Positions 1-64,000 of a DNA stretch of 64,000 nucleotides are shown one piece after another. This DNA comes from Lachnospiraceae bacterium (GTDB taxonomy: Bacteria > Bacillota > Clostridia > Lachnospirales > Lachnospiraceae). The stretch lies in assembly GCA_017619635.1 (NCBI GenBank), contig JAFZRZ010000016.1, forward strand, positions 1 to 64,000, in the 5' to 3' direction. The notes beneath the pieces were generated by a model, which had not been told where the DNA came from, did no database searches, and worked only from the letters and a program-made list of their open reading frames with translations. The position numbers and the translations under genes were made by a program. Every line of letters begins with the position of its first letter. Position 1 is the stretch's first letter.

Positions 1-1
1 G

Positions 2-85
2 CAAAGATCAAGCATGAATGGAGCTTGGGAATGGCCTGATACAGGTACATTCCAACCCATTGTTGGATTAACATGTTCAAAATAG
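2..85 (+). CDS. possible C-terminal end of a gene starting before the window
   Basis: One frame is open from base 2 to the TAG at 83-85, coding 27 residues that include the stretch GAWEWPDTGTFQP. I do not recognise it. The only support for a real gene end is the intrinsic terminator 54 bases downstream, which needs a + strand transcript coming from the left. It could equally be noncoding. Confidence 0.2.
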   Translation, partial: QRSSMNGAWEWPDTGTFQPIVGLTCSK

Positions 86-138
86 AAAAAATGGCCTTGA
101 GAATTGTGTTATCTCAAAACCACTTTGTCTACAGTCTG

Positions 139-170
139 AAAAGACATCACTGAGATGTCTTTTTTTATTT
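139..170 (+). terminator. intrinsic terminator of the upstream unit
   Basis: AAAAGACATC (139-148) pairs with GATGTCTTTT (154-163) around a 5-base loop, and a T run follows. It ends a transcript entering from the left. The other strand also has a short T run after the hairpin, so it may serve the minus-strand LUD gene that stops at 182 as well. Confidence 0.8.
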
Positions 171-181
171 CTTCCTATTAT

Positions 182-811
182 TTAAAATCCAAGGTTTTCT
201 CCTACAAGGATCACATGTATTCTGTCCTTATGTCTGGAATATCTTGTTATAAGGAACTGACAGCATATGGTATCGGGTGATTTACAGTTGAAACATGCTC
301 CTGTTTTTGTGCAGGGGGTTGTAAGACCGAATCTTTGTGCATTGATCGGAGCAGCCACATTTCTGGCACGCTTCATGGCGCCGTCGATATCATCACATAC
401 CTTATTCATACTGACTATGAAAAGTACGTGTTTTGGTCCCTGTGCTATGGCAGAAACACGGTTGGCATTTCCGTCGATATTTACAAGAACCCCGTCATTA
501 GTCATTGCATTTGCGCTTGAAAGAAAATAATCGGCATCATATGATGCGAGCATGGCAGCACGTTTGTCTTCTATTGCATCTCTGTCTATAAAATCATAAT
601 TTCCGTTTTTTATAGCATCGACCAGACCTATCTCATGTGCACTCATGGCACCGCCCATAGCTATCTTAGATCCTTCAGGGATTAATTTCAGTGCCTTCGT
701 TAGGGCATCTTTGGCTGTTGGTGCATAGTATCCGGTCATGTTTCGCGATTCAAGTCCCTTAATAACTTTTTCAGCAAGAAGTTCATTTCTTTTAATGATA
801 TTCTCGTTCAT
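182..811 (-). CDS. LUD-domain (lactate utilisation / YkgG-like) protein
   Basis: The 209-residue protein matches the LUD (DUF162) family. Visible features are the glycine-rich segment MGGAMSAHEIGL around residues 52-63, the central MTNDGVLVNIDG segment, and a cysteine-containing tail (CTKTGACFNCKSPD) ending in an ILVGENLGF-type C-terminus typical of short clostridial members. The family includes LutC/YkgG proteins linked to lactate oxidation, but the substrate of this stand-alone clostridial branch is not established. I chose the ATG at 811 because AAAGGA lies about 9 bases upstream; an in-frame ATG at 850 lies upstream of the expected transcription start. It is monocistronic and diverges from the neighbouring fusion gene. 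Confidence 0.85.
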   Translation of the reverse strand: MNENIIKRNELLAEKVIKGLESRNMTGYYAPTAKDALTKALKLIPEGSKIAMGGAMSAHEIGLVDAIKNGNYDFIDRDAIEDKRAAMLASYDADYFLSSANAMTNDGVLVNIDGNANRVSAIAQGPKHVLFIVSMNKVCDDIDGAMKRARNVAAPINAQRFGLTTPCTKTGACFNCKSPDTICCQFLITRYSRHKDRIHVILVGENLGF

Positions 812-837
812 AGCAATACATCCTTTCGTGATCGTGT

Positions 838-866
838 AATATACCCTCATATCCCAAGTATATCAA
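838..866 (-). promoter_or_regulatory. sigma-A promoter of the LUD gene
   Basis: On the minus strand TTGATA (866-861) is followed after 17 bases by TATATT (843-838). The predicted start near 831 leaves a leader of about 20 bases before the ATG at 811, which rules out the longer ATG at 850. Confidence 0.65.
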
Positions 867-912
867 CAGATGATAAAATAATAAACATTTTGATCTCATT
901 ACATTAAAATCA

Positions 913-940
913 TTTACCAAAACCTGCTTTATGCTATAAT
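913..940 (+). promoter_or_regulatory. sigma-A promoter of the DHFR fusion gene
   Basis: TTTACC (913-918), a 16-base spacer and a perfect TATAAT (935-940) preceded by TGC, giving an extended -10. The predicted start near 947 is 30 bases before the ATG at 977. It diverges from the LUD promoter. Confidence 0.65.
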
Positions 941-976
941 GGTATAGTTGCAGGTTGATTTAGCGGGGTAGATGCA

Positions 977-2365
977 ATGATAGCACTTATAGTGGCATAT
1001 ACAAGAAACAGGGTGATCGGCAATAAAGGACAGATACCCTGGAGGATAAAAGGTGAGCAGAAACGATTTAAGGAACTGACTACGGGAAATGTGGTAGTTA
1101 TGGGTCGCCGTTCCTATGAGGAGATCGGAAGACCTCTTCCAAATCGTATGACATATGTGGTAAGTAACACCAAAAACTTTGATGAGGAAGGTGTTAAGAC
1201 CGTAGGTTCCATTCAAGAAGCGATCAGTCTTGCCGGAGATAAGAATGTTTATATTTCCGGTGGAGCAGGTATATATAAGGAAGCCATGGATATGGTGGAC
1301 GTGATGTATATAACAGAGATCGACGCTGAGATAGAAGGCGATACCTATTTCCCGGAATTTGATAAAAATTCTTTTACTTATTATGTTGATAAGTGTGTGG
1401 ATGGAGATATCCCTTACAAATATGTGACATACACAAGGATCAGATATCCGCGTAAGTGTGCATGCTGTAATGAGGGGATAATAGAAGAGAAATATGGAAT
1501 CTGCAGTATCTGCGGATGGGAAGATGATAAGGTTCAGAATGCTGATGTTCATTTTGCGGGCGGAGCGAATAAGCTTTCTCTTGTTGATCACTGCAGGGAG
1601 TATTTTAAGGACAGCAGGGTAAAGTATTATCATATCGAGCAATTTGACAGAACAGATCTTGTGCAGACAGTATATACAACTGTTTCAGACAGTGCGTGGA
1701 AATACGGTAAAGATGGAGCTTTCCAGAACTGTGTGCGACTGGCAAATACTTTTGGCATAAAGCCTGACAGCATGGTAATGCTCAATCAGACACACTCCGA
1801 CGGTATCAGGGTTATCACACATGCTGACGGAGGGGAGATGGTAACAAGACCTATGACCAAGGATGGCTGTGACGGCATGATAACAAGCGAAGCCGGTATA
1901 ATGCTCTGTACGGTGGAAGCTGACTGTGTGCCCGTATATATCCTTGATCCGAAACATCCAGCTATAGGTATGGTTCACAGCGGATGGAAAGGCTGCTCTT
2001 CGCATATCGCGGTAAAAGCGATAGAACAAATGAAAAAGGTATATGGAAGTAAGCCTAACGATATCTTAGTGGGTTTCGGTCCCTGTATATGCGGAAACTG
2101 CTATGAGGTCGGAGAAGAGTTGAAAGAAGAGTTTTCGGCCAATTATCATGCAGAAGAGATTGATGAGATATTCAAAGATAAAGGCAATGGAAAGTATCTT
2201 CTTGATCTGAAAAAAGCGATCCGTATCTCTTTAAAATGGGTCGGTATAAGAGGAGAGAATATATTTGATACCGGAAGGTGTACAAAGGAATCACAGGATC
2301 TGTGCTCATGGAGAAGGGATAATCCTGTAATGAGGAGTATGCTTACCGGGATTATGTTGCATTAA
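977..2365 (+). CDS. dihydrofolate reductase - CPCC zinc-finger - YfiH/PgeF laccase-domain fusion protein
   Basis: The 462-residue chain has three parts. Residues 1-155 are a complete dihydrofolate reductase (VIGNKGQIPW, active-site acid as Glu27, GRRSYEEIGRPLP, YISGGAGIY), which reduces dihydrofolate with NADPH. Residues 157-212 match the cysteine-rich CPCC domain, with Cys161/163/164 and Cys176/179 followed by GWEDDKVQ and GGANKLSL. Residues 220-462 are a YfiH-type domain (formerly multicopper polyphenol oxidoreductase, now purine nucleoside phosphorylase/adenosine deaminase-like), with His273 in QTHSD, Cys317 in EADC and His334 in HSGWKG as zinc ligands. The reading frame is uninterrupted. 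Each domain is known separately; their union in one chain is unusual and suggests linked folate and nucleoside metabolism, which is inference. A weak GGGGT-type ribosome site precedes ATG 977. Confidence 0.9.
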   Translation: MIALIVAYTRNRVIGNKGQIPWRIKGEQKRFKELTTGNVVVMGRRSYEEIGRPLPNRMTYVVSNTKNFDEEGVKTVGSIQEAISLAGDKNVYISGGAGIYKEAMDMVDVMYITEIDAEIEGDTYFPEFDKNSFTYYVDKCVDGDIPYKYVTYTRIRYPRKCACCNEGIIEEKYGICSICGWEDDKVQNADVHFAGGANKLSLVDHCREYFKDSRVKYYHIEQFDRTDLVQTVYTTVSDSAWKYGKDGAFQNCVRLANTFGIKPDSMVMLNQTHSDGIRVITHADGGEMVTRPMTKDGCDGMITSEAGIMLCTVEADCVPVYILDPKHPAIGMVHSGWKGCSSHIAVKAIEQMKKVYGSKPNDILVGFGPCICGNCYEVGEELKEEFSANYHAEEIDEIFKDKGNGKYLLDLKKAIRISLKWVGIRGENIFDTGRCTKESQDLCSWRRDNPVMRSMLTGIMLH

Positions 2366-2394
2366 TATATTAATAGGAAGAAGTAGGAGAGAAA

Positions 2395-3327
2395 ATGATC
2401 TGCGATAATGTTTTGGAATACATCGGTCATACACCGATAGTCAGACTTAACAGGATGAATGACCCTGATGCGGCCGAGGTACTTGTTAAATATGAAGGAC
2501 TCAATGTGGGAGGTTCCATCAAAACGAGAACAGCCTACAACATGATCAAACAGGCTTTAAAGGACGGTATCATAAAAGATGATACCATCATAGTTGAGCC
2601 TACAAGCGGAAATCAGGGCATAGGACTTGCTCTTATAGGAGCGGTCATGGGATACGAGACAAGGATAATAATGCCTGACAGTGTAAGTGAGGAAAGAAGA
2701 CTTCTTGTAAAGCATTATGGAGCTGAGGTAATACTAGTGCATGATGACGGAGATATAGGAGCATGCATGGATGAATGTCTTCAGACAGCCATAAGGATGT
2801 CTAAAGAAGATCCAAGAGTATATATACCCCAGCAGTTTGAAAATCCAGCAAACCCTAAGGTTCATAAGCATCATACAGGACTCGAGATACTCGAGCAGGT
2901 TGCAGGTCCGATACATGGTTTCTGTTCCGGTATAGGTACCGGGGGAACGATAAGCGGTATCGGTGAGACTCTTAAAGCTCAGTACCCGGATATAGAGATC
3001 TGGGCTGTTGAGCCGGAGAATGCCGCGATCCTGGCAGGCGGTGATATAGGAACACATCTTCAGATGGGTATAGGTGACGGTATCATACCCAAGAATCTGA
3101 ATCAGAAGATATATGATGATATTTATATAGTAACCGATGAGGAAGCTATCCAGACAGCCAAAGACCTTGCAAGAAAAGAGGGGCTCATGTGTGGTATAAG
3201 TTCAGGAACAAATGTCGCAGCTGCTTTAAAACTCGCAAAGAAGCTCGGAAAAGGAAAAACAGTTGTCACGGTACTGCCCGATACTGCAGAGAGATATTTC
3301 TCAACTCCTCTGTTTGAGAATGACTGA
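2395..3327 (+). CDS. cysK: cysteine synthase (O-acetylserine sulfhydrylase family)
   Basis: The 310-residue protein is a fold-type II PLP enzyme making cysteine from O-acetylserine and sulfide in the cytoplasm. The PLP lysine is Lys43 in GGSIKTRTA, the substrate-binding loop is PTSGNQG at 69-75 (Gln where many CysK proteins have Thr), and the phosphate-binding loop is GIGTGGTISGIG. There is no C-terminal CBS domain. Length is normal for CysK. The start ATG has AGGAGA 5-10 bases upstream. It follows the DHFR fusion by 29 bases with no terminator between them, so the two are probably co-transcribed. A cystathionine-beta-synthase-like activity cannot be excluded from sequence alone. Confidence 0.9.
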   Translation: MICDNVLEYIGHTPIVRLNRMNDPDAAEVLVKYEGLNVGGSIKTRTAYNMIKQALKDGIIKDDTIIVEPTSGNQGIGLALIGAVMGYETRIIMPDSVSEERRLLVKHYGAEVILVHDDGDIGACMDECLQTAIRMSKEDPRVYIPQQFENPANPKVHKHHTGLEILEQVAGPIHGFCSGIGTGGTISGIGETLKAQYPDIEIWAVEPENAAILAGGDIGTHLQMGIGDGIIPKNLNQKIYDDIYIVTDEEAIQTAKDLARKEGLMCGISSGTNVAAALKLAKKLGKGKTVVTVLPDTAERYFSTPLFEND

Positions 3328-3379
3328 TCTTTTTTGATCCGTACCACAAAATATAGGTTTTGTTTTGAATAATCGTGTT

Positions 3380-3416
3380 AAAAAGGAGAATACTAAATAT
3401 GGTATTTTCCTTTTTT
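3380..3416 (+). terminator. intrinsic terminator after cysteine synthase
   Basis: A 14-bp stem (3380-3393 with 3402-3415, one G-U pair) around an 8-base loop ends in a run of six T. It closes the fusion-cysK unit. Confidence 0.8.
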
Positions 3417-3430
3417 AATGCCACTTTTCC

Positions 3431-3459
3431 TTGTGTTTTGACATTTGCTGTGATAAACT
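3431..3459 (+). promoter_or_regulatory. probable promoter of the TPR gene
   Basis: TTGTGT (3431-3436), 17 bases, then TAAACT (3454-3459) with TGA in front. A closer TTGACA at 3438-3443 has no suitable -10 partner. The promoter sits between the arms of an inverted repeat, CCACTTTTC (3421-3429) and GAAAAGTGG (3469-3477). Confidence 0.45.
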
Positions 3460-3539
3460 TGAGAAGGTGAAAAGTGGGGATTTGTTTGCATTTTGCAGAT
3501 ACAAGATATTGTAGGATGTCGAAATAAGAGGGAATAATT

Positions 3540-6500
3540 TTGGATAAGTACGAGTACAAATTAAGATCCGATGAGATCAAATCACTTATTAAACAGAGAG
3601 AGTTTCAGCAAGCTGTTGAGATTGCGGATACTATCGACTGGACCAGAATAAGGAGCGTAACAACGCTTTGTACCATAAGCGATCTTTATAAGATCAACCG
3701 CAGATACAAGGATGCAAAGATCCTTCTTGAGCAGGCTTATGAGAGATATCCCAACGGAAGGATGATCGTATATTCACTTTGTGAGTTATGCATCAAAATG
3801 GAGGAGATAGTACAGGCTATAGAGTATTACAAGCAGTTTGTGCAGATGGCTCCCACGGATAACGGTAAATTTGTACTTCAGTATAAGATATACGAAGCGC
3901 AGGATGTAAGCCTTGAAGAGCGTATCGCTGTTCTTGAAGAGCTTAAAAAGCGTGATTATAAAGAAAAATGGGGCTATGAGTTGGCTTATCTTTATCACAG
4001 GATAGGTCTTACGACCAAGTGCATAGAGGAATGTGACGAGCTTATCGTATGGTTCAGGGAAGGTCCTTATGTTAAGAAGGCAATGGAGCTTAAGATGCTT
4101 CATACCCAGCTTACGGAGAGTCAGCTGAGCCTGTATGAGAGTATGCTCCCGCCAAAGGAAAGAGAAGCTTTTGTAGCTCAGAATACTGCTGAGATGGAAG
4201 CTGCCAAGACTGAGGATGATATCCAAGTTAAGACCATGGACATGAGTAAGTACAACACACTCAATCTTCAGAAGGAACTCGCTGAGTCCATGAAGGATGT
4301 GCTGGTTGCCGATAACGGATTTGCATCTTTGGTTCCTGATGCCAACGGAGAAGCTGTACAGGGTACATATATTCCCGATGATTTCTCACTGGATAAACGT
4401 GTGGGAACGACAACAGAGAAGATATCCAGAACTCTTGTCAATGAAGAACCCATAGAAGGAGATCAGTCTCCTCTGCCGTCCATTTCTTCAGGTGCATCCA
4501 CACAGATGCTTCATGATACTGGAGAGATGGAAGAACTCTTCTTTGAAGAGAACAAAACAGAGAGTACCCCTGTAAAAGAAGAGGATTGGGACAATCTGGA
4601 TGAAGCGGGTGATGAGATATCTGAAAATGTTGCAACCGATACCTCTCAGTTCCCTGCATACGATCCCGTAAAGGATCTTGAACTCACCATGATGTATAAT
4701 CCCCAGGGAATATCTGATAAGATAGGTGATGAAATAAAGGCTGATCCGGGTATTGATGAGGAAGCGGTTGAGGAAGCAGAGATTCCGAAAGTTGGAACTA
4801 ACACCGCAGAACTTTTCAATATAGATGATACGGTTGAGATAGTTGAACCCATAGAAGCCACAAAGGTATTTAACAGAGATGAGCTTCAGGCGGTTGCCAA
4901 GGCATACAATACATCTCTTCAGGCTGACAAGTATGATTTTGATTTCAGTGATACAAAGAAACCTCAGCCAAAGACAATAGAAGAATATGTATCTGAGGAT
5001 ATAGGAGACCGCAATACCGAAGAGCTGCTTGCTCTTATAGACCAGAGGGTAAAAGAAGCTGTTGAGCGTGCATTTGATGTGAACAGACCGATGACTGCTG
5101 CATATCAGGCACAGAGCTATCCTTATGTTTACGAGGAACCTCCGAAAGAGATGGAGAACGTGCTCTCTCAGGATGCTGATGGACAGATAAGTCTTGTTGT
5201 TCCCGAAGTAGCCCCTGTTGAAAAGCAGATAACCGGCCAGCTGAGTCTGAACGATATCTTAAATGAATGGGAAAATACAAAGAAACAGAACCAGGTGAAA
5301 TTCGAACAGAATCTTGCAACAAAGGTTCTTGAAGAGACGGGAAGTCTGTTCACTCCTACAGAATCCATCCAGATGGACGGTATCCTTGAAAAGCTTGAGA
5401 GAAATGAGATCCCGGATGATGAAGATATAGATACAGAAGCCGAGTACGAGAAGTATCTTGCCGAACTCATGGCAGAGGAAGGTTCTCCTGAAAACAATGA
5501 GATAGAAGAGAAACTCAGTGAAGAGACTACTGTTGATGAAGAAGGATATGAGCCTGTTCTTTCTTCTGATGAGGAGACTGAAGAGGACGGAGTAGAGGAA
5601 CTCACTGACATAATCGAGCCTTCAGAAGCAGATGAAACTGAACAGGAAGATGAGCCGACAGAGGAAGTAAAAGAAGTAATAGAGGAAACAGAAAAAGAAT
5701 CTGAGGAATCTGATGATACAGCAGAAGTATCACAGTCAGAAGAAACAGAAGAAGTGATCGAAGAAAAGGCTGATGAGCCTGATGAAACTCAGGAAAAAGA
5801 AGCTGAACCAAAGAACGAGGAGACTCCAAAAGAAGAATCTGTAAAGAAGCCTGTAAGCACTCCCAAAAAGGAATCAGCACCTGAGAAGGATTATAATGAC
5901 AGCTCCTCTAGAAGCATGAACGAGGACGAGCTGGCGCTGTTTGGACAGTTCGCACAGACCAAGAGTGCAAGACAGAATCTGTTACACTCATTAGATAAAA
6001 TAAGCTTAGCAGCGTATACAGGAAATGTATTTGTAACGGGAGAAACAACAGACGAATCTGTCGATCTTGCGAAGAATGTAATCCGCTATGTTAAGAATAC
6101 GGATGCGAACTTTACCGGCAAGATCGCAAAAGTATCTGGTGAGGCGCTGAATAACAAGATGGTCAGTGTCATGGTGGAGAAGCTCGCAAACGGTGGTCTT
6201 ATAATAGAAAAGGCCAGCGGTATGAGTGCCGAAACTACAAAGAATCTATTAAGGGCGCTTAACCAGGAGAATACGGGAATAGTTGTAGCTCTTCAGGATA
6301 CCAAAAAGAATATGCACAAGATGATGGAATACTTCGATGGTATGAAGCAGATCATCAATGTACATATTGAGGTTGAAGAGTTAAGTGACGATGCGCTTGT
6401 AGCATATGGAAAGAAATATGCAGAGCATCTTGAGTATTCTATCGATGATATGGGTATACTTGCTTTACATACTCGTATTGATGAGTTGCAGACCAGTGAT

Positions 6501-6656
6501 CATGTTGTTACCGTTGCGGACGTAAGAAATATCATTGATGAAGCAATAGAAAAGGCGAACAAAAAGACGCTTAAACACTTTACGGATGTTCTGTTTGCCA
6601 AGAGATATGATGATGAGGATATGATAATCTTAAGGGAGAATGATTTCCTGAATTAA
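3540..6656 (+). CDS. large acidic TPR protein with degenerate AAA-like C-terminal domain
   Basis: This 1038-residue protein has no signal peptide or membrane segment. Residues 1-200 are helical TPR-type repeats. Residues 230-770 are low-complexity and very acidic, with long Glu/Asp/Thr runs between about 640 and 770. Residues 780-1020 resemble a CbxX/SpoVK-type AAA+ module: GNVFVTGETTDESVDLAKN stands where Walker A should be but lacks the GK[ST], and GGLIIEKASGMS replaces the Walker B DEA. It probably does not hydrolyse ATP. The start is TTG at 3540 with AGAGGG about 6 bases upstream. It lies directly before glgB, separated by a weak hairpin. Similar TPR proteins occur in Lachnospiraceae, but the role is unknown to me; a scaffold for glycogen enzymes or another complex is a guess. 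Confidence 0.8.
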   Translation: MDKYEYKLRSDEIKSLIKQREFQQAVEIADTIDWTRIRSVTTLCTISDLYKINRRYKDAKILLEQAYERYPNGRMIVYSLCELCIKMEEIVQAIEYYKQFVQMAPTDNGKFVLQYKIYEAQDVSLEERIAVLEELKKRDYKEKWGYELAYLYHRIGLTTKCIEECDELIVWFREGPYVKKAMELKMLHTQLTESQLSLYESMLPPKEREAFVAQNTAEMEAAKTEDDIQVKTMDMSKYNTLNLQKELAESMKDVLVADNGFASLVPDANGEAVQGTYIPDDFSLDKRVGTTTEKISRTLVNEEPIEGDQSPLPSISSGASTQMLHDTGEMEELFFEENKTESTPVKEEDWDNLDEAGDEISENVATDTSQFPAYDPVKDLELTMMYNPQGISDKIGDEIKADPGIDEEAVEEAEIPKVGTNTAELFNIDDTVEIVEPIEATKVFNRDELQAVAKAYNTSLQADKYDFDFSDTKKPQPKTIEEYVSEDIGDRNTEELLALIDQRVKEAVERAFDVNRPMTAAYQAQSYPYVYEEPPKEMENVLSQDADGQISLVVPEVAPVEKQITGQLSLNDILNEWENTKKQNQVKFEQNLATKVLEETGSLFTPTESIQMDGILEKLERNEIPDDEDIDTEAEYEKYLAELMAEEGSPENNEIEEKLSEETTVDEEGYEPVLSSDEETEEDGVEELTDIIEPSEADETEQEDEPTEEVKEVIEETEKESEESDDTAEVSQSEETEEVIEEKADEPDETQEKEAEPKNEETPKEESVKKPVSTPKKESAPEKDYNDSSSRSMNEDELALFGQFAQTKSARQNLLHSLDKISLAAYTGNVFVTGETTDESVDLAKNVIRYVKNTDANFTGKIAKVSGEALNNKMVSVMVEKLANGGLIIEKASGMSAETTKNLLRALNQENTGIVVALQDTKKNMHKMMEYFDGMKQIINVHIEVEELSDDALVAYGKKYAEHLEYSIDDMGILALHTRIDELQTSDHVVTVADVRNIIDEAIEKANKKTLKHFTDVLFAKRYDDEDMIILRENDFLN

Positions 6657-6664
6657 CAGTGAAT

Positions 6665-6689
6665 GCCGGACATTATTGTTCCGGCTTTT
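6665..6689 (+). terminator. weak hairpin terminator or attenuator before glgB
   Basis: GCCGGA (6665-6670) pairs with TCCGGC (6680-6685), followed by TTTT. The short stem suggests partial termination, lowering glgB expression relative to the TPR gene. Confidence 0.5.
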
Positions 6690-6712
6690 CGCAAAGAGAG
6701 GGGTTACATCAA

Positions 6713-8620
6713 GTGGCAGAAAAGAAGAAACAAAAAGTATTTATATCTCAGGATGATCAGTACCTGTTTGGACAGAGTACTCATTATGAGATTTATAAGA
6801 AGCTCGGAGCCCATCAGTCCTGTGAGGATGGAGTGGACGGCATTTTCTTTGCAGTCTGGGCGCCGAATGCGGCAAAAGTATACGTGGTAGGTACGTTCAA
6901 TAACTGGAACGAAGAGTCACATCCGCTTACAAAACAGGGTGAAGGCGGTATATATGCAGGATTCTATCCGGGGATAGCAGAAGGTGAATTATACAAGTTC
7001 CTTATAATAACACCGGACGGAAACAAGCTTTATAAAGCAGATCCTTTTGCAAACTGGGCAGAGTTAAGACCGGGAACAGCATCAAGGATCGCTGATCTTA
7101 GCAGGATCAAATGGTCTGATTCAAGCTGGATGAAAGCCAGAGCCGGCAAAGATATGAACAGAGAGCCCCTTGCTATCTATGAATGTCATATAGGTTCGTG
7201 GATGAAACATCCTACAGGAGAAGACGGATTCTATACATACAGGCAGTTTGCGGATCGTATAGTTGAATATCTTTCTGATATGAAATATACGCACATAGAG
7301 CTTATGGGTATCGCAGAGTATCCGTTTGACGGTTCATGGGGATATCAGGTTACGGGTTATTATGCACCCACATCCAGATACGGATCGCCCGAGGACTTTG
7401 CTTATCTTGTTAATACTCTTCATAAGAACGGTATAGGTGTTATTCTTGACTGGGTACCGGCTCATTTCCCGAGAGATGCACACGGTCTGTCAGAATTTGA
7501 CGGAACATGCCTGTTTGAGCATCCTGACAAGAGAAGAGGAGAACATCCCGACTGGGGTACAAAGATATTTAACTACGGAAAGACGGAAGTTAAGAATTTC
7601 CTTATCGCAAATGCTTTGTTCTGGATAAATGAGTTCCATATAGACGGTCTGAGAGTGGATGCGGTGGCATCTATGCTTTATCTTGATTACGGAAGAAAGA
7701 ACGGAGAATGGTTACCGAATAAGTATGGCGGTAACGAGAATCTTGAAGCGATAGAGTTCTTTAAGCATCTGAATTCTGTTATCAAAGGTCTTGATAATGG
7801 TGTAATGACAATAGCTGAAGAATCAACAGCATGGCCTAAGATAACGGCGCCTGTTGAAGATGATGGCCTTGGATTCTCATTTAAGTGGAACATGGGATGG
7901 ATGCATGATTTCTGTGAGTATATGAAACTTGATCCGTATTTCAGAAAGAACAACCACCATGCACTTACATTTGCCATGAGCTATAACAGCTCCGAAAATT
8001 ATATTCTGCCTTTGTCTCATGACGAGGTCGTACATCTTAAGTGTTCTATGGTAGAAAAGATGCCCGGATATAAGATAGACAAGTATGCCAACCTAAGGGT
8101 AGGCTATACATTTATGTTTGGACATTGCGGAAAGAAGCTGCTTTTCATGGGACAGGAATTCGGACAGGAGAGAGAATGGTCCGAAGCGAGAGAACTGGAC
8201 TGGTTCTTATTAAGCGAACCTTTGAACAAGGGTATGCTGGACTATGTGCGTGAACTGCTCCATCTTTATCGTAAGAATAAGGCAATGTATGAGATAGACA
8301 ACGACTGGGGTGGATTCGAATGGGTTAACTGTGATGATGCTGACCGCAGTACATACAGCTTTATCAGAAAGAGCGCAGACGGAAAGAAGAAGCTTTTATT
8401 TGTTCTCAATATGACGCCCATGATGCGTGAAGAATATGCAGTAGGTGTTCCGACATCAAAGAAAGTCAAGCTGCTTCTTAACAGCGATGATGAGAGATTT
8501 GGCGGAAACGGACATACCATACCTGATTCGATCGCACCTAAGCCATATAAATGTGATAACAGGGATTATACTTTAAACTTTAATCTCCCGCCTTTCACAG
8601 CCGTTGTGTTTGAGATCTAA
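6713..8620 (+). CDS. glgB: 1,4-alpha-glucan branching enzyme
   Basis: The 635-residue GH13 enzyme adds alpha-1,6 branches to glycogen. It has an N-terminal CBM48 domain (about 40-125), the catalytic barrel, and a C-terminal all-beta domain. The nucleophile is Asp316 in DGLRVDAV, the acid/base is Glu369 in AEEST, and the stabilising Asp437 lies in LSHDEVVH. I chose GTG 6713 because AGAGAGGGG lies 9 bases upstream; an earlier in-frame GTG at 6659 has no ribosome site and would put the 6665-6689 hairpin inside the coding region. No other glycogen gene is in the window. Confidence 0.92.
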   Translation: MAEKKKQKVFISQDDQYLFGQSTHYEIYKKLGAHQSCEDGVDGIFFAVWAPNAAKVYVVGTFNNWNEESHPLTKQGEGGIYAGFYPGIAEGELYKFLIITPDGNKLYKADPFANWAELRPGTASRIADLSRIKWSDSSWMKARAGKDMNREPLAIYECHIGSWMKHPTGEDGFYTYRQFADRIVEYLSDMKYTHIELMGIAEYPFDGSWGYQVTGYYAPTSRYGSPEDFAYLVNTLHKNGIGVILDWVPAHFPRDAHGLSEFDGTCLFEHPDKRRGEHPDWGTKIFNYGKTEVKNFLIANALFWINEFHIDGLRVDAVASMLYLDYGRKNGEWLPNKYGGNENLEAIEFFKHLNSVIKGLDNGVMTIAEESTAWPKITAPVEDDGLGFSFKWNMGWMHDFCEYMKLDPYFRKNNHHALTFAMSYNSSENYILPLSHDEVVHLKCSMVEKMPGYKIDKYANLRVGYTFMFGHCGKKLLFMGQEFGQEREWSEARELDWFLLSEPLNKGMLDYVRELLHLYRKNKAMYEIDNDWGGFEWVNCDDADRSTYSFIRKSADGKKKLLFVLNMTPMMREEYAVGVPTSKKVKLLLNSDDERFGGNGHTIPDSIAPKPYKCDNRDYTLNFNLPPFTAVVFEI

Positions 8621-8629
8621 ATATTCGTA

Positions 8630-8657
8630 TAAAGAAAAATCAAAAATAAGCCGAAAT
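8630..8657 (+). promoter_or_regulatory. sigma-28 (SigD)-like promoter of the flagellin locus
   Basis: TAAA (8630-8633), 16 bases, then GCCGAAAT (8650-8657) resembles the flagellar sigma consensus TAAA-N15-GCCGATAT. The predicted start near 8664 falls inside the left arm of the glgB terminator, so a transcript from here would not form that hairpin. ATG of the next gene is at 8703. Confidence 0.55.
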
Positions 8658-8689
8658 AAAGAGTGAGGATTTTCACTCTTTATTTTTTT
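8654..8689 (+). terminator. intrinsic terminator of glgB
   Basis: AAATAAAGAGTGA (8654-8666) pairs perfectly with 8673-8685 around a 6-base loop and runs into seven T. The left arm overlaps the sigma-28-like -10 element. Confidence 0.9.
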
Positions 8690-8702
8690 ACAGAGGTAGC
8701 TT

Positions 8703-11633
8703 ATGAGAATTGGCAATAACATGGAAGTGTCGCAGAACGATATACCGATAGCGGCAAAGACAACAACCAATTACTCTAAGGCAGATATATCGCGTGCTAT
8801 AAGATTAGACATTACTGATATAGGTAAGGATACCGGCTTAATAATTGATCAGGGAAGATCAATTCAGGATGTTGTAGAACAGGCAGGTGCCTTAGATGTG
8901 CAGACACAGACAGACTATATGGTGGTAATGTCTAATACCATGTCTGAAGAAGATTATGCAAGGATGTGTAAGGAGGGTTTCAATCCGTCAGAGATGACAG
9001 GTGAGGAATCGGTTACCATACTTGATCACATCAAAGCTGTGATGGCTCAGAGCGGTGAAGTGGTTGCAGGCTTTAACGATGACCTTGATATGGCAAAACT
9101 TGAGGCCATAACGGGAAGCAAAGCCGATGCCAATACGCTGTCAAAAGTCATGAAACAGGCTGATATCCCGTTTGATGAAACAAATGCAAAGAAGATAAAT
9201 GAAGCTGCAAGAGAGATCCTTGAAGTGGATGAACTTAATGACAGCAGAATCAGATATATGCTCACCGGAGGATTAAAGCCTACCATTGAGAATATATATC
9301 TTGCTAATTTCTCAGCAGCAGGTTCGGGAAATGAACAGGCAACCGGATATTATTCGCTTGGTATGCAGGGATATCTGGCAAGAAAAGCAGATGCATCGGA
9401 TGTGTCAGCTATAATGCCTGATATACAAAAGACTATAGAAAATTTTGAACTTGAAGATATCGATAAAGATACAGCTGTCAAAGAAGCAACGTGGCTTGTA
9501 GAAAAAGGCCTTGATATCACAAAGTCAAATATAGTTAAACTTGATGAGCTGATGAATGTTACATTGCCCAAGGATTATGAAGAGGCATGTAAAAGAGCAA
9601 CATTTGCACTGGAAAAGGGTGATGAACCAAAGAAAGCCGATATATCAAAAGAAAACATCAGTGTGTATGAGAAGGCAGCAGATGTTCTCAAAACGGCTAA
9701 TGAGATAAGTGATGAACAGGTTGCAAATGTTGTCACAAACGGACAGAAACTCAATATTAGAAATCTACAGGCAGCTTCCATATCTGTGAGCATGACAGCG
9801 GTATCAGGTAATATTCAGGTATCCAATGGTCAGGCGCTTTTACAGGAAGTAAGGTTACAGATGACGCTTGAAGCGAACGTATCAATGTTAAAGAGAGGCT
9901 TTGAGATTGATACCATGCCCCTTACTAGACTGGTTGAAGAGCTTAAGAGTACCCAGCAGAGTATAGATAATGTTCTTACACCGGATGCCAAGGAGCAGAC
10001 CGCTCTTCAGGGGGCATCATTATTTAGAAGCACCCGTCAGGCATTATCCGAGATACCTTATATGCCGGCAGCGGTTATAGGCAGGATAAAGCTTGAGCAG
10101 GAATATTCGCTTACGACTGTACATGAGACCGGTACAGATCTTAAGGCCCGTTATGAGGCAGCAGGTCAGTCATACGAGACACTTATGACTGCTCCCAGAA
10201 AAGATATGGGTGATGCGATATCAAAAGCATTCAGAAATGTGGATGATATCCTTAAGGATATGGGTATCGAAACTGATGAAGCCAACAGGAAAGCGGTAAG
10301 GATACTGGGTTATAACAGTATGGAGATAAATGAAGCTTCCATTATCCGCATCAGGGAAGCAACCGATAAGGTGATGAATGCTGTTAATGCACTAACTCCC
10401 GCAAAAACACTTGAGCTAATCAGACAGGGTATCAATCCCATGGATATGAATATAGATGAACTTACCCAGGTGCTCAGTCGTCTTACTCCTGATGAAGCTG
10501 ATGAGAAATACTCAAAGTTTTTATATAAGCTTGAAAAGAGTTCCAATATAAACGAAAGCGAAAGAGAAGCTTACATAGGTATCTACAGACTGGTTAACAG
10601 ATTGGAAAAGACTGACGGAGCAGCTATCGGTGCTTTGGTAAACAGTGACAGGGAGATCACATTTAAGAGTCTGCTTTCAGGAATGAGAAGCAGAAAAGTA
10701 TCATTTGATGAAAACATAGATGACAATTACGGATTTTTAAATGATACTATCCGTAAAGGTGTGAGCATCTCGGATCAGATAGAGCAGGCATTTGCCGGTG
10801 TTATCGGAAAAGAATCCAATGAGAGACTGGAAGAACAGTATCTAAGGGAATCTTACAAAGAATACAATGAGCAGCTTGAACAGAATATGCAGGCAGCAAA
10901 AGAACTGGAATCAAACGGAGAACCTGTAACACTCAGTAACATGGTTGCTTCAAATGCCCTTACAGGTTCTGATTCTGTTTTCCGAATGATGAAGGATTAT
11001 TCAAAAAAGGTTAGGGAGACTCAGGATATCGATACAGCGGAAAAATATGACAATGCCGTTGATTCTCTGATAGAAGGATTTGAGGACAGAGACAGTGCAA
11101 AACAGGCATATGACAATGTTATAGAGCTTGGCAAGCAGATAATAGAAGAGGTCCGTTATACTGCAGAAGATACTATCGATCTAAAGAGGATCTCGCTTAT
11201 GCATAAACAGCTTTCTATCGCCGGAAGTCGCGGTGACAGAGAGAATTACACAGTACCTCTTCAGATCAACGGAGAAGTAACATCGATCAATCTTACACTT
11301 CGACATGAGGAAGGCGTAGCGGGAGAGGTTGATGTATCTTTTGATTCGGACAGCTTTGGAAGGGTTACAGCTCATTTTTCGGTTGATGGAGAAGAACATA
11401 TAAACGGAATGTTTGTTACTGAGAAGAAAGAGGGCCTTGAGCCGCTTAGAAGAGTGAGTGAGGCGATGGCTTCAAATACCGATCTTGTAACAGATTTCAG
11501 GGTTATACAAGGAAGAGAAAATCGTTCATTTGGCGATAAGATTTTTGCATCTGATGCCGATATAAGTAATGTGGACACAAAGACACTGTACGGTTTGGCC
11601 AAAGATTTCATGGTTCAATTGTCCAGACTTTGA
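8703..11633 (+). CDS. DUF6240-like flagellar-locus protein
   Basis: The 976-residue protein is helical and acidic, with no signal peptide or membrane segments. It contains repeated units of about 70-80 residues carrying motifs such as PITAENI-type (KPTIENIYLANFS, ITKSNIVKLDEL, LNIRNLQAAS, INEASIIRIREA), which I associate with the DUF6240 family of clostridial flagellar loci; its C-terminal 150 residues (about 820-976) look like a folded beta domain similar in layout to flagellar hook-length proteins. That link is from memory and not proven. It lies 31 bases before flagellin under a sigma-28-like promoter, so a role in flagellar assembly or regulation is likely. ATG 8703 has AGAGGT upstream. 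Confidence 0.7.
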   Translation: MRIGNNMEVSQNDIPIAAKTTTNYSKADISRAIRLDITDIGKDTGLIIDQGRSIQDVVEQAGALDVQTQTDYMVVMSNTMSEEDYARMCKEGFNPSEMTGEESVTILDHIKAVMAQSGEVVAGFNDDLDMAKLEAITGSKADANTLSKVMKQADIPFDETNAKKINEAAREILEVDELNDSRIRYMLTGGLKPTIENIYLANFSAAGSGNEQATGYYSLGMQGYLARKADASDVSAIMPDIQKTIENFELEDIDKDTAVKEATWLVEKGLDITKSNIVKLDELMNVTLPKDYEEACKRATFALEKGDEPKKADISKENISVYEKAADVLKTANEISDEQVANVVTNGQKLNIRNLQAASISVSMTAVSGNIQVSNGQALLQEVRLQMTLEANVSMLKRGFEIDTMPLTRLVEELKSTQQSIDNVLTPDAKEQTALQGASLFRSTRQALSEIPYMPAAVIGRIKLEQEYSLTTVHETGTDLKARYEAAGQSYETLMTAPRKDMGDAISKAFRNVDDILKDMGIETDEANRKAVRILGYNSMEINEASIIRIREATDKVMNAVNALTPAKTLELIRQGINPMDMNIDELTQVLSRLTPDEADEKYSKFLYKLEKSSNINESEREAYIGIYRLVNRLEKTDGAAIGALVNSDREITFKSLLSGMRSRKVSFDENIDDNYGFLNDTIRKGVSISDQIEQAFAGVIGKESNERLEEQYLRESYKEYNEQLEQNMQAAKELESNGEPVTLSNMVASNALTGSDSVFRMMKDYSKKVRETQDIDTAEKYDNAVDSLIEGFEDRDSAKQAYDNVIELGKQIIEEVRYTAEDTIDLKRISLMHKQLSIAGSRGDRENYTVPLQINGEVTSINLTLRHEEGVAGEVDVSFDSDSFGRVTAHFSVDGEEHINGMFVTEKKEGLEPLRRVSEAMASNTDLVTDFRVIQGRENRSFGDKIFASDADISNVDTKTLYGLAKDFMVQLSRL
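11537..11563 (+). promoter_or_regulatory. sigma-28 (SigD)-like promoter for flagellin, inside the preceding gene
   Basis: TAAG (11537-11540), exactly 15 bases, then GCCGATAT (11556-11563), identical to the Bacillus SigD -10 consensus. It lies 102 bases before the flagellin ATG and would give flagellin its own strong promoter. Because it is within codons for DADI, chance cannot be excluded. Confidence 0.55.
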
Positions 11634-11664
11634 TCCGGATGGGTTATGAAAAGGAGAAGACATT

Positions 11665-12858
11665 ATGAGTATGAAGATAAACTACAATATATCAGCTATG
11701 TTGGCAAACAACTCACTAAAGACCAACGACAAGAAGTTGGGAGATTCACTCGGACGCCTGTCATCGGGTTATAAGATCAACAGTGCAAAGGACAATGCCG
11801 CAGGTCTTGCTATAAGTAGAAGAATGAATGCCCAGATAAGAGGACTTCGTGAAGCAAATCAGGATGCAAAAGACGGTGTTTCTGTAGTGGAGATAGCAGA
11901 CGGTGCTCTTGCAGAATGTCATGATATTCTTCAGAGGATCAATGAGTTGTCTGTTCAGTCTGCAAACGGAACTATGACAGATTCCGACAGAGCTGCGATC
12001 CAGAGTGAGGTAGATCAGCTTACACAGGAACTTGTAAGAATAGGAAAAACAACAGAATACAATGGCCAGACACTTATGGACGGCACATTTGATCTTAAAG
12101 GATATGTTGAGAATAACAATAATGTAAAAGTAAAGTATTATTCTGATTCAGTAAAGTACAGTGATTACAGTTTTGCGATCACAAAACCTACAGGCGGAAA
12201 TGAGATATACACAGTTGTAATGACTGATAAAGCTAATACGACAGACGTAAGAACACTGACAGGAGAGTTTAAAGACGGTCAGCTCATAGCAAAGGGTGAG
12301 GACGGTTATGAAGTAAGACTTGAGCTTAGAGACGGATGGGATAATGATCCTGCATCAACAAATACACCTCCGGACAAGCTTGGTACTGTCGGTATGGATG
12401 TTGAGCTTAAGGGTTACGGTTCTATGACACTCCAGATAGGTGCAAATGAAGGACAGACTCTTGATATGAGATTTCCGGAATTGTCACTATTAAATCTTGG
12501 TCTCGGAAATACTGACGGAGAGCTTACACTGGTGGTTGGACCTCACGGAGATCCTGATCCTGCAGTAAATTATGCTGAAAAAGCCGGAGAAGCAATCTCC
12601 AGAGTCAGCAAAGCTCTTGAGTTCGTTTCCCAGATGAGAAGCCGTCTCGGTGCATATCAGAACAGACTTGAACACACGGAGACAAACCTTTCAGCATCAG
12701 AAGAGAATGTTACTGCGGCATATTCTCGTATCATGGATACAGATATGGCCGAGGAGATGTCGAAGTATTCAAATCTTCAGATTGTATCTCAGGCTGCTAC
12801 TGCAATACTTGCACAGGCTAATGAGAGACCTTCACAGATGTTGCAGCTGATCCAGTAG
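11665..12858 (+). CDS. hag: flagellin
   Basis: The 397-residue flagellin forms the filament of the flagellum after export through the type III apparatus. The N-terminal D0/D1 region (1-140: MKINYNISAML, GRLSSGYKINSAKDNAAGLA, TTEYNGQTLMDG) and C-terminal D1/D0 region (310-397: LGAYQNRLEHTETNLSASEE, MAEEMSKYSNLQIVSQA) are both intact, with a variable D2-like centre of about 150 residues that is rich in Asp, Thr and Gly. The start ATG has AAGGAG 8 bases upstream. It is followed by FliS. The export signal is the N-terminal region itself, so no cleaved signal peptide is expected. Confidence 0.95.
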   Translation: MSMKINYNISAMLANNSLKTNDKKLGDSLGRLSSGYKINSAKDNAAGLAISRRMNAQIRGLREANQDAKDGVSVVEIADGALAECHDILQRINELSVQSANGTMTDSDRAAIQSEVDQLTQELVRIGKTTEYNGQTLMDGTFDLKGYVENNNNVKVKYYSDSVKYSDYSFAITKPTGGNEIYTVVMTDKANTTDVRTLTGEFKDGQLIAKGEDGYEVRLELRDGWDNDPASTNTPPDKLGTVGMDVELKGYGSMTLQIGANEGQTLDMRFPELSLLNLGLGNTDGELTLVVGPHGDPDPAVNYAEKAGEAISRVSKALEFVSQMRSRLGAYQNRLEHTETNLSASEENVTAAYSRIMDTDMAEEMSKYSNLQIVSQAATAILAQANERPSQMLQLIQ

Positions 12859-12889
12859 GTAAAAGGGGTTTATCACCGGGGAGGAGCTT

Positions 12890-13360
12890 ATGGATAACGA
12901 TCTTAAAAAACAATTTGCAATGCGCATACCGCAGGCCAACAATGTTCAGATGATAATGATCTCCTATGAGATAATAGATGCCTATCTGCAGGAAGCAAAA
13001 GGATATCAGACGGGTTCGGGAGATTATGTCCTTTGTATCGATAAAGCAAAGAGATGCATAGAAGAGATGATGAACAATCTTCACTATGAGTATGATATAG
13101 CTAAGGATTTAAAGCAGATGTATCTTTATATGAAAAAGAGACTGCGCCAGGCTATCTGTGAAAAGGATGCGGATGCCATAGAGGAAGTAAGGAAAATGAT
13201 CAATCAGCTTCACGATTCCTATGAATCCATAGCAGAAACTGATAATTCACAGCCGATGATGCAGAATGCACAGTCTGTTGTCGCCGGTATGACCTATGGC
13301 AAGAGCAAGACTCTGGATGAGGCACCAACTGACATAGAAAACAGAGGCTTCAGGGTATAG
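12890..13360 (+). CDS. fliS: FliS-type flagellin export chaperone
   Basis: The 156-residue helical protein has the FliS pattern: MIMISYEIIDAYLQEA as helix 1 (LVLMLYDGA-like in others), then CIDKAKRCIEEMMNNL, IAKDLKQMYLYMKKRLRQA and a final helix. FliS binds the C-terminus of newly made flagellin, preventing polymerisation before export. It follows flagellin by 31 bases with GGGGAGGAG before the ATG, as expected for a chaperone of that flagellin. It carries an extra tail of about 35 residues past the usual four-helix bundle. Similarity is clear in pattern but not close, so the name is a family assignment. Confidence 0.8.
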   Translation: MDNDLKKQFAMRIPQANNVQMIMISYEIIDAYLQEAKGYQTGSGDYVLCIDKAKRCIEEMMNNLHYEYDIAKDLKQMYLYMKKRLRQAICEKDADAIEEVRKMINQLHDSYESIAETDNSQPMMQNAQSVVAGMTYGKSKTLDEAPTDIENRGFRV

Positions 13361-13388
13361 CTGTTAGTAAATAATTTAAAATGAACCG

Positions 13389-13432
13389 CCGGTTTTTGTG
13401 ACCACTCAGTGGATATGCAGGAACCGGTTTTT
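13389..13432 (+). terminator. terminator after fliS
   Basis: CCGGTT (13389-13394) pairs with AACCGG (13422-13427), enclosing a short inner stem CCAC/GTGG, and TTTTTC follows. It ends the flagellar unit. Confidence 0.65.
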
Positions 13433-13501
13433 CAATTCAGATACAGGAGTATGATTTTGATAAGAGTCAAATTTTATGATATCCATATCGATAATTAATG
13501 C

Positions 13502-13530
13502 TTGACATATATACTGTGCTACGATTATAC
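13502..13530 (+). promoter_or_regulatory. promoter of the leader peptide and ABC locus
   Basis: Perfect TTGACA (13502-13507), 17 bases, then TTATAC (13525-13530). The predicted start near 13537 gives a 20-base leader before the leader-peptide ATG and a transcript of about 190 bases if it stops at the 13693-13724 terminator. The stretch 13361-13713 otherwise holds only the fliS terminator and this regulatory region. Confidence 0.7.
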
Positions 13531-13556
13531 TTTGAAAAAAAGAAAGGAGAACCGAG

Positions 13557-13673
13557 ATGTTAAATCTTAAGCAGAGAAAAACAGAATACACATGCACTTG
13601 GAATATTCATGCGCTTATCATGGATAGTTTTTATAGTGTTTTGCCCTGTATAAGAGATAGGCATCGGTTTTGA
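13557..13673 (+). CDS. 38-residue leader peptide before ABC exporter genes
   Basis: ATG at 13557 is preceded at 7-14 bases by AAAGGAGA, the strongest ribosome site nearby, and the frame runs 38 codons to TGA at 13671. The product begins MLNLKQRKTEYTC and ends IRDRHRF; it has no signal peptide or clear membrane segment. It lies between a consensus promoter and a strong terminator that precedes the ABC genes. This is the same arrangement as the bmrB leader of the Bacillus subtilis bmrCD exporter, where ribosome stalling by antibiotics permits read-through. The peptide sequence itself is not one I recognise, and the stalling ligand is unknown. Confidence 0.6.
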   Translation: MLNLKQRKTEYTCTWNIHALIMDSFYSVLPCIRDRHRF

Positions 13674-13692
13674 TTTATATATATGGATCATG

Positions 13693-13724
13693 ACCACTTA
13701 TCCTTCGGGGTAGGTGGTTTTTTT
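13693..13724 (+). terminator. attenuator terminator with C(UUCG)G tetraloop before the ABC genes
   Basis: An 11-bp stem (ACCACTTATCC at 13693-13703 with 13708-13718) is capped by TTCG closed by a C-G pair, a hyperstable tetraloop, and runs into seven T. It starts 20 bases after the leader-peptide stop and ends 23 bases before the first ABC start codon. GGATAG at 13622-13627 in the leader could pair with its left arm, but no convincing complete antiterminator was seen. Confidence 0.85.
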
Positions 13725-13746
13725 ATGGAAAGATTACGGAAAAGAT

Positions 13747-15585
13747 ATGGAAAATAAAGATTTGGGAAAAGTTAATAGCAATAAGAGAACTGTATTTGCA
13801 AGAACACTTAAGTATTTTCTCAGATACAGGCTGGCTGTTACAGTTCTGTTTATAGTTTACTTTATGCTGGCAGCTATAAGTGTGGCTTGGCCTTACATTA
13901 TGGGTAAGGTACTTTTTGATCATGTGCTGGAAAAGGATGATGTTTATCTTTCCCGCTTTGGATTATCGGGAGAGTATGCTCTTGCACTTTTATTTGTTGC
14001 GATTGTTTTGATCGGATGCAGACTAATCTCAGAGCTTACAAGGAGCATCCAGGGTTCACTGATGGCAAAGGTGGCCACTGCTACTGTGAGAGATATAAAA
14101 TCAGATGTCTTTAATGCCATGAGCAGGCTTTCTTTAAACTTTTACACAAGTAAACAGACCGGAGGGCTGATGACAAGAGTCATGACTGATTCATCACGTG
14201 TAGCCGATTTCTTTATAGACGGTCTGCCGTCGGTTTTTGTTCAGGGTCTCACGATCATAGTCACATTTGTGGTCATGTACAGGCTTAACTGGCAGATGGC
14301 GCTGATCGCATGTATACTGCTGCCACTTTTGGTTTATATGACTGTCAAGTTAAGACCGGGACTGTGGTCTCTTTCAGGAAAGAGACACCGTGCTGAAAGA
14401 TCGGTCTCTGGCAAAGCAAACGATAATCTTACGGGTGCAAGAGTGGTCAAGGCTTTTGGTCAGGAAGAAAAAGAAATCGAGAGATTTTTAGGACCTAACG
14501 ATGATTTAAAGGAAGTTGAGATCAATATTGTAAGGTTAAGAAACAGATTTACGATACTCTATAACATGGTCCAGGAGATATCCAGTATCTGGATATGGAT
14601 CGTTGGTGTGTTCTTTGTATTAAAGACGGAGCAGATAGAACTTGGTGTATTGATAACGTTTGTAGGATATGTTGCCCAGCTTAACGGTCCAATGAATTTC
14701 TTCTCTTATGTTTTCAGGACGTGGGCTGAGAGCATAAGTGCAGCGGAAAGACTGTTTCAGATCATAGATTCAGTGCCTGAGATCACAGAGATAGACCAGC
14801 CTGTGAGCATGAAAGATTCAAAAGGAGAGATAGAGCTTAATGATGTTACATTCGGGTATCTTTCAGATACTCCCGTACTTAAGAATGTGAGTCTGAAGGT
14901 GAGAGAAGGAGAGATGCTGGGGATAGTTGGTCATTCAGGAGCGGGAAAAACCACGCTTGTGAATCTGATCTCAAGACTTTATGACGTTAACAGCGGAAGT
15001 ATAAAGATTGACGGTACTGATGTTAAGGAGCTATCATTATCCGATCTTAGAAGAAATGTGGCACTGGTCTCGCAGGATACATACATATTCATGGGTTCAG
15101 TTGCTATGAACATCGCCTATGGAAACGAAAATGCCACAAGAGCTGATATCATAAGAGCTGCTAAACTTGCAAGTGCACATGAGTTTATCTCAAAACTGCC
15201 GGACGGATACGATACCATAATCGGTGCCTCAGGAAAAGGTTTGTCCGGTGGAGAGAAACAGCGTATATCGATAGCAAGGGCTATACTCGCAGATCCCAAA
15301 ATACTGATACTTGATGAGGCGACTGCCAGTGTCGATACTGAGACTGAGAAAGCAATACAGAATTCTCTTAAGTATCTGGTAAAGGGAAGGACCGTGCTTT
15401 CGATAGCGCACAGACTTTCTACTCTACGTGACGCCGAAAGGCTTATCGTGATAGAGAAGGGAGAGATAGTTGAAGAAGGAACACATGATGAGCTTCTTAA
15501 GATAGAAGACGGTATCTTCCGCAGGTTATATGAGTTGCAGAATAAATCAATGGCATCGCACGGATTGTGGGAGAGCGCGGTTTGA
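13747..15585 (+). CDS. ABC exporter half-transporter, subunit A
   Basis: The 612-residue protein has six membrane segments (about 20-310) fused to an ATPase domain, the half-exporter layout of MsbA/BmrA-type pumps. Walker A is GHSGAGKTT, the signature LSGGEKQRISIARA, Walker B ILILDEATAS with catalytic Glu, and the H-loop is IAHRLS, so this ATPase looks fully active. I chose ATG 13747, with GGAAAAG upstream; the in-frame GTG at 13714 lies inside the terminator stem. It is followed after 15 bases by the DUF1854 gene and pairs with the ABC gene at 16665-18332, probably as a heterodimer. Substrate is unknown; drug export would fit the leader-peptide control but is inference. Confidence 0.88.
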   Translation: MENKDLGKVNSNKRTVFARTLKYFLRYRLAVTVLFIVYFMLAAISVAWPYIMGKVLFDHVLEKDDVYLSRFGLSGEYALALLFVAIVLIGCRLISELTRSIQGSLMAKVATATVRDIKSDVFNAMSRLSLNFYTSKQTGGLMTRVMTDSSRVADFFIDGLPSVFVQGLTIIVTFVVMYRLNWQMALIACILLPLLVYMTVKLRPGLWSLSGKRHRAERSVSGKANDNLTGARVVKAFGQEEKEIERFLGPNDDLKEVEINIVRLRNRFTILYNMVQEISSIWIWIVGVFFVLKTEQIELGVLITFVGYVAQLNGPMNFFSYVFRTWAESISAAERLFQIIDSVPEITEIDQPVSMKDSKGEIELNDVTFGYLSDTPVLKNVSLKVREGEMLGIVGHSGAGKTTLVNLISRLYDVNSGSIKIDGTDVKELSLSDLRRNVALVSQDTYIFMGSVAMNIAYGNENATRADIIRAAKLASAHEFISKLPDGYDTIIGASGKGLSGGEKQRISIARAILADPKILILDEATASVDTETEKAIQNSLKYLVKGRTVLSIAHRLSTLRDAERLIVIEKGEIVEEGTHDELLKIEDGIFRRLYELQNKSMASHGLWESAV

Positions 15586-15600
15586 TGGAAAGGATATGAA

Positions 15601-16137
15601 ATGGACAGCAAGGTAATAGATTTTTTTGAAAAAGAAGCCGAAGAGATGACGGCCATGAATATCATAACTGAAAATGATATATTTGAGCGTACCGAAGGAG
15701 GCTTTCTTAATCTTACTTATAACGGTAAATTATATGAGCGTGTGAAGGTAGTAAGACTGTTTCCGTTTACGGATCCTGACAGTTATATCTCAATAAGAGA
15801 GAATGATGAACGCGCAAAAGAGATCGGCATAATTGAAAATCTGACATCTTTTTCTGATGAAACGGTAAAGCTGATAAATGAACAGCTTGCACTGAATTAT
15901 TACATTCCGGTCATTGAGAAGATAAACAGTATAAAAGATGAATCGGGTAACGCGTATTTTAATGTGACCACGGACAAAGGAGATCATGAATTTGTTATAA
16001 ACATGTCGTCCAATCCGGTCACAAAACTGACAGATACCAGACTTATCATAACCGATCTGGAAGAAAACAGATTTGAGATAAGAGATATAAGAAAACTCAG
16101 TCAGAAGGAATTAAGGAAACTGGATCTGTTTTTATAA
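15601..16137 (+). CDS. DUF1854-type ABC-transporter-associated protein
   Basis: The 178-residue soluble protein resembles DUF1854, with the features GGFLNLTYNGKLYERVKVVRLFPF near the N-terminus, DPDSYISIREND, and ITDLEENRFEIRDIRKLSQKELRKLD near the C-terminus. DUF1854 proteins sit beside pairs of ABC exporters, including ones named for cyanophycin metabolism; no cyanophycin gene is present here. Its position between two ABC subunits, 15 bases after the first, suggests it is an accessory or regulatory subunit. Ribosome site AAAGGA precedes ATG 15601. The biochemical role is not known. Confidence 0.75.
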   Translation: MDSKVIDFFEKEAEEMTAMNIITENDIFERTEGGFLNLTYNGKLYERVKVVRLFPFTDPDSYISIRENDERAKEIGIIENLTSFSDETVKLINEQLALNYYIPVIEKINSIKDESGNAYFNVTTDKGDHEFVINMSSNPVTKLTDTRLIITDLEENRFEIRDIRKLSQKELRKLDLFL

Positions 16138-16174
16138 CAGGTATGGGTGAGTTGGCTTATACAGGGGGATTGAC

Positions 16175-16654
16175 ATGATATTAAGATATGAGATTCCAAA
16201 TAAAATAACAGAGAATATCAAAATGTCTGATGATGAACGTATATACTATGCAGTTCCAATAGATATTGACAGATATGCAAACAGGGCAAATGGAGCATAT
16301 CTTATAGTGACCACGACCAGGATATTGGTATATGACGGAGAAGCATTTGAGAATATCTATGAGATCAAAGACTGCGGTATGGCCAAAGCCGAAGCAAAGG
16401 TCGGTGGAGGGATACTTATTATTAGTCATAATGGTATTGAAAAGATCGTGGCTCATTATTCGGCAAAGCATCTTGTAAGATATGCATATATTGCAAGAGG
16501 TATCAACATCCTGATTTCGGGAAGATTTGAGGAAGTTGAGAGCAGGGAATATGAAAAGATATGTCCTGTATGCGGCCGTGCTATAGGAGGAACAGGAGAA
16601 TGCACCAGATGCTGGTTCAAACAGGCTTCTGACAAAAGTCCTAAAGACGTATAA
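16175..16654 (+). CDS. PH-like / zinc-ribbon domain, likely detached N-terminus of ABC subunit B
   Basis: The 159-residue product has a beta-rich PH-like domain (1-125; RIYYAVPIDIDRY, AYLIVTTTRILVYDGE) and a zinc ribbon with Cys pairs CPVCG and CTRC (about 130-149). In related DUF1854 loci I recall such a domain being fused to the front of the ABC subunit. Here the frame ends 11 bases before the next ABC start after a divergent tail ASDKSPKDV. The downstream ABC frame is open back to 16587 and reads RLLTKVLKTYKKDF just before its ATG, which would continue CTRCWFK if one base were skipped near 16617-16622. I therefore suspect one gene split by a +1 frameshift, natural, mutational or a sequencing error. 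Confidence 0.65.
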   Translation: MILRYEIPNKITENIKMSDDERIYYAVPIDIDRYANRANGAYLIVTTTRILVYDGEAFENIYEIKDCGMAKAEAKVGGGILIISHNGIEKIVAHYSAKHLVRYAYIARGINILISGRFEEVESREYEKICPVCGRAIGGTGECTRCWFKQASDKSPKDV

Positions 16655-16664
16655 GAAAGATTTC

Positions 16665-18332
16665 ATGGGTATATTTGTACTGATGGTACTCGCAGCAGTC
16701 ACAACTCTTTTGAATCCTGAGATCCAAAAGCATCTGATAAATGATGTTCTAAAAGGTGGCGGGGGAATGAGAAAGGCCCTTGTGTTCCTTATGTTCATGT
16801 TCTCGTTAAGTGTTGGTATCGTTGTTGTCAATATATTAAAGAGTAATGCGTCAACAAGACTGGGAGCGAAAATATCAGCTGATCTGAGGCTGGAGCTGTT
16901 TAAGAAATACCAGGAACTCCCGATCAGTTTTATTAATGACAGAAGACCCGGAGAATTATTAAACAGGATAACACAGGATACCTTGTATATAAGACAGTTT
17001 ATGGAGGATGTGTTCTGTAACCTGTTTGCCGTCCTTTTCATATTCATATGGGATGTGCTTTTCATGATGCTGATCAATCTTAAGCTTGCCATGCTTACTT
17101 TTGTATCTGTGCCTTTTGTAGTGTTTATGATCCTCGGTTTCAGAAAGACTGTATATCGTATCTTTCATATGCAGTTTAGAAAGAATGATGAGGTTTCAAG
17201 CAGCCTCCAGGATGTGATATCCGGGATGAGGGTTGTTAAGACTTATGGCAAGGAAAAGGATGAATCGGAAAGGTTTAAGGTCCTGTCGGGGGAATTTGCC
17301 GAAACACAGAGAAGAAATGAGACATTCTGGGCAGTTTTCCAACCCATCATATCTTTCCTTATGGGAATGGGAGTGGTAACTGTAGTGTATTTTGGTGGGT
17401 TGTATGTGTTTGATGGTAGCATGTCACCCGGAGAACTGTACCAGTTCATAACATATACACTTCTTCTGTTTCAGTATATAGAATGGATGAGTCGTATGCC
17501 CAGGGAGCTTACCCAGCTTATAAGCAGCATCGAGAGAATAGATGATATCTTAAGGCAGAAGGTTGATAAAGAGGATGAAGGTCTTGTTCATGATATAAAG
17601 ATAAAGGGAGAGATCACATTCGATCATGCCACCTTCGGATATAAGTCATACCAGCCTGTTTTGGAGGATATCAATGTAACTGTAAAACCCGGTGAGATGA
17701 TCGGTATAGTCGGGGCTTCGGGAACAGGAAAATCGACACTTATAAATCTGCTTATGAGATTGTATGAAGTTGATGACGGAAGGTTACTGATAGACGGGAC
17801 AGATATAAAAGAGATAAGTTTAAGATCGTATCGATCACAGCTTGGAGTTGTTTTGCAGGAGACATTCTTATTCTCAGGTACGATTATCGATAACATAAGA
17901 TTCTCCAAACCGGATGCGACATATGAAGAGATAATAAGAGCAGCAAAGATGGCCAATGCGCATGAATTCATATGCAATCTTAAAGACGGCTATAATACAT
18001 ATGTCGGAGAGAGGGGATCTTCTCTGTCTGGAGGAGAGCGTCAAAGGATAGCGATCGCAAGAGCGATACTTACTGATCCCAGACTTCTTATACTGGATGA
18101 AGCGACATCCAGTCTTGATACGGAAAGTGAATTCATGATACAGAAGGCACTCGAGAGACTGACTGAAGGTAAGACAACATTTGCCATAGCTCACAGACTT
18201 TCGACACTTCAGAAAGCAGACCGGTTAATGGTCATAGACGGACATAAGATAGCTGAGATAGGAACGCATGAAGAACTGCTAGCCCTGAAAGGGATATATT
18301 ATAAACTTTATACGGCTCAGATCACAGCCTGA
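16665..18332 (+). CDS. ABC exporter half-transporter, subunit B (apparently frameshifted from its N-terminal domain)
   Basis: The 555-residue half-transporter starts directly in its first membrane segment (MGIFVLMVLAAVTTLL), has six membrane segments to about residue 270 and a complete ATPase: GASGTGKST, signature LSGGERQRIAIARA, LLILDEATSS with catalytic Glu, and IAHRLS. The ATG at 16665 has only AAGAAAG as a poor ribosome site, and no other start codon lies in its frame back to 16587, where a stop closes it. Translation may depend on coupling or on frameshifting from the upstream PH/zinc-ribbon frame. Together with subunit A it should form the exporter. Terminator at 18342 ends the locus. 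Confidence 0.85.
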   Translation: MGIFVLMVLAAVTTLLNPEIQKHLINDVLKGGGGMRKALVFLMFMFSLSVGIVVVNILKSNASTRLGAKISADLRLELFKKYQELPISFINDRRPGELLNRITQDTLYIRQFMEDVFCNLFAVLFIFIWDVLFMMLINLKLAMLTFVSVPFVVFMILGFRKTVYRIFHMQFRKNDEVSSSLQDVISGMRVVKTYGKEKDESERFKVLSGEFAETQRRNETFWAVFQPIISFLMGMGVVTVVYFGGLYVFDGSMSPGELYQFITYTLLLFQYIEWMSRMPRELTQLISSIERIDDILRQKVDKEDEGLVHDIKIKGEITFDHATFGYKSYQPVLEDINVTVKPGEMIGIVGASGTGKSTLINLLMRLYEVDDGRLLIDGTDIKEISLRSYRSQLGVVLQETFLFSGTIIDNIRFSKPDATYEEIIRAAKMANAHEFICNLKDGYNTYVGERGSSLSGGERQRIAIARAILTDPRLLILDEATSSLDTESEFMIQKALERLTEGKTTFAIAHRLSTLQKADRLMVIDGHKIAEIGTHEELLALKGIYYKLYTAQITA

Positions 18333-18341
18333 ATTAATGAT

Positions 18342-18382
18342 ATCCTCATATATCAATAAGCGATATATGAGGATTTTTTTTT
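18342..18382 (+). terminator. intrinsic terminator of the ABC locus
   Basis: A perfect 13-bp stem (ATCCTCATATATC at 18342-18354 with 18362-18374), 7-base loop and eight T. Confidence 0.92.
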
Positions 18383-18393
18383 CGTTATAAACC

Positions 18394-18402
18394 TGTTATA
18401 AT
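18394..18402 (+). promoter_or_regulatory. extended -10 promoter of the murG unit
   Basis: TGTTATAAT is an extended -10 with a consensus hexamer at 18397-18402. The position of the -35 element is taken by the T run of the preceding terminator. Predicted start near 18409, 44 bases before the GTG of murG. Confidence 0.6.
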
Positions 18403-18452
18403 TCTATTTGGATTGTTTTATCCGCGAATAAAGTGGAAAGAAGGCACTGACA

Positions 18453-19529
18453 GTGAAAAAGATAGTATTGACAGGTGGCGGGACTGCCGGACATGTCACA
18501 CCTAACATAGCGTTGCTTCCTTCATTGGAGAAAGCAGGATACGAGATATATTATATCGGTTCATATGACGGAATCGAGAAAAGACTGATGGCTGATTATA
18601 ATGTAAAATATTACGGTATAGCCACAGGTAAGTTCAGAAGATATTTTGATCTGAAAAATTTCTCCGATCCTTTCAGAGTTCTAAAGGGATACAGAGAGGC
18701 AAGAAAGATCCTTAAAGAGATTAAGCCGGATGTCATTTTCAGTAAGGGTGGTTTCGTTTCAGTACCGGTTGTTCGTGCTGCCGGAGATCTTAAGATCCCA
18801 TGTGTCATACATGAATCTGATATGTCACCAGGTCTTGCCAACAGACTGTGTATTCCTGTAGCCGATAAGGTTTGTTGTAATTTCCCAGAGACGATCTCAA
18901 AGGTACCGGCAGGAAAAGCTGTACTTACAGGATCACCGATCAGAGCAGAACTTATGCAGGGTAATATAGAAGCTGGTTATAAACTCTGTGGATTTAATTC
19001 CTCAAAACCGGTTATCATGGTTATCGGCGGATCCCAGGGAGCACAGAGTATCAATGAGGTTGTAAGAGAATCTCTGGATACACTTCTTAAAGATTTCCAG
19101 ATAATACATATCTGCGGTAAGGAAAAGATGGATAATCTTAAACTTTCTGTTCCGGGTTATAAACAGTTTGAGTATCTTAAAGCTGAACTTAAAGATGCTT
19201 TTGCCATGTCAGACGTTGTCATATCAAGAGCAGGTGCCAATGCGATATGTGAATTGCTCGCACTTAACAAACCCAATATCCTTATACCGCTTTCGGCTGG
19301 TACTAGAGGAGATCAGATCCTTAATGCCTCTTCTTTTGAGGGACAGGGATTCAGTGCGGTTATCAGAGAGGAGGCACTCGATCCTATCTCGCTTGTTGAG
19401 ACGGTTCATGAGGTATTCCTTAACAGAAAGCAATATATTGAAAACATGGTTAGCAGCGGTCAGTTAAACTCAATAAAGACCATAATGGGTCTGATCGAGG
19501 AATGTGCCGAAAAACAATCAAAAGAATAA
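18453..19529 (+). CDS. murG: UDP-GlcNAc:lipid I N-acetylglucosaminyltransferase MurG
   Basis: The 358-residue GT-B enzyme converts lipid I to lipid II on the inner face of the membrane in peptidoglycan synthesis. The N-terminal glycine loop reads GGGTAGHVTPN, the acceptor-side loop is HESDMSPGLANR, and the C-terminal donor site contains GGSQGAQSIN and SRAGANAICELLAL, with QF replaced by GDQILNA near the end. These variants are typical of the clostridial MurG branch. The start is GTG with AGAAGG upstream. It is located outside any division/cell-wall cluster, and heads a unit with the rhomboid gene 4 bases later. Whether this is the only murG of the genome cannot be told. Confidence 0.88.
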   Translation: MKKIVLTGGGTAGHVTPNIALLPSLEKAGYEIYYIGSYDGIEKRLMADYNVKYYGIATGKFRRYFDLKNFSDPFRVLKGYREARKILKEIKPDVIFSKGGFVSVPVVRAAGDLKIPCVIHESDMSPGLANRLCIPVADKVCCNFPETISKVPAGKAVLTGSPIRAELMQGNIEAGYKLCGFNSSKPVIMVIGGSQGAQSINEVVRESLDTLLKDFQIIHICGKEKMDNLKLSVPGYKQFEYLKAELKDAFAMSDVVISRAGANAICELLALNKPNILIPLSAGTRGDQILNASSFEGQGFSAVIREEALDPISLVETVHEVFLNRKQYIENMVSSGQLNSIKTIMGLIEECAEKQSKE

Positions 19530-19532
19530 GGA

Positions 19533-20630
19533 ATGCTGACATCAATGGTCGTCAGATTATTTGAAAAATATATGCAGGATATGGGGTATGACATTTTACC
19601 TACATCATATCCGCAGATAAAAGAATATCTTAAAGAAGAAAACGGTTTCGCAAATATAATTCAGGTGATCGAATTAAAAAATGAGCCCGTTTTTGATCAT
19701 GACAGGTTTAAAGAGTTCACAAAAGATGTATCTTCCATGATAAAAAATAAAGACATACATGTAATGAGTCTTGTCTTTTGTGAGGATTGCGCTCTTGCAT
19801 GCAACATGGTGGAAAATGAATATATGTGCTGGATCATAGACAGCAAAGAACTCATTTTCATTGACAGGGACTGTGAGGAAGCTGAGGATTTCTATGGTCT
19901 TAGAGGCATTCTTACAGGCTGGCTTAAAGATACCAAAGCCTTGCTTGATTCCGGTGATATGCATGCTATCAGCGATAGGCTATTAAACAATGAGGAACGT
20001 GAAAGCCTTAAAGAGAAAAACAGCAGGAAGCCTTCACCTGTAGCTGTAACACTGGTAATAGTTAATTCGATCGTGTTTCTTACATCTGTGATAATAGGAA
20101 ATGTTGCAGCAAACGGGACCAATCCTTTCGTGAATGCCGGTCAGATGGACTACAACAGAATAGTAGCAGGAGAGTACTACAGATTTCTCACAGCAGCATT
20201 TCTTCATGGTGGCATACAGCATCTGATCGGAAATATGATCCTTTTGTATTTCATGGGTGAAATGGTGGAACATCAGATAGGATCTGTCAGGTTTGCTTCG
20301 GTATATCTGTTATCAGGTATACTGGGAAATGTGGTATCATATACATACGAGATGCTTTCCGGTATAAGATATGTTTCGGTCGGAGCGTCCGGGGCTATAT
20401 ATGGCATTATGGGTGCTTTGCTGTATCTGGTCATAAAGAAGACCAGTGGCTTAAACATACCTGTAAAAAGGATGATATTGGTCCTGGCATATTGCATATA
20501 CAGCAGTTTTGCGACAGAGCATGTGGATTTTGCCGCTCATATTGGCGGTCTTATAGGTGGTTTCATACTTACAACTGTCATTTGTGAACTGACAAAGAAA
20601 AGAGGAGGAGGATCGGAAATTGAAAGTTAA
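19533..20630 (+). CDS. rhomboid family intramembrane serine protease
   Basis: The 365-residue protein has a soluble N-terminal domain of about 165 residues and a six-helix rhomboid domain. The catalytic Ser286 is in GASGAIYG, His336 in AHIGG, and the HGGIQHLIGN motif lies in the second helix, so the dyad is intact. Rhomboids cleave membrane-anchored substrates; the substrate here is unknown. ATG 19533 lies only 3 bases after murG with AAGGA touching it, so the second ATG at 19545, about 12 bases past AAGGA, is an equally possible start. The N-terminal domain contains DRDCEEAEDFYGLRGILTGW and has no family I can name. Its 3' end overlaps the next gene by 11 bases. Confidence 0.85.
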   Translation: MLTSMVVRLFEKYMQDMGYDILPTSYPQIKEYLKEENGFANIIQVIELKNEPVFDHDRFKEFTKDVSSMIKNKDIHVMSLVFCEDCALACNMVENEYMCWIIDSKELIFIDRDCEEAEDFYGLRGILTGWLKDTKALLDSGDMHAISDRLLNNEERESLKEKNSRKPSPVAVTLVIVNSIVFLTSVIIGNVAANGTNPFVNAGQMDYNRIVAGEYYRFLTAAFLHGGIQHLIGNMILLYFMGEMVEHQIGSVRFASVYLLSGILGNVVSYTYEMLSGIRYVSVGASGAIYGIMGALLYLVIKKTSGLNIPVKRMILVLAYCIYSSFATEHVDFAAHIGGLIGGFILTTVICELTKKRGGGSEIES

Positions 20631-21606
20631 TATATACTACGGTGGAAGAGGACTGATGGACGATCCGACGCTCTTCGTTATAGATAAGATGCAGAGTGTT
20701 CTCGAGGAACTCAATGTAAAAGTTGAAAGATATATGCTCTGTGAACAGAGAGCTGCTATAACAACGCTTCCCCAGACACTTAAGGATGTTGACGGGATCA
20801 TACTTGCGACCACTGTTGAGTGGTATGGTATTGGCGGATATATGCAGCAGTTTCTGGATGCATGCTGGCTTTACGGTGATAAAGAGAAGATATCCGGTAT
20901 ATACATGTGCCCGATAGTAATGTCGACCACATACGGGGAGAGAGAAGGAAAACTGAATCTGTCTCAGGCTTGGGAAATACTTGGCGGACTTCCATGTTCA
21001 GGAATTTGCGGATATATAGCAAATGCAGCTTCGCTTGAGATGGATGACAGATATACCACACTCATTGAGAAAAAAGCTGAGAATGTTTACAGGACAATAA
21101 AGCAGAAGATGATAAGCTTCCCTGCGAGCAATCAGGCTGTAAAGCAGATGGTATCCGTATCGACCAATACCGATCTGACACCACAGGAATCTGAACAGTT
21201 ATCTCAATATGCCGCAGATGACAGTTATGTTCAACGTCAGAAAGAGGATATACAGGACCTTGCCAGGATGTTCAAAGGTATGATGGGTAAGGAACCGACA
21301 GAGGGTGAATCCTATATAAGCGCGCTTAAAGAACATTTTAATCCGGTTGCCGGATTCAAGGCAGGATATAAGATAATGATAGGAAAGAAACCTCTTTCCA
21401 TCAAAGTAGACGGAGCAGAGGCGGAATACCTTTTAGAAGCTATTGATAAAGCAGACGTTGAGATCAGTATCAACGATGAGACCATGCAGGATATAGTATC
21501 GGGAAGGATGACCTTCCAGAGAGCATTTATGGCTGGAAATATGAAGATGAAGGGTGACTTCAAGATTTTAAGAACCCTTGATGAGCTGTTTGTTTTCATG
21601 TCATAG
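20620..21606 (+). CDS. flavodoxin-fold oxidoreductase fused to SCP2-like domain
   Basis: The 328-residue protein has an N-terminal flavodoxin-like fold (1-165; MKVNIYYGGRGLMDD, DGIILATTVEWYGIGGYMQQFLD) similar to NADPH-dependent FMN reductases, a linker with an acidic/Gln-rich stretch, and a C-terminal SCP2 sterol-carrier-like domain (about 230-328; LSIKVDGAEAEYLLEAIDKADVEI-like pattern and MTFQRAFMAGNMKMKGDF). The SCP2 fold binds lipids or other hydrophobic ligands. The start is TTG 20620 with AGGAGGAGG upstream, overlapping the rhomboid gene. The combination suggests redox work on a lipid-like substrate; this is inference. Confidence 0.75.
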   Translation: MKVNIYYGGRGLMDDPTLFVIDKMQSVLEELNVKVERYMLCEQRAAITTLPQTLKDVDGIILATTVEWYGIGGYMQQFLDACWLYGDKEKISGIYMCPIVMSTTYGEREGKLNLSQAWEILGGLPCSGICGYIANAASLEMDDRYTTLIEKKAENVYRTIKQKMISFPASNQAVKQMVSVSTNTDLTPQESEQLSQYAADDSYVQRQKEDIQDLARMFKGMMGKEPTEGESYISALKEHFNPVAGFKAGYKIMIGKKPLSIKVDGAEAEYLLEAIDKADVEISINDETMQDIVSGRMTFQRAFMAGNMKMKGDFKILRTLDELFVFMS

Positions 21607-21628
21607 CATATATGAAAAGAGGTAAAGT

Positions 21629-22039
21629 ATGAAAGACGACAATTGTATTTTTTGTAAACTGGCAAATGGTATCATTCCAACCAATTCCATCTATGAAGAT
21701 GAGGATTTCAATGTTATACTTGATGCCGGACCTGCAACAAAGGGACATGCGCTCATTATCCCCAAGGAACATTATAAGAACATATATGAGTTACCTGATA
21801 AGACTGCCGCAGATGCCTTTAAACTTGCTAAGAAGCTTGCTATAAAGATGACTGACAAACTTGGAGCGGATGGCTTCAATATCGTCCAGAACAACAATGA
21901 GGTAGCCGGACAGTCCGTATTTCATTTTCACATGCATCTGATACCCAGATATGAAGGGGATGGACAGCATATTTTGTGGAAACCCACCGAGCCTGATGCA
22001 GATGTGCTTAAGGGCATAGCTGACAGTCTCAGGGATTGA
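21629..22039 (+). CDS. HIT family nucleotide hydrolase
   Basis: The 136-residue protein is a histidine-triad (Hint-like) purine nucleotide phosphoramidase or nucleotidyl hydrolase. The triad is FHFHMHLIPRY and the N-terminal CIFC pair is the optional zinc-binding CxxC. It is cytoplasmic. ATG 21629 is preceded by AAAGAGG. It ends the unit beginning at murG; the physiological substrate of bacterial HIT proteins of this type is poorly defined. Confidence 0.92.
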   Translation: MKDDNCIFCKLANGIIPTNSIYEDEDFNVILDAGPATKGHALIIPKEHYKNIYELPDKTAADAFKLAKKLAIKMTDKLGADGFNIVQNNNEVAGQSVFHFHMHLIPRYEGDGQHILWKPTEPDADVLKGIADSLRD

Positions 22040-22123
22040 TAGAAACAAACCCCTTAAAAGATAAACGATCAGATATTGAGACTGACAGGGGTTAAGCGAA
22101 TATATAAGAAGGAGATTTACATT

Positions 22124-23470
22124 ATGAGTAAAGTAACTTTTGACTACTCCAAGGCAGGTGTGTTTGTAGCTGACCATGAAGTAGAGAACATGAAAAAACT
22201 GGTATTGGATGCAAAGGAACTTTTGGTATCCAAGAAGGGACCGGGCAATGATTTCTTGGGATGGATCGATCAGCCCGTAGCATATGACAAGGAAGAGTTT
22301 GCACGCATCAAGGCAGCAGCAGCTAAGATTCAGAATGATTCCGATGTGCTTTTGGTTGTAGGTATAGGCGGATCCTACCTTGGAGCAAGAGCTGCAATTG
22401 AGTTTTTAAGACACGGCTTCTACAACATGATAAGCAAGGAACAGAGAAAGACTCCTGAGATTTATTTTGTAGGCAATTCTATCAGTTCAACCTACCTTAA
22501 GAATCTGATCGATGTTATAGGGGACAGAGATTTTTCTATCAACATGATCTCAAAATCAGGAACAACAACAGAACCTGCCATTGCGTTCCGTGTACTTAAG
22601 GCAATGATGGAGAAGAAATACGGTAAACAGGAAGCTGCAAAGAGGATCTATGCAACAACCGATAAGGCAAAAGGCTCTCTTAAGGGACTTGCTACAGAGG
22701 AAGGTTATGAGACATTTGTGGTTCCGGATGATATAGGCGGAAGATTCTCAGTACTCACAGCAGTAGGACTTCTCCCTATAGCTGTAAGCGGAGCAGATAT
22801 AGATAAGCTTATGGAAGGTGCTGCAAGCGGACGTGAGATGGCGCTTAACAATGCATTTGAGGAAAATGATGCGCTTAAGTATGCGGCTCTTCGTAACATC
22901 CTTTACAGAAAAGGAAAATCAATAGAGATCCTTTGTAACTATGAGCCTGCAGTACACTATGTATCAGAATGGTGGAAGCAGCTTTATGGAGAGAGTGAAG
23001 GAAAAGATCAGAGAGGTATCTTCCCGGCAAGTGTTGACCTTACAACAGATCTTCATTCAATGGGTCAGTTCATTCAGGACGGCGCAAGGAATATGTTTGA
23101 GACTGTTATAAATGTTGAGAAATCAAGAGAAGAGATTGTAATTGAAGAGGAACCTGTAGATCTTGACGGACTTAACTATCTGACAGGTAAGACTGTTGAC
23201 TTCGTAAATAAATCTGCAATGAACGGTACTATACTTGCTCATACAGACGGACAGGTTCCCAACTGCATGATCAATATACCTGAGATGAATGAGTATTATC
23301 TTGGTCAGTTGTTCTACTTCTTTGAGTTTGCCTGTGGCGTAAGCGGATATATACTTGGTGTAAATCCGTTCAATCAGCCCGGTGTTGAAAGCTATAAGAA
23401 GAACATGTTTGCTCTTTTGGGTAAACCCGGATATGAAGCTCAGCGTGAGGAACTGTTGAAGAGATTGTAA
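22124..23470 (+). CDS. pgi: glucose-6-phosphate isomerase
   Basis: The 448-residue enzyme interconverts glucose 6-phosphate and fructose 6-phosphate. It has the short Gram-positive form with SIS folds: [44 protein letters not shown] with the catalytic Arg, and the C-terminal [14 protein letters not shown] with active-site Lys and Gln. The ATG at 22124 has AAGGAG 8 bases upstream; an upstream in-frame ATG at 22076 has no ribosome site. Length is normal. The 84-base gap from the HIT gene contains a weak inverted repeat AACCCCT/AGGGGTT but no clear promoter. Confidence 0.95.
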
Positions 23471-23502
23471 TTACGATTTGGTGATAAACGGTATAAAGGA
23501 AA

Positions 23503-23532
23503 TCAGCGCCCTTTGCAGGGCGCTGAAGTTTT
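23503..23532 (+). terminator. terminator of pgi
   Basis: A perfect 10-bp GC-rich stem (TCAGCGCCCT at 23503-23512 with 23517-23526) with a TTGC loop is followed by AGTTTT. The T run is short but the stem is strong. Confidence 0.7.
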
Positions 23533-23596
23533 AATGTATAGAGACATCTAGCTCGGCAGAAGCTAGTTATCTGGCATATGAATTTATCCTTCTATA

Positions 23597-24067
23597 TTAA
23601 TTATCGACAACTGTGTCTCCATTTATTATACTTAAACCGGAAGCCACTCCAGCTTCTGTAAAATATGGCATACCATTTAGTTCATGAGCAGTGATCGTTA
23701 TTGAATTAGACGAATCAAACCATCTTTTTGATCTCAATTCATATTCTGTTACCCCTACATTTTCAAGGGCAAGCTGCCAATATTTATCGTCACCGGATAT
23801 AGAAGTGTTAACGGTTGTTTTTGTGCCTGGTGAAAAAACCAAATTGCAAGTCGGAGGGATATCAATATGATGTCTGTCAGCGTCTGCGGCAAAAATCTCA
23901 GCTGCATGACAGAGTTCTTCGATAGTTTGCACATCGGTTGCCATACGTGATTTTTCGACCAGTTTTATAAACTGTGGAGCAAGTACACCAACAAGAACTG
24001 CCATTATAGCAATTACAACAATCAGTTCAACTAGCGAGAAACCGCTGTTTTTATAGGTGCTTTTCAT
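23597..24067 (-). CDS. type IV pilin-like prepilin, solitary
   Basis: The 156-residue product has a class III prepilin signal: short basic leader MKSTYKNSG followed by FSLVELIVVIAIMAVLVG, with Phe at +1 and Glu at +5 after cleavage by a prepilin peptidase. The rest is a small globular domain with cysteines at CHAAE and PPTCN. It resembles type IV pilins or the pseudopilins used in competence and secretion. No pilus ATPase, peptidase or platform gene is in the window, so it stands alone and must depend on machinery elsewhere. AGGAGGATTAGGAG precedes the ATG. The promoter is at 24092-24120. Confidence 0.8.
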   Translation of the reverse strand: MKSTYKNSGFSLVELIVVIAIMAVLVGVLAPQFIKLVEKSRMATDVQTIEELCHAAEIFAADADRHHIDIPPTCNLVFSPGTKTTVNTSISGDDKYWQLALENVGVTEYELRSKRWFDSSNSITITAHELNGMPYFTEAGVASGLSIINGDTVVDN

Positions 24068-24091
24068 AACTCCTAATCCTCCTCTGAGTAT

Positions 24092-24120
24092 ATAATACTA
24101 CAAGTAAAAGAATTTTACAA
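24092..24120 (-). promoter_or_regulatory. promoter of the prepilin gene
   Basis: On the minus strand TTGTAA (24120-24115), 17 bases, TATTAT (24097-24092). Predicted start near 24085, 18 bases before the ATG at 24067. Confidence 0.6.
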
Positions 24121-24134
24121 GAGAAATCTTAAAA

Positions 24135-24156
24135 AAAATTAAGGTAAAATTAAGGT
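24135..24156 (+). repeat. perfect 11-bp tandem duplication before the dehydrogenase gene
   Basis: AAAATTAAGGT occurs twice head to tail (24135-24145, 24146-24156). Each copy holds an AAGG that can serve as ribosome site; the second is properly spaced for ATG 24163. Confidence 0.7.
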
Positions 24157-24162
24157 TATTTT

Positions 24163-25122
24163 ATGAAAATAGTTTTTTTGGACAGAAATACGATAGGATT
24201 TGATATAGAAACAGCAGGATTTAGGGATTTTGGTGAGTTGGAAGAACATGATTCCTGCAGTGTTTCGGACAGCAAAAAGTATATAAAAGATGCTGATGTT
24301 GTTATCTTCAATAAAACAGTTATGAATGAGGACATGTTAAAAGATGCTTCAAATGTAAAGCTGTTGTGCGTTACAGCCACAGGTTATGATAATGTCGATC
24401 TGGATTATTGTAGGAGCAGGGGTATAGCTGTATGTAACGTAAGAGGTTATTCAACACCCGCCGTGGTACAGCATACATTTGCGTTGGCTCTTTATGTGCT
24501 TGAAAAGATTAGCTACTACGATAACTACGTTAAGTCGGGTGAATACTGTAAGGCTAGCGGTTTTTCAAATTTTGATGAAAGATATTTTGAATTGGAAGGA
24601 AAAACCTGGGGTATTGTCGGCATGGGCAATATCGGAAGGGGTGTGGCTAAAGTTGCATCAGCTTTTGGGTGTCGGGTGATATATTATTCCGCTTCCGGGA
24701 ATAATTGCTCGGATCTATATGAAAGAGTTGATTTTGATACACTGTTGCATGAGAGTGATATTCTGTCCCTGCATTGTCCGTTGAATGAAAAGACCAGAGG
24801 GCTTATGAATATTGAAGCCTTTAAGCAGATGAAAAAGTCTGCTATACTTGTAAATGTGGCTAGAGGACCGGTAGTGGATGAACAGGCACTTTATACTGCT
24901 TTAACACAAAATATGATAGCAGGTGCCGGTCTGGATGTTCTTAGTAAGGAACCTATGAGCGTTGACAATCCGCTGATAAATATAAAAGACAGTAAAAAGC
25001 TCATTATAACACCTCATATGGCCTGGGCGAGTATTGAAGCCAGAAGCAGATGTGTTCAGGAGATATATAAGAATATAGAAAGTTTTTTGGCTGGAGAAGA
25101 AAGAAACAGGGTAGATATTTGA
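24163..25122 (+). CDS. D-isomer-specific 2-hydroxyacid dehydrogenase
   Basis: The 319-residue NAD-dependent dehydrogenase has the Rossmann loop GIVGMGNIGRGVAK and the three catalytic residues of the family: Arg in NVARGPVVDE, Glu in LDVLSKEPM and His in TPHMAW. Overall it resembles glycerate dehydrogenase/hydroxypyruvate reductase-like clostridial enzymes reducing 2-keto acids. The exact substrate cannot be read from sequence. The start ATG lies 7 bases past AAGGT. It is followed 42 bases later by the SAH hydrolase gene, probably in one unit, which could hint at a role in sulfur amino acid or methyl-cycle metabolism but does not prove it. Confidence 0.85.
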   Translation: MKIVFLDRNTIGFDIETAGFRDFGELEEHDSCSVSDSKKYIKDADVVIFNKTVMNEDMLKDASNVKLLCVTATGYDNVDLDYCRSRGIAVCNVRGYSTPAVVQHTFALALYVLEKISYYDNYVKSGEYCKASGFSNFDERYFELEGKTWGIVGMGNIGRGVAKVASAFGCRVIYYSASGNNCSDLYERVDFDTLLHESDILSLHCPLNEKTRGLMNIEAFKQMKKSAILVNVARGPVVDEQALYTALTQNMIAGAGLDVLSKEPMSVDNPLINIKDSKKLIITPHMAWASIEARSRCVQEIYKNIESFLAGEERNRVDI

Positions 25123-25164
25123 CCCCAAAGATATGAAACAGACTAACAGGAAAGGGAGACGATC

Positions 25165-26409
25165 ATGGAGAGTATCATCAGAGATATTAATCTCGCAGAA
25201 TCAGGAGAAAGAAAGATAGAGTGGGTAAAAAGAAACTGTGACCTGCTTAGGACACTGGAGAAGGAGTTTAGTGAGACCAAGCCTTTTGCCGGAAAGAAGG
25301 TAGCGCTTTCTGTACATCTGGAAGCAAAGACAGCATACCTTTGCAAGGTGCTTGCTGCAGGTGGAGCAGAAATGTATGTTACCGGTTCCAATCCGCTTTC
25401 GACACAGGATGATGTTGCGGCAGCGCTTGTAAAAGCAGGGCTTAATGTTTTTGCATGGTATAATGCAACCGAAGATGAATATAATTCTCACATTCGAAAA
25501 GTTTTAGAGATCGGACCTAACATAATAATAGATGATGGTGGCGATCTTGTTCATATGATGCATACAGAGTTTGTTGATCTTATACCCAATGTCATAGGTG
25601 GATGTGAAGAGACAACAACAGGAATCATCAGACTTGAAGCCATGAATAAAAAGGGTGAGCTTAAATTCCCCATGGTAAGGGTTAACAATGCCGATTGTAA
25701 ACATCTTTTTGATAATCGCTACGGAACGGGACAGTCTGTTTGGGATGGAATAAACAGAACTACAAACCTGATCGTTGCAGGCAAAAATGTTGTTGTTGCC
25801 GGTTATGGCTGGTGCGGTAAGGGCGTTGCGATGAGAGCAAAGGGTCTCGGCGCAAAAGTCATTGTCACGGAAGTTAATCCTATAAGAGCAATAGAAGCAG
25901 TTATGGATGGCTTTGAAGTAATGCCTATGAACGATGCTGCTAAGATAGGAGATTTCTTTGTAACTGTAACAGGCTGTGACAAGGTAATAGATAAAGATGA
26001 TTTTGCTGTAATGAAGGATGGTGCGATACTTACAAATGCAGGTCATTTTGACTGTGAAGTTGATATGGCCGGTCTTCGCGAAATGGCGGTTGAATCTAAG
26101 CAGATGAGAAACAACATAATGGGATATAAGCTTCCCACAGGACAGTGGCTGTGTGTTATAGCAGAAGGAAGACTTGTCAATCTTGCGGCAGGTGATGGAC
26201 ATCCGGCAGAAATTATGGATATGAGTTTCGCTATTCAGGCTTTGTCTGCCAAATATCTGGTAGAGCATCAGGGCAAGCTGGAGAGCATGCTCATAGATGT
26301 TCCTGAAGATGTTGATATGGATGTGGCATCGAGAAAGCTTGCATTCCTTGGTAAGAAGATAGACACTCTGACAGAAGAACAGATTGCTTATCTGAATGCT
26401 TCCTTGTAA
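25165..26409 (+). CDS. ahcY: S-adenosyl-L-homocysteine hydrolase
   Basis: The 414-residue enzyme splits S-adenosylhomocysteine into adenosine and homocysteine, removing the inhibitory product of methyl transfer. It has the short archaeal/Thermotoga form: catalytic segments SVHLEAKTA, DDGGDL, GCEETTTG, and CKHLFDNRYGTGQS, then the NAD-binding loop GYGWCGKGVA. The C-terminus LTEEQIAYL is shorter than the eukaryotic KPDHYRY ending. AAAGGGAG precedes ATG 25165. No SAH riboswitch was visible upstream. Confidence 0.93.
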   Translation: MESIIRDINLAESGERKIEWVKRNCDLLRTLEKEFSETKPFAGKKVALSVHLEAKTAYLCKVLAAGGAEMYVTGSNPLSTQDDVAAALVKAGLNVFAWYNATEDEYNSHIRKVLEIGPNIIIDDGGDLVHMMHTEFVDLIPNVIGGCEETTTGIIRLEAMNKKGELKFPMVRVNNADCKHLFDNRYGTGQSVWDGINRTTNLIVAGKNVVVAGYGWCGKGVAMRAKGLGAKVIVTEVNPIRAIEAVMDGFEVMPMNDAAKIGDFFVTVTGCDKVIDKDDFAVMKDGAILTNAGHFDCEVDMAGLREMAVESKQMRNNIMGYKLPTGQWLCVIAEGRLVNLAAGDGHPAEIMDMSFAIQALSAKYLVEHQGKLESMLIDVPEDVDMDVASRKLAFLGKKIDTLTEEQIAYLNASL

Positions 26410-26455
26410 AATATCAGTAGTCTGATCAGAAGACGTATTTGGTTATAGAGTTGAA

Positions 26456-26487
26456 ACAAAAAAGTGCACTCCCGATAGGAGTGCACT
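26456..26487 (-). terminator. intrinsic terminator of the membrane microprotein gene
   Basis: AGTGCACTCC (26463-26472) and GGAGTGCACT (26478-26487) form a perfect 10-bp stem. On the minus strand it is followed by six T; on the + strand by ACTAATAT, so it is primarily a minus-strand terminator. It starts 16 bases after the stop of the 43-residue gene. Confidence 0.85.
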
Positions 26488-26503
26488 ACTAATATACATT
26501 AAA

Positions 26504-26635
26504 CTATTCTTCGTCGTCGCCTCTTGTACCAATAAAACTGGCAACTGAAGAAACAACACTGGAAACTACGCTGATAACTACAGCTATGATGATTATAAGA
26601 AGACCACCGCCCAATATCAAAAATGAACCTGCCAT
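26504..26635 (-). CDS. 43-residue single-pass membrane microprotein
   Basis: On the minus strand ATG at 26635 runs 43 codons to TAG at 26504-26506. The product starts MAGSFLILGGGLLIIIIAVV, continues with Val/Ser-rich hydrophobic sequence to about residue 35, and ends GTRGDDEE, so it is a single membrane helix (about 5-35) with an acidic tail. AGAGG lies about 9 bases upstream, a good promoter is at 26694-26722, and a strong terminator follows. These four signals together make it a real gene despite its size. Function unknown; small membrane regulators or stress peptides are possibilities. It fills the 337-base gap between ahcY and the acyltransferase. Confidence 0.75.
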   Translation of the reverse strand: MAGSFLILGGGLLIIIIAVVISVVSSVVSSVASFIGTRGDDEE

Positions 26636-26693
26636 ATGATTTACCTCTAACTATAAAGTACCCCTTACGGGAAATATGATCTGACTAATACAC

Positions 26694-26722
26694 AGTATGC
26701 CATGAAAATCGGCAAAAATCAA
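26694..26722 (-). promoter_or_regulatory. promoter of the microprotein gene
   Basis: On the minus strand TTGATT (26722-26717), 17 bases, CATACT (26699-26694). Predicted start near 26687 leaves a 52-base leader before the ATG. Confidence 0.5.
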
Positions 26723-26746
26723 TAAACATAGTAAAGATAATAAAAT

Positions 26747-27901
26747 ATGAAAGAGACCAATACACAAAACAAAGAAAGAAACATAAAAGCAGATGTGATA
26801 AGAGGATTTGCCATAATAACCGTCATAATCGGGCATTGTATACAAAACGGTAATGGCTGGTACTATTTTATCGATGGTGCTTATTGGGGAAATAAAGTTT
26901 ATCAGTTTATTTACAGTTTCCATATGCCGTTATTTATGCTGCTTGCGGGATGGTTTGCCTATTACAGTATAAAGAAGGTTGAAGGTGACAGAAAGGCCCA
27001 GTGGAAACTTTTGGGAAAAAGAGCTTTTACTTATATAACACCCATCTTTTTGTGGACGCTTTTTGAATTTGCAAGAGGCGAGATAATGAGAGTTTCTCAG
27101 GGTGAGGCACCTACAGCGTTTGGTACTCTGTTTGCGTGGTTTGTAACATATTTTCTGACCAATCTGTGGTTTTTGTGGGCGATTTTCATATGTCTTATCA
27201 TAGTTTTTGTCATGCATCTTTATTTAGAAGATAATATACCTTTGTATGTTTTGGCATTTTGCAGTTTTTATATCCTTCCGGATGCTGCCAACCTGGGAGT
27301 ATATAAGTATCTGATACCATATTATATTGCAGCATTCTATATGAATATGTGTCTGGACAGATGCGCAAACAGAGAAGAGCAAGAAAACGAAGATGAAGAG
27401 GAATCGATTGGAAATAAGGTTTATCCGTATATCAACAAACTGATCGCTTCATATAAAAGTAAGCCAAATATGTATCTTGTTATCTCGGCTGCCGTATTTG
27501 GTATACTGTTCATATTTTATAATTCACAAACTTTTATATATGTATCGGGGTATCGTGTCAGCAGAACAGGTTTTATTAAAAAGGTTATTTTGGATACATA
27601 CAGAATGGTTATCGGATTTGCGGGCAGTACATTTTTCATGATCTTATGGGACAGGATCATAGAGCACTTTAAAGGTTGCAAATGGCGTCTGCTTACAGCA
27701 TTTGGAAGAAACAGCCTTGGAATATATATCCTTCAGGGGTACTATATACTGATCGTTATGGCAAGTTATACCAATAATCTGACCTGGATCAAATGGTATC
27801 ATATTCCAATAGAGGTCGTTATCATCAGTACGGTTTCTCTGATCACTGCGATGATCCTGGGAAAAATACCTGTGATTAAGATATTGGTTGGAAAGTTATA
27901 A
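26747..27901 (+). CDS. acyltransferase 3 (OafA-like) membrane protein
   Basis: The 384-residue protein has about ten membrane segments and belongs to the acyltransferase 3 family, which moves acetyl or other acyl groups onto extracellular glycans. The typical start is visible: RNIKADVIRGFAIITVIIGH contains the conserved Arg and His, and SFHMPLFMLLAGWF follows with the conserved FHMP-type loop. A charged, acidic loop (EEQENEDEEES) sits near residue 215. The ribosome site before ATG 26747 is poor (AAAGATAAT). It is divergent from the microprotein gene. Which glycan is modified is unknown. Confidence 0.85.
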   Translation: MKETNTQNKERNIKADVIRGFAIITVIIGHCIQNGNGWYYFIDGAYWGNKVYQFIYSFHMPLFMLLAGWFAYYSIKKVEGDRKAQWKLLGKRAFTYITPIFLWTLFEFARGEIMRVSQGEAPTAFGTLFAWFVTYFLTNLWFLWAIFICLIIVFVMHLYLEDNIPLYVLAFCSFYILPDAANLGVYKYLIPYYIAAFYMNMCLDRCANREEQENEDEEESIGNKVYPYINKLIASYKSKPNMYLVISAAVFGILFIFYNSQTFIYVSGYRVSRTGFIKKVILDTYRMVIGFAGSTFFMILWDRIIEHFKGCKWRLLTAFGRNSLGIYILQGYYILIVMASYTNNLTWIKWYHIPIEVVIISTVSLITAMILGKIPVIKILVGKL

Positions 27902-28013
27902 TTCTTTTTACACTTTTGATTGATATTTGAAACACAATCCTATATATTAGATATAATCCCTTATGGGAAAACTACTAATGTTATTTTTGACTTGAATGAA
28001 AAGGAGGTTATTT

Positions 28014-28598
28014 ATGAAGTTTGTATGTACAGTATGCGGTTACATCTATGAGGGCGACAATCCCCCTGCAGAATGTCCTGTTTGTCACGCTGCCAGCGAT
28101 AAATTCAAGGTAGTTGAGGGAGAGCTTACCCTTGCTGCTGAGCATGAGTATGGGGTATACGCAAAGACAGTTAAGAACAATCCTGATATCAAGGAAGAAG
28201 ACAAGAAGTACATTTTTGATCAGTTAAAGGCTAATTTCCAGGGCGAGTGCTCTGAGGTAGGTATGTACCTTTGCATGGCTCGTATAGCTCATCGTGAGGG
28301 ATATCCTGAAATAGGACTTTACTGGGAGAAGGCTGCTTTTGAAGAAGCTGAGCATGCTGCAAAATTTGCGGAACTTCTTGGAGAGGATCTTGAGCCTAAC
28401 ATGAAGGCATCCACAAAAGAAAACCTCAAATGGAGAGTTGATTGTGAGTTCGGTGCTACGGCAGGTAAATTTGATCTTGCAAAATGTGCAAAGATGAACA
28501 ATCTTGATGCTATTCATGATACCGTTCATGAGATGGCCAGAGATGAGGCAAGACACGGCAAGGCTTTAAAGGGACTTTTAGACAGATATTTTGGTTAA
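28014..28598 (+). CDS. reverse rubrerythrin (NADH peroxidase component)
   Basis: The 194-residue protein has an N-terminal rubredoxin-like iron site with two CxxC pairs (CTVCG and CPVCH, residues about 5-28), followed by a ferritin-like di-iron four-helix bundle with EEAEHAAKF and [10 protein letters not shown]. This domain order is the reverse of ordinary rubrerythrin; such revRbr proteins reduce peroxide and oxygen in anaerobic clostridia, taking electrons from NADH through partner flavoproteins. AAGGAGG lies 6 bases before ATG 28014, so the in-frame ATG at 27996 is not the start. It is monocistronic, with a bidirectional terminator behind it. An upstream AT-rich partial dyad near 27939-27958 might be a PerR site. 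Confidence 0.92.
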
Positions 28599-28620
28599 AT
28601 ATCAGCTATGTATTAAACAT

Positions 28621-28655
28621 AAAGGCAGGCGGATCCGCCTGCCTTTACTTTTTAT
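28621..28655 (+). terminator. bidirectional terminator between convergent genes
   Basis: Bases 28621-28646 form a perfect 26-base palindrome centred on GGATCC, followed by ACTTTTT on the + strand. It lies between the 3' ends of reverse rubrerythrin (+) and the 82-residue gene (-) and can serve both. Confidence 0.85.
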
Positions 28656-28682
28656 ATATGATCACTATTAGTGGTAATAGGG

Positions 28683-28931
28683 TTATGCAACGTTGTGCAT
28701 ACCTGAAAGATATGTGAACATCCTTACTGCATCAGTCTTGTCAGAGAATGAAAGCTCAATTTCCTTGATGCTTCCGTCAACATATGTCTCTGAAAGAAGA
28801 TTCAGATTTTCACCGTTTTTGTTGCTGAGAGTGATATGTTCTCCGTTATCGTTAACAAGTTCAACATTTCCTTCGCATTCTGAAAGGGTTTCAAAAAACT
28901 CTTTTGTGTTCTCGATGTTATAGATTTTCAT
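28683..28931 (-). CDS. conserved small protein of unknown function (82 residues)
   Basis: The product begins MKIYNIENTKEFFETLSECE, contains VELVNDNGEHITLSNKN and ends YLSGMHNVA. I recall similar small proteins in clostridia, sometimes misnamed polyA polymerase, with no known function. It is soluble and acidic. ATG 28931 has GAGGAGG 7 bases upstream; the longer in-frame ATG at 28970 lies before it without a ribosome site. A promoter is at 29002-29030. Confidence 0.75.
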   Translation of the reverse strand: MKIYNIENTKEFFETLSECEGNVELVNDNGEHITLSNKNGENLNLLSETYVDGSIKEIELSFSDKTDAVRMFTYLSGMHNVA

Positions 28932-29001
28932 AATTAATTTCCTCCTCTTTGTGAGCCTCCCCGGGCGCACATGTTATTTACTCTTTTCTCTTTACACCTG
29001 T

Positions 29002-29030
29002 ATTATCGTGCAAAGATTCTGGATTAACAA
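29002..29030 (-). promoter_or_regulatory. promoter of the 82-residue protein gene
   Basis: On the minus strand TTGTTA (29030-29025), 17 bases, GATAAT (29007-29002). The 285-base gap 28932-29216 holds this and the promoter of the histidine kinase gene; nothing else was seen. Confidence 0.6.
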
Positions 29031-29201
29031 GGAGTCTCTTAAACAAAAATCACAAATTCATAGACTTGAAATTATGCAATATGCATAAAATATACTTGAT
29101 GTGGAGTTTTAGTGATTCATTCAAAGTCCTTAAACAGTGTTGTTTTTTATACTTTTTTAATAATTTTATCCCGAATACTTTCTTTTATAGTGCATATTAA
29201 G

Positions 29202-29210
29202 TGATATACT
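29202..29210 (+). promoter_or_regulatory. extended -10 promoter giving a possibly leaderless kinase transcript
   Basis: TGATATACT has a near-consensus hexamer at 29205-29210 with TG in front; no good -35 element. Counting 7 bases from its end puts the transcription start at 29217, the A of the kinase ATG. No ribosome site is seen before that ATG. Confidence 0.5.
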
Positions 29211-29216
29211 TAAAGC

Positions 29217-30317
29217 ATGGATCTGAAGAAAAGACTGACAATTACATATGTGATCTTGCTGTCTATTCCCATATTTATAGCAGTGGTCGGATTCTGTGTT
29301 GTATTGGTTTCTGGTAGTGAGTTTGTTCCAAGACCGCTTTTTATGGAAGTATTTATTGCTCTGATCGCGGCACTTCTTATCATGTCGCTTGTATTGACAA
29401 CATGGACCAATAAAGGTGTCTTCTCGCATATAAGGAAGTTAAACGAGGCAATGGACTGCATTGCAAAGGGCAATTTTGATTATGTCCTTTCTGTTGAGGA
29501 TTGTTCGGGTGAGATCGCACAGCTTTATAAGAGTTATGAGGATATGAGACTAAAGCTTAAAGAGAGTTCGGAAGATACCATCCATAATGAACAGCAAAAC
29601 AGGGAGCTTATCAGTAATATCACTCATGACCTCAAAACACCGATAACGGCGATAAAAGGATATGTCGAAGGTATAATGGACGGTGTTGCCGATACAGATG
29701 AGAAGAAGGATAAGTACGTAAAGACCATCTATAATAAAGCAATAGAGATGGACAGGCTTATCAATGAGCTTACATATTATTCTGGAATAGATTCTAACCG
29801 TATACCTTACACGTTCCATCGGATAGATGTTTCGGATTTCTTTAACGACTGTGTTGAAGAAGTCGGCATGGACCTCGAAAATAAGAATATTGAGCTTAAT
29901 TATTCCAACCTGCTTGAGCCGGGTACACGCATTATTGCCGATCCCGAGCAGTTTAAAAAGGTTATTAACAACATTATCGGAAACTCCGTCAAATATATGG
30001 ACAAGGAGCATGGCATCATAGATATCCGACTTCTTGATGCTGTTGACTCGATAAGAGTTGAGATCGAAGATAACGGTAAGGGGATAGCAGCAAAGGATAT
30101 AGGAAACATATTTGAGAGATTCTATCGCACCGATGCTTCCAGGAATTCTTCCAAGGGAGGAAGCGGTATAGGTCTTTCGATAGTAAAGAAGATAGTGGAA
30201 GATCACGGAGGATACATTTGGGCGACCAGTAAAGAGGGCGAAGGGACATGTATGCATTTCGTGTTGAGAAAGTATATTGAACAGCAAAAGCCTGAACAGG
30301 AAGAGGTGGATGTATGA
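29217..30317 (+). CDS. sensor histidine kinase
   Basis: The 366-residue kinase has two membrane segments (about 10-32 and 44-64) with a short outside loop, a HAMP domain (65-115), and DHp and ATPase domains. The phosphorylated His137 lies in NITHDLKTP, the N box is NIIGNSVKY, G1 is DNGKGI and G2 is GGSGIGLSIVKK. The short sensor loop suggests membrane-stress or intramembrane sensing. The start at ATG 29217 lacks a ribosome site, consistent with leaderless translation. It overlaps the response-regulator gene by 4 bases (ATGA). Confidence 0.9.
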   Translation: MDLKKRLTITYVILLSIPIFIAVVGFCVVLVSGSEFVPRPLFMEVFIALIAALLIMSLVLTTWTNKGVFSHIRKLNEAMDCIAKGNFDYVLSVEDCSGEIAQLYKSYEDMRLKLKESSEDTIHNEQQNRELISNITHDLKTPITAIKGYVEGIMDGVADTDEKKDKYVKTIYNKAIEMDRLINELTYYSGIDSNRIPYTFHRIDVSDFFNDCVEEVGMDLENKNIELNYSNLLEPGTRIIADPEQFKKVINNIIGNSVKYMDKEHGIIDIRLLDAVDSIRVEIEDNGKGIAAKDIGNIFERFYRTDASRNSSKGGSGIGLSIVKKIVEDHGGYIWATSKEGEGTCMHFVLRKYIEQQKPEQEEVDV

Positions 30318-31006
30318 ACAAGAGAGTATTGATAGTTGAAGATGAAGTTGCGATAGCTGATCTGGAAAAGGACTATCTTGAACTCAGCGGATTTGATGTT
30401 GCTATAGAGAATGCAGGTGACAGCGGACTTAAGCGTGCTCTGGATGAGGACTTCAATATAATAGTTTTAGATCTTATGCTTCCGGGAGTGGATGGCTTTG
30501 AAGTCTGCAAGAAGATACGTGAGAAGAAAGATGTTCCGATAATCATGGTATCGGCAAAGAAAGAGGATATTGATAAGATAAGAGGACTTGGACTTGGTGC
30601 GGATGATTATATAACCAAACCCTTCAGTCCGAGTGAACTTGTTGCAAGGGTTAAGGCGCATCTGTCCAGATATGAGAGACTTATCAATTCAAATCAGAAA
30701 GTCAACGATGTTATAGAGATAAGAGGGATTAAGATAGATAAGACTGCCCGCAGGGTTTATGTAGATGGTGAAGAAAAAGCATTTACTACCAAGGAGTTTG
30801 ATCTGCTCACATTTTTGGCTGAGAATCCAAACCATGTATATACTAAAGAAGAACTATTCAGAGAGATATGGGATATGGATTCATTTGGTGATATAGCAAC
30901 AGTTACTGTGCATATCAAAAAGATAAGAGAGAAGATTGAGATAGATACTGCAAAGCCCCAATATATCGAAACGATCTGGGGCGTGGGATATAGATTTAAA
31001 GTTTAA
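30314..31006 (+). CDS. OmpR-family response regulator
   Basis: The 230-residue regulator has a receiver domain (1-120) with acidic pocket EDE, phosphorylated Asp53 in VLDLMLPG, Ser/Lys switch residues VSAKK and KPF, then a winged-helix DNA-binding domain (130-230; FTTKEFDLLTFLAENPNHVYTKEEL-like, and VTVHIKKIREKIE). It is the partner of the kinase it overlaps. Target genes are unknown; the NhaC antiporter gene downstream has its own promoter but could be one. Confidence 0.92.
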   Translation: MNKRVLIVEDEVAIADLEKDYLELSGFDVAIENAGDSGLKRALDEDFNIIVLDLMLPGVDGFEVCKKIREKKDVPIIMVSAKKEDIDKIRGLGLGADDYITKPFSPSELVARVKAHLSRYERLINSNQKVNDVIEIRGIKIDKTARRVYVDGEEKAFTTKEFDLLTFLAENPNHVYTKEELFREIWDMDSFGDIATVTVHIKKIREKIEIDTAKPQYIETIWGVGYRFKV

Positions 31007-31019
31007 TATAGCATGTTTT

Positions 31020-31054
31020 AGACGGCATCATTCAATGCGTGAATGGTGCCGTCT
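31020..31054 (+). terminator. hairpin after the two-component genes
   Basis: A 15-bp stem (31020-31034 with 31040-31054, one G-U pair) around ATGCG. No T run follows, so termination may be inefficient or the stem may protect the mRNA end. The nhaC promoter begins 5 bases later. Confidence 0.55.
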
Positions 31055-31058
31055 GCTA

Positions 31059-31087
31059 TTGAAGATAACCACTCGATATGCTAAAAT
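31059..31087 (+). promoter_or_regulatory. promoter of nhaC
   Basis: TTGAAG (31059-31064), 17 bases, TAAAAT (31082-31087) with TGC in front, an extended -10. Predicted start near 31094, 50 bases before the ATG. Confidence 0.6.
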
Positions 31088-31143
31088 TTTCTTGTTTGGT
31101 GTTACTTTTTTTGTTGTTTTTACAATAGAGAGGTATAGGGGTT

Positions 31144-32667
31144 ATGTTTAACGAAACTTTTTGGGCGTTGGTCCCGGCATTGGTAGCTATTTCATTGGCA
31201 CTCATCACCAAGGAGGTGTACAGTTCACTTTTCGTTGGTATAGTAGTTGGAGGCCTGTTGTATGCTCAGTTTAATGTTGTAGCTGCATTTGACCATCTTT
31301 ACAATGACGGATTTGTAGCTGTGCTTTCGGACTCTTATAATGTGGGAATACTGATATTCTTGGTTGTTCTGGGAGCCATGGTCGCGCTAATGAATTATGC
31401 GGGTGGGTCGGCCGCGTTTGGTGAGTTTGCCAAGAAAAAGATAAAGACAAGAGTAGGAGCTCAACTTGCTACCGTGGCACTTGGAGTTCTTATATTTATA
31501 GATGACTATTTCAACTGCCTTACTGTGGGAAGTGTTATGCGTCCGGTTACGGATGAGCATAAGATATCGAGAGCTAAGCTTGCATACCTTATTGATGCGA
31601 CAGCAGCTCCTATCTGTATAATCGCACCGATCTCAAGCTGGGCAGCAGCCGTAGCTGGTTTTGTAGAAGGAGAAGACGGCTTCACAGTTTTCTTAAAAGC
31701 GATACCGTATAACTATTACGCATTGCTGACTATACTGATGATGATACTGATCGCAGTTTTCAATATAGATTTTGGTCCAATGAAAAAGCATGAGATCAAT
31801 GCTATGAACGGTGATCTGTTCACATCGGGAAAGGCAGCTGAGACAAAAGAAAAGATACCTACGAATGATAAAGGTAAAGTTATTGACCTTGTGTTCCCTG
31901 TTTTCATACTTATAGTATGCTGTGTTATCGGTATGATATATTCCGGTGGATTCTTTGGTTCTGACGGTGTCGGATTTATTGAAGCATTCTCTAATTCGGA
32001 TGCATCCATCGGATTGGCAATGGGTAGTATTACTGCACTCATAATAACCATTTTATTCTTCCTATACAGAAAGGTTCTGAATTTCAAAGAGTGTATGAAC
32101 TGCATTCCTGAAGGCTTTAAGCAGATGGTTCCGGCTATTTTGATACTGACCTTTGCGTGGACCTTAAAGGCCATGACCGATTCACTCGGAGCAAAAGAAT
32201 ATGTGGCAGGTGTCATTGCGGGTGGAGCAGAGAGTCTATTTAATTTCCTTCCTGCGATCGTATTTTTGGTAGGATGTTTCCTTGCTTTCGCAACAGGAAC
32301 AAGCTGGGGAACCTTTGGTATTCTGATACCTATAGTCGTTGCAGTATTCTCAGGAACAAATCCGCAGTTGATGATAATATCAATCTCTGCATGTATGGCA
32401 GGAGCTGTTTGTGGTGATCACTGCTCACCCATATCTGATACAACGATCATGGCCAGTGCCGGTGCTCAGAGTGATCATATAAATCATGTTAACACGCAGT
32501 TGCCTTATGCGATCGTTTGTGCAGCGGTTTCCTTTGTGACATATATTGTTGCGGGTTTTACACAGAATGCATGGATTGCTCTTCCGATAGGAGTAGCTAT
32601 CATGGTCGGAGTGATGTATATCATAAAATACAGCATGAAAGAAACAGGCGAAAAAGCAGCAGAATGA
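31144..32667 (+). CDS. nhaC: NhaC-family Na+/H+ antiporter
   Basis: The 507-residue membrane protein has about 11-12 helices and belongs to the NhaC/ion-transporter superfamily, exchanging sodium for protons or, in some members, amino acids. Visible motifs are VFIDDYFNCLTVG-type acid pair (LIFIDDYFNCL), SRAKLAYLIDATAAPICIIAPISSWAA, ATGTSWGTFGILIPI and GDHCSPISDTTIMASAGAQSDHINHVNTQLPYA-type segments (the last spans 425-455). The family also contains malate-lactate and arginine/ornithine-type exchangers, so substrate is only probable. ATG 31144 has AGAGAGG upstream. Confidence 0.85.
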   Translation: MFNETFWALVPALVAISLALITKEVYSSLFVGIVVGGLLYAQFNVVAAFDHLYNDGFVAVLSDSYNVGILIFLVVLGAMVALMNYAGGSAAFGEFAKKKIKTRVGAQLATVALGVLIFIDDYFNCLTVGSVMRPVTDEHKISRAKLAYLIDATAAPICIIAPISSWAAAVAGFVEGEDGFTVFLKAIPYNYYALLTILMMILIAVFNIDFGPMKKHEINAMNGDLFTSGKAAETKEKIPTNDKGKVIDLVFPVFILIVCCVIGMIYSGGFFGSDGVGFIEAFSNSDASIGLAMGSITALIITILFFLYRKVLNFKECMNCIPEGFKQMVPAILILTFAWTLKAMTDSLGAKEYVAGVIAGGAESLFNFLPAIVFLVGCFLAFATGTSWGTFGILIPIVVAVFSGTNPQLMIISISACMAGAVCGDHCSPISDTTIMASAGAQSDHINHVNTQLPYAIVCAAVSFVTYIVAGFTQNAWIALPIGVAIMVGVMYIIKYSMKETGEKAAE

Positions 32668-32675
32668 TTATTGGG

Positions 32676-32696
32676 GGCATGGCTTTCGGCCATGCC
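32676..32696 (+). terminator. hairpin terminator after nhaC
   Basis: GGCATGGC (32676-32683) and GCCATGCC (32689-32696) with a 5-base loop, then TCTTAAG. The T run is poor. Confidence 0.5.
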
Positions 32697-32749
32697 TCTT
32701 AAGACTTTATAAGGAATGCTAGGTTGGATTAATAACGAGGTGAATTCTT

Positions 32750-34042
32750 ATGGGATATGATATCGAAAGATTTTCATTGGAAGATGCAAAAGAGTTTATA
32801 AGCGGTAATGTTGATGCATTACTGTTTGTTGATGCAAAGGCAGATACGTTTAAGGCTCTTGCAAGAAGGGGGATGTTTACAGACTTTATTGAAGAAAATG
32901 GGAATTATCATGAACTTATCGAAAAGTTATGGTTTCACTTTAATGATACCATGGATAAGATCACTGAGGATTACCAGGTGTTTATCCCGACATTTGGTGA
33001 GTTCAGCGGCAAATACAGCAGGAGATTAAAGATCATTGAAAATGAGACTCCTCATGCCATACAGATGACTATATATCCTCTTGATGAGAATTATTACCTT
33101 ATTCTTTTGGATGAAATGGATAACAGTGAATACATAAAGGATTTCATGACAAGTGAGAAGGTAAATACTATTCAGAATACATATCTTTTCTCTATGTATA
33201 TCGATCTGTTTAAGGATTCTACGAGCAGTATCAGTATTACGGAGATCTCAGATGAAACAGTGCATTCGAGCATTAAGTATTCTGAATGGAGATACATGAT
33301 CGTAAATATGATCTGGCCCGATGATCAGGAACTGTTTATGGAAAGAACGGATCCTGAATATCTTAAAAAGAATATCATGCCCGGAAGAACTGCTTCTTTT
33401 GACTGTCTGATGCAGAATCTTGAAGGCAAATATATATGGGTCAAGCTGATATTCTCACGTGCCGAGACCAGTAACAGCGAAGAAGACTTCAGATTTGTCT
33501 TCATGGTCCAGGATATTCATGAGAATTCCGTTCAGTTGATGTCTACTCTGAAAAAATATGAGGAACTTGCATCTAAGGATACACTGACCGATGTATTTAA
33601 CCATGGAAGAATAGAGACTGAAATATACAATGCCATAGAAATAGTAACACGTACCGACAGAGCCGTATCAATGATGATGTTTGACATTGATTATTTCAAG
33701 AATGTTAATGATAAGTACGGACATGCCGTGGGTGATATGACTCTGAAACACTTTGCTTACCTGCTTAAGGAGTATTTCAAATCCGTAAATGCTGTTATAG
33801 GCAGATGGGGCGGTGAGGAATTTGTGGCAGTATGTTATGATGCCGATATCAATAAGGCGGCCAAATATGCTGAGGAAATAAGAAATAAAGTATCTGGGGA
33901 AGACTTTAAGGTTGCAGGAAATGTTACCTGCAGTATAGGCTTGACTCAAATCAGCAAAGAAGATAATTTCAATCAGGCGTTTGATCATATGGATAAAGCT
34001 CTTTATCAGGCAAAATCAGATGGAAGAAACTGCGTAAGATAA
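32750..34042 (+). CDS. diguanylate cyclase with PAS-like sensor region
   Basis: The 430-residue soluble protein has two PAS-like folds in its first 260 residues and a C-terminal GGDEF domain (about 275-430). The active motif is GGEEF at 354-358 with preceding FDIDYFKNVNDKYGHAVGD, so it should make cyclic di-GMP from GTP. The inhibitory RxxD site usually found just upstream is absent (SVNA), which suggests no product feedback at that site. No membrane segment, so it senses an internal signal. GAGGTGA precedes the ATG. It could link to the flagellar and glycan genes in the window, but only through the general role of cyclic di-GMP. Confidence 0.88.
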   Translation: MGYDIERFSLEDAKEFISGNVDALLFVDAKADTFKALARRGMFTDFIEENGNYHELIEKLWFHFNDTMDKITEDYQVFIPTFGEFSGKYSRRLKIIENETPHAIQMTIYPLDENYYLILLDEMDNSEYIKDFMTSEKVNTIQNTYLFSMYIDLFKDSTSSISITEISDETVHSSIKYSEWRYMIVNMIWPDDQELFMERTDPEYLKKNIMPGRTASFDCLMQNLEGKYIWVKLIFSRAETSNSEEDFRFVFMVQDIHENSVQLMSTLKKYEELASKDTLTDVFNHGRIETEIYNAIEIVTRTDRAVSMMMFDIDYFKNVNDKYGHAVGDMTLKHFAYLLKEYFKSVNAVIGRWGGEEFVAVCYDADINKAAKYAEEIRNKVSGEDFKVAGNVTCSIGLTQISKEDNFNQAFDHMDKALYQAKSDGRNCVR

Positions 34043-34062
34043 GATTAGAAGTGAGAAGATAG

Positions 34063-35502
34063 GTGTTATTACAGGAGCTTACAAAAGAAAGAGTATTTTA
34101 TTATTTCAGTGAACTGGCTAAGATCCCGCATGGATCACGTAATACGAAACAGATAAGTGACTATTGCGTGAGATTTGCCATTGATAGAGGATTCGAATAT
34201 CATCAGGATGAACTAAATAATGTCATCATGATTAAGGAGGCATCAGAAGGGCGAGAAGATGACGAGCCTTTGATACTTCAGGGACATCTTGATATGGTAT
34301 GTGAAAAAGCTGAAGGTATTACAAAGGATATGTCTATCGAAGGACTTGATCTTTGTATAGATGGTGAATATCTCAAAGCAGATGGGACAACGCTTGGTGG
34401 TGATGATGGTATTGCTGTCGCCATGATACTTGCGATTTTTGAGGATGAAAAACTCTCACATCCACGTCTTGAGGCGGTATTTACTGTTGATGAAGAGATA
34501 GGTATGCTTGGAGCAGCTGCAATAGATGTGTCACCTTTAAAAGGACATACCATGCTGAATATCGATTCCGAGGCAGAGGGAATATTTACTGTAAGTTGCG
34601 CGGGAGGTGTGGTAGCGACATTAAGGATACCTGTATCAAGAGAGCAGACATATAAAAATTCCTACAGTATAGACATAAGCGGCCTGACAGGAGGTCATTC
34701 CGGAATTGAGATACACAAAGGACGGGCTTCTGCAAATAAAGTTATGGCGAATATCTTAAAAGAGGTTTCCGACAGGCTCGAAATTGGTTTGATATCAGTT
34801 GACGGAGGGCTTAAGGATAACGCGATCCCTGTATCTTGTGTTGCTGTTATAGCTAGTGATGAAAACCTGGAAGATCTTGCGAACACGGTAAGAAGCATTG
34901 CACAACCGATAGCCGAGAGGTATAAGGATACCGATCCCGGGATGAAGATAAATGTAAATCATGTGCATGATAATAAGAAAACTTCCATGACAATAAATGA
35001 TACAAAAAAGGTTATAGAAGCTTTGTATTCGCTCCCTGAAGGTGTTCAGGAGATGAGCACTGATATTGAGGGACTGGTGCAGACCTCACTCAATATGGGA
35101 ATTTTGAATACAACAGAAGATCATGTTGAAATGTCATACTGCGTAAGGAGCAGTGTGGACAGTCAGAAAAAAGGGCTTACAGATATATTGAAGAAAAAGG
35201 CCGATAAGACAGGCGGAAAGCTTATATTAACCGGTGATTATCCCGGGTGGCAGTATAAGCAGGATTCTGTATTGCGGGATCGTATGGTTGAAATATATAA
35301 GAAGCAGTATAAAGAAGAACCTGTTATAGAAGCGGTCCACGCAGGTGTGGAATGCGGACTGTTTGCAGGAAAGATACAGGGACTTGACTGTGTATCGTAC
35401 GGACCGAATCTTCTTGAGATACATACATATCGTGAGCGGATGGATATAGAATCTGTTAGGCGGGTGTATGCATTTACAAGGAAGATCATAGAGGATTTCT
35501 AA
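34063..35502 (+). CDS. pepD: aminoacyl-histidine dipeptidase (M20 family)
   Basis: The 479-residue zinc peptidase hydrolyses Xaa-His and other dipeptides in the cytoplasm. Zinc ligands and catalytic residues lie in QGHLDMVCEK, LGGDDGIAVA, VDEEIGMLGA, NIDSEAEG and AVHAGVECGLF. It has the PepD insertion layout with a lid domain around 185-370. The start is GTG 34063 with GAGAAG upstream, 20 bases after the cyclase gene. Length matches the family (about 480). Confidence 0.9.
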   Translation: MLLQELTKERVFYYFSELAKIPHGSRNTKQISDYCVRFAIDRGFEYHQDELNNVIMIKEASEGREDDEPLILQGHLDMVCEKAEGITKDMSIEGLDLCIDGEYLKADGTTLGGDDGIAVAMILAIFEDEKLSHPRLEAVFTVDEEIGMLGAAAIDVSPLKGHTMLNIDSEAEGIFTVSCAGGVVATLRIPVSREQTYKNSYSIDISGLTGGHSGIEIHKGRASANKVMANILKEVSDRLEIGLISVDGGLKDNAIPVSCVAVIASDENLEDLANTVRSIAQPIAERYKDTDPGMKINVNHVHDNKKTSMTINDTKKVIEALYSLPEGVQEMSTDIEGLVQTSLNMGILNTTEDHVEMSYCVRSSVDSQKKGLTDILKKKADKTGGKLILTGDYPGWQYKQDSVLRDRMVEIYKKQYKEEPVIEAVHAGVECGLFAGKIQGLDCVSYGPNLLEIHTYRERMDIESVRRVYAFTRKIIEDF

Positions 35503-35544
35503 AATAGAGATTACCATATATGTAACAGGAGGAGTAAGAAAGAC

Positions 35545-35775
35545 ATGATGAACCCACAGGCAATGATGCAGTTTGTGTCAGCCATAAATACTTTTAAGAA
35601 TAATCACCCAAAGTTTGCGAGTTTTATTGAACTTGTGATAAAAGGTGGAATACCGGAGGGATCAGTTATAGAGATCACAGTAACAAGACCCGGGGAGGAT
35701 CCTATCACGGCAAATATGAAAGTTTTGCAGTCAGACCTAGAGCTGATGCAGGCACTTAAGGATATGAAACCATAA
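35545..35775 (+). CDS. small protein of unknown function (76 residues)
   Basis: The product begins MMNPQAMMQFVSAINTFKNN, has a basic helical first half and a beta-type second half (GSVIEITVTRPGED), ending LMQALKDMKP. It has no signal peptide. AGGAGGAG lies about 10 bases before the ATG. It follows pepD by 42 bases with no terminator between them. I have seen similar small Lachnospiraceae proteins but know no function. Confidence 0.75.
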   Translation: MMNPQAMMQFVSAINTFKNNHPKFASFIELVIKGGIPEGSVIEITVTRPGEDPITANMKVLQSDLELMQALKDMKP

Positions 35776-35796
35776 TAATACACTATCACTGGTTAA

Positions 35797-35826
35797 AAGC
35801 CTGTTCCCATTTAAAGGAACGGGCTT
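35797..35826 (+). terminator. hairpin terminator after the 76-residue gene
   Basis: AAGCCTGTTCC (35797-35807) pairs with GGAACGGGCTT (35816-35826), 11 bp with one G-U, then AGTTTAAC. Stem strong, T run weak. Confidence 0.6.
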
Positions 35827-35851
35827 AGTTTAACGGCAAGGAGGTAATGAT

Positions 35852-36304
35852 ATGCATCGTACATATGAAAATGAAGATATAACGGTTTTCTGGGATTCTG
35901 AAAAATGCAGACATGCTAAAAGATGCGTGACAGGCTGTCCACAGGTGTTTGATATCAACAGAAAACCCTGGATAGATATAAGCAGAGCCTCCAATGCCGA
36001 TATATGGCAGACGATAGAAAAATGTCCGACAAAAGCTTTGACTTGTGCATTTAATCACGGCATCAGAGTGGTGTATGATGAGAAAGACGCAAGAAGTCTG
36101 GCGTACGATGGAGATAGAATTATCGGTGAGTGTGATTATGAAGAAAAAGATGGAGCATGGACGATATATCATACTGAAGTGCATCCGGATTATGGGAACA
36201 AGGGAATAGCCAAACGTCTTGTTTTTAAACTTGTTGAAGAAGCGGAACGCAGAAAGATGAAAGTAATACCTGTTTGTTCATATGCTGTGAAAGTGCTTGA
36301 GTGA
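35852..36304 (+). CDS. 4Fe-4S-type (Fer4_19) domain fused to small GNAT-like acetyltransferase
   Basis: The 150-residue protein has an N-terminal Fer4_19/DUF1271-type segment (1-68) with cysteines in CRHAKRCVTGCP and KCPTKALTC, and a C-terminal small acetyltransferase-like fold (70-150) with TEVHPDYGNKGIAKRLV (the acetyl-CoA loop) and MKVIPVCSYAV. Separate genes for the two parts are common neighbours in bacteria; here they are one chain. The cysteine count fits a cluster or zinc site. AAGGAGG precedes the ATG. Substrate unknown. Confidence 0.8.
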   Translation: MHRTYENEDITVFWDSEKCRHAKRCVTGCPQVFDINRKPWIDISRASNADIWQTIEKCPTKALTCAFNHGIRVVYDEKDARSLAYDGDRIIGECDYEEKDGAWTIYHTEVHPDYGNKGIAKRLVFKLVEEAERRKMKVIPVCSYAVKVLE

Positions 36305-36338
36305 ACATGGGGATTAAATAAACGGGAGTGTATTTTAT

Positions 36339-37067
36339 ATGAATTTCAGAGCAGATCAATTTGTGTATGAGACTCATCTTCATACAAGCCAGGGAAGTGC
36401 CTGTGGTAACAACACCGGCCGTGAGATGGCAATAGCACATAAGGAGGCAGGTTACACAGGTATCATAGTCACGGATCATTTCTTTTACGGAAACACAGCA
36501 GTTGACAGGGAACTGCCATGGCAGGACTGGGTGCATCAGTACTGTGCAGGTTACAGAGACGCTTTGTCAGTCAGTAAAGAGTTGGATCTTGATGTCTTCT
36601 TTGGATGGGAATCCGGATATAACGGCACGGAGTTTTTGGTGTATGGACTGGATGAGGAATGGCTGATGAATCATCCTGAGATTAAGGATGCGACCGTCAA
36701 AGAACAGTATGAACTTGTACATAAAGACGGTGGAATAGTATTTCAGGCTCATCCATACAGAGAAGAGTTTTATATACCTGAAGTCAGGCTGTTTCCTGAT
36801 GATGTTGATGGGGTTGAGGTTTTCAATGCCTGTAATAAGCTTACTGATGGAAGGGACCTGTATAATGAAAAGGCTGCAAAGTATGCATTGGAGCATGATT
36901 TCCCTACTACATGCGGTTCTGATATACATTGTAATGTTCCACTTATGAGCGGTACCTCTTTTAACAGACGACTTACCGGGATAGATGATTTTATTGACAT
37001 GGTAATGAGCCGAAACTGTGAAATGATAAAATTAAGTAAATACAATGATGAGATCAAATATCGTTAG
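36339..37067 (+). CDS. PHP-domain phosphoesterase
   Basis: The 242-residue protein has the PHP metal-binding motifs: ETHLHTSQGS, VTDHFFYGN, GWESGYNGTEFLVYG, QAHPYRE and SDIHCN. This is the histidinol-phosphatase-like fold, a trinuclear metal phosphoesterase. It is shorter than HisK-type histidinol phosphatases and lacks a polymerase domain, so substrate cannot be given. It overlaps the pseudouridine synthase gene by 23 bases. Ribosome site AACGGGAG is about 14 bases before the ATG. Confidence 0.85.
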   Translation: MNFRADQFVYETHLHTSQGSACGNNTGREMAIAHKEAGYTGIIVTDHFFYGNTAVDRELPWQDWVHQYCAGYRDALSVSKELDLDVFFGWESGYNGTEFLVYGLDEEWLMNHPEIKDATVKEQYELVHKDGGIVFQAHPYREEFYIPEVRLFPDDVDGVEVFNACNKLTDGRDLYNEKAAKYALEHDFPTTCGSDIHCNVPLMSGTSFNRRLTGIDDFIDMVMSRNCEMIKLSKYNDEIKYR

Positions 37068-37686
37068 AGAGACTGATAATTACATAGTGGTGCATAAGCC
37101 TGCAGGGATAGCAACTCAGACTGCTAAATTGGGGCAAAAAGATCTTATAAGTGAGATCAAAAACTATTTAGCTGATTCCGAAGGTATAAAGAATCCTTAT
37201 CTGGCGGTCATAAATCGTTTGGACCAGCCCGTCGAAGGCCTTGTTCTTTTGGCTAAAAATGAAAAGAGTGCTGCCTATCTGAGCGGTCTTCTCAATAACG
37301 GTAAGATTCAGAAATATTATCGGGCTTCAGTATACGGGCATATGTCATCAAACGAGGGCAGACTCGAGGATTTTCTTATAAAGGATGCCAAAAGCAACCT
37401 GAGTAAGGTGACTGACAGAAACAATAAACAGGCAAAACGGGCTGTGCTGGAATATAAAGTGGTCGAAAGGAACAATATAGGTGATACTTTGGATATAAGA
37501 CTGATCACTGGAAGACATCATCAGATCAGGGTTCAGCTTTCACACGCAGGCTGTCCAATACTCGGAGATATGAAGTACGCAAGTCATGATTCGGCTAAGT
37601 ATAACAGTACAGAATGTATAAGAAACATCTCTTTAAAAGCATACAAACTCATACTGGAAAATGAGGTAATCCAGATCAATCCATAA
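37045..37686 (+). CDS. RluA-family pseudouridine synthase
   Basis: The 213-residue enzyme converts uridine to pseudouridine in RNA. The catalytic motif is NRLDQPVEGLVLLAKN (HRLDRxTSG in most members), with the catalytic Asp kept. GRHHQIRVQLSHAGCPILGD near residue 150-170 is the family's second motif. It has no S4 domain. It starts inside the PHP gene at 37045 or 37048. The target, rRNA or tRNA, cannot be decided. Confidence 0.88.
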   Translation: MMRSNIVRETDNYIVVHKPAGIATQTAKLGQKDLISEIKNYLADSEGIKNPYLAVINRLDQPVEGLVLLAKNEKSAAYLSGLLNNGKIQKYYRASVYGHMSSNEGRLEDFLIKDAKSNLSKVTDRNNKQAKRAVLEYKVVERNNIGDTLDIRLITGRHHQIRVQLSHAGCPILGDMKYASHDSAKYNSTECIRNISLKAYKLILENEVIQINP

Positions 37687-37871
37687 TTCTATTTTGCACA
37701 CACGTGCACGTGAACACCACATAATTTTAACAAAAAAAGACATAATCGCATCATCGATATCTGCAGTCATATCTTTACGGTAAAACGATTTACCTGGAAA
37801 AACACCCCTAAAATTGTGCAATATATACAAAATCAAAGAACAGGAATTGTTATATTTGTAAGATAAACACC

Positions 37872-37900
37872 TTGATATGCATTAAAAGATGCCTCATAAT
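37872..37900 (+). promoter_or_regulatory. promoter of the small lipoprotein gene
   Basis: TTGATA (37872-37877), 17 bases, CATAAT (37895-37900). The 308-base gap 37687-37994 is AT-rich; besides this promoter it holds only a GTGCACGTG-type palindromic stretch near 37698-37712. The predicted start near 37907 gives an 88-base leader. Confidence 0.55.
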
Positions 37901-37994
37901 ACATCATACAGACGATGTGCACGAGAACGAAATGCACTGTCTAAATAAAACAGGTAAAAATAGTTTGATATAAAGAAAGAGAAGGAGAAAAAAG

Positions 37995-38504
37995 ATGATG
38001 AAGATTGTTATGAAGGTTGTTATGTTGATGGCTACAGGTGCAGTTGCAATGACAGTACTTGGAGGATGTGGAAACAGTGCTACTGAAACTGCAGCAGTAT
38101 CGGAAGAAAAGTATGCAGACTCTGCTGTTTTTGCAGGAAACGAAAAGTACAATGAGATAAAGAACACTTTAAGCGTTGCTTATGCCGGCACAACCGATAC
38201 AGACAAGCTTGTTTATTATGTAATAAATGAGGAAGCAACAAGAGGAATTCTTGTCATGAGAGAAAATAATGCTGATACAGATCCTCATGCGATCATGATG
38301 ATCGGTGATATCACAGATAATGGAGACGGTACATACACACTTCTTGATGTTTCTTCATGGGCAGCGCTTACATATACGGTAGATGTTACAGAGGAGATGG
38401 GTGAAGAAGCATATACGATATCATTCAATGGTATGACTGACACTGCAGCACTCTTCCCTGCAAATAAGGATTCAGTGCTTGAGAAGATCAGCGAACTTAA
38501 CTAA
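37995..38504 (+). CDS. small lipoprotein of unknown function
   Basis: The 169-residue protein has a lipoprotein signal peptide (MMKIVMKVVMLMATGAVAM) ending in lipobox LGGC, so it should be anchored outside the membrane by Cys25. The mature part is acidic and beta-rich (NGDGTYTLLDVSS, LTYTVDVTEEMG), with no family I recognise. AGAAGGAG lies 8 bases before the first ATG. It is monocistronic, with its own promoter and a strong terminator. Confidence 0.8.
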   Translation: MMKIVMKVVMLMATGAVAMTVLGGCGNSATETAAVSEEKYADSAVFAGNEKYNEIKNTLSVAYAGTTDTDKLVYYVINEEATRGILVMRENNADTDPHAIMMIGDITDNGDGTYTLLDVSSWAALTYTVDVTEEMGEEAYTISFNGMTDTAALFPANKDSVLEKISELN

Positions 38505-38538
38505 GATAACAGATAAAGAATTGAGTTATTTAGGGCAT

Positions 38539-38570
38539 GAGGATTGATGTTTTTCATCAATCCTCTTTTT
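38539..38570 (+). terminator. intrinsic terminator of the lipoprotein gene
   Basis: GAGGATTGATG (38539-38549) pairs with CATCAATCCTC (38555-38565), followed by five T. Confidence 0.9.
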
Positions 38571-38578
38571 CGTCTGTA

Positions 38579-38607
38579 TCGACAATATTGGCATAATCTG
38601 ATAAAAT
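38579..38607 (+). promoter_or_regulatory. promoter of the zinc-ribbon membrane protein gene
   Basis: TCGACA (38579-38584), 17 bases, TAAAAT (38602-38607) with TGA in front. Predicted start near 38614, 36 bases before ATG 38650. Confidence 0.65.
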
Positions 38608-38649
38608 CATCCACGTGGTTTTATATAAGGAGATTTGGGAGGAGAATCT

Positions 38650-39123
38650 ATGTCGGCTGTTGAGTTTAATTGTTCAGGATGTGGAAAAAAACTCTTTGAT
38701 TATGATCCTGTGACTCATTTCAGAAGATATAAGAGCCCTGTTAAAGAATGTCCGAAATGTGGCAGGAAATATGCGGATCCCAGATGCCATGAGATAGCAC
38801 TGGAAGGACTGCCTAAAGATATCTTTAGTGTAAAAGCACATATTTTTCTTATAGTACTTGGGGCGATTGTTCTATACTGGGAAGCAACATTGATCGGAAA
38901 AAGTGAACTCAGCGGTATTCAATGGTTAATGCCCGGAGTAATTGTTCTTATAGGTGTTATTTTGCTGGTTGGAGGTATGGTTGAGGTAATATCCATACTT
39001 ACAGGAATTAAGAAAAAGAAGTATGACAGGCTTACCGAGGAATCCAAAGAAAGGCTGAAAGACAGAGAGTATGCAAAAACTCTATATGGACTTGGATATT
39101 ATATTCCACAGGAATATATGTAG
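38650..39123 (+). CDS. zinc-ribbon protein with two membrane helices
   Basis: The 157-residue protein has an N-terminal zinc ribbon with CSGCG and CPKCG pairs (about residues 8-40), two membrane helices (about 66-85 and 96-120) and a basic C-terminal tail. The zinc domain should face the cytoplasm. ATG 38650 has GGGAGGAG 6 bases upstream; the in-frame TTG at 38635 is too early. I do not recognise a function. Confidence 0.75.
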   Translation: MSAVEFNCSGCGKKLFDYDPVTHFRRYKSPVKECPKCGRKYADPRCHEIALEGLPKDIFSVKAHIFLIVLGAIVLYWEATLIGKSELSGIQWLMPGVIVLIGVILLVGGMVEVISILTGIKKKKYDRLTEESKERLKDREYAKTLYGLGYYIPQEYM

Positions 39124-39220
39124 GAAGGAATCCTGACGGAAATCAATAACTTTCTTCTTAGGTCGTTGATCTCAGTTTTTCTTTTTTATGATTTCAGCGC
39201 ATAGATAATGCGTTGTTATC

Positions 39221-39249
39221 TTGCAGGCTGAATAAACAGTTGATATAAT
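39221..39249 (+). promoter_or_regulatory. promoter of proS
   Basis: TTGCAG (39221-39226), 17 bases, perfect TATAAT (39244-39249) with TGA in front. A 7-bp inverted repeat AGCGCAT/ATGCGTT lies just upstream (39196-39214). The leader is only about 29 bases, so no T-box is possible. Confidence 0.7.
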
Positions 39250-39284
39250 AAAAACGCTTATTTCATAGATATAAGGAGGCCGAC

Positions 39285-40721
39285 ATGGCAGATAAAAAAT
39301 TAGTAGAAGCGATAACTTCCATGAATGAAGACTTTGCACAATGGTATACAGACGTTGTGATCAAGGCCGAACTCATAGATTATTCGAATGTTAAGGGTTG
39401 CATGGTCATCAAACCGGCAGGATATGCTCTTTGGGAGAATATTCAGCGTGAACTTGACAGAAGATTCAAAGAAACAGGTGTAGAGAATGTTTATATGCCA
39501 ATGTTCATACCCGAGAGTCTTTTACAGAAAGAAAAGGATCACGTAGAAGGTTTTGCACCCGAGGTTGCATGGGTTACACATGGCGGACTTAATCCTCTTC
39601 AGGAGAGAATGTGTGTAAGACCTACATCAGAGACATTATTCTGCGATTTTTATAAAGGTGATATCCAGTCATACAGAGATCTTCCAAAGGTATATAACCA
39701 GTGGTGTTCTGTTGTTCGTTGGGAGAAGGAGACAAGACCTTTCCTTCGTTCAAGAGAGTTTTTGTGGCAGGAAGGTCATACAGCGCATGCAACAGAGGAA
39801 GAATCTGTGGCACGTACCGAGCAGATGTTGAATGTATATGCAGATTTTTGCAAAGAGGTACTGGCTATCCCTGTAGTTAAGGGACGTAAGACAGATAAGG
39901 AGAAATTTGCGGGTGCTGTGGCTACATATACAATAGAAGCGCTCATGCATGACGGAAAGGCTCTTCAGTCGGGAACGAGCCATAACTTCGGTACAGGATT
40001 TGCTGAGGCTTTTGGTATACAGTATACAGATAAGGAAAACAAGCTTCAGTATGTTCATCAGACATCATGGGGCGTTTCCACACGTATAATAGGTGCCATA
40101 ATCATGGTACACGGTGATGATTCGGGACTTGTTCTTCCTCCTGCTATTGCGCCTACTCAGGTTATGATAATACCTATACAGCAGAAGAAGGAAGGTGTCC
40201 TTGAAAAGGCAGCTGAGTTAAAGTCCACACTTATAGATGCAGGATTCAGAGTAAAGGTTGACGACAGTGATAAATCGCCGGGATTTAAGTTCAGTGAACA
40301 GGAGATGAGAGGAATCCCTGTAAGAGTTGAGATAGGTCCCAGAGATATAGAAAACGGTAAGTGCCTGATCTGCAGAAGAGACACCAGAGAAAAGATCGAG
40401 GTAAATATTGACAATCTTTCAGCCAAGATAGCAGAGCTTCTTCCTCAGATCCAGCAGGATATGTATGACAAAGCCAAGAAACATCTTGAAGAGCATACAT
40501 ATGAAGCGACCACAAAAGAGGAATTTGAAAAAGTATTTGCTGAGAAATCAGGCTTTGTAAAGGCAATGTGGTGCGGTGAAACAGAGTGTGAGGAAAAGAT
40601 AAAGGAAGATATGGCGGTAACCAGCCGTTGTATGCCTTTCGAGCAGGAATGTCTTTCTGACACCTGTGTATATTGCGGAAAACCTGCAAAGAAGATGGTT
40701 TACTGGGGCAGAGCATATTAA
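39285..40721 (+). CDS. proS: prolyl-tRNA synthetase, archaeal/eukaryotic-like short form
   Basis: The 478-residue class II synthetase charges tRNA-Pro. It lacks the bacterial editing insertion and has the C-terminal zinc-binding domain of the short type, with cysteines in CGETECEEK and [10 protein letters not shown] and the terminal Tyr (WGRAY). Class II motifs are [11 protein letters not shown] (motif 2 region follows with [24 protein letters not shown]-type segment at about 150-172) and [14 protein letters not shown] (motif 3 region). AAGGAGG precedes the ATG. Mischarged Ala-tRNA-Pro must be cleared by a separate editing protein, not seen here. Confidence 0.95.
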
Positions 40722-40772
40722 TAAATAATCGATAAGCCTGTTTGACTCATGATATGAAAGAAGGAAGATAAC

Positions 40773-41969
40773 ATGAATGTATTGGTAATCAATTGTGGCA
40801 GTTCATCACTCAAATATCAGCTTATATCATCTGACACAGAGAGAGTTCTTGCAAAGGGTCTCTGCGAGAGGATCGGTATAGACGGAAGTGCGATAACACA
40901 TCAGCCTGCAGGAGGAGATAAGGTAACAACACAGGTTCCAATGCCTGATCATACAGCAGCTGTAAAGTATGTTATTGAAAAGCTTACAGATCCTGTTGTA
41001 GGTGTCGTTAAATCTCTTGATGAGATCGATGCTGTAGGACATCGTATAGTTCATGGTGGTGAGAAGTTCAATACATCGGTAGTTATAAATGATGATGTTG
41101 TCAAAGCCATTGAAGAATGTAACGATCTTGCACCGCTTCATAATCCTGCCAACCTGATCGGAATAAATGCATGCAAGAGTCTTATGCCTAATGTTCCGAT
41201 GGTAGCCGTTTTTGATACGGCATTCCATCAGACCATGCCCAAGAAGGCATTTCTGTATGGACTTCCTTATGAATACTATGAGAATTACAAGGTAAGAAGA
41301 TATGGTTTCCATGGAACCAGTCATGATTTTGTATCTGCAAGAGCAGCCGAAATGCTTGGAAAGAAGAGAGAGGATCTAAAGATTATCGTATGTCATCTCG
41401 GAAACGGTGCATCGGTTACTGCTGTTGACCACGGAAAATCTATAGATACATCTATGGGGCTCACTCCGCTTGAAGGACTTATAATGGGTACAAGATCGGG
41501 AGATATCGATCCGGCCATCATAAGCTTTATCGCTGATAAAGAAAACATATCAGCTGACGATATGATAAATGTCTGCAACAAAAAATCCGGAGTTCTTGGC
41601 CTTTCGGGCGGTATATCAAGTGATTTCAGAGATCTTGCATCTGCAGCCGAGAGTAATGATCAGAAGGCAATAGATGCACTTGACACTTATGCATACAGAG
41701 TGGCAAAGTATATCGGAAGTTATGCCATGGCTATGAAGGGTGTGGATGTTATAGCATTCACAGCAGGTATAGGTGAGAACAACTGCCAGATGAGAGCAGC
41801 AATATGCGAATATGTAACATGGCTGGGTACAAGTGTTGATCCTGAAAAGAATGCAATTCGTGGCGAAGAAGTTATTCTTTCAAAGCCTGATGATAAGGTA
41901 GCTATAATGGTTGTTCCAACCAATGAAGAGCTTGCTATTGCAAGAGAAACGGTTCGTCTAGTAAAATAA
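40773..41969 (+). CDS. ackA: acetate kinase
   Basis: The 398-residue ASKHA-fold enzyme forms ATP and acetate from acetyl phosphate, the main energy-yielding end step in many anaerobes. Motifs are NCGSSSLKYQL at the start, HRIVHGGEKF, FDTAFHQTMP, RYGFHGTSHDFVS, HLGNGASVTA, MGTRSGDIDP and FTAGIGENN. Full length. AAGAAGG precedes the ATG. It lies 51 bases after proS. The usual partner pta is not next to it in this window. Confidence 0.95.
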   Translation: MNVLVINCGSSSLKYQLISSDTERVLAKGLCERIGIDGSAITHQPAGGDKVTTQVPMPDHTAAVKYVIEKLTDPVVGVVKSLDEIDAVGHRIVHGGEKFNTSVVINDDVVKAIEECNDLAPLHNPANLIGINACKSLMPNVPMVAVFDTAFHQTMPKKAFLYGLPYEYYENYKVRRYGFHGTSHDFVSARAAEMLGKKREDLKIIVCHLGNGASVTAVDHGKSIDTSMGLTPLEGLIMGTRSGDIDPAIISFIADKENISADDMINVCNKKSGVLGLSGGISSDFRDLASAAESNDQKAIDALDTYAYRVAKYIGSYAMAMKGVDVIAFTAGIGENNCQMRAAICEYVTWLGTSVDPEKNAIRGEEVILSKPDDKVAIMVVPTNEELAIARETVRLVK

Positions 41970-42004
41970 TATCAGACGGATAAGAATGAGAGCATAGAGA
42001 TTTT

Positions 42005-42033
42005 AAGAGAGTTCCTTCCGGGAACTCTCTTTT
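42005..42033 (+). terminator. intrinsic terminator of ackA
   Basis: An 11-bp stem (AAGAGAGTTCC at 42005-42015 with 42021-42031) and a TTTC tail. It ends only 8 bases before the ATG of cca. Confidence 0.8.
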
Positions 42034-42040
42034 CGAAAGT

Positions 42041-43393
42041 ATGAATAAAATAGTATTACCAGAAAATGTAAAATATATAATAGAGACTTTGGAAAAAGCG
42101 GGATTTGAGGGATATGCTGTAGGAGGATGTGTAAGGGACAGTCTGCTTGGCAGAGAACCGGATGACTGGGATATCACGACCAATGCAAAACCTCTTCAGA
42201 TTAAAGAGCTATTCCGCAGAACAATAGATACCGGTATTCAGCATGGTACAGTAACTGTTTTGGTGGATAAGGACACCTATGAGGTTACAACCTACCGTAT
42301 AGATGGTGAATATGAAGATAACAGACATCCAAAACAGGTAGAATTCACGACCAGTCTTACAGAGGATCTTAAGAGAAGAGATTTCACTATAAATGCGATG
42401 GCATATAATGACAGGACCGGCCTGATAGATGAATTCAGCGGTATTGAGGATATCAGAGACTGTATAATAAGATGTGTCGGTGATCCGATCGAGCGTTTCA
42501 GCGAGGATGCATTGAGAATTATGCGTGCCATAAGATTCAGTGCGCAGTTGGGATATGAGATAGATAATGAAACTCTCAATGCGATGAGAAAACTGGCGGG
42601 AAATCTAAAATCTGTAAGTGCTGAAAGGATAAATACTGAGCTGTCAAAGCTTATAATCTCTGATAACCCCGGAAAACTCAGACTGGCTTATGAATACGGA
42701 ATACTTGATATCATATTGCCTGAACTGTCAAAGAATATGGAGATCACACAGAATAATCCGCATCACTGTTATACCGTGGGAGAACACATCATGCGTTCTG
42801 TTGAGGCAATAGAGCCTGATAAGACGCTTCGTTATTGCATGCTGTTTCATGATATCGGTAAAGCAGAAACCAAGACGACAGATGAAGAAGGAATAGATCA
42901 TTTTCACGGACATGTGCAACTGTCTGCACAGATGGCGTCAGATATCTGCCACAGACTTAAGTTTGACAATAAGACACTGGCTGCAGTCAAACAGCTTATA
43001 GCTTATCATGATGTTAAAATGGAATTAAAGCACAAAAGTGTCAGACGTATGATGAATAAACTTGGCAGTGAGGGATTTGGAGACCTTTTAAAGGTAAAAC
43101 AGGCCGATCTTTTGGCTCAGAGTCTGTATAAAAGAGAAGAAAAACAGGCAGAACTGGATAAACTCAGGGAATTATACCTTGAAATAATTAAGGACAATGA
43201 TTGTGTCAAAATATCGGACCTTGCTGTAAACGGAAAGGATCTTATGGAAAAAGGTATCACAGAGGGTCCTATGATCGGAAAAACGCTTGCCGGCCTGCTT
43301 GAAATGGTTATGGATGAACCGGGACTTAATACAAGGGAAAAGCTACTGGAGCTGATTGATGAACATTATATGCAGAATAATACAATTGCATAG
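42041..43393 (+). CDS. cca: CCA tRNA nucleotidyltransferase with HD domain
   Basis: The 450-residue class II enzyme adds or repairs the 3' CCA of tRNA. The N-terminal polymerase head has GYAVGGCVRDSLLGREPDDWDIT with its two catalytic Asp, followed by RRDFTINAMAYN and the neck ERFSEDALRIMRAIRF. The C-terminal half has an HD domain: HHCYTVGEHIMRS, FHDIGKAET, and HVQLS, as in 2',3'-phosphodiesterase-type Cca. No strong ribosome site is seen before ATG 42041 (CGAAAG). The terminator immediately upstream suggests a promoter within it or read-through. Confidence 0.93.
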   Translation: MNKIVLPENVKYIIETLEKAGFEGYAVGGCVRDSLLGREPDDWDITTNAKPLQIKELFRRTIDTGIQHGTVTVLVDKDTYEVTTYRIDGEYEDNRHPKQVEFTTSLTEDLKRRDFTINAMAYNDRTGLIDEFSGIEDIRDCIIRCVGDPIERFSEDALRIMRAIRFSAQLGYEIDNETLNAMRKLAGNLKSVSAERINTELSKLIISDNPGKLRLAYEYGILDIILPELSKNMEITQNNPHHCYTVGEHIMRSVEAIEPDKTLRYCMLFHDIGKAETKTTDEEGIDHFHGHVQLSAQMASDICHRLKFDNKTLAAVKQLIAYHDVKMELKHKSVRRMMNKLGSEGFGDLLKVKQADLLAQSLYKREEKQAELDKLRELYLEIIKDNDCVKISDLAVNGKDLMEKGITEGPMIGKTLAGLLEMVMDEPGLNTREKLLELIDEHYMQNNTIA

Positions 43394-43442
43394 AGAAGCA
43401 TCGGAGCCTGATTACAGGAGGCGTTTTGCTTCAGCAGGATGG

Positions 43443-44783
43443 ATGAAAAGATTTATGCCGGTATTATTGGTCTGTGCTGTTTTGGTATGCGGATGTTCTC
43501 AAACCGCAGATCAGTCTAATGAAACTGTACAAGCAGATAATACTGTGGATACAGGATTTGTTATGCCCAAAGCAGGAACATATGACAGTGCCGACAATGA
43601 TGCTGTTGTGGTCTCAATCGATAAAGAGGCTCAGACATGTACTTTGTATAACAGGATCGTTGGCAGGAACTATACACTGAACTATGACGGCACATCCAAG
43701 ATATACGATAAATATAAAACCGCAACGGTGATAGATCAGATAAATCCCGGAGATCTTGTTGATGTTACTTTTTTAAAGAGTAAGAAACTGCTAAACAGTA
43801 TGACGGGATCTGAGGATGTATGGATATATGATGATGTTACCGATTTTGAGATTGATCCCAAAACGAAGCATATGAAGATAAACGGTGGGGATTACAGGTT
43901 TTCTGACGATCTTTTTGTTTTTCTCGGAGACAAAAAGGCACAGCTTATGGACATCAATTCTTGCGATGTTCTAAAAATATGTGGTACAGATCATGATATC
44001 TACAGTATAGTGATCACCAAAGGTCATGGTTATCTCAGGATAAAAGGCCAACAGTATTTTGAGGGTGGATGGATAGAGGTTGGCAATAAGATAATAAAGA
44101 ATGTTACAAGAGATATGCTTCTTGCCGTTCCGGTTGGCAGATACCGCGTAAAACTGTCGAACGGAGAGTATGAAGGCTCGAGAGAAGTTGTCATAGAGAG
44201 TAATTGCGAAACAGAGCTGGATGTGAGTGATATGGTGGTTCTTGATGAATCCAATACCATGTACGGAAATGTAATACTTGTGACAGATCCGTCTGATGCA
44301 CAGGTATATATTGACGGAAAAGAAGCGGATGTTTCAAAAGCTCTCAGTCTTGAATATGGAATACATCAGCTTATAGTGAGAGCTGAAGGCTATGAATCAA
44401 TGACTCAGTATATAAAAGTAGGCCAGGAGAATGCAACACTGGAGATAACTCTGGATAAGAAAAAAGACTATGGTTCATCTACGGATTCGTCAGTTAATCC
44501 TCTGCCTTCACCATCTCCGCAGGTCACAACTTATGTGACAGAAGCGGTGAATCCTCTTGAGACATCTGACTACAGGGTTATGATCGAAGCTCCTGAGGGT
44601 GCGGAGGTTTATGTGGATGGAAGTTATGTCGGGATAGTGCCTGCGGATTTTGCAAAACGAGAGGGATCACATGTGGTCACACTGAGAAAAGAAGGGTGTG
44701 TGACACGCAGTTATACCATATCATTGGATGGTGTATTGAGAAATGAAACGTTTTCGTTTGCATCTCTTGAGGAAAATGAATAA
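43443..44783 (+). CDS. PEGA-domain lipoprotein
   Basis: The 446-residue protein has a lipoprotein signal (MKRFMPVLLVCAVLVC) with lipobox VCGC, a beta-rich middle region (60-270), and two PEGA domains of about 70 residues (about 275-345 and 380-446), each with VYIDG or VYVDG and a final beta strand. PEGA domains are surface-type modules also found in S-layer and glycan-associated proteins. A Ser/Pro linker (SSTDSSVNPLPSPSPQ) separates them. ATG 43443, 50 bases after cca, has AGGAT 4 bases upstream; longer in-frame ATGs overlap cca and lack a signal sequence. Function unknown. Confidence 0.8.
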   Translation: MKRFMPVLLVCAVLVCGCSQTADQSNETVQADNTVDTGFVMPKAGTYDSADNDAVVVSIDKEAQTCTLYNRIVGRNYTLNYDGTSKIYDKYKTATVIDQINPGDLVDVTFLKSKKLLNSMTGSEDVWIYDDVTDFEIDPKTKHMKINGGDYRFSDDLFVFLGDKKAQLMDINSCDVLKICGTDHDIYSIVITKGHGYLRIKGQQYFEGGWIEVGNKIIKNVTRDMLLAVPVGRYRVKLSNGEYEGSREVVIESNCETELDVSDMVVLDESNTMYGNVILVTDPSDAQVYIDGKEADVSKALSLEYGIHQLIVRAEGYESMTQYIKVGQENATLEITLDKKKDYGSSTDSSVNPLPSPSPQVTTYVTEAVNPLETSDYRVMIEAPEGAEVYVDGSYVGIVPADFAKREGSHVVTLRKEGCVTRSYTISLDGVLRNETFSFASLEENE

Positions 44784-44820
44784 AAATGCCCTAAAATCCA
44801 TTGAAAATGCGTTAAATTCA

Positions 44821-44849
44821 TTGACAAAATGTCCAAAAAAAGCTATTCT
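44821..44849 (+). promoter_or_regulatory. promoter of the HU gene
   Basis: Perfect TTGACA (44821-44826), 17 bases, TATTCT (44844-44849). Predicted start near 44856 gives a 53-base leader. Strong, as expected for an abundant protein. Confidence 0.75.
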
Positions 44850-44908
44850 CTTTATAGACGTTTAAGGCGTTAAAACAATCTCATATTCAAAATGGAGGAG
44901 AGTTAAGA

Positions 44909-45184
44909 ATGAACAAGACAGAATTAGTTGCAGCTATGGCTGAGAAGGCTGGAATTTCTAAGAAGGATGCTGAAGCAGCATTGAAGGCATTTACAGATAC
45001 TGTTTCTGCTGAGTTGAAGAAGGGCGGAAAGGTTCAGTTAGTTGGATTTGGTACCTTCGAGACAGCTAAGAGAGCAGCAAGAGAAGGAAGAAATCCTCAG
45101 ACAGGTAAGACAATGAAGATTAAGGCTTCTAAGGCTCCTAAGTTCAAAGCTGGTAAGGCTTTAAAGGATTTGGTTAACGCATAA
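44909..45184 (+). CDS. hup: HU-family nucleoid protein
   Basis: The 91-residue protein is a standard bacterial HU: MNKTELVAAMAEKAGIS with KDAEAALKAFTDTVS helices, GFGTFETAKRAAREGRNPQT arm with the DNA-intercalating Pro, and KAPKFKAGKALKDLV at the end. It bends and compacts DNA as a dimer. GGAGGAG precedes the ATG. It has its own promoter and terminator, and begins the block that in Bacillus carries yabO, divIC, tilS, hprT and ftsH. Confidence 0.95.
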   Translation: MNKTELVAAMAEKAGISKKDAEAALKAFTDTVSAELKKGGKVQLVGFGTFETAKRAAREGRNPQTGKTMKIKASKAPKFKAGKALKDLVNA

Positions 45185-45200
45185 TAACCTATGAGATTTT

Positions 45201-45232
45201 GGAGGTAAGTACCTGGTTACTTACCTCCTTTT
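45201..45232 (+). terminator. intrinsic terminator of the HU gene
   Basis: GGAGGTAAGT (45201-45210) pairs with ACTTACCTCC (45219-45228), followed by TTTTAATTT. Confidence 0.9.
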
Positions 45233-45259
45233 AATTTGAAAATTTAGGAGATAATATAT

Positions 45260-45499
45260 ATGAGACTGGATAAATATCTGAAAGTATCGCGCTTGATCAA
45301 GCGACGTACTGTGGCAAACGAAGCATGTGATGCTGGCAGGGTACTTATAAACGGAAATGTGGCAAAGGCCGGCACCAATGTAAAGGTTGGTGACAGGATC
45401 ACCATTCAGTTTGGTAATAAAGAGACCAATGTTGAAGTGCTCGCTGTGGAGGAGACAGTTAAAAAAGAAGCTGCAGCTGAATTATATAAATATGTGTAA
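45260..45499 (+). CDS. rqcP: S4-domain protein RqcP (YabO)
   Basis: The 79-residue S4 RNA-binding protein (MRLDKYLKVSRLIKRRTVANEACDAGRVLING) matches RqcP/YabO, which binds obstructed 50S subunits together with RqcH and helps alanine tailing of stalled nascent chains. The basic S4 face is complete. The position before divIC and tilS is the same as in Bacillus, which supports RqcP over the Hsp15 homologue. Ribosome site AGGAG precedes ATG 45260. Confidence 0.85.
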   Translation: MRLDKYLKVSRLIKRRTVANEACDAGRVLINGNVAKAGTNVKVGDRITIQFGNKETNVEVLAVEETVKKEAAAELYKYV

Positions 45500-45531
45500 T
45501 TATGTCAACCACAATATGTAGTAAATGGGTT

Positions 45532-45552
45532 AACATATTTTTGGAATATGTT
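45532..45552 (+). repeat. inverted repeat in the rqcP-divIC gap
   Basis: AACATATT (45532-45539) and AATATGTT (45545-45552) form a perfect 8-bp inverted repeat with a 5-base spacer. It has no proper T run, so it may be a weak terminator of rqcP or a protein binding site. Confidence 0.5.
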
Positions 45553-45602
45553 GTACTGCCGTTGAAAAAACGTTGAAAAATAAAGCTTTTATCAAAAATC
45601 GA

Positions 45603-45631
45603 TTGACATAATATTTATCAAGCCCTATAAT
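45603..45631 (+). promoter_or_regulatory. consensus sigma-A promoter of the divIC unit
   Basis: TTGACA (45603-45608), 17 bases, TATAAT (45626-45631): all twelve bases match consensus. Predicted start at 45638, the first base of the next inverted repeat. It heads divIC-tilS-hpt-ftsH. Confidence 0.85.
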
Positions 45632-45637
45632 GATTTA

Positions 45638-45674
45638 TGTAAACACTCTGTTTACACAAGGGGATATTATCCCC
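45638..45674 (+). repeat. two inverted repeats at the 5' end of the divIC transcript
   Basis: TGTAAAC-N5-GTTTACA (45638-45656) begins at the predicted transcription start; GGGGAT-ATT-ATCCCC (45660-45674) follows 3 bases later. Neither has a T run. In DNA the first could be an operator; in RNA the pair would form 5' stem-loops before the divIC ribosome site. Confidence 0.75.
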
Positions 45675-45707
45675 ATTAAAGAAGGTTGAAGGGTTATCAT
45701 TCGGGGC

Positions 45708-46013
45708 ATGAGTAACAGGTATCTGAGGGTAAGAAAAAAACAGAATAGATTCAGTGTGATGCTTGTTATCATAGTTCTTATCATGATGATGGCAGTTGTT
45801 TCATATAATAAGCATAATCTGAGGAACAGACAGGAATCATATTTAAAACAAGAAGAGATACTTCTTGAACAGATCGCAAAAGAAGAAGCAAGAAGTGAGG
45901 AAATAGCAGAATATGCTAAATATACCAAGACCAAGAAATATGCCGAGGAAGTGGCTAAAGAAAAACTTGGACTTGTCAATGAAAATGAGATAATATTTAA
46001 GACAGAGAATTAA
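45708..46013 (+). CDS. divIC: DivIC/FtsB-type septum protein
   Basis: The 101-residue protein has a short basic cytoplasmic start, one membrane helix (about 16-33), and an outside coiled coil (38-80) ending in the family's YAEEVAKEKLGLVNENEIIF motif. DivIC joins FtsL and DivIB at the division septum. Location before tilS matches the Bacillus order, without yabP, yabQ, yabR and spoIIE. The ATG at 45708 has AAGGTTGAAGGG 13-24 bases upstream and GGGG adjacent, so spacing is not ideal. Confidence 0.85.
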   Translation: MSNRYLRVRKKQNRFSVMLVIIVLIMMMAVVSYNKHNLRNRQESYLKQEEILLEQIAKEEARSEEIAEYAKYTKTKKYAEEVAKEKLGLVNENEIIFKTEN

Positions 46014-46044
46014 AACCTTTGATAGTAGGATATCAAAGGTTTTT
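46012..46044 (+). terminator. intrinsic terminator between divIC and tilS
   Basis: AAAACCTTTGATA (46012-46024) and its 13-bp complement (46031-46043) with a 6-base loop run into five T, beginning within the divIC stop codon. It would limit how much transcript enters tilS-hpt-ftsH from the divIC promoter. Confidence 0.85.
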
Positions 46045-46060
46045 CTTATGGTGAGAATGT

Positions 46061-47431
46061 ATGTTAAAAAGTGTCAGAGATTATATCCGTACTTACAATA
46101 TGATAGAACCCGGTGATGAGATTGTGGCAGGGATATCAGGTGGTGCCGACAGTGTATGTATGCTCTTAAATCTTTTGGAACTAAAGAATGAGTATGACTT
46201 TACGCTCAAAGTTGTGCACATTAATCATAAGATAAGGGAGGATGCCAAAGAGGATGCTCTTTTTGTGAAAGATCTCTGTGACAGATATGCTTTAGATTAT
46301 TATCTTTTTGAAGAAGATGTAGAAGAGTTGTCAAAAAAAGAGGGAATCTCTACGGAGGAAGCAGGCAGGAAGATAAGATACGAACGATTCAGACAGGTGA
46401 AGGAGAATCCAAATGCCAAAATTGCTGTGGCGCACAATCAAAATGATGTCGCGGAAACTGTTTTGTTCAACATTTTCAGAGGTACCGGACTGGAAGGACT
46501 TGCCAGTGTGTTGCCTGTTAACGGTGATATCATTCGTCCGCTTTTAGGTGTATCGCGTGACGAGATAGAAACATATCTTTTGGAAAAAGATCAGGAGTAC
46601 AAAACCGATTCCACAAACAGTACTACCGATTATTCACGTAATAAGATAAGAAATGTCATCCTGCCGTATGCGATCGAGAATATATCACCGAAAACGATCG
46701 AACATATTGCGGGAATGTCTGACAGAATGATTCGAGTCAGAGAATATATAAGAAAAGAGACGGATAAAGCATATTCTGAGGTGGCCTGTGCCATAAATGA
46801 TGGGGTGATGATCGATGCTGTATCATTTAACTTACTTGATGAGATGCTTAAACATGAAGTTATACTTTTAGCTCTGGAAAACCTCACGCCTCATCGTAAG
46901 GATATAACAGCCAGTCATGTTGAATCGATACTTGGGATCGCAGAAAAAAGTGGAGAGAAGAGAATAAGCCTTCCTTACGAACTTGAAGCAGTAAAACAGT
47001 ATGATCGAATACTCATAAGGAAGAGAAAAACAGAAAATGCTGTACATGAACAATTTGAAATAACCGGTGACTGTAGTATAGAACTTCCTGACAACAAGGT
47101 AGTGGAAATAAAGATATTTGAAAGACCGGATGATATCAGTATTGAGCAAAAAACATATACTAAATGGTTTGATTATGATAAAATTATTAATTGCGTAAAG
47201 ATAAGGACCAGGTTGCAAGGCGATTATCTTACGGTCAACAGTGATATGGGCAGAAAGTCTTTGAAGGACTATCTTATTGATAGTAAGATCCCCAGAGAAG
47301 ATAGGGACAACATTTTTGTCGTTGCCGATGGTTCTCATATCATGTGGGTGATAGGTTTAAGAATCAGTGAGTATTATAAAGTTACTGACACAACAAAAAA
47401 GATCATTGAGATAAGTGTTAAAGAACGGTGA
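46061..47431 (+). CDS. tilS: tRNA(Ile)-lysidine synthetase
   Basis: The 456-residue PP-loop ATPase modifies C34 of tRNA-Ile(CAU) to lysidine. The PP-loop reads AGISGGADSVCML; the N-terminal domain continues with VVHINHKIREDA, AHNQNDVAETVLFNIFRGTG and DSTNSTTDYSRNKIRN. C-terminal TilS-C domains follow (about 370-456; LQGDYLTVNSDMGRKSLKDY). Full length. It follows divIC after a terminator hairpin; ribosome site GGTGAG. In Bacillus TilS and HprT together act on ftsH transcription; these genes are consecutive here. Confidence 0.92.
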   Translation: MLKSVRDYIRTYNMIEPGDEIVAGISGGADSVCMLLNLLELKNEYDFTLKVVHINHKIREDAKEDALFVKDLCDRYALDYYLFEEDVEELSKKEGISTEEAGRKIRYERFRQVKENPNAKIAVAHNQNDVAETVLFNIFRGTGLEGLASVLPVNGDIIRPLLGVSRDEIETYLLEKDQEYKTDSTNSTTDYSRNKIRNVILPYAIENISPKTIEHIAGMSDRMIRVREYIRKETDKAYSEVACAINDGVMIDAVSFNLLDEMLKHEVILLALENLTPHRKDITASHVESILGIAEKSGEKRISLPYELEAVKQYDRILIRKRKTENAVHEQFEITGDCSIELPDNKVVEIKIFERPDDISIEQKTYTKWFDYDKIINCVKIRTRLQGDYLTVNSDMGRKSLKDYLIDSKIPREDRDNIFVVADGSHIMWVIGLRISEYYKVTDTTKKIIEISVKER

Positions 47432-47449
47432 TAACAGAAGGAGTGTTTT

Positions 47450-47977
47450 ATGGCAGATCATTATGTTGAAGAGTTTTTATCAGAAGAAGAGGTAGATAAA
47501 AAGATCCAGGAGATAGGTGAGAAGATAAGCAGGGATTATGCTGGAAAAAGCATACATCTTATTTGTGTTCTCAAAGGTGGCAGCTTCTTTATGTGCGAAC
47601 TTGCAAAGAGGATCACGGTACCGGTTTCAATTGATTTTATGTCGGTAAGCAGTTATGGCGCAGGGACAGAATCAAGCGGAGTGATAAAGATAGTAAAGGA
47701 TCTGGATGAACCTCTTGAAGGAAAAGATGTGCTTATAGTTGAAGATATCATAGATTCGGGAAGGACTCTCAGTCATCTTATGAAGCTGCTTGAAAGCAGA
47801 AAGCCCAACAGTTTAAAACTGTGTACGCTTTTGGACAAGCCTGACAGACGAGTTGTTGATGTGAAAGTTGATTACACTTGCTTTTCTATCCCGGATGAAT
47901 TTGTAGTTGGATACGGACTTGATTACGACCAGAAATACAGGAATCTTCCTTATATCGGTATAGTCAGATTTAATTAA
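47450..47977 (+). CDS. hpt: hypoxanthine phosphoribosyltransferase
   Basis: The 175-residue purine salvage enzyme converts hypoxanthine or guanine with PRPP to IMP or GMP. The PRPP loop is [45 protein letters not shown], and [12 protein letters not shown] match the family. GAAGGAG precedes the ATG, 18 bases after tilS, and ftsH follows after 34. Confidence 0.93.
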
Positions 47978-48011
47978 GAGAGTAATTATCAGAATAAGGC
48001 AGGAAAGAGAT

Positions 48012-49814
48012 TTGAACAAAAAGAAAAACGGGATAAATATGTACGCCATAGTATTTATCCTCATAATGTTGTTTGTGGCGATATATTCTTATACAAAAGA
48101 CAGCAATACGGGATATACAAAAACCGAGTTGTATGATGACATAAATAACGGAAGGATTGTTGGGGCACTGATAAAACCTTCATCAGCAGTGCCGAATGGT
48201 AAGATTTCCATAGTAAGAAGCGATGCAAGTCGTGATACCGTTGTGGTTACGGATATCAATGAAGTTGTAAGTATGTTCGATGAGAAAGGCATATTCTATA
48301 CCGTAAATGAGGTTGAAGAAGGCAATGTCCTCATGAACTATGTTGTGCCGATAGTCACCATAGTGGCAGTTCTTGTCATGCTCATAATGATAATGGGTGC
48401 CCAAAGCGGTGGCGGAGCCGGCTCAAAGATGATGAACTTTGGCAAGAGCCGTGCCAAGATGAGTAATGACACCAAAAAGAAACTTGCTGATGTTGCAGGT
48501 CTTCAGGAAGAAAAAGAAGACCTCGAAGAGATAATAGATTTCCTGAAAGCACCCGAAAAGTATGTTAAGATGGGGGCGCGTATTCCAAAAGGTGTCCTTC
48601 TTGAGGGACCTCCCGGAACAGGTAAGACTTTACTTGCCAAGGCTATGGCAGGAGAGGCCAATGTGCCGTTTTTCAGTATATCGGGATCTGATTTTGTGGA
48701 GATGTTTGTAGGTGTCGGTGCTTCCAGAGTAAGAGACCTTTTTGCGGATGCAAAGAAAAATGCACCGTGTATAGTTTTTATAGATGAGATAGACGCTGTT
48801 GCAAGACGAAGAGGAACCGGTATGGGTGGTGGCCACGATGAACGTGAGCAGACGCTCAACCAGTTGCTTGTTGAAATGGACGGATTTGAGGATAATTCGG
48901 GCATCATTGTTGTTGCAGCTACAAACAGAGTAGATATACTTGATCCTGCGATTCTCCGTCCCGGAAGATTTGACAGAAAGATATCTGTGAGCAGACCAGA
49001 TGTAAAAGGCAGGGAGGATATCTTAAAGATCCATGCAAAAGACAAGCCGGTTGGAAGTGATGTTGATCTTAAGCAGATAGCCCAGACTTCAGCCGGATTT
49101 ACCGGAGCCGATCTTGAGAATCTATTGAATGAGGCGGCTATAAAGGCTGCAAAGGGTAATAAAGCATACATTGAACAGAAAGATGTTCAGAGTGCATTTA
49201 TAAAAGTTGGTATAGGTACAGAAAAGAGAAGCAGACTTGTTACTGAAAGAGACAAGAAGATAACGGCTTATCATGAAGCCGGTCATGCGATATTATTCCA
49301 CGTTCTTCCCGATGTAGGTCCTGTATATACCGTATCGATCATACCTACCGGTCAGGGTGCGGCCGGATATACCATGCCGCTTCCTGAGAAGGATGAGATG
49401 TTCCATACCAAGGGACAGATGCTTCAGGAGATAATGGTCTCACTGGGTGGCAGAATTGCGGAAGAGATCATATTTGACGATATAACAACAGGTGCATCCA
49501 GTGATATTCAGACTGCGACAAAAGAAGCACGTAAGATGGTCACAAAGTACGGAATGAGTGACAATATCGGTGTTATATGTTACGAACATGAGGATGATGA
49601 GGTATTCATAGGACGTGACCTTGCGCATACGAAGAGTTATAGCGAATACATAACTGGCGAGATAGATAAAGAAGTTAAGAAGATAATAGATGAGTGTTAC
49701 GCAAAGGCTAAGGAGATCATCCTTGAACATAAGGATGTGCTTGAAAAGAGTGCACAGCTTCTTATGGAAAAAGAAAAGATCACAAGAGAAGAGTTCGAAG
49801 CCTTCTTTGTATAA
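48012..49814 (+). CDS. ftsH: ATP-dependent zinc metalloprotease FtsH
   Basis: The 600-residue membrane AAA+ protease degrades membrane and regulatory proteins. It has a membrane helix at about 10-28, an outside segment, a second helix near 112-130, AAA+ domain with Walker A GPPGTGKT (199-206), FIDEIDA, SRH ATNR and RPGRFDRK, and the zinc motif His421-Glu422-x-x-His425 (HEAGH). The start is TTG 48012 with AGGAAAGAG 4 bases upstream. Length is normal; it lacks a long Gln/Asn tail. Confidence 0.95.
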
Positions 49815-49864
49815 GTTGCACAAAAAAGCCATATACACTTTGTGATTTTTGTTAATCCTTTGTA

Positions 49865-49893
49865 TTGTTCACAAGTGGGACCTCTGATATTAT
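49865..49893 (+). promoter_or_regulatory. promoter of the candidate small RNA
   Basis: TTGTTC (49865-49870), 17 bases, TATTAT (49888-49893) with TGA in front. It lies in the 239-base gap after ftsH, with no open reading frame of note between it and the terminator at 49961-49990. Confidence 0.65.
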
Positions 49894-49899
49894 ACTACT

Positions 49900-49987
49900 T
49901 GTAACCCCCAATACATTTTGTAGTTTTTTGCTATACCCCATAAGAGAAATACCTTCTCTGAAAAGACAGCTTTACCCGCTGTCTTTT
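49900..49987 (+). ncRNA. candidate stand-alone small RNA with C-rich single-stranded motifs
   Basis: The predicted transcript of about 88 bases runs from the start 7 bases after the -10 to the terminator. Its body contains AACCCCCAAT (49912-49921) and ATACCCCATA (49933-49942), both predicted unpaired, a short hairpin AGAGAA/TTCTCT (49943-49959), then the terminator hairpin whose loop is TTTACCC. Three C-rich unpaired motifs could bind the G-rich ribosome sites of mRNAs, as C-rich motifs of RsaE/RoxS do. It could instead be an untranslated leader truncated before rsmF, which has its own promoter at 50005. Confidence 0.5.
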
Positions 49988-49990
49988 TTT
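49961..49990 (+). terminator. intrinsic terminator of the small RNA
   Basis: AAAAGACAGC (49961-49970) pairs with GCTGTCTTTT (49978-49987) around TTTACCC, running into seven T. Confidence 0.92.
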
Positions 49991-50004
49991 CTGTCCATTT
50001 TTGG

Positions 50005-50013
50005 TGTTATAAT
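50005..50013 (+). promoter_or_regulatory. extended -10 promoter of the rRNA methylase gene
   Basis: TGTTATAAT with a perfect -10 hexamer at 50008-50013. The expected -35 place (49985-49990) is the T run of the preceding terminator. Predicted start near 50020, 34 bases before the ATG. Confidence 0.6.
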
Positions 50014-50053
50014 CATTCACAGATAAATCATATGATCTTTTTGAGGTGATCAA

Positions 50054-51382
50054 ATGCTTCCTGAAGCGTATATAAACAGAATGCGAACCCAGCTTAATGA
50101 TGAGTTTGACGCATTTATAAATTCATATGAGGAAAAACCAAAACAGGCATTACGTTTGAATACATTAAAAAACGGTGATGTTTTCAAAGTATGTGATAAG
50201 GCATTTCATCTAAACAGCGTGGAGTGGGCTTTAAACGGGTATTATTATGATGATGATGATCAACCGGGAAAGCATCCATACCATGAGGCGGGAATGTATT
50301 ATATTCAGGAACCCAGTGCGATGGCTCCTGTAATGCAGCTTGATGTTAAACCCGGAGATGTGGTTTTGGATCTGTGTGCAGCGCCGGGAGGAAAAAGTTC
50401 GCAGATTGCAGGATTTCTTAAGGGGGAAGGTTTGCTTCTATGTAATGAATATATATCATCCAGAGCCCAGATACTGTCTGAGAATATTGAACGAATGGGG
50501 ATCAGGAATGCATGTGTCACAAATGAATCTCCGGACAGGCTTGAACAGTTCTTTCCGGCTTTTTTTGATAAGATACTAGTGGATGCTCCATGTTCCGGAG
50601 AGGGGATGTTTAGAAAGAATCCTTTGGCATGCGACGAATGGAGTGAGGAAAATGTCAGAATGTGTGCAGAAAGGCAATCTTGGATCCTTGATTGTGCTGC
50701 AACTATGCTCCTCCCCGGCGGACGGATGGTTTATTCAACCTGCACATTTTCCAAAGAGGAAGATGAGGATCAGATTGAGGCCTTTTTAGAAAGACACAAA
50801 GAATTCAAACTGGAAAAACAAGAAAAGCTGATGCCCCACAGAATTAAGGGTGAGGGCCATTTTGTTGCTGTTCTTATTAAGGATGGGGAGAATATTCAAA
50901 TAAGAAGAGGAGTATCGAATGATACTTCATCGAAAGAAAATAAGAATCTTAATAACATGATTTCATTATGGAGATCATTTGCAAAAGAGACACTTACGGA
51001 AAATGCGATAGATCGATTAACTGAAGGAAAGAGATACATTGCGTTTGGAGATAACCTGTATCTTGTCATGTCAGATCTTCCTCAGTTAAAGGGAGTAAAA
51101 GTGGTACGACCGGGATTACAGCTTGGGAGTATAAAAAAAGACAGATTTGAACCCGCTCATGCTCTTGCACTTGCGCTATCATGCGAAGAGGTGATGCGTT
51201 CACATTCTCTTTCCTGTGATGACAGGCTCTCTTCGGCATATCTGGCAGGAGAGACGTTTAGTGCGCAGGGAGAAAAGGGATGGTATCTTATATGCGTGGA
51301 TGGATTCAGCATGGGATGGGGTAAACTTGCGGGTGGAATTATGAAGAATCATTACCCTAAGGGATTACGAAAACACCTGTAG
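50054..51382 (+). CDS. RsmF/RsmB-type rRNA cytosine-C5 methyltransferase
   Basis: The 442-residue enzyme has the NOL1/NOP2/sun methylase core: SAM site DLCAAPGGKSSQIA, catalytic loop DAPCSGEGMFRK and TCTFSKEEDE with the two cysteines, and a preceding YIQEPSAM. A C-terminal RsmF-like domain (about 290-442; LKGVKVVRPGLQLGSIKKDRF, LAGETFS, GWYLICVDGFSMGWGK) marks the RsmF/YebU-type long form, not RsmB. It methylates a cytosine of 16S rRNA in related proteins. GAGGTGA precedes ATG 50054. Confidence 0.9.
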   Translation: MLPEAYINRMRTQLNDEFDAFINSYEEKPKQALRLNTLKNGDVFKVCDKAFHLNSVEWALNGYYYDDDDQPGKHPYHEAGMYYIQEPSAMAPVMQLDVKPGDVVLDLCAAPGGKSSQIAGFLKGEGLLLCNEYISSRAQILSENIERMGIRNACVTNESPDRLEQFFPAFFDKILVDAPCSGEGMFRKNPLACDEWSEENVRMCAERQSWILDCAATMLLPGGRMVYSTCTFSKEEDEDQIEAFLERHKEFKLEKQEKLMPHRIKGEGHFVAVLIKDGENIQIRRGVSNDTSSKENKNLNNMISLWRSFAKETLTENAIDRLTEGKRYIAFGDNLYLVMSDLPQLKGVKVVRPGLQLGSIKKDRFEPAHALALALSCEEVMRSHSLSCDDRLSSAYLAGETFSAQGEKGWYLICVDGFSMGWGKLAGGIMKNHYPKGLRKHL

Positions 51383-51465
51383 ATTATTGGCACGAGACGG
51401 AGTTGCATCATATGGCAAATGATATATGGGTATGTTATAATAATATTTTGGATGGAGCATGAAAA

Positions 51466-52854
51466 ATGTTTGGAAAGAAAGGTACCCATGAGGGTTTGAA
51501 CATTATAATAGTAGGTGGCGGAAAGGTCGGAACAACCCTTGTTGAGCAGCTGGCTCAGGAAGGGCATGATATCACTATCATTGACCAGAATTCAAAGGTT
51601 GTTGAAGCGATAACGAACACCTATGATGCGATGGGAGTTATAGGTAACGGAGCAAGTTATTCGACCCAGGTTGAGGCCGGAATAGAGAAAGCAGACCTCT
51701 TTATTGCAGTGACAAATTCTGATGAACTGAATCTGCTTTGCTGTACTGTGGCAAAAAGAGCAGGTAATCTTGCGGCGATCGCAAGAGTCAGGACACCTGA
51801 TTACAGTAAGGAAGTTGACTATTTCATAGAAAAACTTGGCCTTGCCATGATCATTAATCCGGATTTTGTTTCTTCCAGAGTCATAGCAAAGATCCTGACA
51901 TTACCGACAGCTTTGGATGTTACTTCATTTTCACATGGAAGGGTAAATCTTGTCAGAATCGAGATTCCGGAGGAGAATCCTCTTTGTAACAAGACCATAG
52001 CTGAACTTGGAAGGGAAGGTCTTTTGCAGCAGACCGTTATCTGTGCCATAGAGCGTGAGGGAAAGATATTTATTCCTTCCGGTGCATTTATCATAAGACC
52101 CAAGGACATAATCTCATTTGCCGCATCGCAGAGAGAATCCAGGATCTTCCTGAAGAAAGCGGGATTCAAGACCGGTCAGGTTAAAACCTGTATGATAGTG
52201 GGGGGAGGAAGAGCCGGATATTATGCAGCAGAACTCCTGATAAGAGCAGGCATAGATGTAAGAATAATAGAGATAAATCAGGGCAGATGCGAGAAACTCT
52301 CAGAATTATTGCCGGATGCTACTGTGATCCATGGCGATGGAACGAGTGAGGAACTCTTGAAGGAAGAGGGAATAGATGATGTAGATGCATTTATTCCGCT
52401 TACAGGTATAGATGAGGAGAATATACTCCTGTCATTACATGCAAAAAAAGTCAGCCATGCAAAGGTGATCACAAGACTGACAAGAAACAACTTCATGGAA
52501 GTAGTCAGCGGTCTTGATCTTGGCAGTGTACTGTATCCTAAATATATCACTTCGGAAGCTATCATCGCATATGTACGTGCTAAAAACAATTCCAAAGGAT
52601 GTAATATAGAGACTCTGTATCACATGTTTGATTCTAGAGCAGAAGCCATAGAATTCAAGGTGGAGAAAGCCAGCGAGGTTGTGGATGTTCCGCTATCAAA
52701 ACTGTCTCTTAAGAAGGATCTTCTGATCGCATTTATAAATCGAAACGGTAAGATCATAATCCCTAAAGGTCAGGATGAGATAAAGGTCGGAGATACGGTA
52801 ATGATCGTAACTATACACAAGGGATTCAGAGATATTCAGGATATACTGGCGTAA
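51466..52854 (+). CDS. trkA: Trk potassium uptake regulator TrkA
   Basis: The 462-residue cytoplasmic protein has two RCK units, each with an NAD-binding Rossmann fold (GGGKVGTTLVEQL near 18, GGGRAGYYAAELL near 246) and a TrkA-C domain. It gates the TrkH channel by binding NAD(H) or ATP/ADP. GTLVEQ... and DEENILLSLHAKK match the family. TrkH follows 21 bases later. The start ATG has GGATGGAG upstream. Full tandem length, so one polypeptide supplies both halves as in E. coli TrkA. Confidence 0.93.
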   Translation: MFGKKGTHEGLNIIIVGGGKVGTTLVEQLAQEGHDITIIDQNSKVVEAITNTYDAMGVIGNGASYSTQVEAGIEKADLFIAVTNSDELNLLCCTVAKRAGNLAAIARVRTPDYSKEVDYFIEKLGLAMIINPDFVSSRVIAKILTLPTALDVTSFSHGRVNLVRIEIPEENPLCNKTIAELGREGLLQQTVICAIEREGKIFIPSGAFIIRPKDIISFAASQRESRIFLKKAGFKTGQVKTCMIVGGGRAGYYAAELLIRAGIDVRIIEINQGRCEKLSELLPDATVIHGDGTSEELLKEEGIDDVDAFIPLTGIDEENILLSLHAKKVSHAKVITRLTRNNFMEVVSGLDLGSVLYPKYITSEAIIAYVRAKNNSKGCNIETLYHMFDSRAEAIEFKVEKASEVVDVPLSKLSLKKDLLIAFINRNGKIIIPKGQDEIKVGDTVMIVTIHKGFRDIQDILA

Positions 52855-52875
52855 AGGATACAAAAGGAAGTAATC

Positions 52876-54354
52876 ATGAACAGTTCCATGATACGTGTCA
52901 TTCTTGGACATGTACTTAAGATAGAAGCGTTATTTATGTTGTTGCCATGCATTGTCGCTCTCATATATGGTGAGAGACAGGGGTATACTTATCTGATAGT
53001 GGCAGGTTTTTGCGCACTTGTCGGTGTATTGATGTCTCTTATCAGAAAACCTAAAGATACAGCTCTTTATCTCAAGGAAGGTTGTGTAGCGACTGCATTA
53101 AGCTGGATAATGCTCAGCCTTTTCGGCGCATTGCCGTTTTGGGTTACAGGTGAGATACCGTCATATATAGATTCACTGTTTGAGACAATATCAGGATTTA
53201 CCACTACCGGTGCATCCATACTGAACGATGTTGAAGCACTTTCATATACCTCTCTTTTTTGGAGGAGCTTTACTCATTGGATAGGCGGTATGGGCGTTCT
53301 GGTTTTTTTATTGGCTGTTATCCCGTTAAGTGGTGGTTCGAATATCAATCTCATGAGAGCAGAGAGCCCGGGTCCATCTGTAGGAAAACTCGTTCCCAAG
53401 ATAAAATCGTCAGCAAGGATACTTTATATCATCTATTTCATAATGACTGTAGCTGAGATGATACTGCTCATGATTGGTGGCATGAATCCTTTTCATGCGA
53501 TCACACTCAGCATGGGTACAGCAGGAACGGGAGGATTTGGTGTACTTAACAGTTCGATCGCATCATATTCAGCATATTGTCAATGGATCATAACGATCTT
53601 TATGATCATGTTTGGCGTTAATTTCAATGCTTATTATTTTGTTATGATAGGCAAGGTGGGAAAGTTCTTTGAGGTGGAAGAAGTAAGATGGTATCTCGGT
53701 ATCATCCTTTCGGCAATAGCCATGATAACCATAAATCTTCATGGTATATACGGAAGTATTCCGGAAACTTTAAGAAATGCATCATTCCAGGTTGCATCCA
53801 TCATAACGACTACAGGGTATTCGACTGCAGATTTTAATACATGGCCGATGTTCAGTAAAGTATTATTGGTCCTTCTGATGTTCATAGGAGCATGTGCTGG
53901 AAGTACCGGAGGCGGAATAAAGGTTTCAAGAGTGGTCATAATGCTTAAGACTGTAAAGAAAGAACTTAACAATTACAGTCATCCGAAGAGCATAAAGAAG
54001 ATCATGTTTGAAAAAAAAGCCGTAGAACATGAGGTTCTACGGGCCATCAATGTGTATCTGATCACATTTATTATAATATTCACAACATCTTTTATAGTTG
54101 TTGCATTGGAAGATCACGATTTTACAACCAGTTTTACGGCAGTAGCTGCCACTATCAACAATATAGGACCGGGTTTGGAACTGGTAGGTCCCACCGGGAA
54201 TTTCTCATTCTGGAGTCCTTTGTCAAAGATTATTCTCATGATGGATATGCTTGCAGGAAGACTTGAACTGTTCCCAATGCTCATCCTCTTTAGTCCGAAA
54301 GTTCTTAAAGAACTATTCATCGATAATTTGAGAACCGGAAAAAACAAAGACTGA
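52876..54354 (+). CDS. trkH: Trk potassium uptake channel TrkH
   Basis: The 492-residue membrane protein is the potassium-conducting subunit, with four pore-loop repeats. Filter motifs include SGFTTTGAS, TAGTGGFG, TTTGYSTADF and INNIGPG. About ten membrane helices are visible. AAGGAAG precedes the ATG. It pairs with trkA just upstream. Its stop is only 3 bases from that of the convergent SGNH gene, and no terminator lies between them. Confidence 0.93.
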   Translation: MNSSMIRVILGHVLKIEALFMLLPCIVALIYGERQGYTYLIVAGFCALVGVLMSLIRKPKDTALYLKEGCVATALSWIMLSLFGALPFWVTGEIPSYIDSLFETISGFTTTGASILNDVEALSYTSLFWRSFTHWIGGMGVLVFLLAVIPLSGGSNINLMRAESPGPSVGKLVPKIKSSARILYIIYFIMTVAEMILLMIGGMNPFHAITLSMGTAGTGGFGVLNSSIASYSAYCQWIITIFMIMFGVNFNAYYFVMIGKVGKFFEVEEVRWYLGIILSAIAMITINLHGIYGSIPETLRNASFQVASIITTTGYSTADFNTWPMFSKVLLVLLMFIGACAGSTGGGIKVSRVVIMLKTVKKELNNYSHPKSIKKIMFEKKAVEHEVLRAINVYLITFIIIFTTSFIVVALEDHDFTTSFTAVAATINNIGPGLELVGPTGNFSFWSPLSKIILMMDMLAGRLELFPMLILFSPKVLKELFIDNLRTGKNKD

Positions 54355-54357
54355 TCT

Positions 54358-55326
54358 TTATCTTCTTACTCCGTTGAATACGAATCCGTGCTCAAGAAGG
54401 TAATCACACCACAGAGAGTAATATTTCGCATACAGATGGACCTGATCGAAGGAATAACCGTCGGTCAGGTTACCATTCTCGTCACATACCGCTTCATTTA
54501 TATCCAGATAATATATATACCAGTCATTGGCAAGTGTCGCCAGTTTTTCGTTACGGGCAGTGATATTTGCATTGTTTATGGAAGGATGTGTGGCTGATTT
54601 TTGTGCGCCGACTTTCATGATACCCTGAACAACGATAATGGCATCAGGCTGCCAGCGGTGTATCTGATCAACCACTTCGGTATATTTATCAAAATAAGTA
54701 TTGATATTGGAACCGCACTCATTTATTCCCAGCATAATATAAACTTTACCGTATCTGGAGGTCGATAGGACTTCACGTGCGGTGGTATGCTGTATATCGC
54801 CGAATGATATATCTCTGTCCAAACAGTCATATATTGTCATTCCCACATCTGCCAGGTAATCACAATTATCCCATCCAGAATAAAGCTGAAGGCCGACAGT
54901 ACGGGAATCACCCAAAAAGACAGCATCATTGAAGTATGACTGGTCTACAGGCTGTTCTACGTAGGTGGAGGCGGGCTGACTTGCAGCTATTATATCTTCC
55001 AAGGGTTCGCCGTATACAGGAGTGGGGGTTGGTTCGTCCATAACAGATAAAACTTCCGAAGCACCTGAAGCTGTGGTATCTGGCAGGGCTATGTTCTGAC
55101 TGTCTTCTCCCATGACCACGGTATTGGCTTCTTTTCTGGGATTTACAAAAGCCTGTTGAATTGTATCAGCGAAAAGCTCTGTTTCGGCCAGAATGGTATC
55201 TCCCTGAACAGCAAAATACGGAAAGTATATCTGCAGGGTTTCAGAGAACTGCGTAATGAAAAACATTATAAGCAGGGTACCATATATAACTGCGAAAAGC
55301 GGAGCTCTTTGAAGTATCTTTTTCAC
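54358..55326 (-). CDS. membrane-anchored SGNH/GDSL-type hydrolase
   Basis: The 322-residue protein has an N-terminal membrane anchor (about 12-30), a Ser/Thr/Pro-rich linker, and an SGNH hydrolase domain from about 130. Block I is FLGDSRTVGL with the nucleophile Ser, block III GINECG with Asn, and block V DQVHLYAKY with the Asp/His pair. It lies outside the membrane. It is 9 bases downstream of the MBOAT gene, the usual layout for O-acetylation systems of alginate, cellulose or cell-wall glycans, where the SGNH protein transfers the acetyl group. Confidence 0.85.
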   Translation of the reverse strand: MKKILQRAPLFAVIYGTLLIMFFITQFSETLQIYFPYFAVQGDTILAETELFADTIQQAFVNPRKEANTVVMGEDSQNIALPDTTASGASEVLSVMDEPTPTPVYGEPLEDIIAASQPASTYVEQPVDQSYFNDAVFLGDSRTVGLQLYSGWDNCDYLADVGMTIYDCLDRDISFGDIQHTTAREVLSTSRYGKVYIMLGINECGSNINTYFDKYTEVVDQIHRWQPDAIIVVQGIMKVGAQKSATHPSINNANITARNEKLATLANDWYIYYLDINEAVCDENGNLTDGYSFDQVHLYAKYYSLWCDYLLEHGFVFNGVRR

Positions 55327-55335
55327 ATTAACTCC

Positions 55336-56694
55336 TTAGAAATTTATATACATGAACGGATTGTTACCGTTCTTCATTATCATGTAAACACACAACCAGA
55401 AAAGAGCAAATGATATAAATCTGGTCATATATATCCTTGTCTTTATCAAAACCTCTTCCATAAGAGGGAAACAGCAGATTATACCGCCTATAATGAACAT
55501 CCAGTAATCTTTAAAATAATTGAATATGTCATTGCTGTTCACATTCAGTGGCTCACATATGCTTGTAAGATTAAATAGTCTTGTAAAGAATATTCCCATC
55601 TGTTCAAGATTACCGATGGCAAACATCATCCATGTCATGGGTATCACGATAAGTACGTAAAGGTGTCTTGCTATCTTTGCACCGATGTGTTTTGATTCAA
55701 AAAACTTCTTAAGAAGAGTTTTTTCCAATACTATGAAAAATAACAGTGTCAGAGCCCAGAACATGAAATTCATGGTAAGGCCGTGCCACAATCCTGTCAG
55801 CACCCATACCGCTGCAAGGTTGAGAATGGTTTTCTTTGTTCCGTTGCGGCTTCCGCCAAGTGGTATATATACATGGTTTTTAAACCATTCACCCAGTGTC
55901 ATATGCCATCTGCGGTAGAATTCAGATACACTCTGTGAAAGATAAGGTGATTTAAAGTTTGTCGGTAGTGAGAAGCCAAGCATCTGCGCCACTCCGATGG
56001 CCATAAGTGAGTATCCCTGGAAGTCAAAATATAACTGCATGCTGTATGAGTACATGGACAACCATGCAAGAGGTGTTGATATACTCTGAAAACCAACTGT
56101 CTGAACTCCATTCCAGAGGTAGTATAATCTGTCGGCCAGGATCACTTTAAAGGACATCCCGAGGATAAAGGTTCTTATTCCTTTTTCCAGCTTGGCCAGA
56201 GATACCCTTTCGGGACAGGTCAGATCTTTTTCTAGATCTTTGAATGATACTATGGGACCCTGTAAGACCTTGGGAAAGAAGAATATATAATTGGCAAAGG
56301 TGAGAGGATTTCTGCATGGAACTATCGTGTTTCTGTAAACATCCAGATAGTATCCGATAAACTGTATAGTGAAGAATCCGATACCTATAAAAGTGTGGTT
56401 TTTAAAAAAGAGTATCGAAATCACCATCAGGCATATCTGAAGCCCTATACCGAACTTGGTTATGAATTTTCTGAGTTCGATACGGTCAAAGAAGTGATCC
56501 TCCAGAATCCCCGAGATAAAAACGATCACAATGTTTACCAAGAGAACAGGCATTACCCATATGTCGTTAAGAGCATAGAAACCCATGCTTCCGAGCAATA
56601 AAAGCCAGGGTTTTGCTTTTGAGGGTAACAGCATATATATCGGAACATATATCAATATGAAGATAAGTAAAAAGTTAATATCCGAAAATGTCAT
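55336..56694 (-). CDS. MBOAT-family membrane O-acyltransferase
   Basis: The 452-residue protein has about ten membrane helices and matches DltB/AlgI-type MBOAT enzymes: YRRWHMTLGEWFKNHVYIPLGG with conserved Arg/Trp/His, and LTGLWHGLTMNFMFW with the catalytic His. These move acyl groups across the membrane to the SGNH partner. The start ATG at 56694 has AGGAT about 13 bases upstream, a poor fit. No dlt genes are near, so D-alanylation is not suggested; glycan O-acetylation is the best guess. It begins the two-gene minus-strand unit. Confidence 0.88.
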   Translation of the reverse strand: MTFSDINFLLIFILIYVPIYMLLPSKAKPWLLLLGSMGFYALNDIWVMPVLLVNIVIVFISGILEDHFFDRIELRKFITKFGIGLQICLMVISILFFKNHTFIGIGFFTIQFIGYYLDVYRNTIVPCRNPLTFANYIFFFPKVLQGPIVSFKDLEKDLTCPERVSLAKLEKGIRTFILGMSFKVILADRLYYLWNGVQTVGFQSISTPLAWLSMYSYSMQLYFDFQGYSLMAIGVAQMLGFSLPTNFKSPYLSQSVSEFYRRWHMTLGEWFKNHVYIPLGGSRNGTKKTILNLAAVWVLTGLWHGLTMNFMFWALTLLFFIVLEKTLLKKFFESKHIGAKIARHLYVLIVIPMTWMMFAIGNLEQMGIFFTRLFNLTSICEPLNVNSNDIFNYFKDYWMFIIGGIICCFPLMEEVLIKTRIYMTRFISFALFWLCVYMIMKNGNNPFMYINF

Positions 56695-56914
56695 TATCGC
56701 ACAGTTATCCTATTATTTCATGTCAGCATATAAATTATATGTTTTTATTTGGGCTGTGTAAATCCAAAATCACTTAATATGAACAAAAAACAACAGCTTG
56801 AACAAAAAAGAATGATGAATGAGTAAAAATCTATAGCTTTTTATGATTGTATGTGGCTTACAGTCAGTGAGTGATCCTTGGAGAAGTCTGTAGCGGTGGT
56901 TTATAAATAATCTG

Positions 56915-56943
56915 TAGAAATTCGCATAAAAATAGTATATACT
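56915..56943 (+). promoter_or_regulatory. promoter of the GDP-sugar locus
   Basis: TAGAAA (56915-56920), 17 bases, TATACT (56938-56943). Predicted start near 56950, 27 bases before the gmd ATG. Alternative TTGGAG/TTATAA boxes lie further upstream. The gap 56695-56976 holds nothing else clear. Confidence 0.45.
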
Positions 56944-56976
56944 TGATACAGTTTATATATACAGGAGATAGTATTT

Positions 56977-58041
56977 ATGAGAAATGTTGCTCTTATTACA
57001 GGTATAACGGGACAGGATGGTTCATATCTTGCAGAATTTCTTCTCGAGAAGGGATATGAAGTACATGGACTTATGCGTCGTCACAGTATATCGGGTACGG
57101 AGAGGATAGATCATCTTTTAAGATCGTCATACAACGGAATTAAGCTTTTTTTGCATTATTCAGATACGACGGATTCAAGCTGTCTTGGAAGGATAATATC
57201 AGAGATCAAACCCACAGAGGTATATAATCTTGCCGCACAGTCACATGTAGGGGTATCCTTTGAGGTTCCCGAATACACTGCGGAAGCAACAGGAGTAAGC
57301 ACCATAAAGCTTCTTGAGGCGATCAGACTTTATGGAGGTAATTGTCGTTTTTATCAGGCATCGACTTCAGAACTGTTCGGAGGTCTTCCTGAAACCGCTC
57401 CCCAATCGGAGAAAACACCATTTTATCCCAAGAGTCCCTATGGTGCCGCTAAACTGTACTCATACTGGATCACGGTGAATTACAGGGAATCATACAATAT
57501 GTTTGCCTGCAACGGAATATTGTTCAATCATGAATCACCCAGAAGAGGCGAGAACTTTGTAACGAGAAAGATCACGCTTGCAATTGCCAATATAATGGCA
57601 GGAAAACAGGAAAAGCTCTCTCTTGGAAACATGAATGCAAAGAGAGACTGGGGATTTGCCGGTGATTATATCAAGGGAATGTGGCTTATGCTTCAGCAGG
57701 ATAAGCCTGGTGATTACGTCCTTGCGACCAATGAAACCCATACTGTAAGAGAATTTGTTATTGCGGCTTTTGAAGAGCTTGGTATAAAGATAAGATTCGA
57801 AGGAACCGGTGTTGATGAAAAGGGTATAGATGAAGCAACAGGAAAAGTTCTTGTTGATGTTAATCCGCAGTTCTACCGTCCTGCAGAGGTTGAGTTCTTG
57901 TGGGGAGATTGTACTAAAGCCGAAAATGAGTTAGGATGGAAGAGAGACGTCGACTTCAAAGGACTCGTAGCTATGATGATGGATGCCGATATGAAGGCTA
58001 TCTGCAATAAAAGCTGTGAGGAATATAAGAACGGGAAATAA
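56977..58041 (+). CDS. gmd: GDP-mannose 4,6-dehydratase
   Basis: The 354-residue short-chain dehydrogenase forms GDP-4-keto-6-deoxymannose from GDP-mannose. The NADP loop is [19 protein letters not shown], the catalytic Thr/Ser lies in ASTSELFG, YxxxK in YGAAKLYSY and the substrate region contains [16 protein letters not shown] and [15 protein letters not shown] precedes the ATG. It leads the unit; with fcl it gives GDP-L-fucose, and manC provides GDP-mannose. Confidence 0.94.
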
Positions 58042-58048
58042 ATAAACT

Positions 58049-59773
58049 ATGATAACGGTTTTACTGAATTGGCTCTATATTGCAATTACTTCGTTTGGAA
58101 CGGGTATTGCTGTATTGAGCTTTTTTAGTTTTGTTTTTGGAATAAAGAAAACACATAATACTCTGTCTGTTATATTTGCAGGACTGGTTTTCAATACTGT
58201 GTATGCCGAGGCATTCAGCTTGTTTGGCGGTGTGGGTGTTACGGCAAATGTTATTCTTGTTCTACTTGCTGGGGCAGGAATTCTCATAAACAGGTCATGC
58301 GTATCATATACACTGATATCACTTAAGGAAAAGTTGTTTTCCGTTAAAGTTTTGCCTTATATATATGTGGCAGTTATTATTTTGTTCGCATATGGAACAT
58401 CAAGGGGATATATACATTACGATACAAGCCTTTACCATGCGCAGAGCATAAGATGGATAGAAGAATATGGAGTGGTAAAAGGACTGGCATGTCTCCAGTT
58501 AAGGTTTGGCTATAATTCAAGTGCATTTGCTCTTACTGCTCTGTACAGTTTTATTGATATACTCGGGCAGTCTCTTCACACAACTGCCGGTTTCTTTGCT
58601 CTTCTTGGTGCAGTTCAGGTTGTAGACGTTTACAAGGTATTTTTAAAAAAGCATGTAAGACATAGTGACTTTATCAGGATAGGTTTGTTGTTTTATCTTG
58701 GTCTCATATTTAAGGAAATGGTATCTCCTGCCAGTGATTACTATGCGCAGATACTTATATTTACTGTAATAATAATGTGGTTGGATGCTCTTGAAGATAA
58801 AGAAGACGAACCAAACGTAAAGGTTTATACCTTTGCGATGTTGAGTATACTTTTGGTATATGCGGCTACTGTAAAGTTTTCTATCGCATTGCTTGTGCTT
58901 CTGGTGATCAAACCGGCGATTATGCTGATAAAGGATAAAAAGTATAAACAGATCGGTGTTTGTCTGGGCTCAGGAATATGTGTTCTCTTACCGTTTTTTA
59001 TAAGGAATGTTTTGATATCCGGATGGCTTATATATCCTTCGACAATCATCGATCTTTTTAATGTGGACTGGAAGATCCCCAAAGGCGTGGCTCAGTACGA
59101 TGCAATGGAGATAGGAGTATACGGAAAGGGAATAAATGATGTGACAAAACTTGATATGCCTATAAATGAGTGGCTCCCGGGCTGGTTTAAAGGCATGTCG
59201 ATAGTAGAGAAAGGCTGGGTAAGCCTGACTTTTGTCTGCATTATGGCGGGACTTATCTATTTCATATACAAACTGGCAAAGAAAAATGCTGATTATGATA
59301 AACTTCTCATTTTCACGGTAATTGTGGCATCAGGATTATTCTGGTTTTTCAGTGCTCCGCTGGTAAGGTATGGTTACGGATATCTTACATGTATTCCTTT
59401 GTTTGTGGACGGGTTGCTTTGTATGGAACTCGTGAAAAAAACAAATGACAAAAAAGCACTGTATATCGCTTATGTCACAGTTTTTGTTTTGGTAGGCTTA
59501 TATCGCATAAAAACAGTGGGTTATGATATAATTACTACGTTGGGTGAACCGTATTATATTGCTCAGGAGGATTATGAGAACTGGCCGGCAAAAGAATATG
59601 ATCTGGACGGTCATATCATATATGTTCCTGAGGAGGATGCACTTATAGGCTACAGTCAGTTTCCGGCATCTCTTATGCTCATAGATATTCAGATGCGCGG
59701 TGACGACTGGAAAGACGGATTCAGATACAAGGATTATGACGCATGGCTTGAAAGAAGCGGCGTTAATGAATAG
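58049..59773 (+). CDS. polytopic membrane protein, LIC_10190-like, in the GDP-fucose locus
   Basis: The 574-residue protein has about twelve to thirteen membrane helices and a C-terminal outside domain of about 70 residues. YDTSLYHAQSIRWIEEYGVV near residue 130 recalls the LIC_10190 family, membrane proteins linked to surface glycan synthesis and similar in layout to GT-C glycosyltransferases, with a short D-containing loop after the first helices. The family's activity is not proven. It starts 7 bases after gmd and is followed by fcl after 14, so it is translated with them; a role in moving fucose or building a fucose-containing glycan is inference. Confidence 0.75.
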   Translation: MITVLLNWLYIAITSFGTGIAVLSFFSFVFGIKKTHNTLSVIFAGLVFNTVYAEAFSLFGGVGVTANVILVLLAGAGILINRSCVSYTLISLKEKLFSVKVLPYIYVAVIILFAYGTSRGYIHYDTSLYHAQSIRWIEEYGVVKGLACLQLRFGYNSSAFALTALYSFIDILGQSLHTTAGFFALLGAVQVVDVYKVFLKKHVRHSDFIRIGLLFYLGLIFKEMVSPASDYYAQILIFTVIIMWLDALEDKEDEPNVKVYTFAMLSILLVYAATVKFSIALLVLLVIKPAIMLIKDKKYKQIGVCLGSGICVLLPFFIRNVLISGWLIYPSTIIDLFNVDWKIPKGVAQYDAMEIGVYGKGINDVTKLDMPINEWLPGWFKGMSIVEKGWVSLTFVCIMAGLIYFIYKLAKKNADYDKLLIFTVIVASGLFWFFSAPLVRYGYGYLTCIPLFVDGLLCMELVKKTNDKKALYIAYVTVFVLVGLYRIKTVGYDIITTLGEPYYIAQEDYENWPAKEYDLDGHIIYVPEEDALIGYSQFPASLMLIDIQMRGDDWKDGFRYKDYDAWLERSGVNE

Positions 59774-59787
59774 AAGGAGATATTTAG

Positions 59788-60738
59788 ATGGCTAATCTTT
59801 CAAAAGAGGACAAGATTTATGTGGCAGGTCACAGAGGACTTGTCGGTTCTGCAATAGTAAGATCACTTAAAAGAGGCGGATATACCAATATCATAGGCAG
59901 AACACATTCAGAGCTAGATCTTACGGATCAGCAGGCTGTAAGAGCTTTTTTTGAGGCTGAAAAACCAGATGTTGTTGTTCTTGCCGCAGCAAAAGTTGGC
60001 GGAATAAATGCAAATCAGACCATGCCTGCAGAATTTGCATATGAAAACATGCAGATACAGTGCAATGTGATCAAATGCTGTCATGATTACAAGGTAAAGA
60101 AACTTTTGTTTCTGGGAAGCACCTGCATATATCCTAAAATGGCACCCCAGCCTATTCCTGAGGATGCATTACTGACAGGCCCGCTTGAAGTTACAAACGA
60201 AGCATATGCGATCGCAAAGATCTCAGGTATGGAAATGTGCAGATTCTTTAAGATCCAGTATGGCGATGATTTTATAAGCTGTATGCCTACAAATCTTTAC
60301 GGACCCTATGATAATTATGATCTGAGCAACTCACACGTTCTTCCTGCCATGATAAGGAAGTTCCATGAAGCAAAGGTAAACAATGCTCCTACAGTTGAAC
60401 TCTGGGGTACAGGCTCTCCTTTAAGAGAGTTTTTGTATTCAGACGATATGGCAGATGCATGCGTATACCTGCTTGAAAACTACAGCGGTGAGCAGCATGT
60501 CAATATAGGAACAGGAAAAGAAGTTACAATAAAACAGCTGGCTGAGCTTGTTAAGGATACAGTCGGATTTACAGGTGATATAGTCTGGAACAGCGATATG
60601 CCGGACGGAACACCGAGAAAACTTGCAGATGTGAGTAAGTTGCATTCGCTTGGATGGACACATAAGGTAGAACTTGAAGAAGGTGTCAAACTTGCTTACG
60701 AATGGTTTAAGGAAAATGTGGATACAGCTAGGATGTAG
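59788..60738 (+). CDS. fcl: GDP-L-fucose synthase
   Basis: The 316-residue epimerase/reductase turns GDP-4-keto-6-deoxymannose into GDP-L-fucose. NADP loop [24 protein letters not shown], catalytic SxxxYxxxK-type [20 protein letters not shown] and [11 protein letters not shown], and [10 protein letters not shown] agree with the family. AAGGAGATA precedes ATG 59788. It lies two genes after gmd, its metabolic predecessor, and directly before manC. Confidence 0.94.
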
Positions 60739-60749
60739 GAGGATGTGAC

Positions 60750-61823
60750 ATGAAAGCATACGGTGTCATAATGGCAGGTGGTGGCGGAACCAGATTCTGG
60801 CCCCTTTCAAGAGCGGATAAGCCAAAACAGTTTTTGAATCTGTCCGGTAAAAATACAATGGTAGTCGATACTGCCAACAGATTATCAAAGGTGGCTGACA
60901 AGGATGATATATTTGTTGTGACTAATGCCAAGACCGTCGATGCGACCATAGAACAGACCAAAGGGATACTCAGACCGGATCATATCCTAGGCGAACCGGC
61001 TGCCAGAAATACAGCTGCATGTATAGGATATGCAGCCATGGAGATAACAAAAAAATACGAAGATGGTGTCATGGTTATCGTGCCGTCTGACCATTTCATA
61101 AAGAATGAGGAACAGTTTGCGCTTGTTTTGAGTAAGGCAATTTATACCGCGGAAGAGACTGACAGACTAGTCACTGTAGGAATCAAACCGACGTTTCCGT
61201 CTACCGGATACGGTTATATAAAGTACAATGCGGATACTGATGGTATAGCCAAGGATGTTGAGGAATTCGTAGAAAAACCGGATCTTGAGACTGCTAGTGA
61301 ATATGTTGACAGCGGAGAATATGCATGGAACAGCGGAATGTTCATCTGGAAAGCTTCAACGATACTGAAATATTTTGAGAGACTACTCCCTGATATATAC
61401 AGATGTCTTGTCAGGATAGGTGATGCCATGGGGACTGAAAGGGAACAGGAAGTCCTTGAAGAGGTCTATCCTGATATCCCTAAGATATCAATTGATTACG
61501 GCATAATGGAAAGAGCCGATAATGTAATGATGCTCGAAGGAGATTTCGGATGGAACGATGTTGGAAGTTTTGATGCCTTTGACCAGATACATGATCAGGA
61601 TGCAAACGGAAATGTCGTAATGGCTGATTCATGCATCATCAATTCCAAAGATAACGTTTTGTACAGTACCCAGGAGGGACATCTTATTGCAACGCTGGGA
61701 ATAGAGGATCTGGTTATCGCTCACACCAAAGATGTTACTCTTATATGTGCCAAGGACAAGGCACAGGATATCAAGCTTTTTGTGGAAAGGCTAAAAGAAG
61801 AAGGAAAAGATTCATATCTGTAA
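60750..61823 (+). CDS. manC: mannose-1-phosphate guanylyltransferase
   Basis: The 357-residue nucleotidyltransferase forms GDP-mannose from mannose 1-phosphate and GTP. The signature MAGGGGTRFWPLSRADKPKQF-type motif spans residues 9-29 and FVEKPDLETA, WNSGMFIWKA, ERADNVMMLEGDFGWNDVGS follow. It lacks the phosphomannose isomerase domain of bifunctional ManC, so isomerase must come from elsewhere. AGGAGG precedes ATG 60750, 11 bases after fcl. With gmd and fcl it completes GDP-mannose to GDP-fucose supply. Confidence 0.93.
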   Translation: MKAYGVIMAGGGGTRFWPLSRADKPKQFLNLSGKNTMVVDTANRLSKVADKDDIFVVTNAKTVDATIEQTKGILRPDHILGEPAARNTAACIGYAAMEITKKYEDGVMVIVPSDHFIKNEEQFALVLSKAIYTAEETDRLVTVGIKPTFPSTGYGYIKYNADTDGIAKDVEEFVEKPDLETASEYVDSGEYAWNSGMFIWKASTILKYFERLLPDIYRCLVRIGDAMGTEREQEVLEEVYPDIPKISIDYGIMERADNVMMLEGDFGWNDVGSFDAFDQIHDQDANGNVVMADSCIINSKDNVLYSTQEGHLIATLGIEDLVIAHTKDVTLICAKDKAQDIKLFVERLKEEGKDSYL

Positions 61824-61847
61824 GGCAAATAAACCGGGAGAACATGC

Positions 61848-63125
61848 ATGATCAAAACTAAGTTGATAGTCATGGTTCATTACATAAGGCTGAGTGTCAA
61901 ATGGTGCTTATTCTCGATCCTAACCGGAACGGTATGCGGACTATTGGGAAGCGCTCTATATTTCTTTGTCCAGTGGGCGAATGAAATAAGAGGTGAGCAT
62001 AACTGGCTTTTGCTGTTTTTACCGGTTGCCGGACTTATTATAGTGAAAATATATCAGATGTTTGGTCTCAAAGAAGACAAGGGGACCGATCTGATATTTG
62101 ATTCTGTTAGAAATGCTCAGGAGATACCGTTTAAGATCACGGTCGTGAGTTTTCTTTCTACCATCTTTACACACCTTTTCGGCGGATCTGCCGGAAGAGT
62201 CGGTGTTGCCATCCAGATGGGTGGAAGTATATCGTCCAATCTCAGTAAGATATTTAAATTAAACCCAAAAGACAGAAGCCTGTTTGTCATGTGCGGTATG
62301 GCAGGTCTCATATCTGCACTTTTCGGAACCCCGTTAATGGCGGCTTTCCTAAGTATGGAGGTCATCAGCATAGGCGTTATATACTATGCTGCATTTCTGC
62401 CATGTCTGCTTACATCACTCGTGTCATATTTTGTGGCAGAGGCTCTGAATATAACTCCCATGAGATATACAATAGCATCGGTACCTTCGCTTAATGTTGA
62501 ATCAGTTACAAAGGTGATGTTTTTGGGTGTCGGATGCGCGATAGTGAGTATTCTGTTCTGTGCGGCAATGAAGTTATGGGGTGATACAGTCAAAAAACAC
62601 ATAGAGAACCAGTACATCCGTATACTGATCGGTTCAGGTATCATAATAATCCTTACACTTGTTACGGGAAGCCAGGTATATAACGGATCAAGTGAGTCTC
62701 TTTTAAATGCCGCTATTATATATGGGCAGGCACATCCTTATGATTTTTTACTAAAGATATTATTCACTGCGATAACGCTTCAATCCGGGTATAAGGGCGG
62801 CGCTGTATTTCCTGCTCTTGTCATAGGAGCTACTTTTGGATGTACATTTGGCTGGTGGCTGGGATTGCCTGTGGAATTTGCGGCAGCAGTCGGAATGGTA
62901 GCGGTTTTTTGCGGAAGCGTTAACTGTCCCATAGCAAGTATTTTCCTTAGTGTTGAAGTTTTTGGTGGTGCAGGAATAGTTCTGTTTGCGATAGCCTGTG
63001 CTATAAGTTTTGTGTTCAGCGGTTATTTTACGGTATTTCCGGGACAACAGTTTGTTTATTCTAAACTGCGTATTGAGTATAAGCATTCCACAATGAGAAA
63101 TGTGGAAAATGATGACCTGACCTGA
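61848..63125 (+). CDS. CLC-family anion channel, CLC-F-like, lacking the gating glutamate
   Basis: The 425-residue membrane protein has the CLC fold (about 10-12 main helices). The segments KGTDLIFD (78-85) and FGGSAGRVGVAIQMGG (111-126) and GYKGGAVFPALVIGATFG match the CLC-F (fluoride) branch more than ordinary chloride CLCs. Val118 stands where CLC transporters have the gating Glu (GREG), and Ala319 and Phe321 stand where CLC-F antiporters have Glu and Thr in GGEVT. Loss of both carboxylates suggests no proton coupling, so a passive anion channel or changed selectivity. Ribosome site GGGAG precedes ATG 61848. It follows manC after 24 bases. Confidence 0.85.
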   Translation: MIKTKLIVMVHYIRLSVKWCLFSILTGTVCGLLGSALYFFVQWANEIRGEHNWLLLFLPVAGLIIVKIYQMFGLKEDKGTDLIFDSVRNAQEIPFKITVVSFLSTIFTHLFGGSAGRVGVAIQMGGSISSNLSKIFKLNPKDRSLFVMCGMAGLISALFGTPLMAAFLSMEVISIGVIYYAAFLPCLLTSLVSYFVAEALNITPMRYTIASVPSLNVESVTKVMFLGVGCAIVSILFCAAMKLWGDTVKKHIENQYIRILIGSGIIIILTLVTGSQVYNGSSESLLNAAIIYGQAHPYDFLLKILFTAITLQSGYKGGAVFPALVIGATFGCTFGWWLGLPVEFAAAVGMVAVFCGSVNCPIASIFLSVEVFGGAGIVLFAIACAISFVFSGYFTVFPGQQFVYSKLRIEYKHSTMRNVENDDLT

Positions 63126-63141
63126 CATATAATGTCTTAAT

Positions 63142-63170
63142 TTGCCAATGATACCATATTTTGCTAGAAT
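63142..63170 (+). promoter_or_regulatory. promoter of the large membrane protein gene
   Basis: TTGCCA (63142-63147), 17 bases, TAGAAT (63165-63170) with TGC in front, an extended -10. Predicted start near 63177, 21 bases before ATG 63198. Confidence 0.65.
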
Positions 63171-63197
63171 GAATGTGTTTGAGGCAAGAACTGATTT

Positions 63198-64000
63198 ATG
63201 AACATACTTGGTATATTTTTGCTGCTTATCCTTCCCTTTGCGGTTGGAACAGTTTTGAATTTCATAACAAGACAGAGTAAAACTAGTCAGATTGAAACAT
63301 ATTTGATTGGTTTTTTTTCGGTTTTTTTGATTCAGGGTGTGATCTTTTCTTTATATAACTTTATGGGGATCGGATATGATGTATGTTGCAGGATATTCAC
63401 CTGGGGCACATATGCGGCAGTTGCTTTATTTATACTGATCGCAGTATTTGGATTTAAAAAGTACATCATATGCGGTGCTAAGAGATTTACGCTTCGAAAA
63501 GACGAGAGGCTTGTATTTGCATTGATGATCGCATCGATCTTGATAGTTATCATAAGGATAGGATTTCTTTATCTGTATGAGCGTGATGACATCATGCTTG
63601 AAACAGTCAGGGTTAATCTGCTCACGTCAACAGTTAACACTTATAATCCGTTAACGGGCAGACCTTACGAATTGGGAATGATCAATTCAAAGAAGCTAAT
63701 CACGCTACCGCTCTATTACACATACTGGTGTAAGACATATGACATATCTGCCAGAGATCTTCTTTATGCTGTATGTGAGCTGCAGACACTGTTTGTGATA
63801 ATAGGAGCCTGTGGCTGTGCCATGAAGCGAGTACTGAAATCAAATAAAAAGCTTTACACATATACTATGTTTGTTGCGTTTATGCTTGCATCGGGGGACT
63901 ATTTTAAAGGTTCTGTCGGATATAAGGTATTATGGAACGGTTATAGCGGAGATACGATCGTTGTCGCAGGTGTGCTATCGTATATTATCTATCTGATACT
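63198..64000 (+). CDS. large polytopic membrane protein, cut by the window end
   Basis: The first 267 residues are visible and open to the window end with no stop. They show membrane helices at about 2-22, 35-55, 67-88 and 110-128, then an outside loop with DDIMLETVRVNLLTS and YNPLTGRPYELG, and further helices. The sequence recalls large Lachnospiraceae membrane proteins such as DUF6077, which lie in glycan or lipid-linked sugar loci, but this is only a guess. GAGG lies about 12 bases before ATG 63198, a marginal spacing. Own promoter at 63142-63170. Confidence 0.7.
   Translation, partial: MNILGIFLLLILPFAVGTVLNFITRQSKTSQIETYLIGFFSVFLIQGVIFSLYNFMGIGYDVCCRIFTWGTYAAVALFILIAVFGFKKYIICGAKRFTLRKDERLVFALMIASILIVIIRIGFLYLYERDDIMLETVRVNLLTSTVNTYNPLTGRPYELGMINSKKLITLPLYYTYWCKTYDISARDLLYAVCELQTLFVIIGACGCAMKRVLKSNKKLYTYTMFVAFMLASGDYFKGSVGYKVLWNGYSGDTIVVAGVLSYIIYLI

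Follow-up and report, generated by a model that had tools for sequence, protein, structure and literature searches.

Directly before the genes of an ABC-DUF1854-ABC exporter, at positions 13502-13724 of the window (the whole 64-kb stretch of Lachnospiraceae DNA that was analysed), lies a leader that probably acts as a three-state ribosome-mediated transcription attenuator, through which the exporter would be made when early elongation is slow. The basis of this reading is computed, comprising the anatomy of the leader, its pairing, its covariation and its occupancy-dependent folding; from these we infer termination and read-through, the inducer and the exporter substrate. The source genome is 3.0 Mb in size and its nearest named relatives are uncultured Lachnospiraceae. 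The exact leader type of the window was found in three genomes only, namely that of the window, that of a second species (G019), which encodes a first transporter (ABC1) 94% identical to that of the window, and L073.

Organization of the leader region

The leader comprises the following elements, all on the forward strand:

13502..13531, +, sigma-70-type promoter TTGACA-18-TATACT (read directly and by tools)
13543..13549, +, leader Shine-Dalgarno sequence (SD) AAAGGAG, same letters in G019 and L073
13548..13555, +, predicted anti-antiterminator 5' strand AGAACCGA, overlapping the leader SD (duplex and MFE fold)
13557..13673, +, leader ORF of 38 codons, MLNLKQRKTEYTCTWNIHALIMDSFYSVLPCIRDRHRF (ATG 13557, TGA 13673)
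13640..13646, +, predicted antiterminator strand A, UUUGCCC, pairing with the terminator 3' arm GGGUAGG (13708-13714)
13656..13661, +, predicted antiterminator strand B, GAUAGG, pairing with the terminator 5' arm CUUAUC (13697-13702)
13664..13671, +, predicted anti-antiterminator 3' strand, the anti-SD UCGGUUUU (duplex and fold)
13692..13724, +, intrinsic terminator, 12-bp stem with C(UUCG)G loop, then T7 (read directly and by tools)

According to a sequence-only reading of this DNA, ABC1 is preceded, in this order, by a promoter, a ribosome site, a frame of 38 codons and a terminator with seven T and a C(UUCG)G tetraloop. Direct reading and tools both confirm the arrangement; the tetraloop and T7 run of the 11-bp terminator given there stand as described, but the stem is 12 bp long when G-U pairs are counted. 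The stem arms occupy 13692-13703 and 13708-13719, T7 is found at 13718-13724, and 22 nt separate the end of the terminator from the ABC1 ATG (13747). In the promoter, the -35 TTGACA (13502-13507) and the -10 TATACT (13526-13531) are spaced by 18 nt and give 11 of 12 hexamer matches. Promoter matches by themselves were no commoner than chance would give (two observed, 3.4 expected in shuffles), but terminators exceeded chance (three observed, 0.4 expected). The leader also folds better than dinucleotide shuffles (z -2.9). In a composite scan that combined an SD, a small ORF, a terminator and SD/ORF and terminator/ORF pairing, the leader at 13502-13724 was the sole match on either strand of the whole 64-kb window, and the same scan of the loci around other ABC genes in this genome, which are short, detected no further leader.

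Predicted alternative folds

In the proposed mechanism, the SD and start region of a leader carrying no ribosome (state 1) would pair with the end of the frame to form the anti-antiterminator, and the terminator would form. During fast translation (state 2) the ribosome would cover the 3' part of the frame, hiding the antiterminator strands, and the terminator would again form. A ribosome held near the start (state 3) would block the anti-antiterminator, the 3' part of the frame would capture both terminator arms, and RNA polymerase would read into the ABC-DUF1854-ABC exporter genes. The exporter would be made under slow early elongation, most likely with ribosome-targeting inhibitors, and the input is likely to be slowed early translation in general rather than a peptide-specific new compound.

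Unconstrained folding of the window leader is consistent with these states. The full-length RNA adopts the SD/anti-SD helix together with the terminator, masking of the start region lets the antiterminator engage both terminator arms, and masking of the 3' end of the frame brings the terminator back. The corresponding terminator probabilities are 0.50, 0.01 and 0.92, the free full-length RNA being only half terminator in the model. Compared with 400 codon shuffles, the switch amplitude gives p values of 0.0025 for the window, 0.0075 for G019 and 0.0175 for L073. Taken alone, the SD helix (-10.4 kcal/mol in the window clade, codon-shuffle p 0.14) and the terminator-arm duplex of the same clade (codon-shuffle p 0.32) are weak. 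The helices of strands A and B are nested in one fold and are paired in the window, G019 and L073 (column-shuffle p 0.024 for strand A and 0.021 for strand B, joint p 0.001), and a G-U to A-U change in strand B of L073 keeps the pairing. An antiterminator is accordingly a prediction from folding and from conservation in three genomes, strongly supported only in some ortholog groups and with weaker statistics in the clade of three genomes to which the window belongs, and the anti-antiterminator is predicted from the SD/anti-SD helix in the full-length fold, which covaries in orthologs. The earlier proposal of ribosome-mediated attenuation with the bmrB layout is supported by the predicted antiterminator and anti-antiterminator, by occupancy-dependent folding that switches the terminator and by orthologs with compensatory changes; the antiterminator that RNA folding had been expected to reveal corresponds to UUUGCCC and GAUAGG, which are predicted to capture both terminator arms.

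Apparent selection on the leader in close relatives

The leader blocks of the window and G019 are 93% identical in DNA sequence, with 83 of 86 positions identical from promoter to SD and the promoter itself unchanged, whereas the DNA just upstream of the block is not conserved (52 of 122 columns match). L073 carries the same promoter hexamers with an 18-nt spacer and a compensated version of the predicted anti-antiterminator, GAGAAUC x GAUUCUUCUC. Eleven bp of the terminator are kept in G019 and L073, two pairs varying. A search of 20 genomes of the genus with the leader DNA returned G019 alone.

Eight nonsynonymous changes and one synonymous change distinguish the leader frames of the window and G019, and 97% of third positions are identical in the leader versus 65% in ABC1. 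Because pS is 0.044 and pN 0.087 in the leader, compared with 0.513 and 0.029, respectively, in ABC1, selection appears to act on the RNA and not on the peptide. The leader tract may have been transferred recently between the window species and G019.

Leaders that act through the nascent peptide, of the erm or tnaC type, are known for other resistance genes, and here such a peptide would sense one, perhaps new, compound while the ribosome is held at a defined codon. G019 and L073 both retain the frame, including a shared C-terminal LPCxxDxHR stretch; however, antiterminator strand A falls on the LPC codons, the RTDFAFRTP sequence of other orthologs coincides with RNA pairing segments, and the eight-to-one ratio of changes between the closest species and the wide differences among ortholog peptides also argue against peptide-specific stalling, which we regard as unlikely. 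The conserved peptide of stalling leaders such as erm and tnaC is not found, pN exceeding pS and the peptides varying among orthologs. Of the two expectations that the sequence-only reading attached to this frame, conservation in relatives holds for the frame but not for its peptide, and the suggestion that the peptide points to a new sensed compound is not supported by the pattern of changes, the variation among orthologs and the explanation of RTDFAFRTP by RNA pairing. As a candidate conserved stalling peptide, RTDFAFRTP was rejected, the motif being an RNA pairing segment.

Leaders upstream of orthologous operons

The ortholog sample consisted of 80 orthologous loci together with 30 stretches that came from other genera and other families. 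An SD-led frame and a terminator, judged partly by eye, precede about 25 orthologous operons, and their leader peptides range from 24 to 63 codons and differ widely. The leaders are patchy: they occur in several parts of the ABC1 tree that are separate from one another, and in many orthologs none was detected. Most ortholog leaders have two pairings, one joining the SD to the 3' part of the frame and the other joining a segment close by to the 5' arm of the terminator; the latter pairing is not significant for L146, L169 and L171. The SD pairing is exemplified by GGAGUGCGAA x UUCGCGCUCC in L076 versus GGAGGACGAA x UUCGUACUCC in L080, and by GGAGACAAU x AUUGUCUCC in L169 versus GGAGGCAGU x AUUGCCUCC in L171. 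Partner permutation, in which related sequences are used, indicates that both the SD/anti-SD pairing (p<5e-5) and the terminator/ORF pairing (p 0.0006) are self-specific. In a hand-made alignment of eight leaders, double changes affect 7 of the 11 pairs of the SD helix and fill 17 cells compared with 6.3 in shuffles, none of 500 shuffles reaching 17 and no slid register of the helix coming near it.

For 20 leaders, transcripts ending in the terminator loop were used to assess how far the frame captures the terminator 5' arm. In most of these, capture is high with early and low with late occupancy, the late loss being partly a consequence of hiding the pairing strand itself; with early occupancy it exceeds the shuffled mean in 20/20 leaders (combined p 3e-6 over 13 representatives). 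At full length, the terminator wins at equilibrium in many ortholog leaders whatever is hidden, and the antiterminator would therefore have to form first, during transcription.

A ligand-binding riboswitch or a protein-controlled antiterminator with an incidental small ORF was also considered. Riboswitches likewise alternate between terminator and antiterminator folds, and a PyrR-like Rfam match is present but weak (E about 1). Against this explanation, which is very unlikely, no Rfam match reaches the gathering score in window stretch 13300-13900 or in eight ortholog loci, no conserved aptamer-like core is seen, the ortholog leaders sharing only the SD/anti-SD, antiterminator and terminator pairings, and every leader fitting the plan has an SD-led frame. 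The PyrR and trpB matches were rejected at E near 1.

Recurrence in other gene contexts

The composite scan was extended to both strands of ortholog loci totalling 0.91 Mb. Its energy cut-offs were chosen once the first leaders were already known, and the loci were picked around ABC genes, which favours such neighbours; matches could have fallen anywhere in the scanned loci. Eleven matches precede the ABC-DUF1854-ABC operon (L101 via an HTH gene) and there are five others; within this 0.91 Mb the composite motif recurs nowhere but in front of ABC exporter operons and one ABC-F gene. Four of the five others (L131, L132, L134 and L136) are upstream of the ABC-DUF1854-ABC operon. The genes were read in L131 alone (L131:1390-5297), where a second ABC exporter pair follows the leader and immediately precedes that operon, and the leaders of L132, L134 and L136 are similar to it. 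The fifth match, with SD GGAGGTATCGAA, then CGTACCTCC and a terminator, is a leader organized in the same way that precedes an ABC-F gene at L083:505-2258, the product of which has its best NCBIfam match, under the cut-off, to a ribosomal-protection-like family. At L101:4971-5474 the gene downstream of the leader encodes a small HTH regulator and extends into the start of the ABC1 frame, and a similar HTH gene precedes ABC1 in L095. A strict pattern for one leader subtype, applied to 397 genomes of the family, yielded neither a match nor a new context.

It is possible, although we advance this tentatively, that these leaders belong to an undescribed, Lachnospiraceae-wide class of leader RNA that would sense ribosome dwell near the start codon independently of the peptide, with the leader SD as one anti-antiterminator strand, and that has come to stand in front of an ABC-F gene as well as several ABC exporter operons.

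Another view of the region is a plain constitutive or partial terminator next to a chance small ORF, with the exporter expressed by fixed read-through or from another promoter. The chance-level promoter match, the other promoters that a simple scan may have missed and the many orthologs in which no leader was detected are in keeping with it, but the very low synonymous divergence of the leader, the failure of most codon shuffles to give a switching fold, the covariation of the alternative pairing in orthologs and the recurrence of the motif before exporters and an ABC-F gene make it very unlikely.

Relationship to known attenuators

Ribosome-mediated attenuation has been shown by experiment for bmrB and vmlR (PMC4191407, PMC9226507), and as far as can be judged from sequence the window leader is of the same kind, the defining parts being common. 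These include an SD-led short ORF upstream of the gene, also present in G019, L073 and other orthologs, and an intrinsic terminator between the ORF start and the gene. Like the window leader, the bmrB leader of Bacillus subtilis bmrCD has an ORF before a two-subunit ABC exporter (PMC4191407), and its translation is needed for induction (PMC4191407). In bmrB, however, the terminator is located inside the ORF, rather than 3' of the stop codon as in the window, and no function was settled for the anti-anti-terminator (PMC4191407). In the window the leader's own SD is predicted to be a strand of the anti-antiterminator. The window exporter, unlike bmrCD, belongs to a DUF1854-linked family, and its switch is a prediction from sequence.

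The B. subtilis vmlR leader similarly contains a uORF, an anti-antiterminator, an antiterminator and an intrinsic terminator (PMC9226507). There, early stalling of a ribosome in the uORF frees the antiterminator, and uORF coding variants from other Bacilli have been tested (PMC9226507). The vmlR uORF has three codons, its SD is single-stranded and an ABC-F protein is regulated (PMC9226507), in contrast to the 38 codons, paired SD and exporter of the window. The cplR leader of Clostridioides difficile, also in the Clostridia, shares a uORF, anti-SD elements, premature termination and an ABC-family gene with the window leader (PMC10201436), but has a 3-codon uORF (MRI) and an ABC-F gene, and its regulation is described as translational attenuation (PMC10201436).

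The window leader, which has no Rfam match, looks like an unrecorded relative of these antibiotic-response switches, and a literature search found no paper joining Lachnospiraceae with leader-peptide attenuation of ABC genes. It would tie the DUF1854-linked exporter family to translation stress, suggesting that the family serves in drug defence in bacteria of the rumen and gut. The approximately 25 natural variants, in which pairing is kept while the peptides change, can be used to tell RNA-based sensing directly from peptide-based sensing.

The exporter operon and flanking DNA

The genes downstream of the leader are as follows:

13747..15585, +, ABC1, exporter-type ABC transporter with membrane and ATPase domains
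15601..16137, +, DUF1854 protein (PF08909)
16175..16654, +, 159-aa domain with a zinc-ribbon-like CPVC...CTRC motif, corresponding to the N-terminal part of ABC2 in G019
16665..18332, +, ABC2, exporter-type ABC transporter with membrane and ATPase domains

A GTG at 13714, within the terminator, is also in frame with ABC1 but is unlikely to serve as its start. ABC1 of the window, G019 and L073 is without the N-terminal extension of approximately 160-180 aa found in nearly all other orthologs, and the leader adjoins this shortened gene (13747-15585). ABC2 is split at window positions 16600-16680, where G019 has one open 730-aa frame; an apparent loss of 11 nt after GECTRC relative to G019 results in a frameshift that parts the 159-aa zinc-ribbon-like N-terminal domain from a 555-aa transporter, and the split represents either a real deletion or an assembly error.

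The best NCBIfam matches of ABC1, ABC2 and the DUF1854 protein are NF052233/NF052234, the cyanophycin metabolism-associated ABC transporter and DUF1854 protein, all three falling under the curated cut-offs (for NF052233, 880 bits compared with 523 for ABC1 and 496 for ABC2). A link to cyanophycin was rejected, no cyanophycin synthetase above the cut-off having been detected in the source genome. A literature search found no paper mentioning DUF1854.

A flagellin gene and a FliS-like gene are located upstream of the leader. An inverted repeat (AACCG...CGGTT) with T-runs at 13388-13436, 3' of the FliS-like gene, is also found in G019 and probably represents the terminator of the flagellin unit.

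Follow-up and report, generated by a model that had tools for sequence, protein, structure and literature searches.

A new family of C-rich small RNA genes in the Lachnospirales with a proposed action at Shine-Dalgarno sequences

The intergenic region behind ftsH in a Lachnospiraceae genome contains a gene of about 90 nt for a small RNA that represents a new family, limited in range to the order Lachnospirales within the sampling done. The gene occupies 49901-49990 of the window, the 64,000-nucleotide stretch of contig JAFZRZ010000016.1 that was analysed as a whole; all window features given below lie on the plus strand. We consider it probable, short of firm, that this is a stand-alone, non-coding, C-rich sRNA that acts in trans as an anti-Shine-Dalgarno RNA. 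Lachnospiraceae are a dominant gut family whose members rank with the most common bacteria of the human gut, and the genera that bear the RNA include, among the matches listed, Roseburia, Blautia, Butyrivibrio and Agathobacter. Since the gene is conserved, has a fixed promoter box, falls in no Rfam family and is multicopy in some genomes, it offers an obvious entry to post-transcriptional control in Lachnospiraceae, and existing RNA-seq data could test the RNA immediately.

Layout and conservation of the RNA gene

Two open reading frames flank the gene, ftsH upstream (48012-49814) and, in the window's species, rsmF downstream (50054-51382; trkA or other genes in relatives). The promoter consists of an extended -10 element, TGATATTAT (49885-49893; TATTAT at 49888-49893 with TGA before it), and a -35-like TTGTTC (49865-49870) at a spacing of 17 bases, the latter poorly conserved in the alignment. 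The RNA start, G 49901, is inferred from the -10 element and from where conservation begins. There follow the C-rich motif C1, ACCCCC (49904-49909; 4 to 11 C in relatives, then an invariant AATAC), a weak predicted hairpin TGTAG-TTTTTTG-CTATA (49919-49935) without covariation support, the motif C2, GCTATACCCCATAAG (49930-49944, with ACCCC at 49935-49939), the motif C3, AAATACCTTCTC (49947-49958), and an intrinsic terminator, AAAAGACAGC-TTTACCC-GCTGTC-T7 (49961-49990), which has a covarying helix with the loop TTTACCC and is kept in short-form members. Transcription itself is inferred, no transcript having been seen. Neither Rfam nor tRNA or tmRNA searches of the window gave a match, and comparison of the intergenic segment 49815-50053 with Rfam down to E 10 returned unrelated scores only.

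A previous reading of the letters alone, here called the sequence-only reading, had proposed a promoter-to-terminator unit at 49865-49990. Both elements were confirmed in the sequence, but taken alone the promoter is no better than chance: a simple scan returned 3 promoter-like sites versus 5.7 expected in shuffles, chose a different register (TTCACA/TATACT), and did not have the RNA's terminator in its list. It is conservation that lifts the RNA unit above chance. A 239-base intergenic query matched 18 of 20 genomes of the same genus; with a 146-base query, 220 of 299 genomes in the family showed similar DNA (219 of 298 by genus). The RNA's own genome is included in the 18 of 20 and in the 220 of 299. 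In its own genome the RNA locus is the sole strong match to the query.

Alignment of 38 transcripts, from which long-form and near-identical sequences were excluded, left 33 invariant columns, including CCCCAATAC and all 12 columns of AAATACCTTCTC, the most conserved element. The conserved segments of the RNA are a 5′ GUAA(A)C4-11AAUACAU, GCUAYACCCCAUAAG and, strictest of all, AAAUACCUUCUC. Three C motifs, unpaired or in loops, had been predicted from the letters; the fold agrees, and the ACCCCC and ACCCC motifs are conserved, but the ACCC of the terminator loop varies among relatives, and C3 had been overlooked.

A covariance model of the RNA (R1) was built and used for family, class and order searches. 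It matched 116 of 150 family genomes of at least 95% completeness; since 34 had no match, the RNA is not essential to the family. In the order Lachnospirales 43 of 116 genomes were matched, with weaker members in other families, most of which, where read, carried AAATACCTTCTC or a near-identical sequence plus a CCCC segment. At class level only 13 of 291 genomes were matched, 11 of them from the RNA's own order; the other two (G502, G651) lack C3 and a promoter and were discarded as chance. The sequence-only reading had asked for such a covariance search in Lachnospiraceae and would have counted itself refuted if relatives did not conserve the promoter, the C motifs and the terminator; with both tests run, its claim survives.

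Hosts among the matches listed are Roseburia hominis, Blautia, Butyrivibrio, Kineothrix, Lachnoclostridium, Enterocloster and Eubacterium. In Agathobacter rectalis the RNA follows tilS-hpt-ftsH on a 252-kb replicon (L404, NZ_CP143948.1), which is called a plasmid and yet bears these usually chromosomal housekeeping genes; the gene table of that plasmid omits RNA genes, so that a missing annotation there is uninformative. A mobile-element origin was considered and set aside: the patterns used yielded one IMG/VR contig, no phage record and this one plasmid. The IMG/VR contig (L232, 45,515 bases) has a high-scoring RNA copy at 148-239 with a promoter box near the contig edge, adjoining a helicase-like open frame; the copy could be phage-borne, at an integration site or in host flank.

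The predicted fold of 49900-49991 (-23.2 kcal/mol, z -6.35; none of 200 shuffles as good) owes its stability mostly to the terminator; it leaves the C-rich stretches unpaired or places them in loops. Likewise, RNAalifold and pair counts gave support for the terminator only. Changes on both sides were found at 8 of the 11 pairs of its helix, which also held all 39 double-change cells of the whole tested structure (10.8 in shuffles); the central TAG/CTA hairpin showed no covariation, and one of its outer pairs was broken in 19 of 37 sequences. As covariation is confined to the terminator, the C-rich body owes its conservation to sequence and not to fold. The window's species has the short form of the RNA, as do five of its relatives (L009-L013). 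At 11 loci of the same genus (L014-L021, L023-L025) we found a long form, in which the first hairpin has lost its T-run and a segment, TTAACCCC-GGGGGTATTTC, comes behind it that is predicted to pair with C3 in a long stem; in most of these loci a second terminator lies downstream, and C1 and C2 remain free in the predicted fold.

A promoter box nearly private to the gene

We compiled 186 distinct promoter-plus-RNA sequences by a strict pattern with 75 bases upstream, dropping all others. In 166 of them the motif TGNTANNNT preceded the G of GTAA by 5-9 bases. Further upstream, 93 carried a box of the TTTGTGCACACTT type (box A), starting at -42 or -41 in 91 cases; another 66 had TTTGTGAA-like boxes, and 27 had neither type. 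With one letter relaxed, the direct repeat TTTGT-N4-TTTGT was present in 72. The window's species has the second of these promoter types, with a conserved element, TTTGTGATTTTTGTTAATCC (49839-49858), in which TTTGT is repeated at a distance of 9 bp. By alignment and by the box variants this element is the counterpart of the TTTGTGAAGTTTGTGCACACTT box in other genera.

The exact 13-mer TTTGTGCACACTT occurred 11 times in 12 genomes, compared with 0 for its backwards control. Ten of these occurrences lay upstream of the RNA, two of them at previously unknown copies, and the remaining one lay at another site that no copy of the RNA follows. The small RNA gene thus has this box almost to itself. 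In most relatives it sits at or near the -35 position, which suggests that an activator probably switches the RNA on; such a factor is inferred from this placement. The TTTGTGAA-type repeats resemble the ResD consensus, a lead only, with no binding data behind it.

Independence from neighbouring genes and absence of coding

At most of the family loci inspected, tilS-hpt-ftsH precedes the RNA and is read from the same strand, and most Lachnospiraceae copies lie directly behind ftsH. Flanking sequence was sufficient for 147 copies: the upstream gene shared the strand of the RNA in 131 of them, and an ORF of at least 100 codons overlapped 5. One copy per genome is usual. The maximum was five (G070, and G178, where the fifth is a weak short match), and tandem copies were found in L092, L145 and L248. 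Extra copies adjoin unrelated genes, among them those for a subtilase, PTS EIIC, TrkA, AsnA, an arabinofuranosidase and MatE. In L092, from another family of the order, three tandem copies about 330 bases apart (3471-4241, minus strand) lie upstream of a gene for an FtsH-type protease. Separately, four assemblies (L019, L022, L023, L058) have a break at the RNA gene or close to it, in the way assemblies do at repeats, and extra copies may be under-counted.

The gene can also be missing. Canonical ftsH was present in 19 of 20 family genomes without a model match, and in 18 of these 19 no recognisable trace of the RNA was found within 697 bases after ftsH; the other locus (L390) holds a decayed copy that kept the box, the -10 element and C1 and has lost C2 and C3. 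The RNA unit can therefore be lost and can decay. At the loci without the RNA (L374-L391), the frame after ftsH often looks, as judged by eye, like the start of an amylase-like protein. Some other members of the order have a gene of this kind downstream of the RNA itself.

These data bear on two readings that would tie the RNA to a neighbour. One makes it a leader or attenuator that serves the gene downstream (amylase-like in many genera) by signal-dependent termination. In its favour, that gene shares the strand of the RNA in 123 of 146 copies and is often near, the gap having a median of 130 bases over all copies, and in some families the RNA does precede alpha-amylase or ftsH. However, the downstream gene differs between genera (rsmF, trkA, amylase-like, others) and is convergent in the other 23 copies, also in Agathobacter rectalis, no alternative antiterminator is conserved, and covariation is confined to the terminator. 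Without a fixed downstream gene on the same strand, and with extra copies beside unrelated genes, we rejected the leader as very unlikely. The sequence-only reading had likewise doubted a mere leader, giving rsmF its own promoter after the terminator; an extended -10 element, TGTTATAAT (50005-50013), identical in the closest relative (L009), makes such a promoter probable. That the RNA might be a processed 3′ UTR of the ftsH mRNA with feedback on ftsH is in keeping with its conserved position in Lachnospiraceae, yet a conserved promoter of its own separates it from ftsH, and copies away from ftsH keep that promoter; we hold this to be highly improbable. The RNA gene is a stand-alone unit, independent of its neighbours: the earlier proposal to this effect is upheld by the conservation of the unit, the copies beside unrelated genes, the convergent neighbours and the loss of the unit as a whole.

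Coding was examined on both strands. Among 164 distinct sequences the C-run varies from 4 to 11 letters and the T-run from 4 to 7, and the spacings between anchors cover all nine classes modulo 3. A 53-codon TTG frame spans the RNA region, but relatives do not preserve the reading frames. On this comparison we class the RNA as non-coding, as had been supposed when no credible frame was noticed. Conservation might instead reflect a small protein on the opposite strand, where a good Shine-Dalgarno sequence, GGAGAAGG, precedes ATG GGG in 160 of the 164 sequences. The frame is not kept, however: it ends after 3 to 36 codons, with a different reading after the A-run, its ATG is lost in other families of the order, and promoter and terminator are oriented the other way. 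We rejected this protein and give it virtually no credence; we read the joint presence of ribosome site and ATGGGG otherwise, the RNA body being the complement of an ordinary ribosome site with its start codon.

Proposed action and relation to known sRNAs

Under the trans-acting sRNA reading, the extended -10 promoter, probably with the help of an activator at the upstream box, would transcribe an RNA of about 90 nt that ends at the intrinsic terminator. It would expose three single-stranded segments, C1 (ACCCCCC), C2 (UAYACCCCAU) and C3 (AAAUACCUUCUC), whose most likely partners would be the G-rich Shine-Dalgarno sequences of mRNAs from other loci; such pairing would block ribosome binding in the manner of RsaE/RoxS. 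Pairing and repression are inferred. C3 is complementary to GAGAAGGUAUUU, to Shine-Dalgarno sequences of the GAGAAGG/GAGGAGG kind and, with one G-U pair, to the ordinary Shine-Dalgarno sequence GAGGAGGUAUUU. We distinguished RNA classes A (CUACACCCC) and B (CUAUACCCC). That C3 is locked in a predicted stem in part of its own genus is odd for a seed used everywhere and counts against this reading.

Target prediction at translation starts, as had been advised, gave no enriched or conserved target. The search covered 619 starts from about 28% of the RNA's own genome. Duplex energies favoured long discontinuous pairings and, lacking a null, were not trusted. Exact complements of at least 9 bases were found at 11 of the 619 starts; shuffled RNAs averaged 10.7, and 84 of the 200 reached 11. 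Starts exceeded an internal coding control for GGGGTTA (5 versus 0) and GGGGTATAG (2 versus 0), an excess that may stem from nothing more than the composition of Shine-Dalgarno sequences. The most promising candidate, an aquaporin gene whose Shine-Dalgarno sequence is GGGGTATAG, was dropped because the 17 other homologous sites do not keep this match. The long complements of C2 and C3, GGGGTRTAGCA and GAGAAGGTATT, showed no visible excess over a backwards control in 60 genomes each (columns not summed and neighbouring genes not tabulated), and many GGGGTRTAGCA matches were the RNA gene itself. Pairing with targets may run over stretches too short or too rich in wobble pairs for these tests to register, or the RNA may act on a protein. 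In the latter case it could be a decoy that titrates a protein binding C-rich or unstructured RNA, without pairing to mRNA. The long single-stranded C-rich body, the conserved U-run, the tandem extra copies and the lack of a conserved mRNA target would all suit such a decoy; but conservation extends well past the C-runs (AATACATTATATAG, GCTAYA, AAATACCTTCTC), further than a simple C-binding site needs, and we know of no C-rich-RNA-binding protein in these bacteria that could be its target. A decoy thus seems unlikely to us.

Returning to the anti-Shine-Dalgarno sRNA, one may tentatively go further and imagine an order-wide global riboregulator, the anaerobes' functional counterpart of RoxS/RsaE, driven by an unknown activator at the near-private box (perhaps a ResD-like response regulator) and acting on many mRNAs with G-rich sites, in which the C3-locking 3′ extension found in part of the genus would be a built-in switch. 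Such a regulon is inferred, and we offer it as a doubtful extension only.

No account of a conserved small RNA of this description in Lachnospiraceae was found in the literature searched, including the portions covered of PMC4409812, PMC5171806 and PMC8040213; supplements, most subscription journals and a 2011 Clostridium sRNA survey fall outside this coverage. For the Lachnospiraceae relative C. phytofermentans, non-coding transcripts have been described by start-site mapping from cDNA libraries with a 200-bp size threshold (PMC5171806); as far as the main text of that source goes, none of them is placed after ftsH, a gene absent from that text.

The likeness to RsaE/RoxS drawn in the sequence-only reading holds for layout, in that these RNAs likewise have several unpaired C-rich regions, and fails for homology. 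RsaE (Rfam family RF01820) gave no covariance match at E up to 10 in 49815-50053 or in the loci of nine relatives, and membership of RsaE/RoxS or any other Rfam family was rejected. C-rich (UCCC) multicopy sRNAs, LhrC among them, are also known from Listeria and Staphylococcus. The new RNA shares with the LhrC type its unpaired C-rich motifs and, in some genomes, several copies, some in tandem, but it is usually single-copy and matches no Rfam family. Its conserved motifs differ from those of RsaE/RoxS and, unlike them, it is confined in our sampling to Lachnospirales. According to the part of PMC4409812 consulted, RoxS has several C-rich regions capable of Shine-Dalgarno pairing, an extended -10 promoter and an upstream regulator site; the ResD site of roxS lies at about -65, whereas box A of the new RNA starts at -42 or -41. 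The same part of that source places roxS and rsaE in a shared context of redox-related genes, unlike the tilS-hpt-ftsH neighbourhood of the new RNA (PMC4409812). Collectively, the kind, a C-rich regulatory sRNA, is already known, and the RNA family is new.
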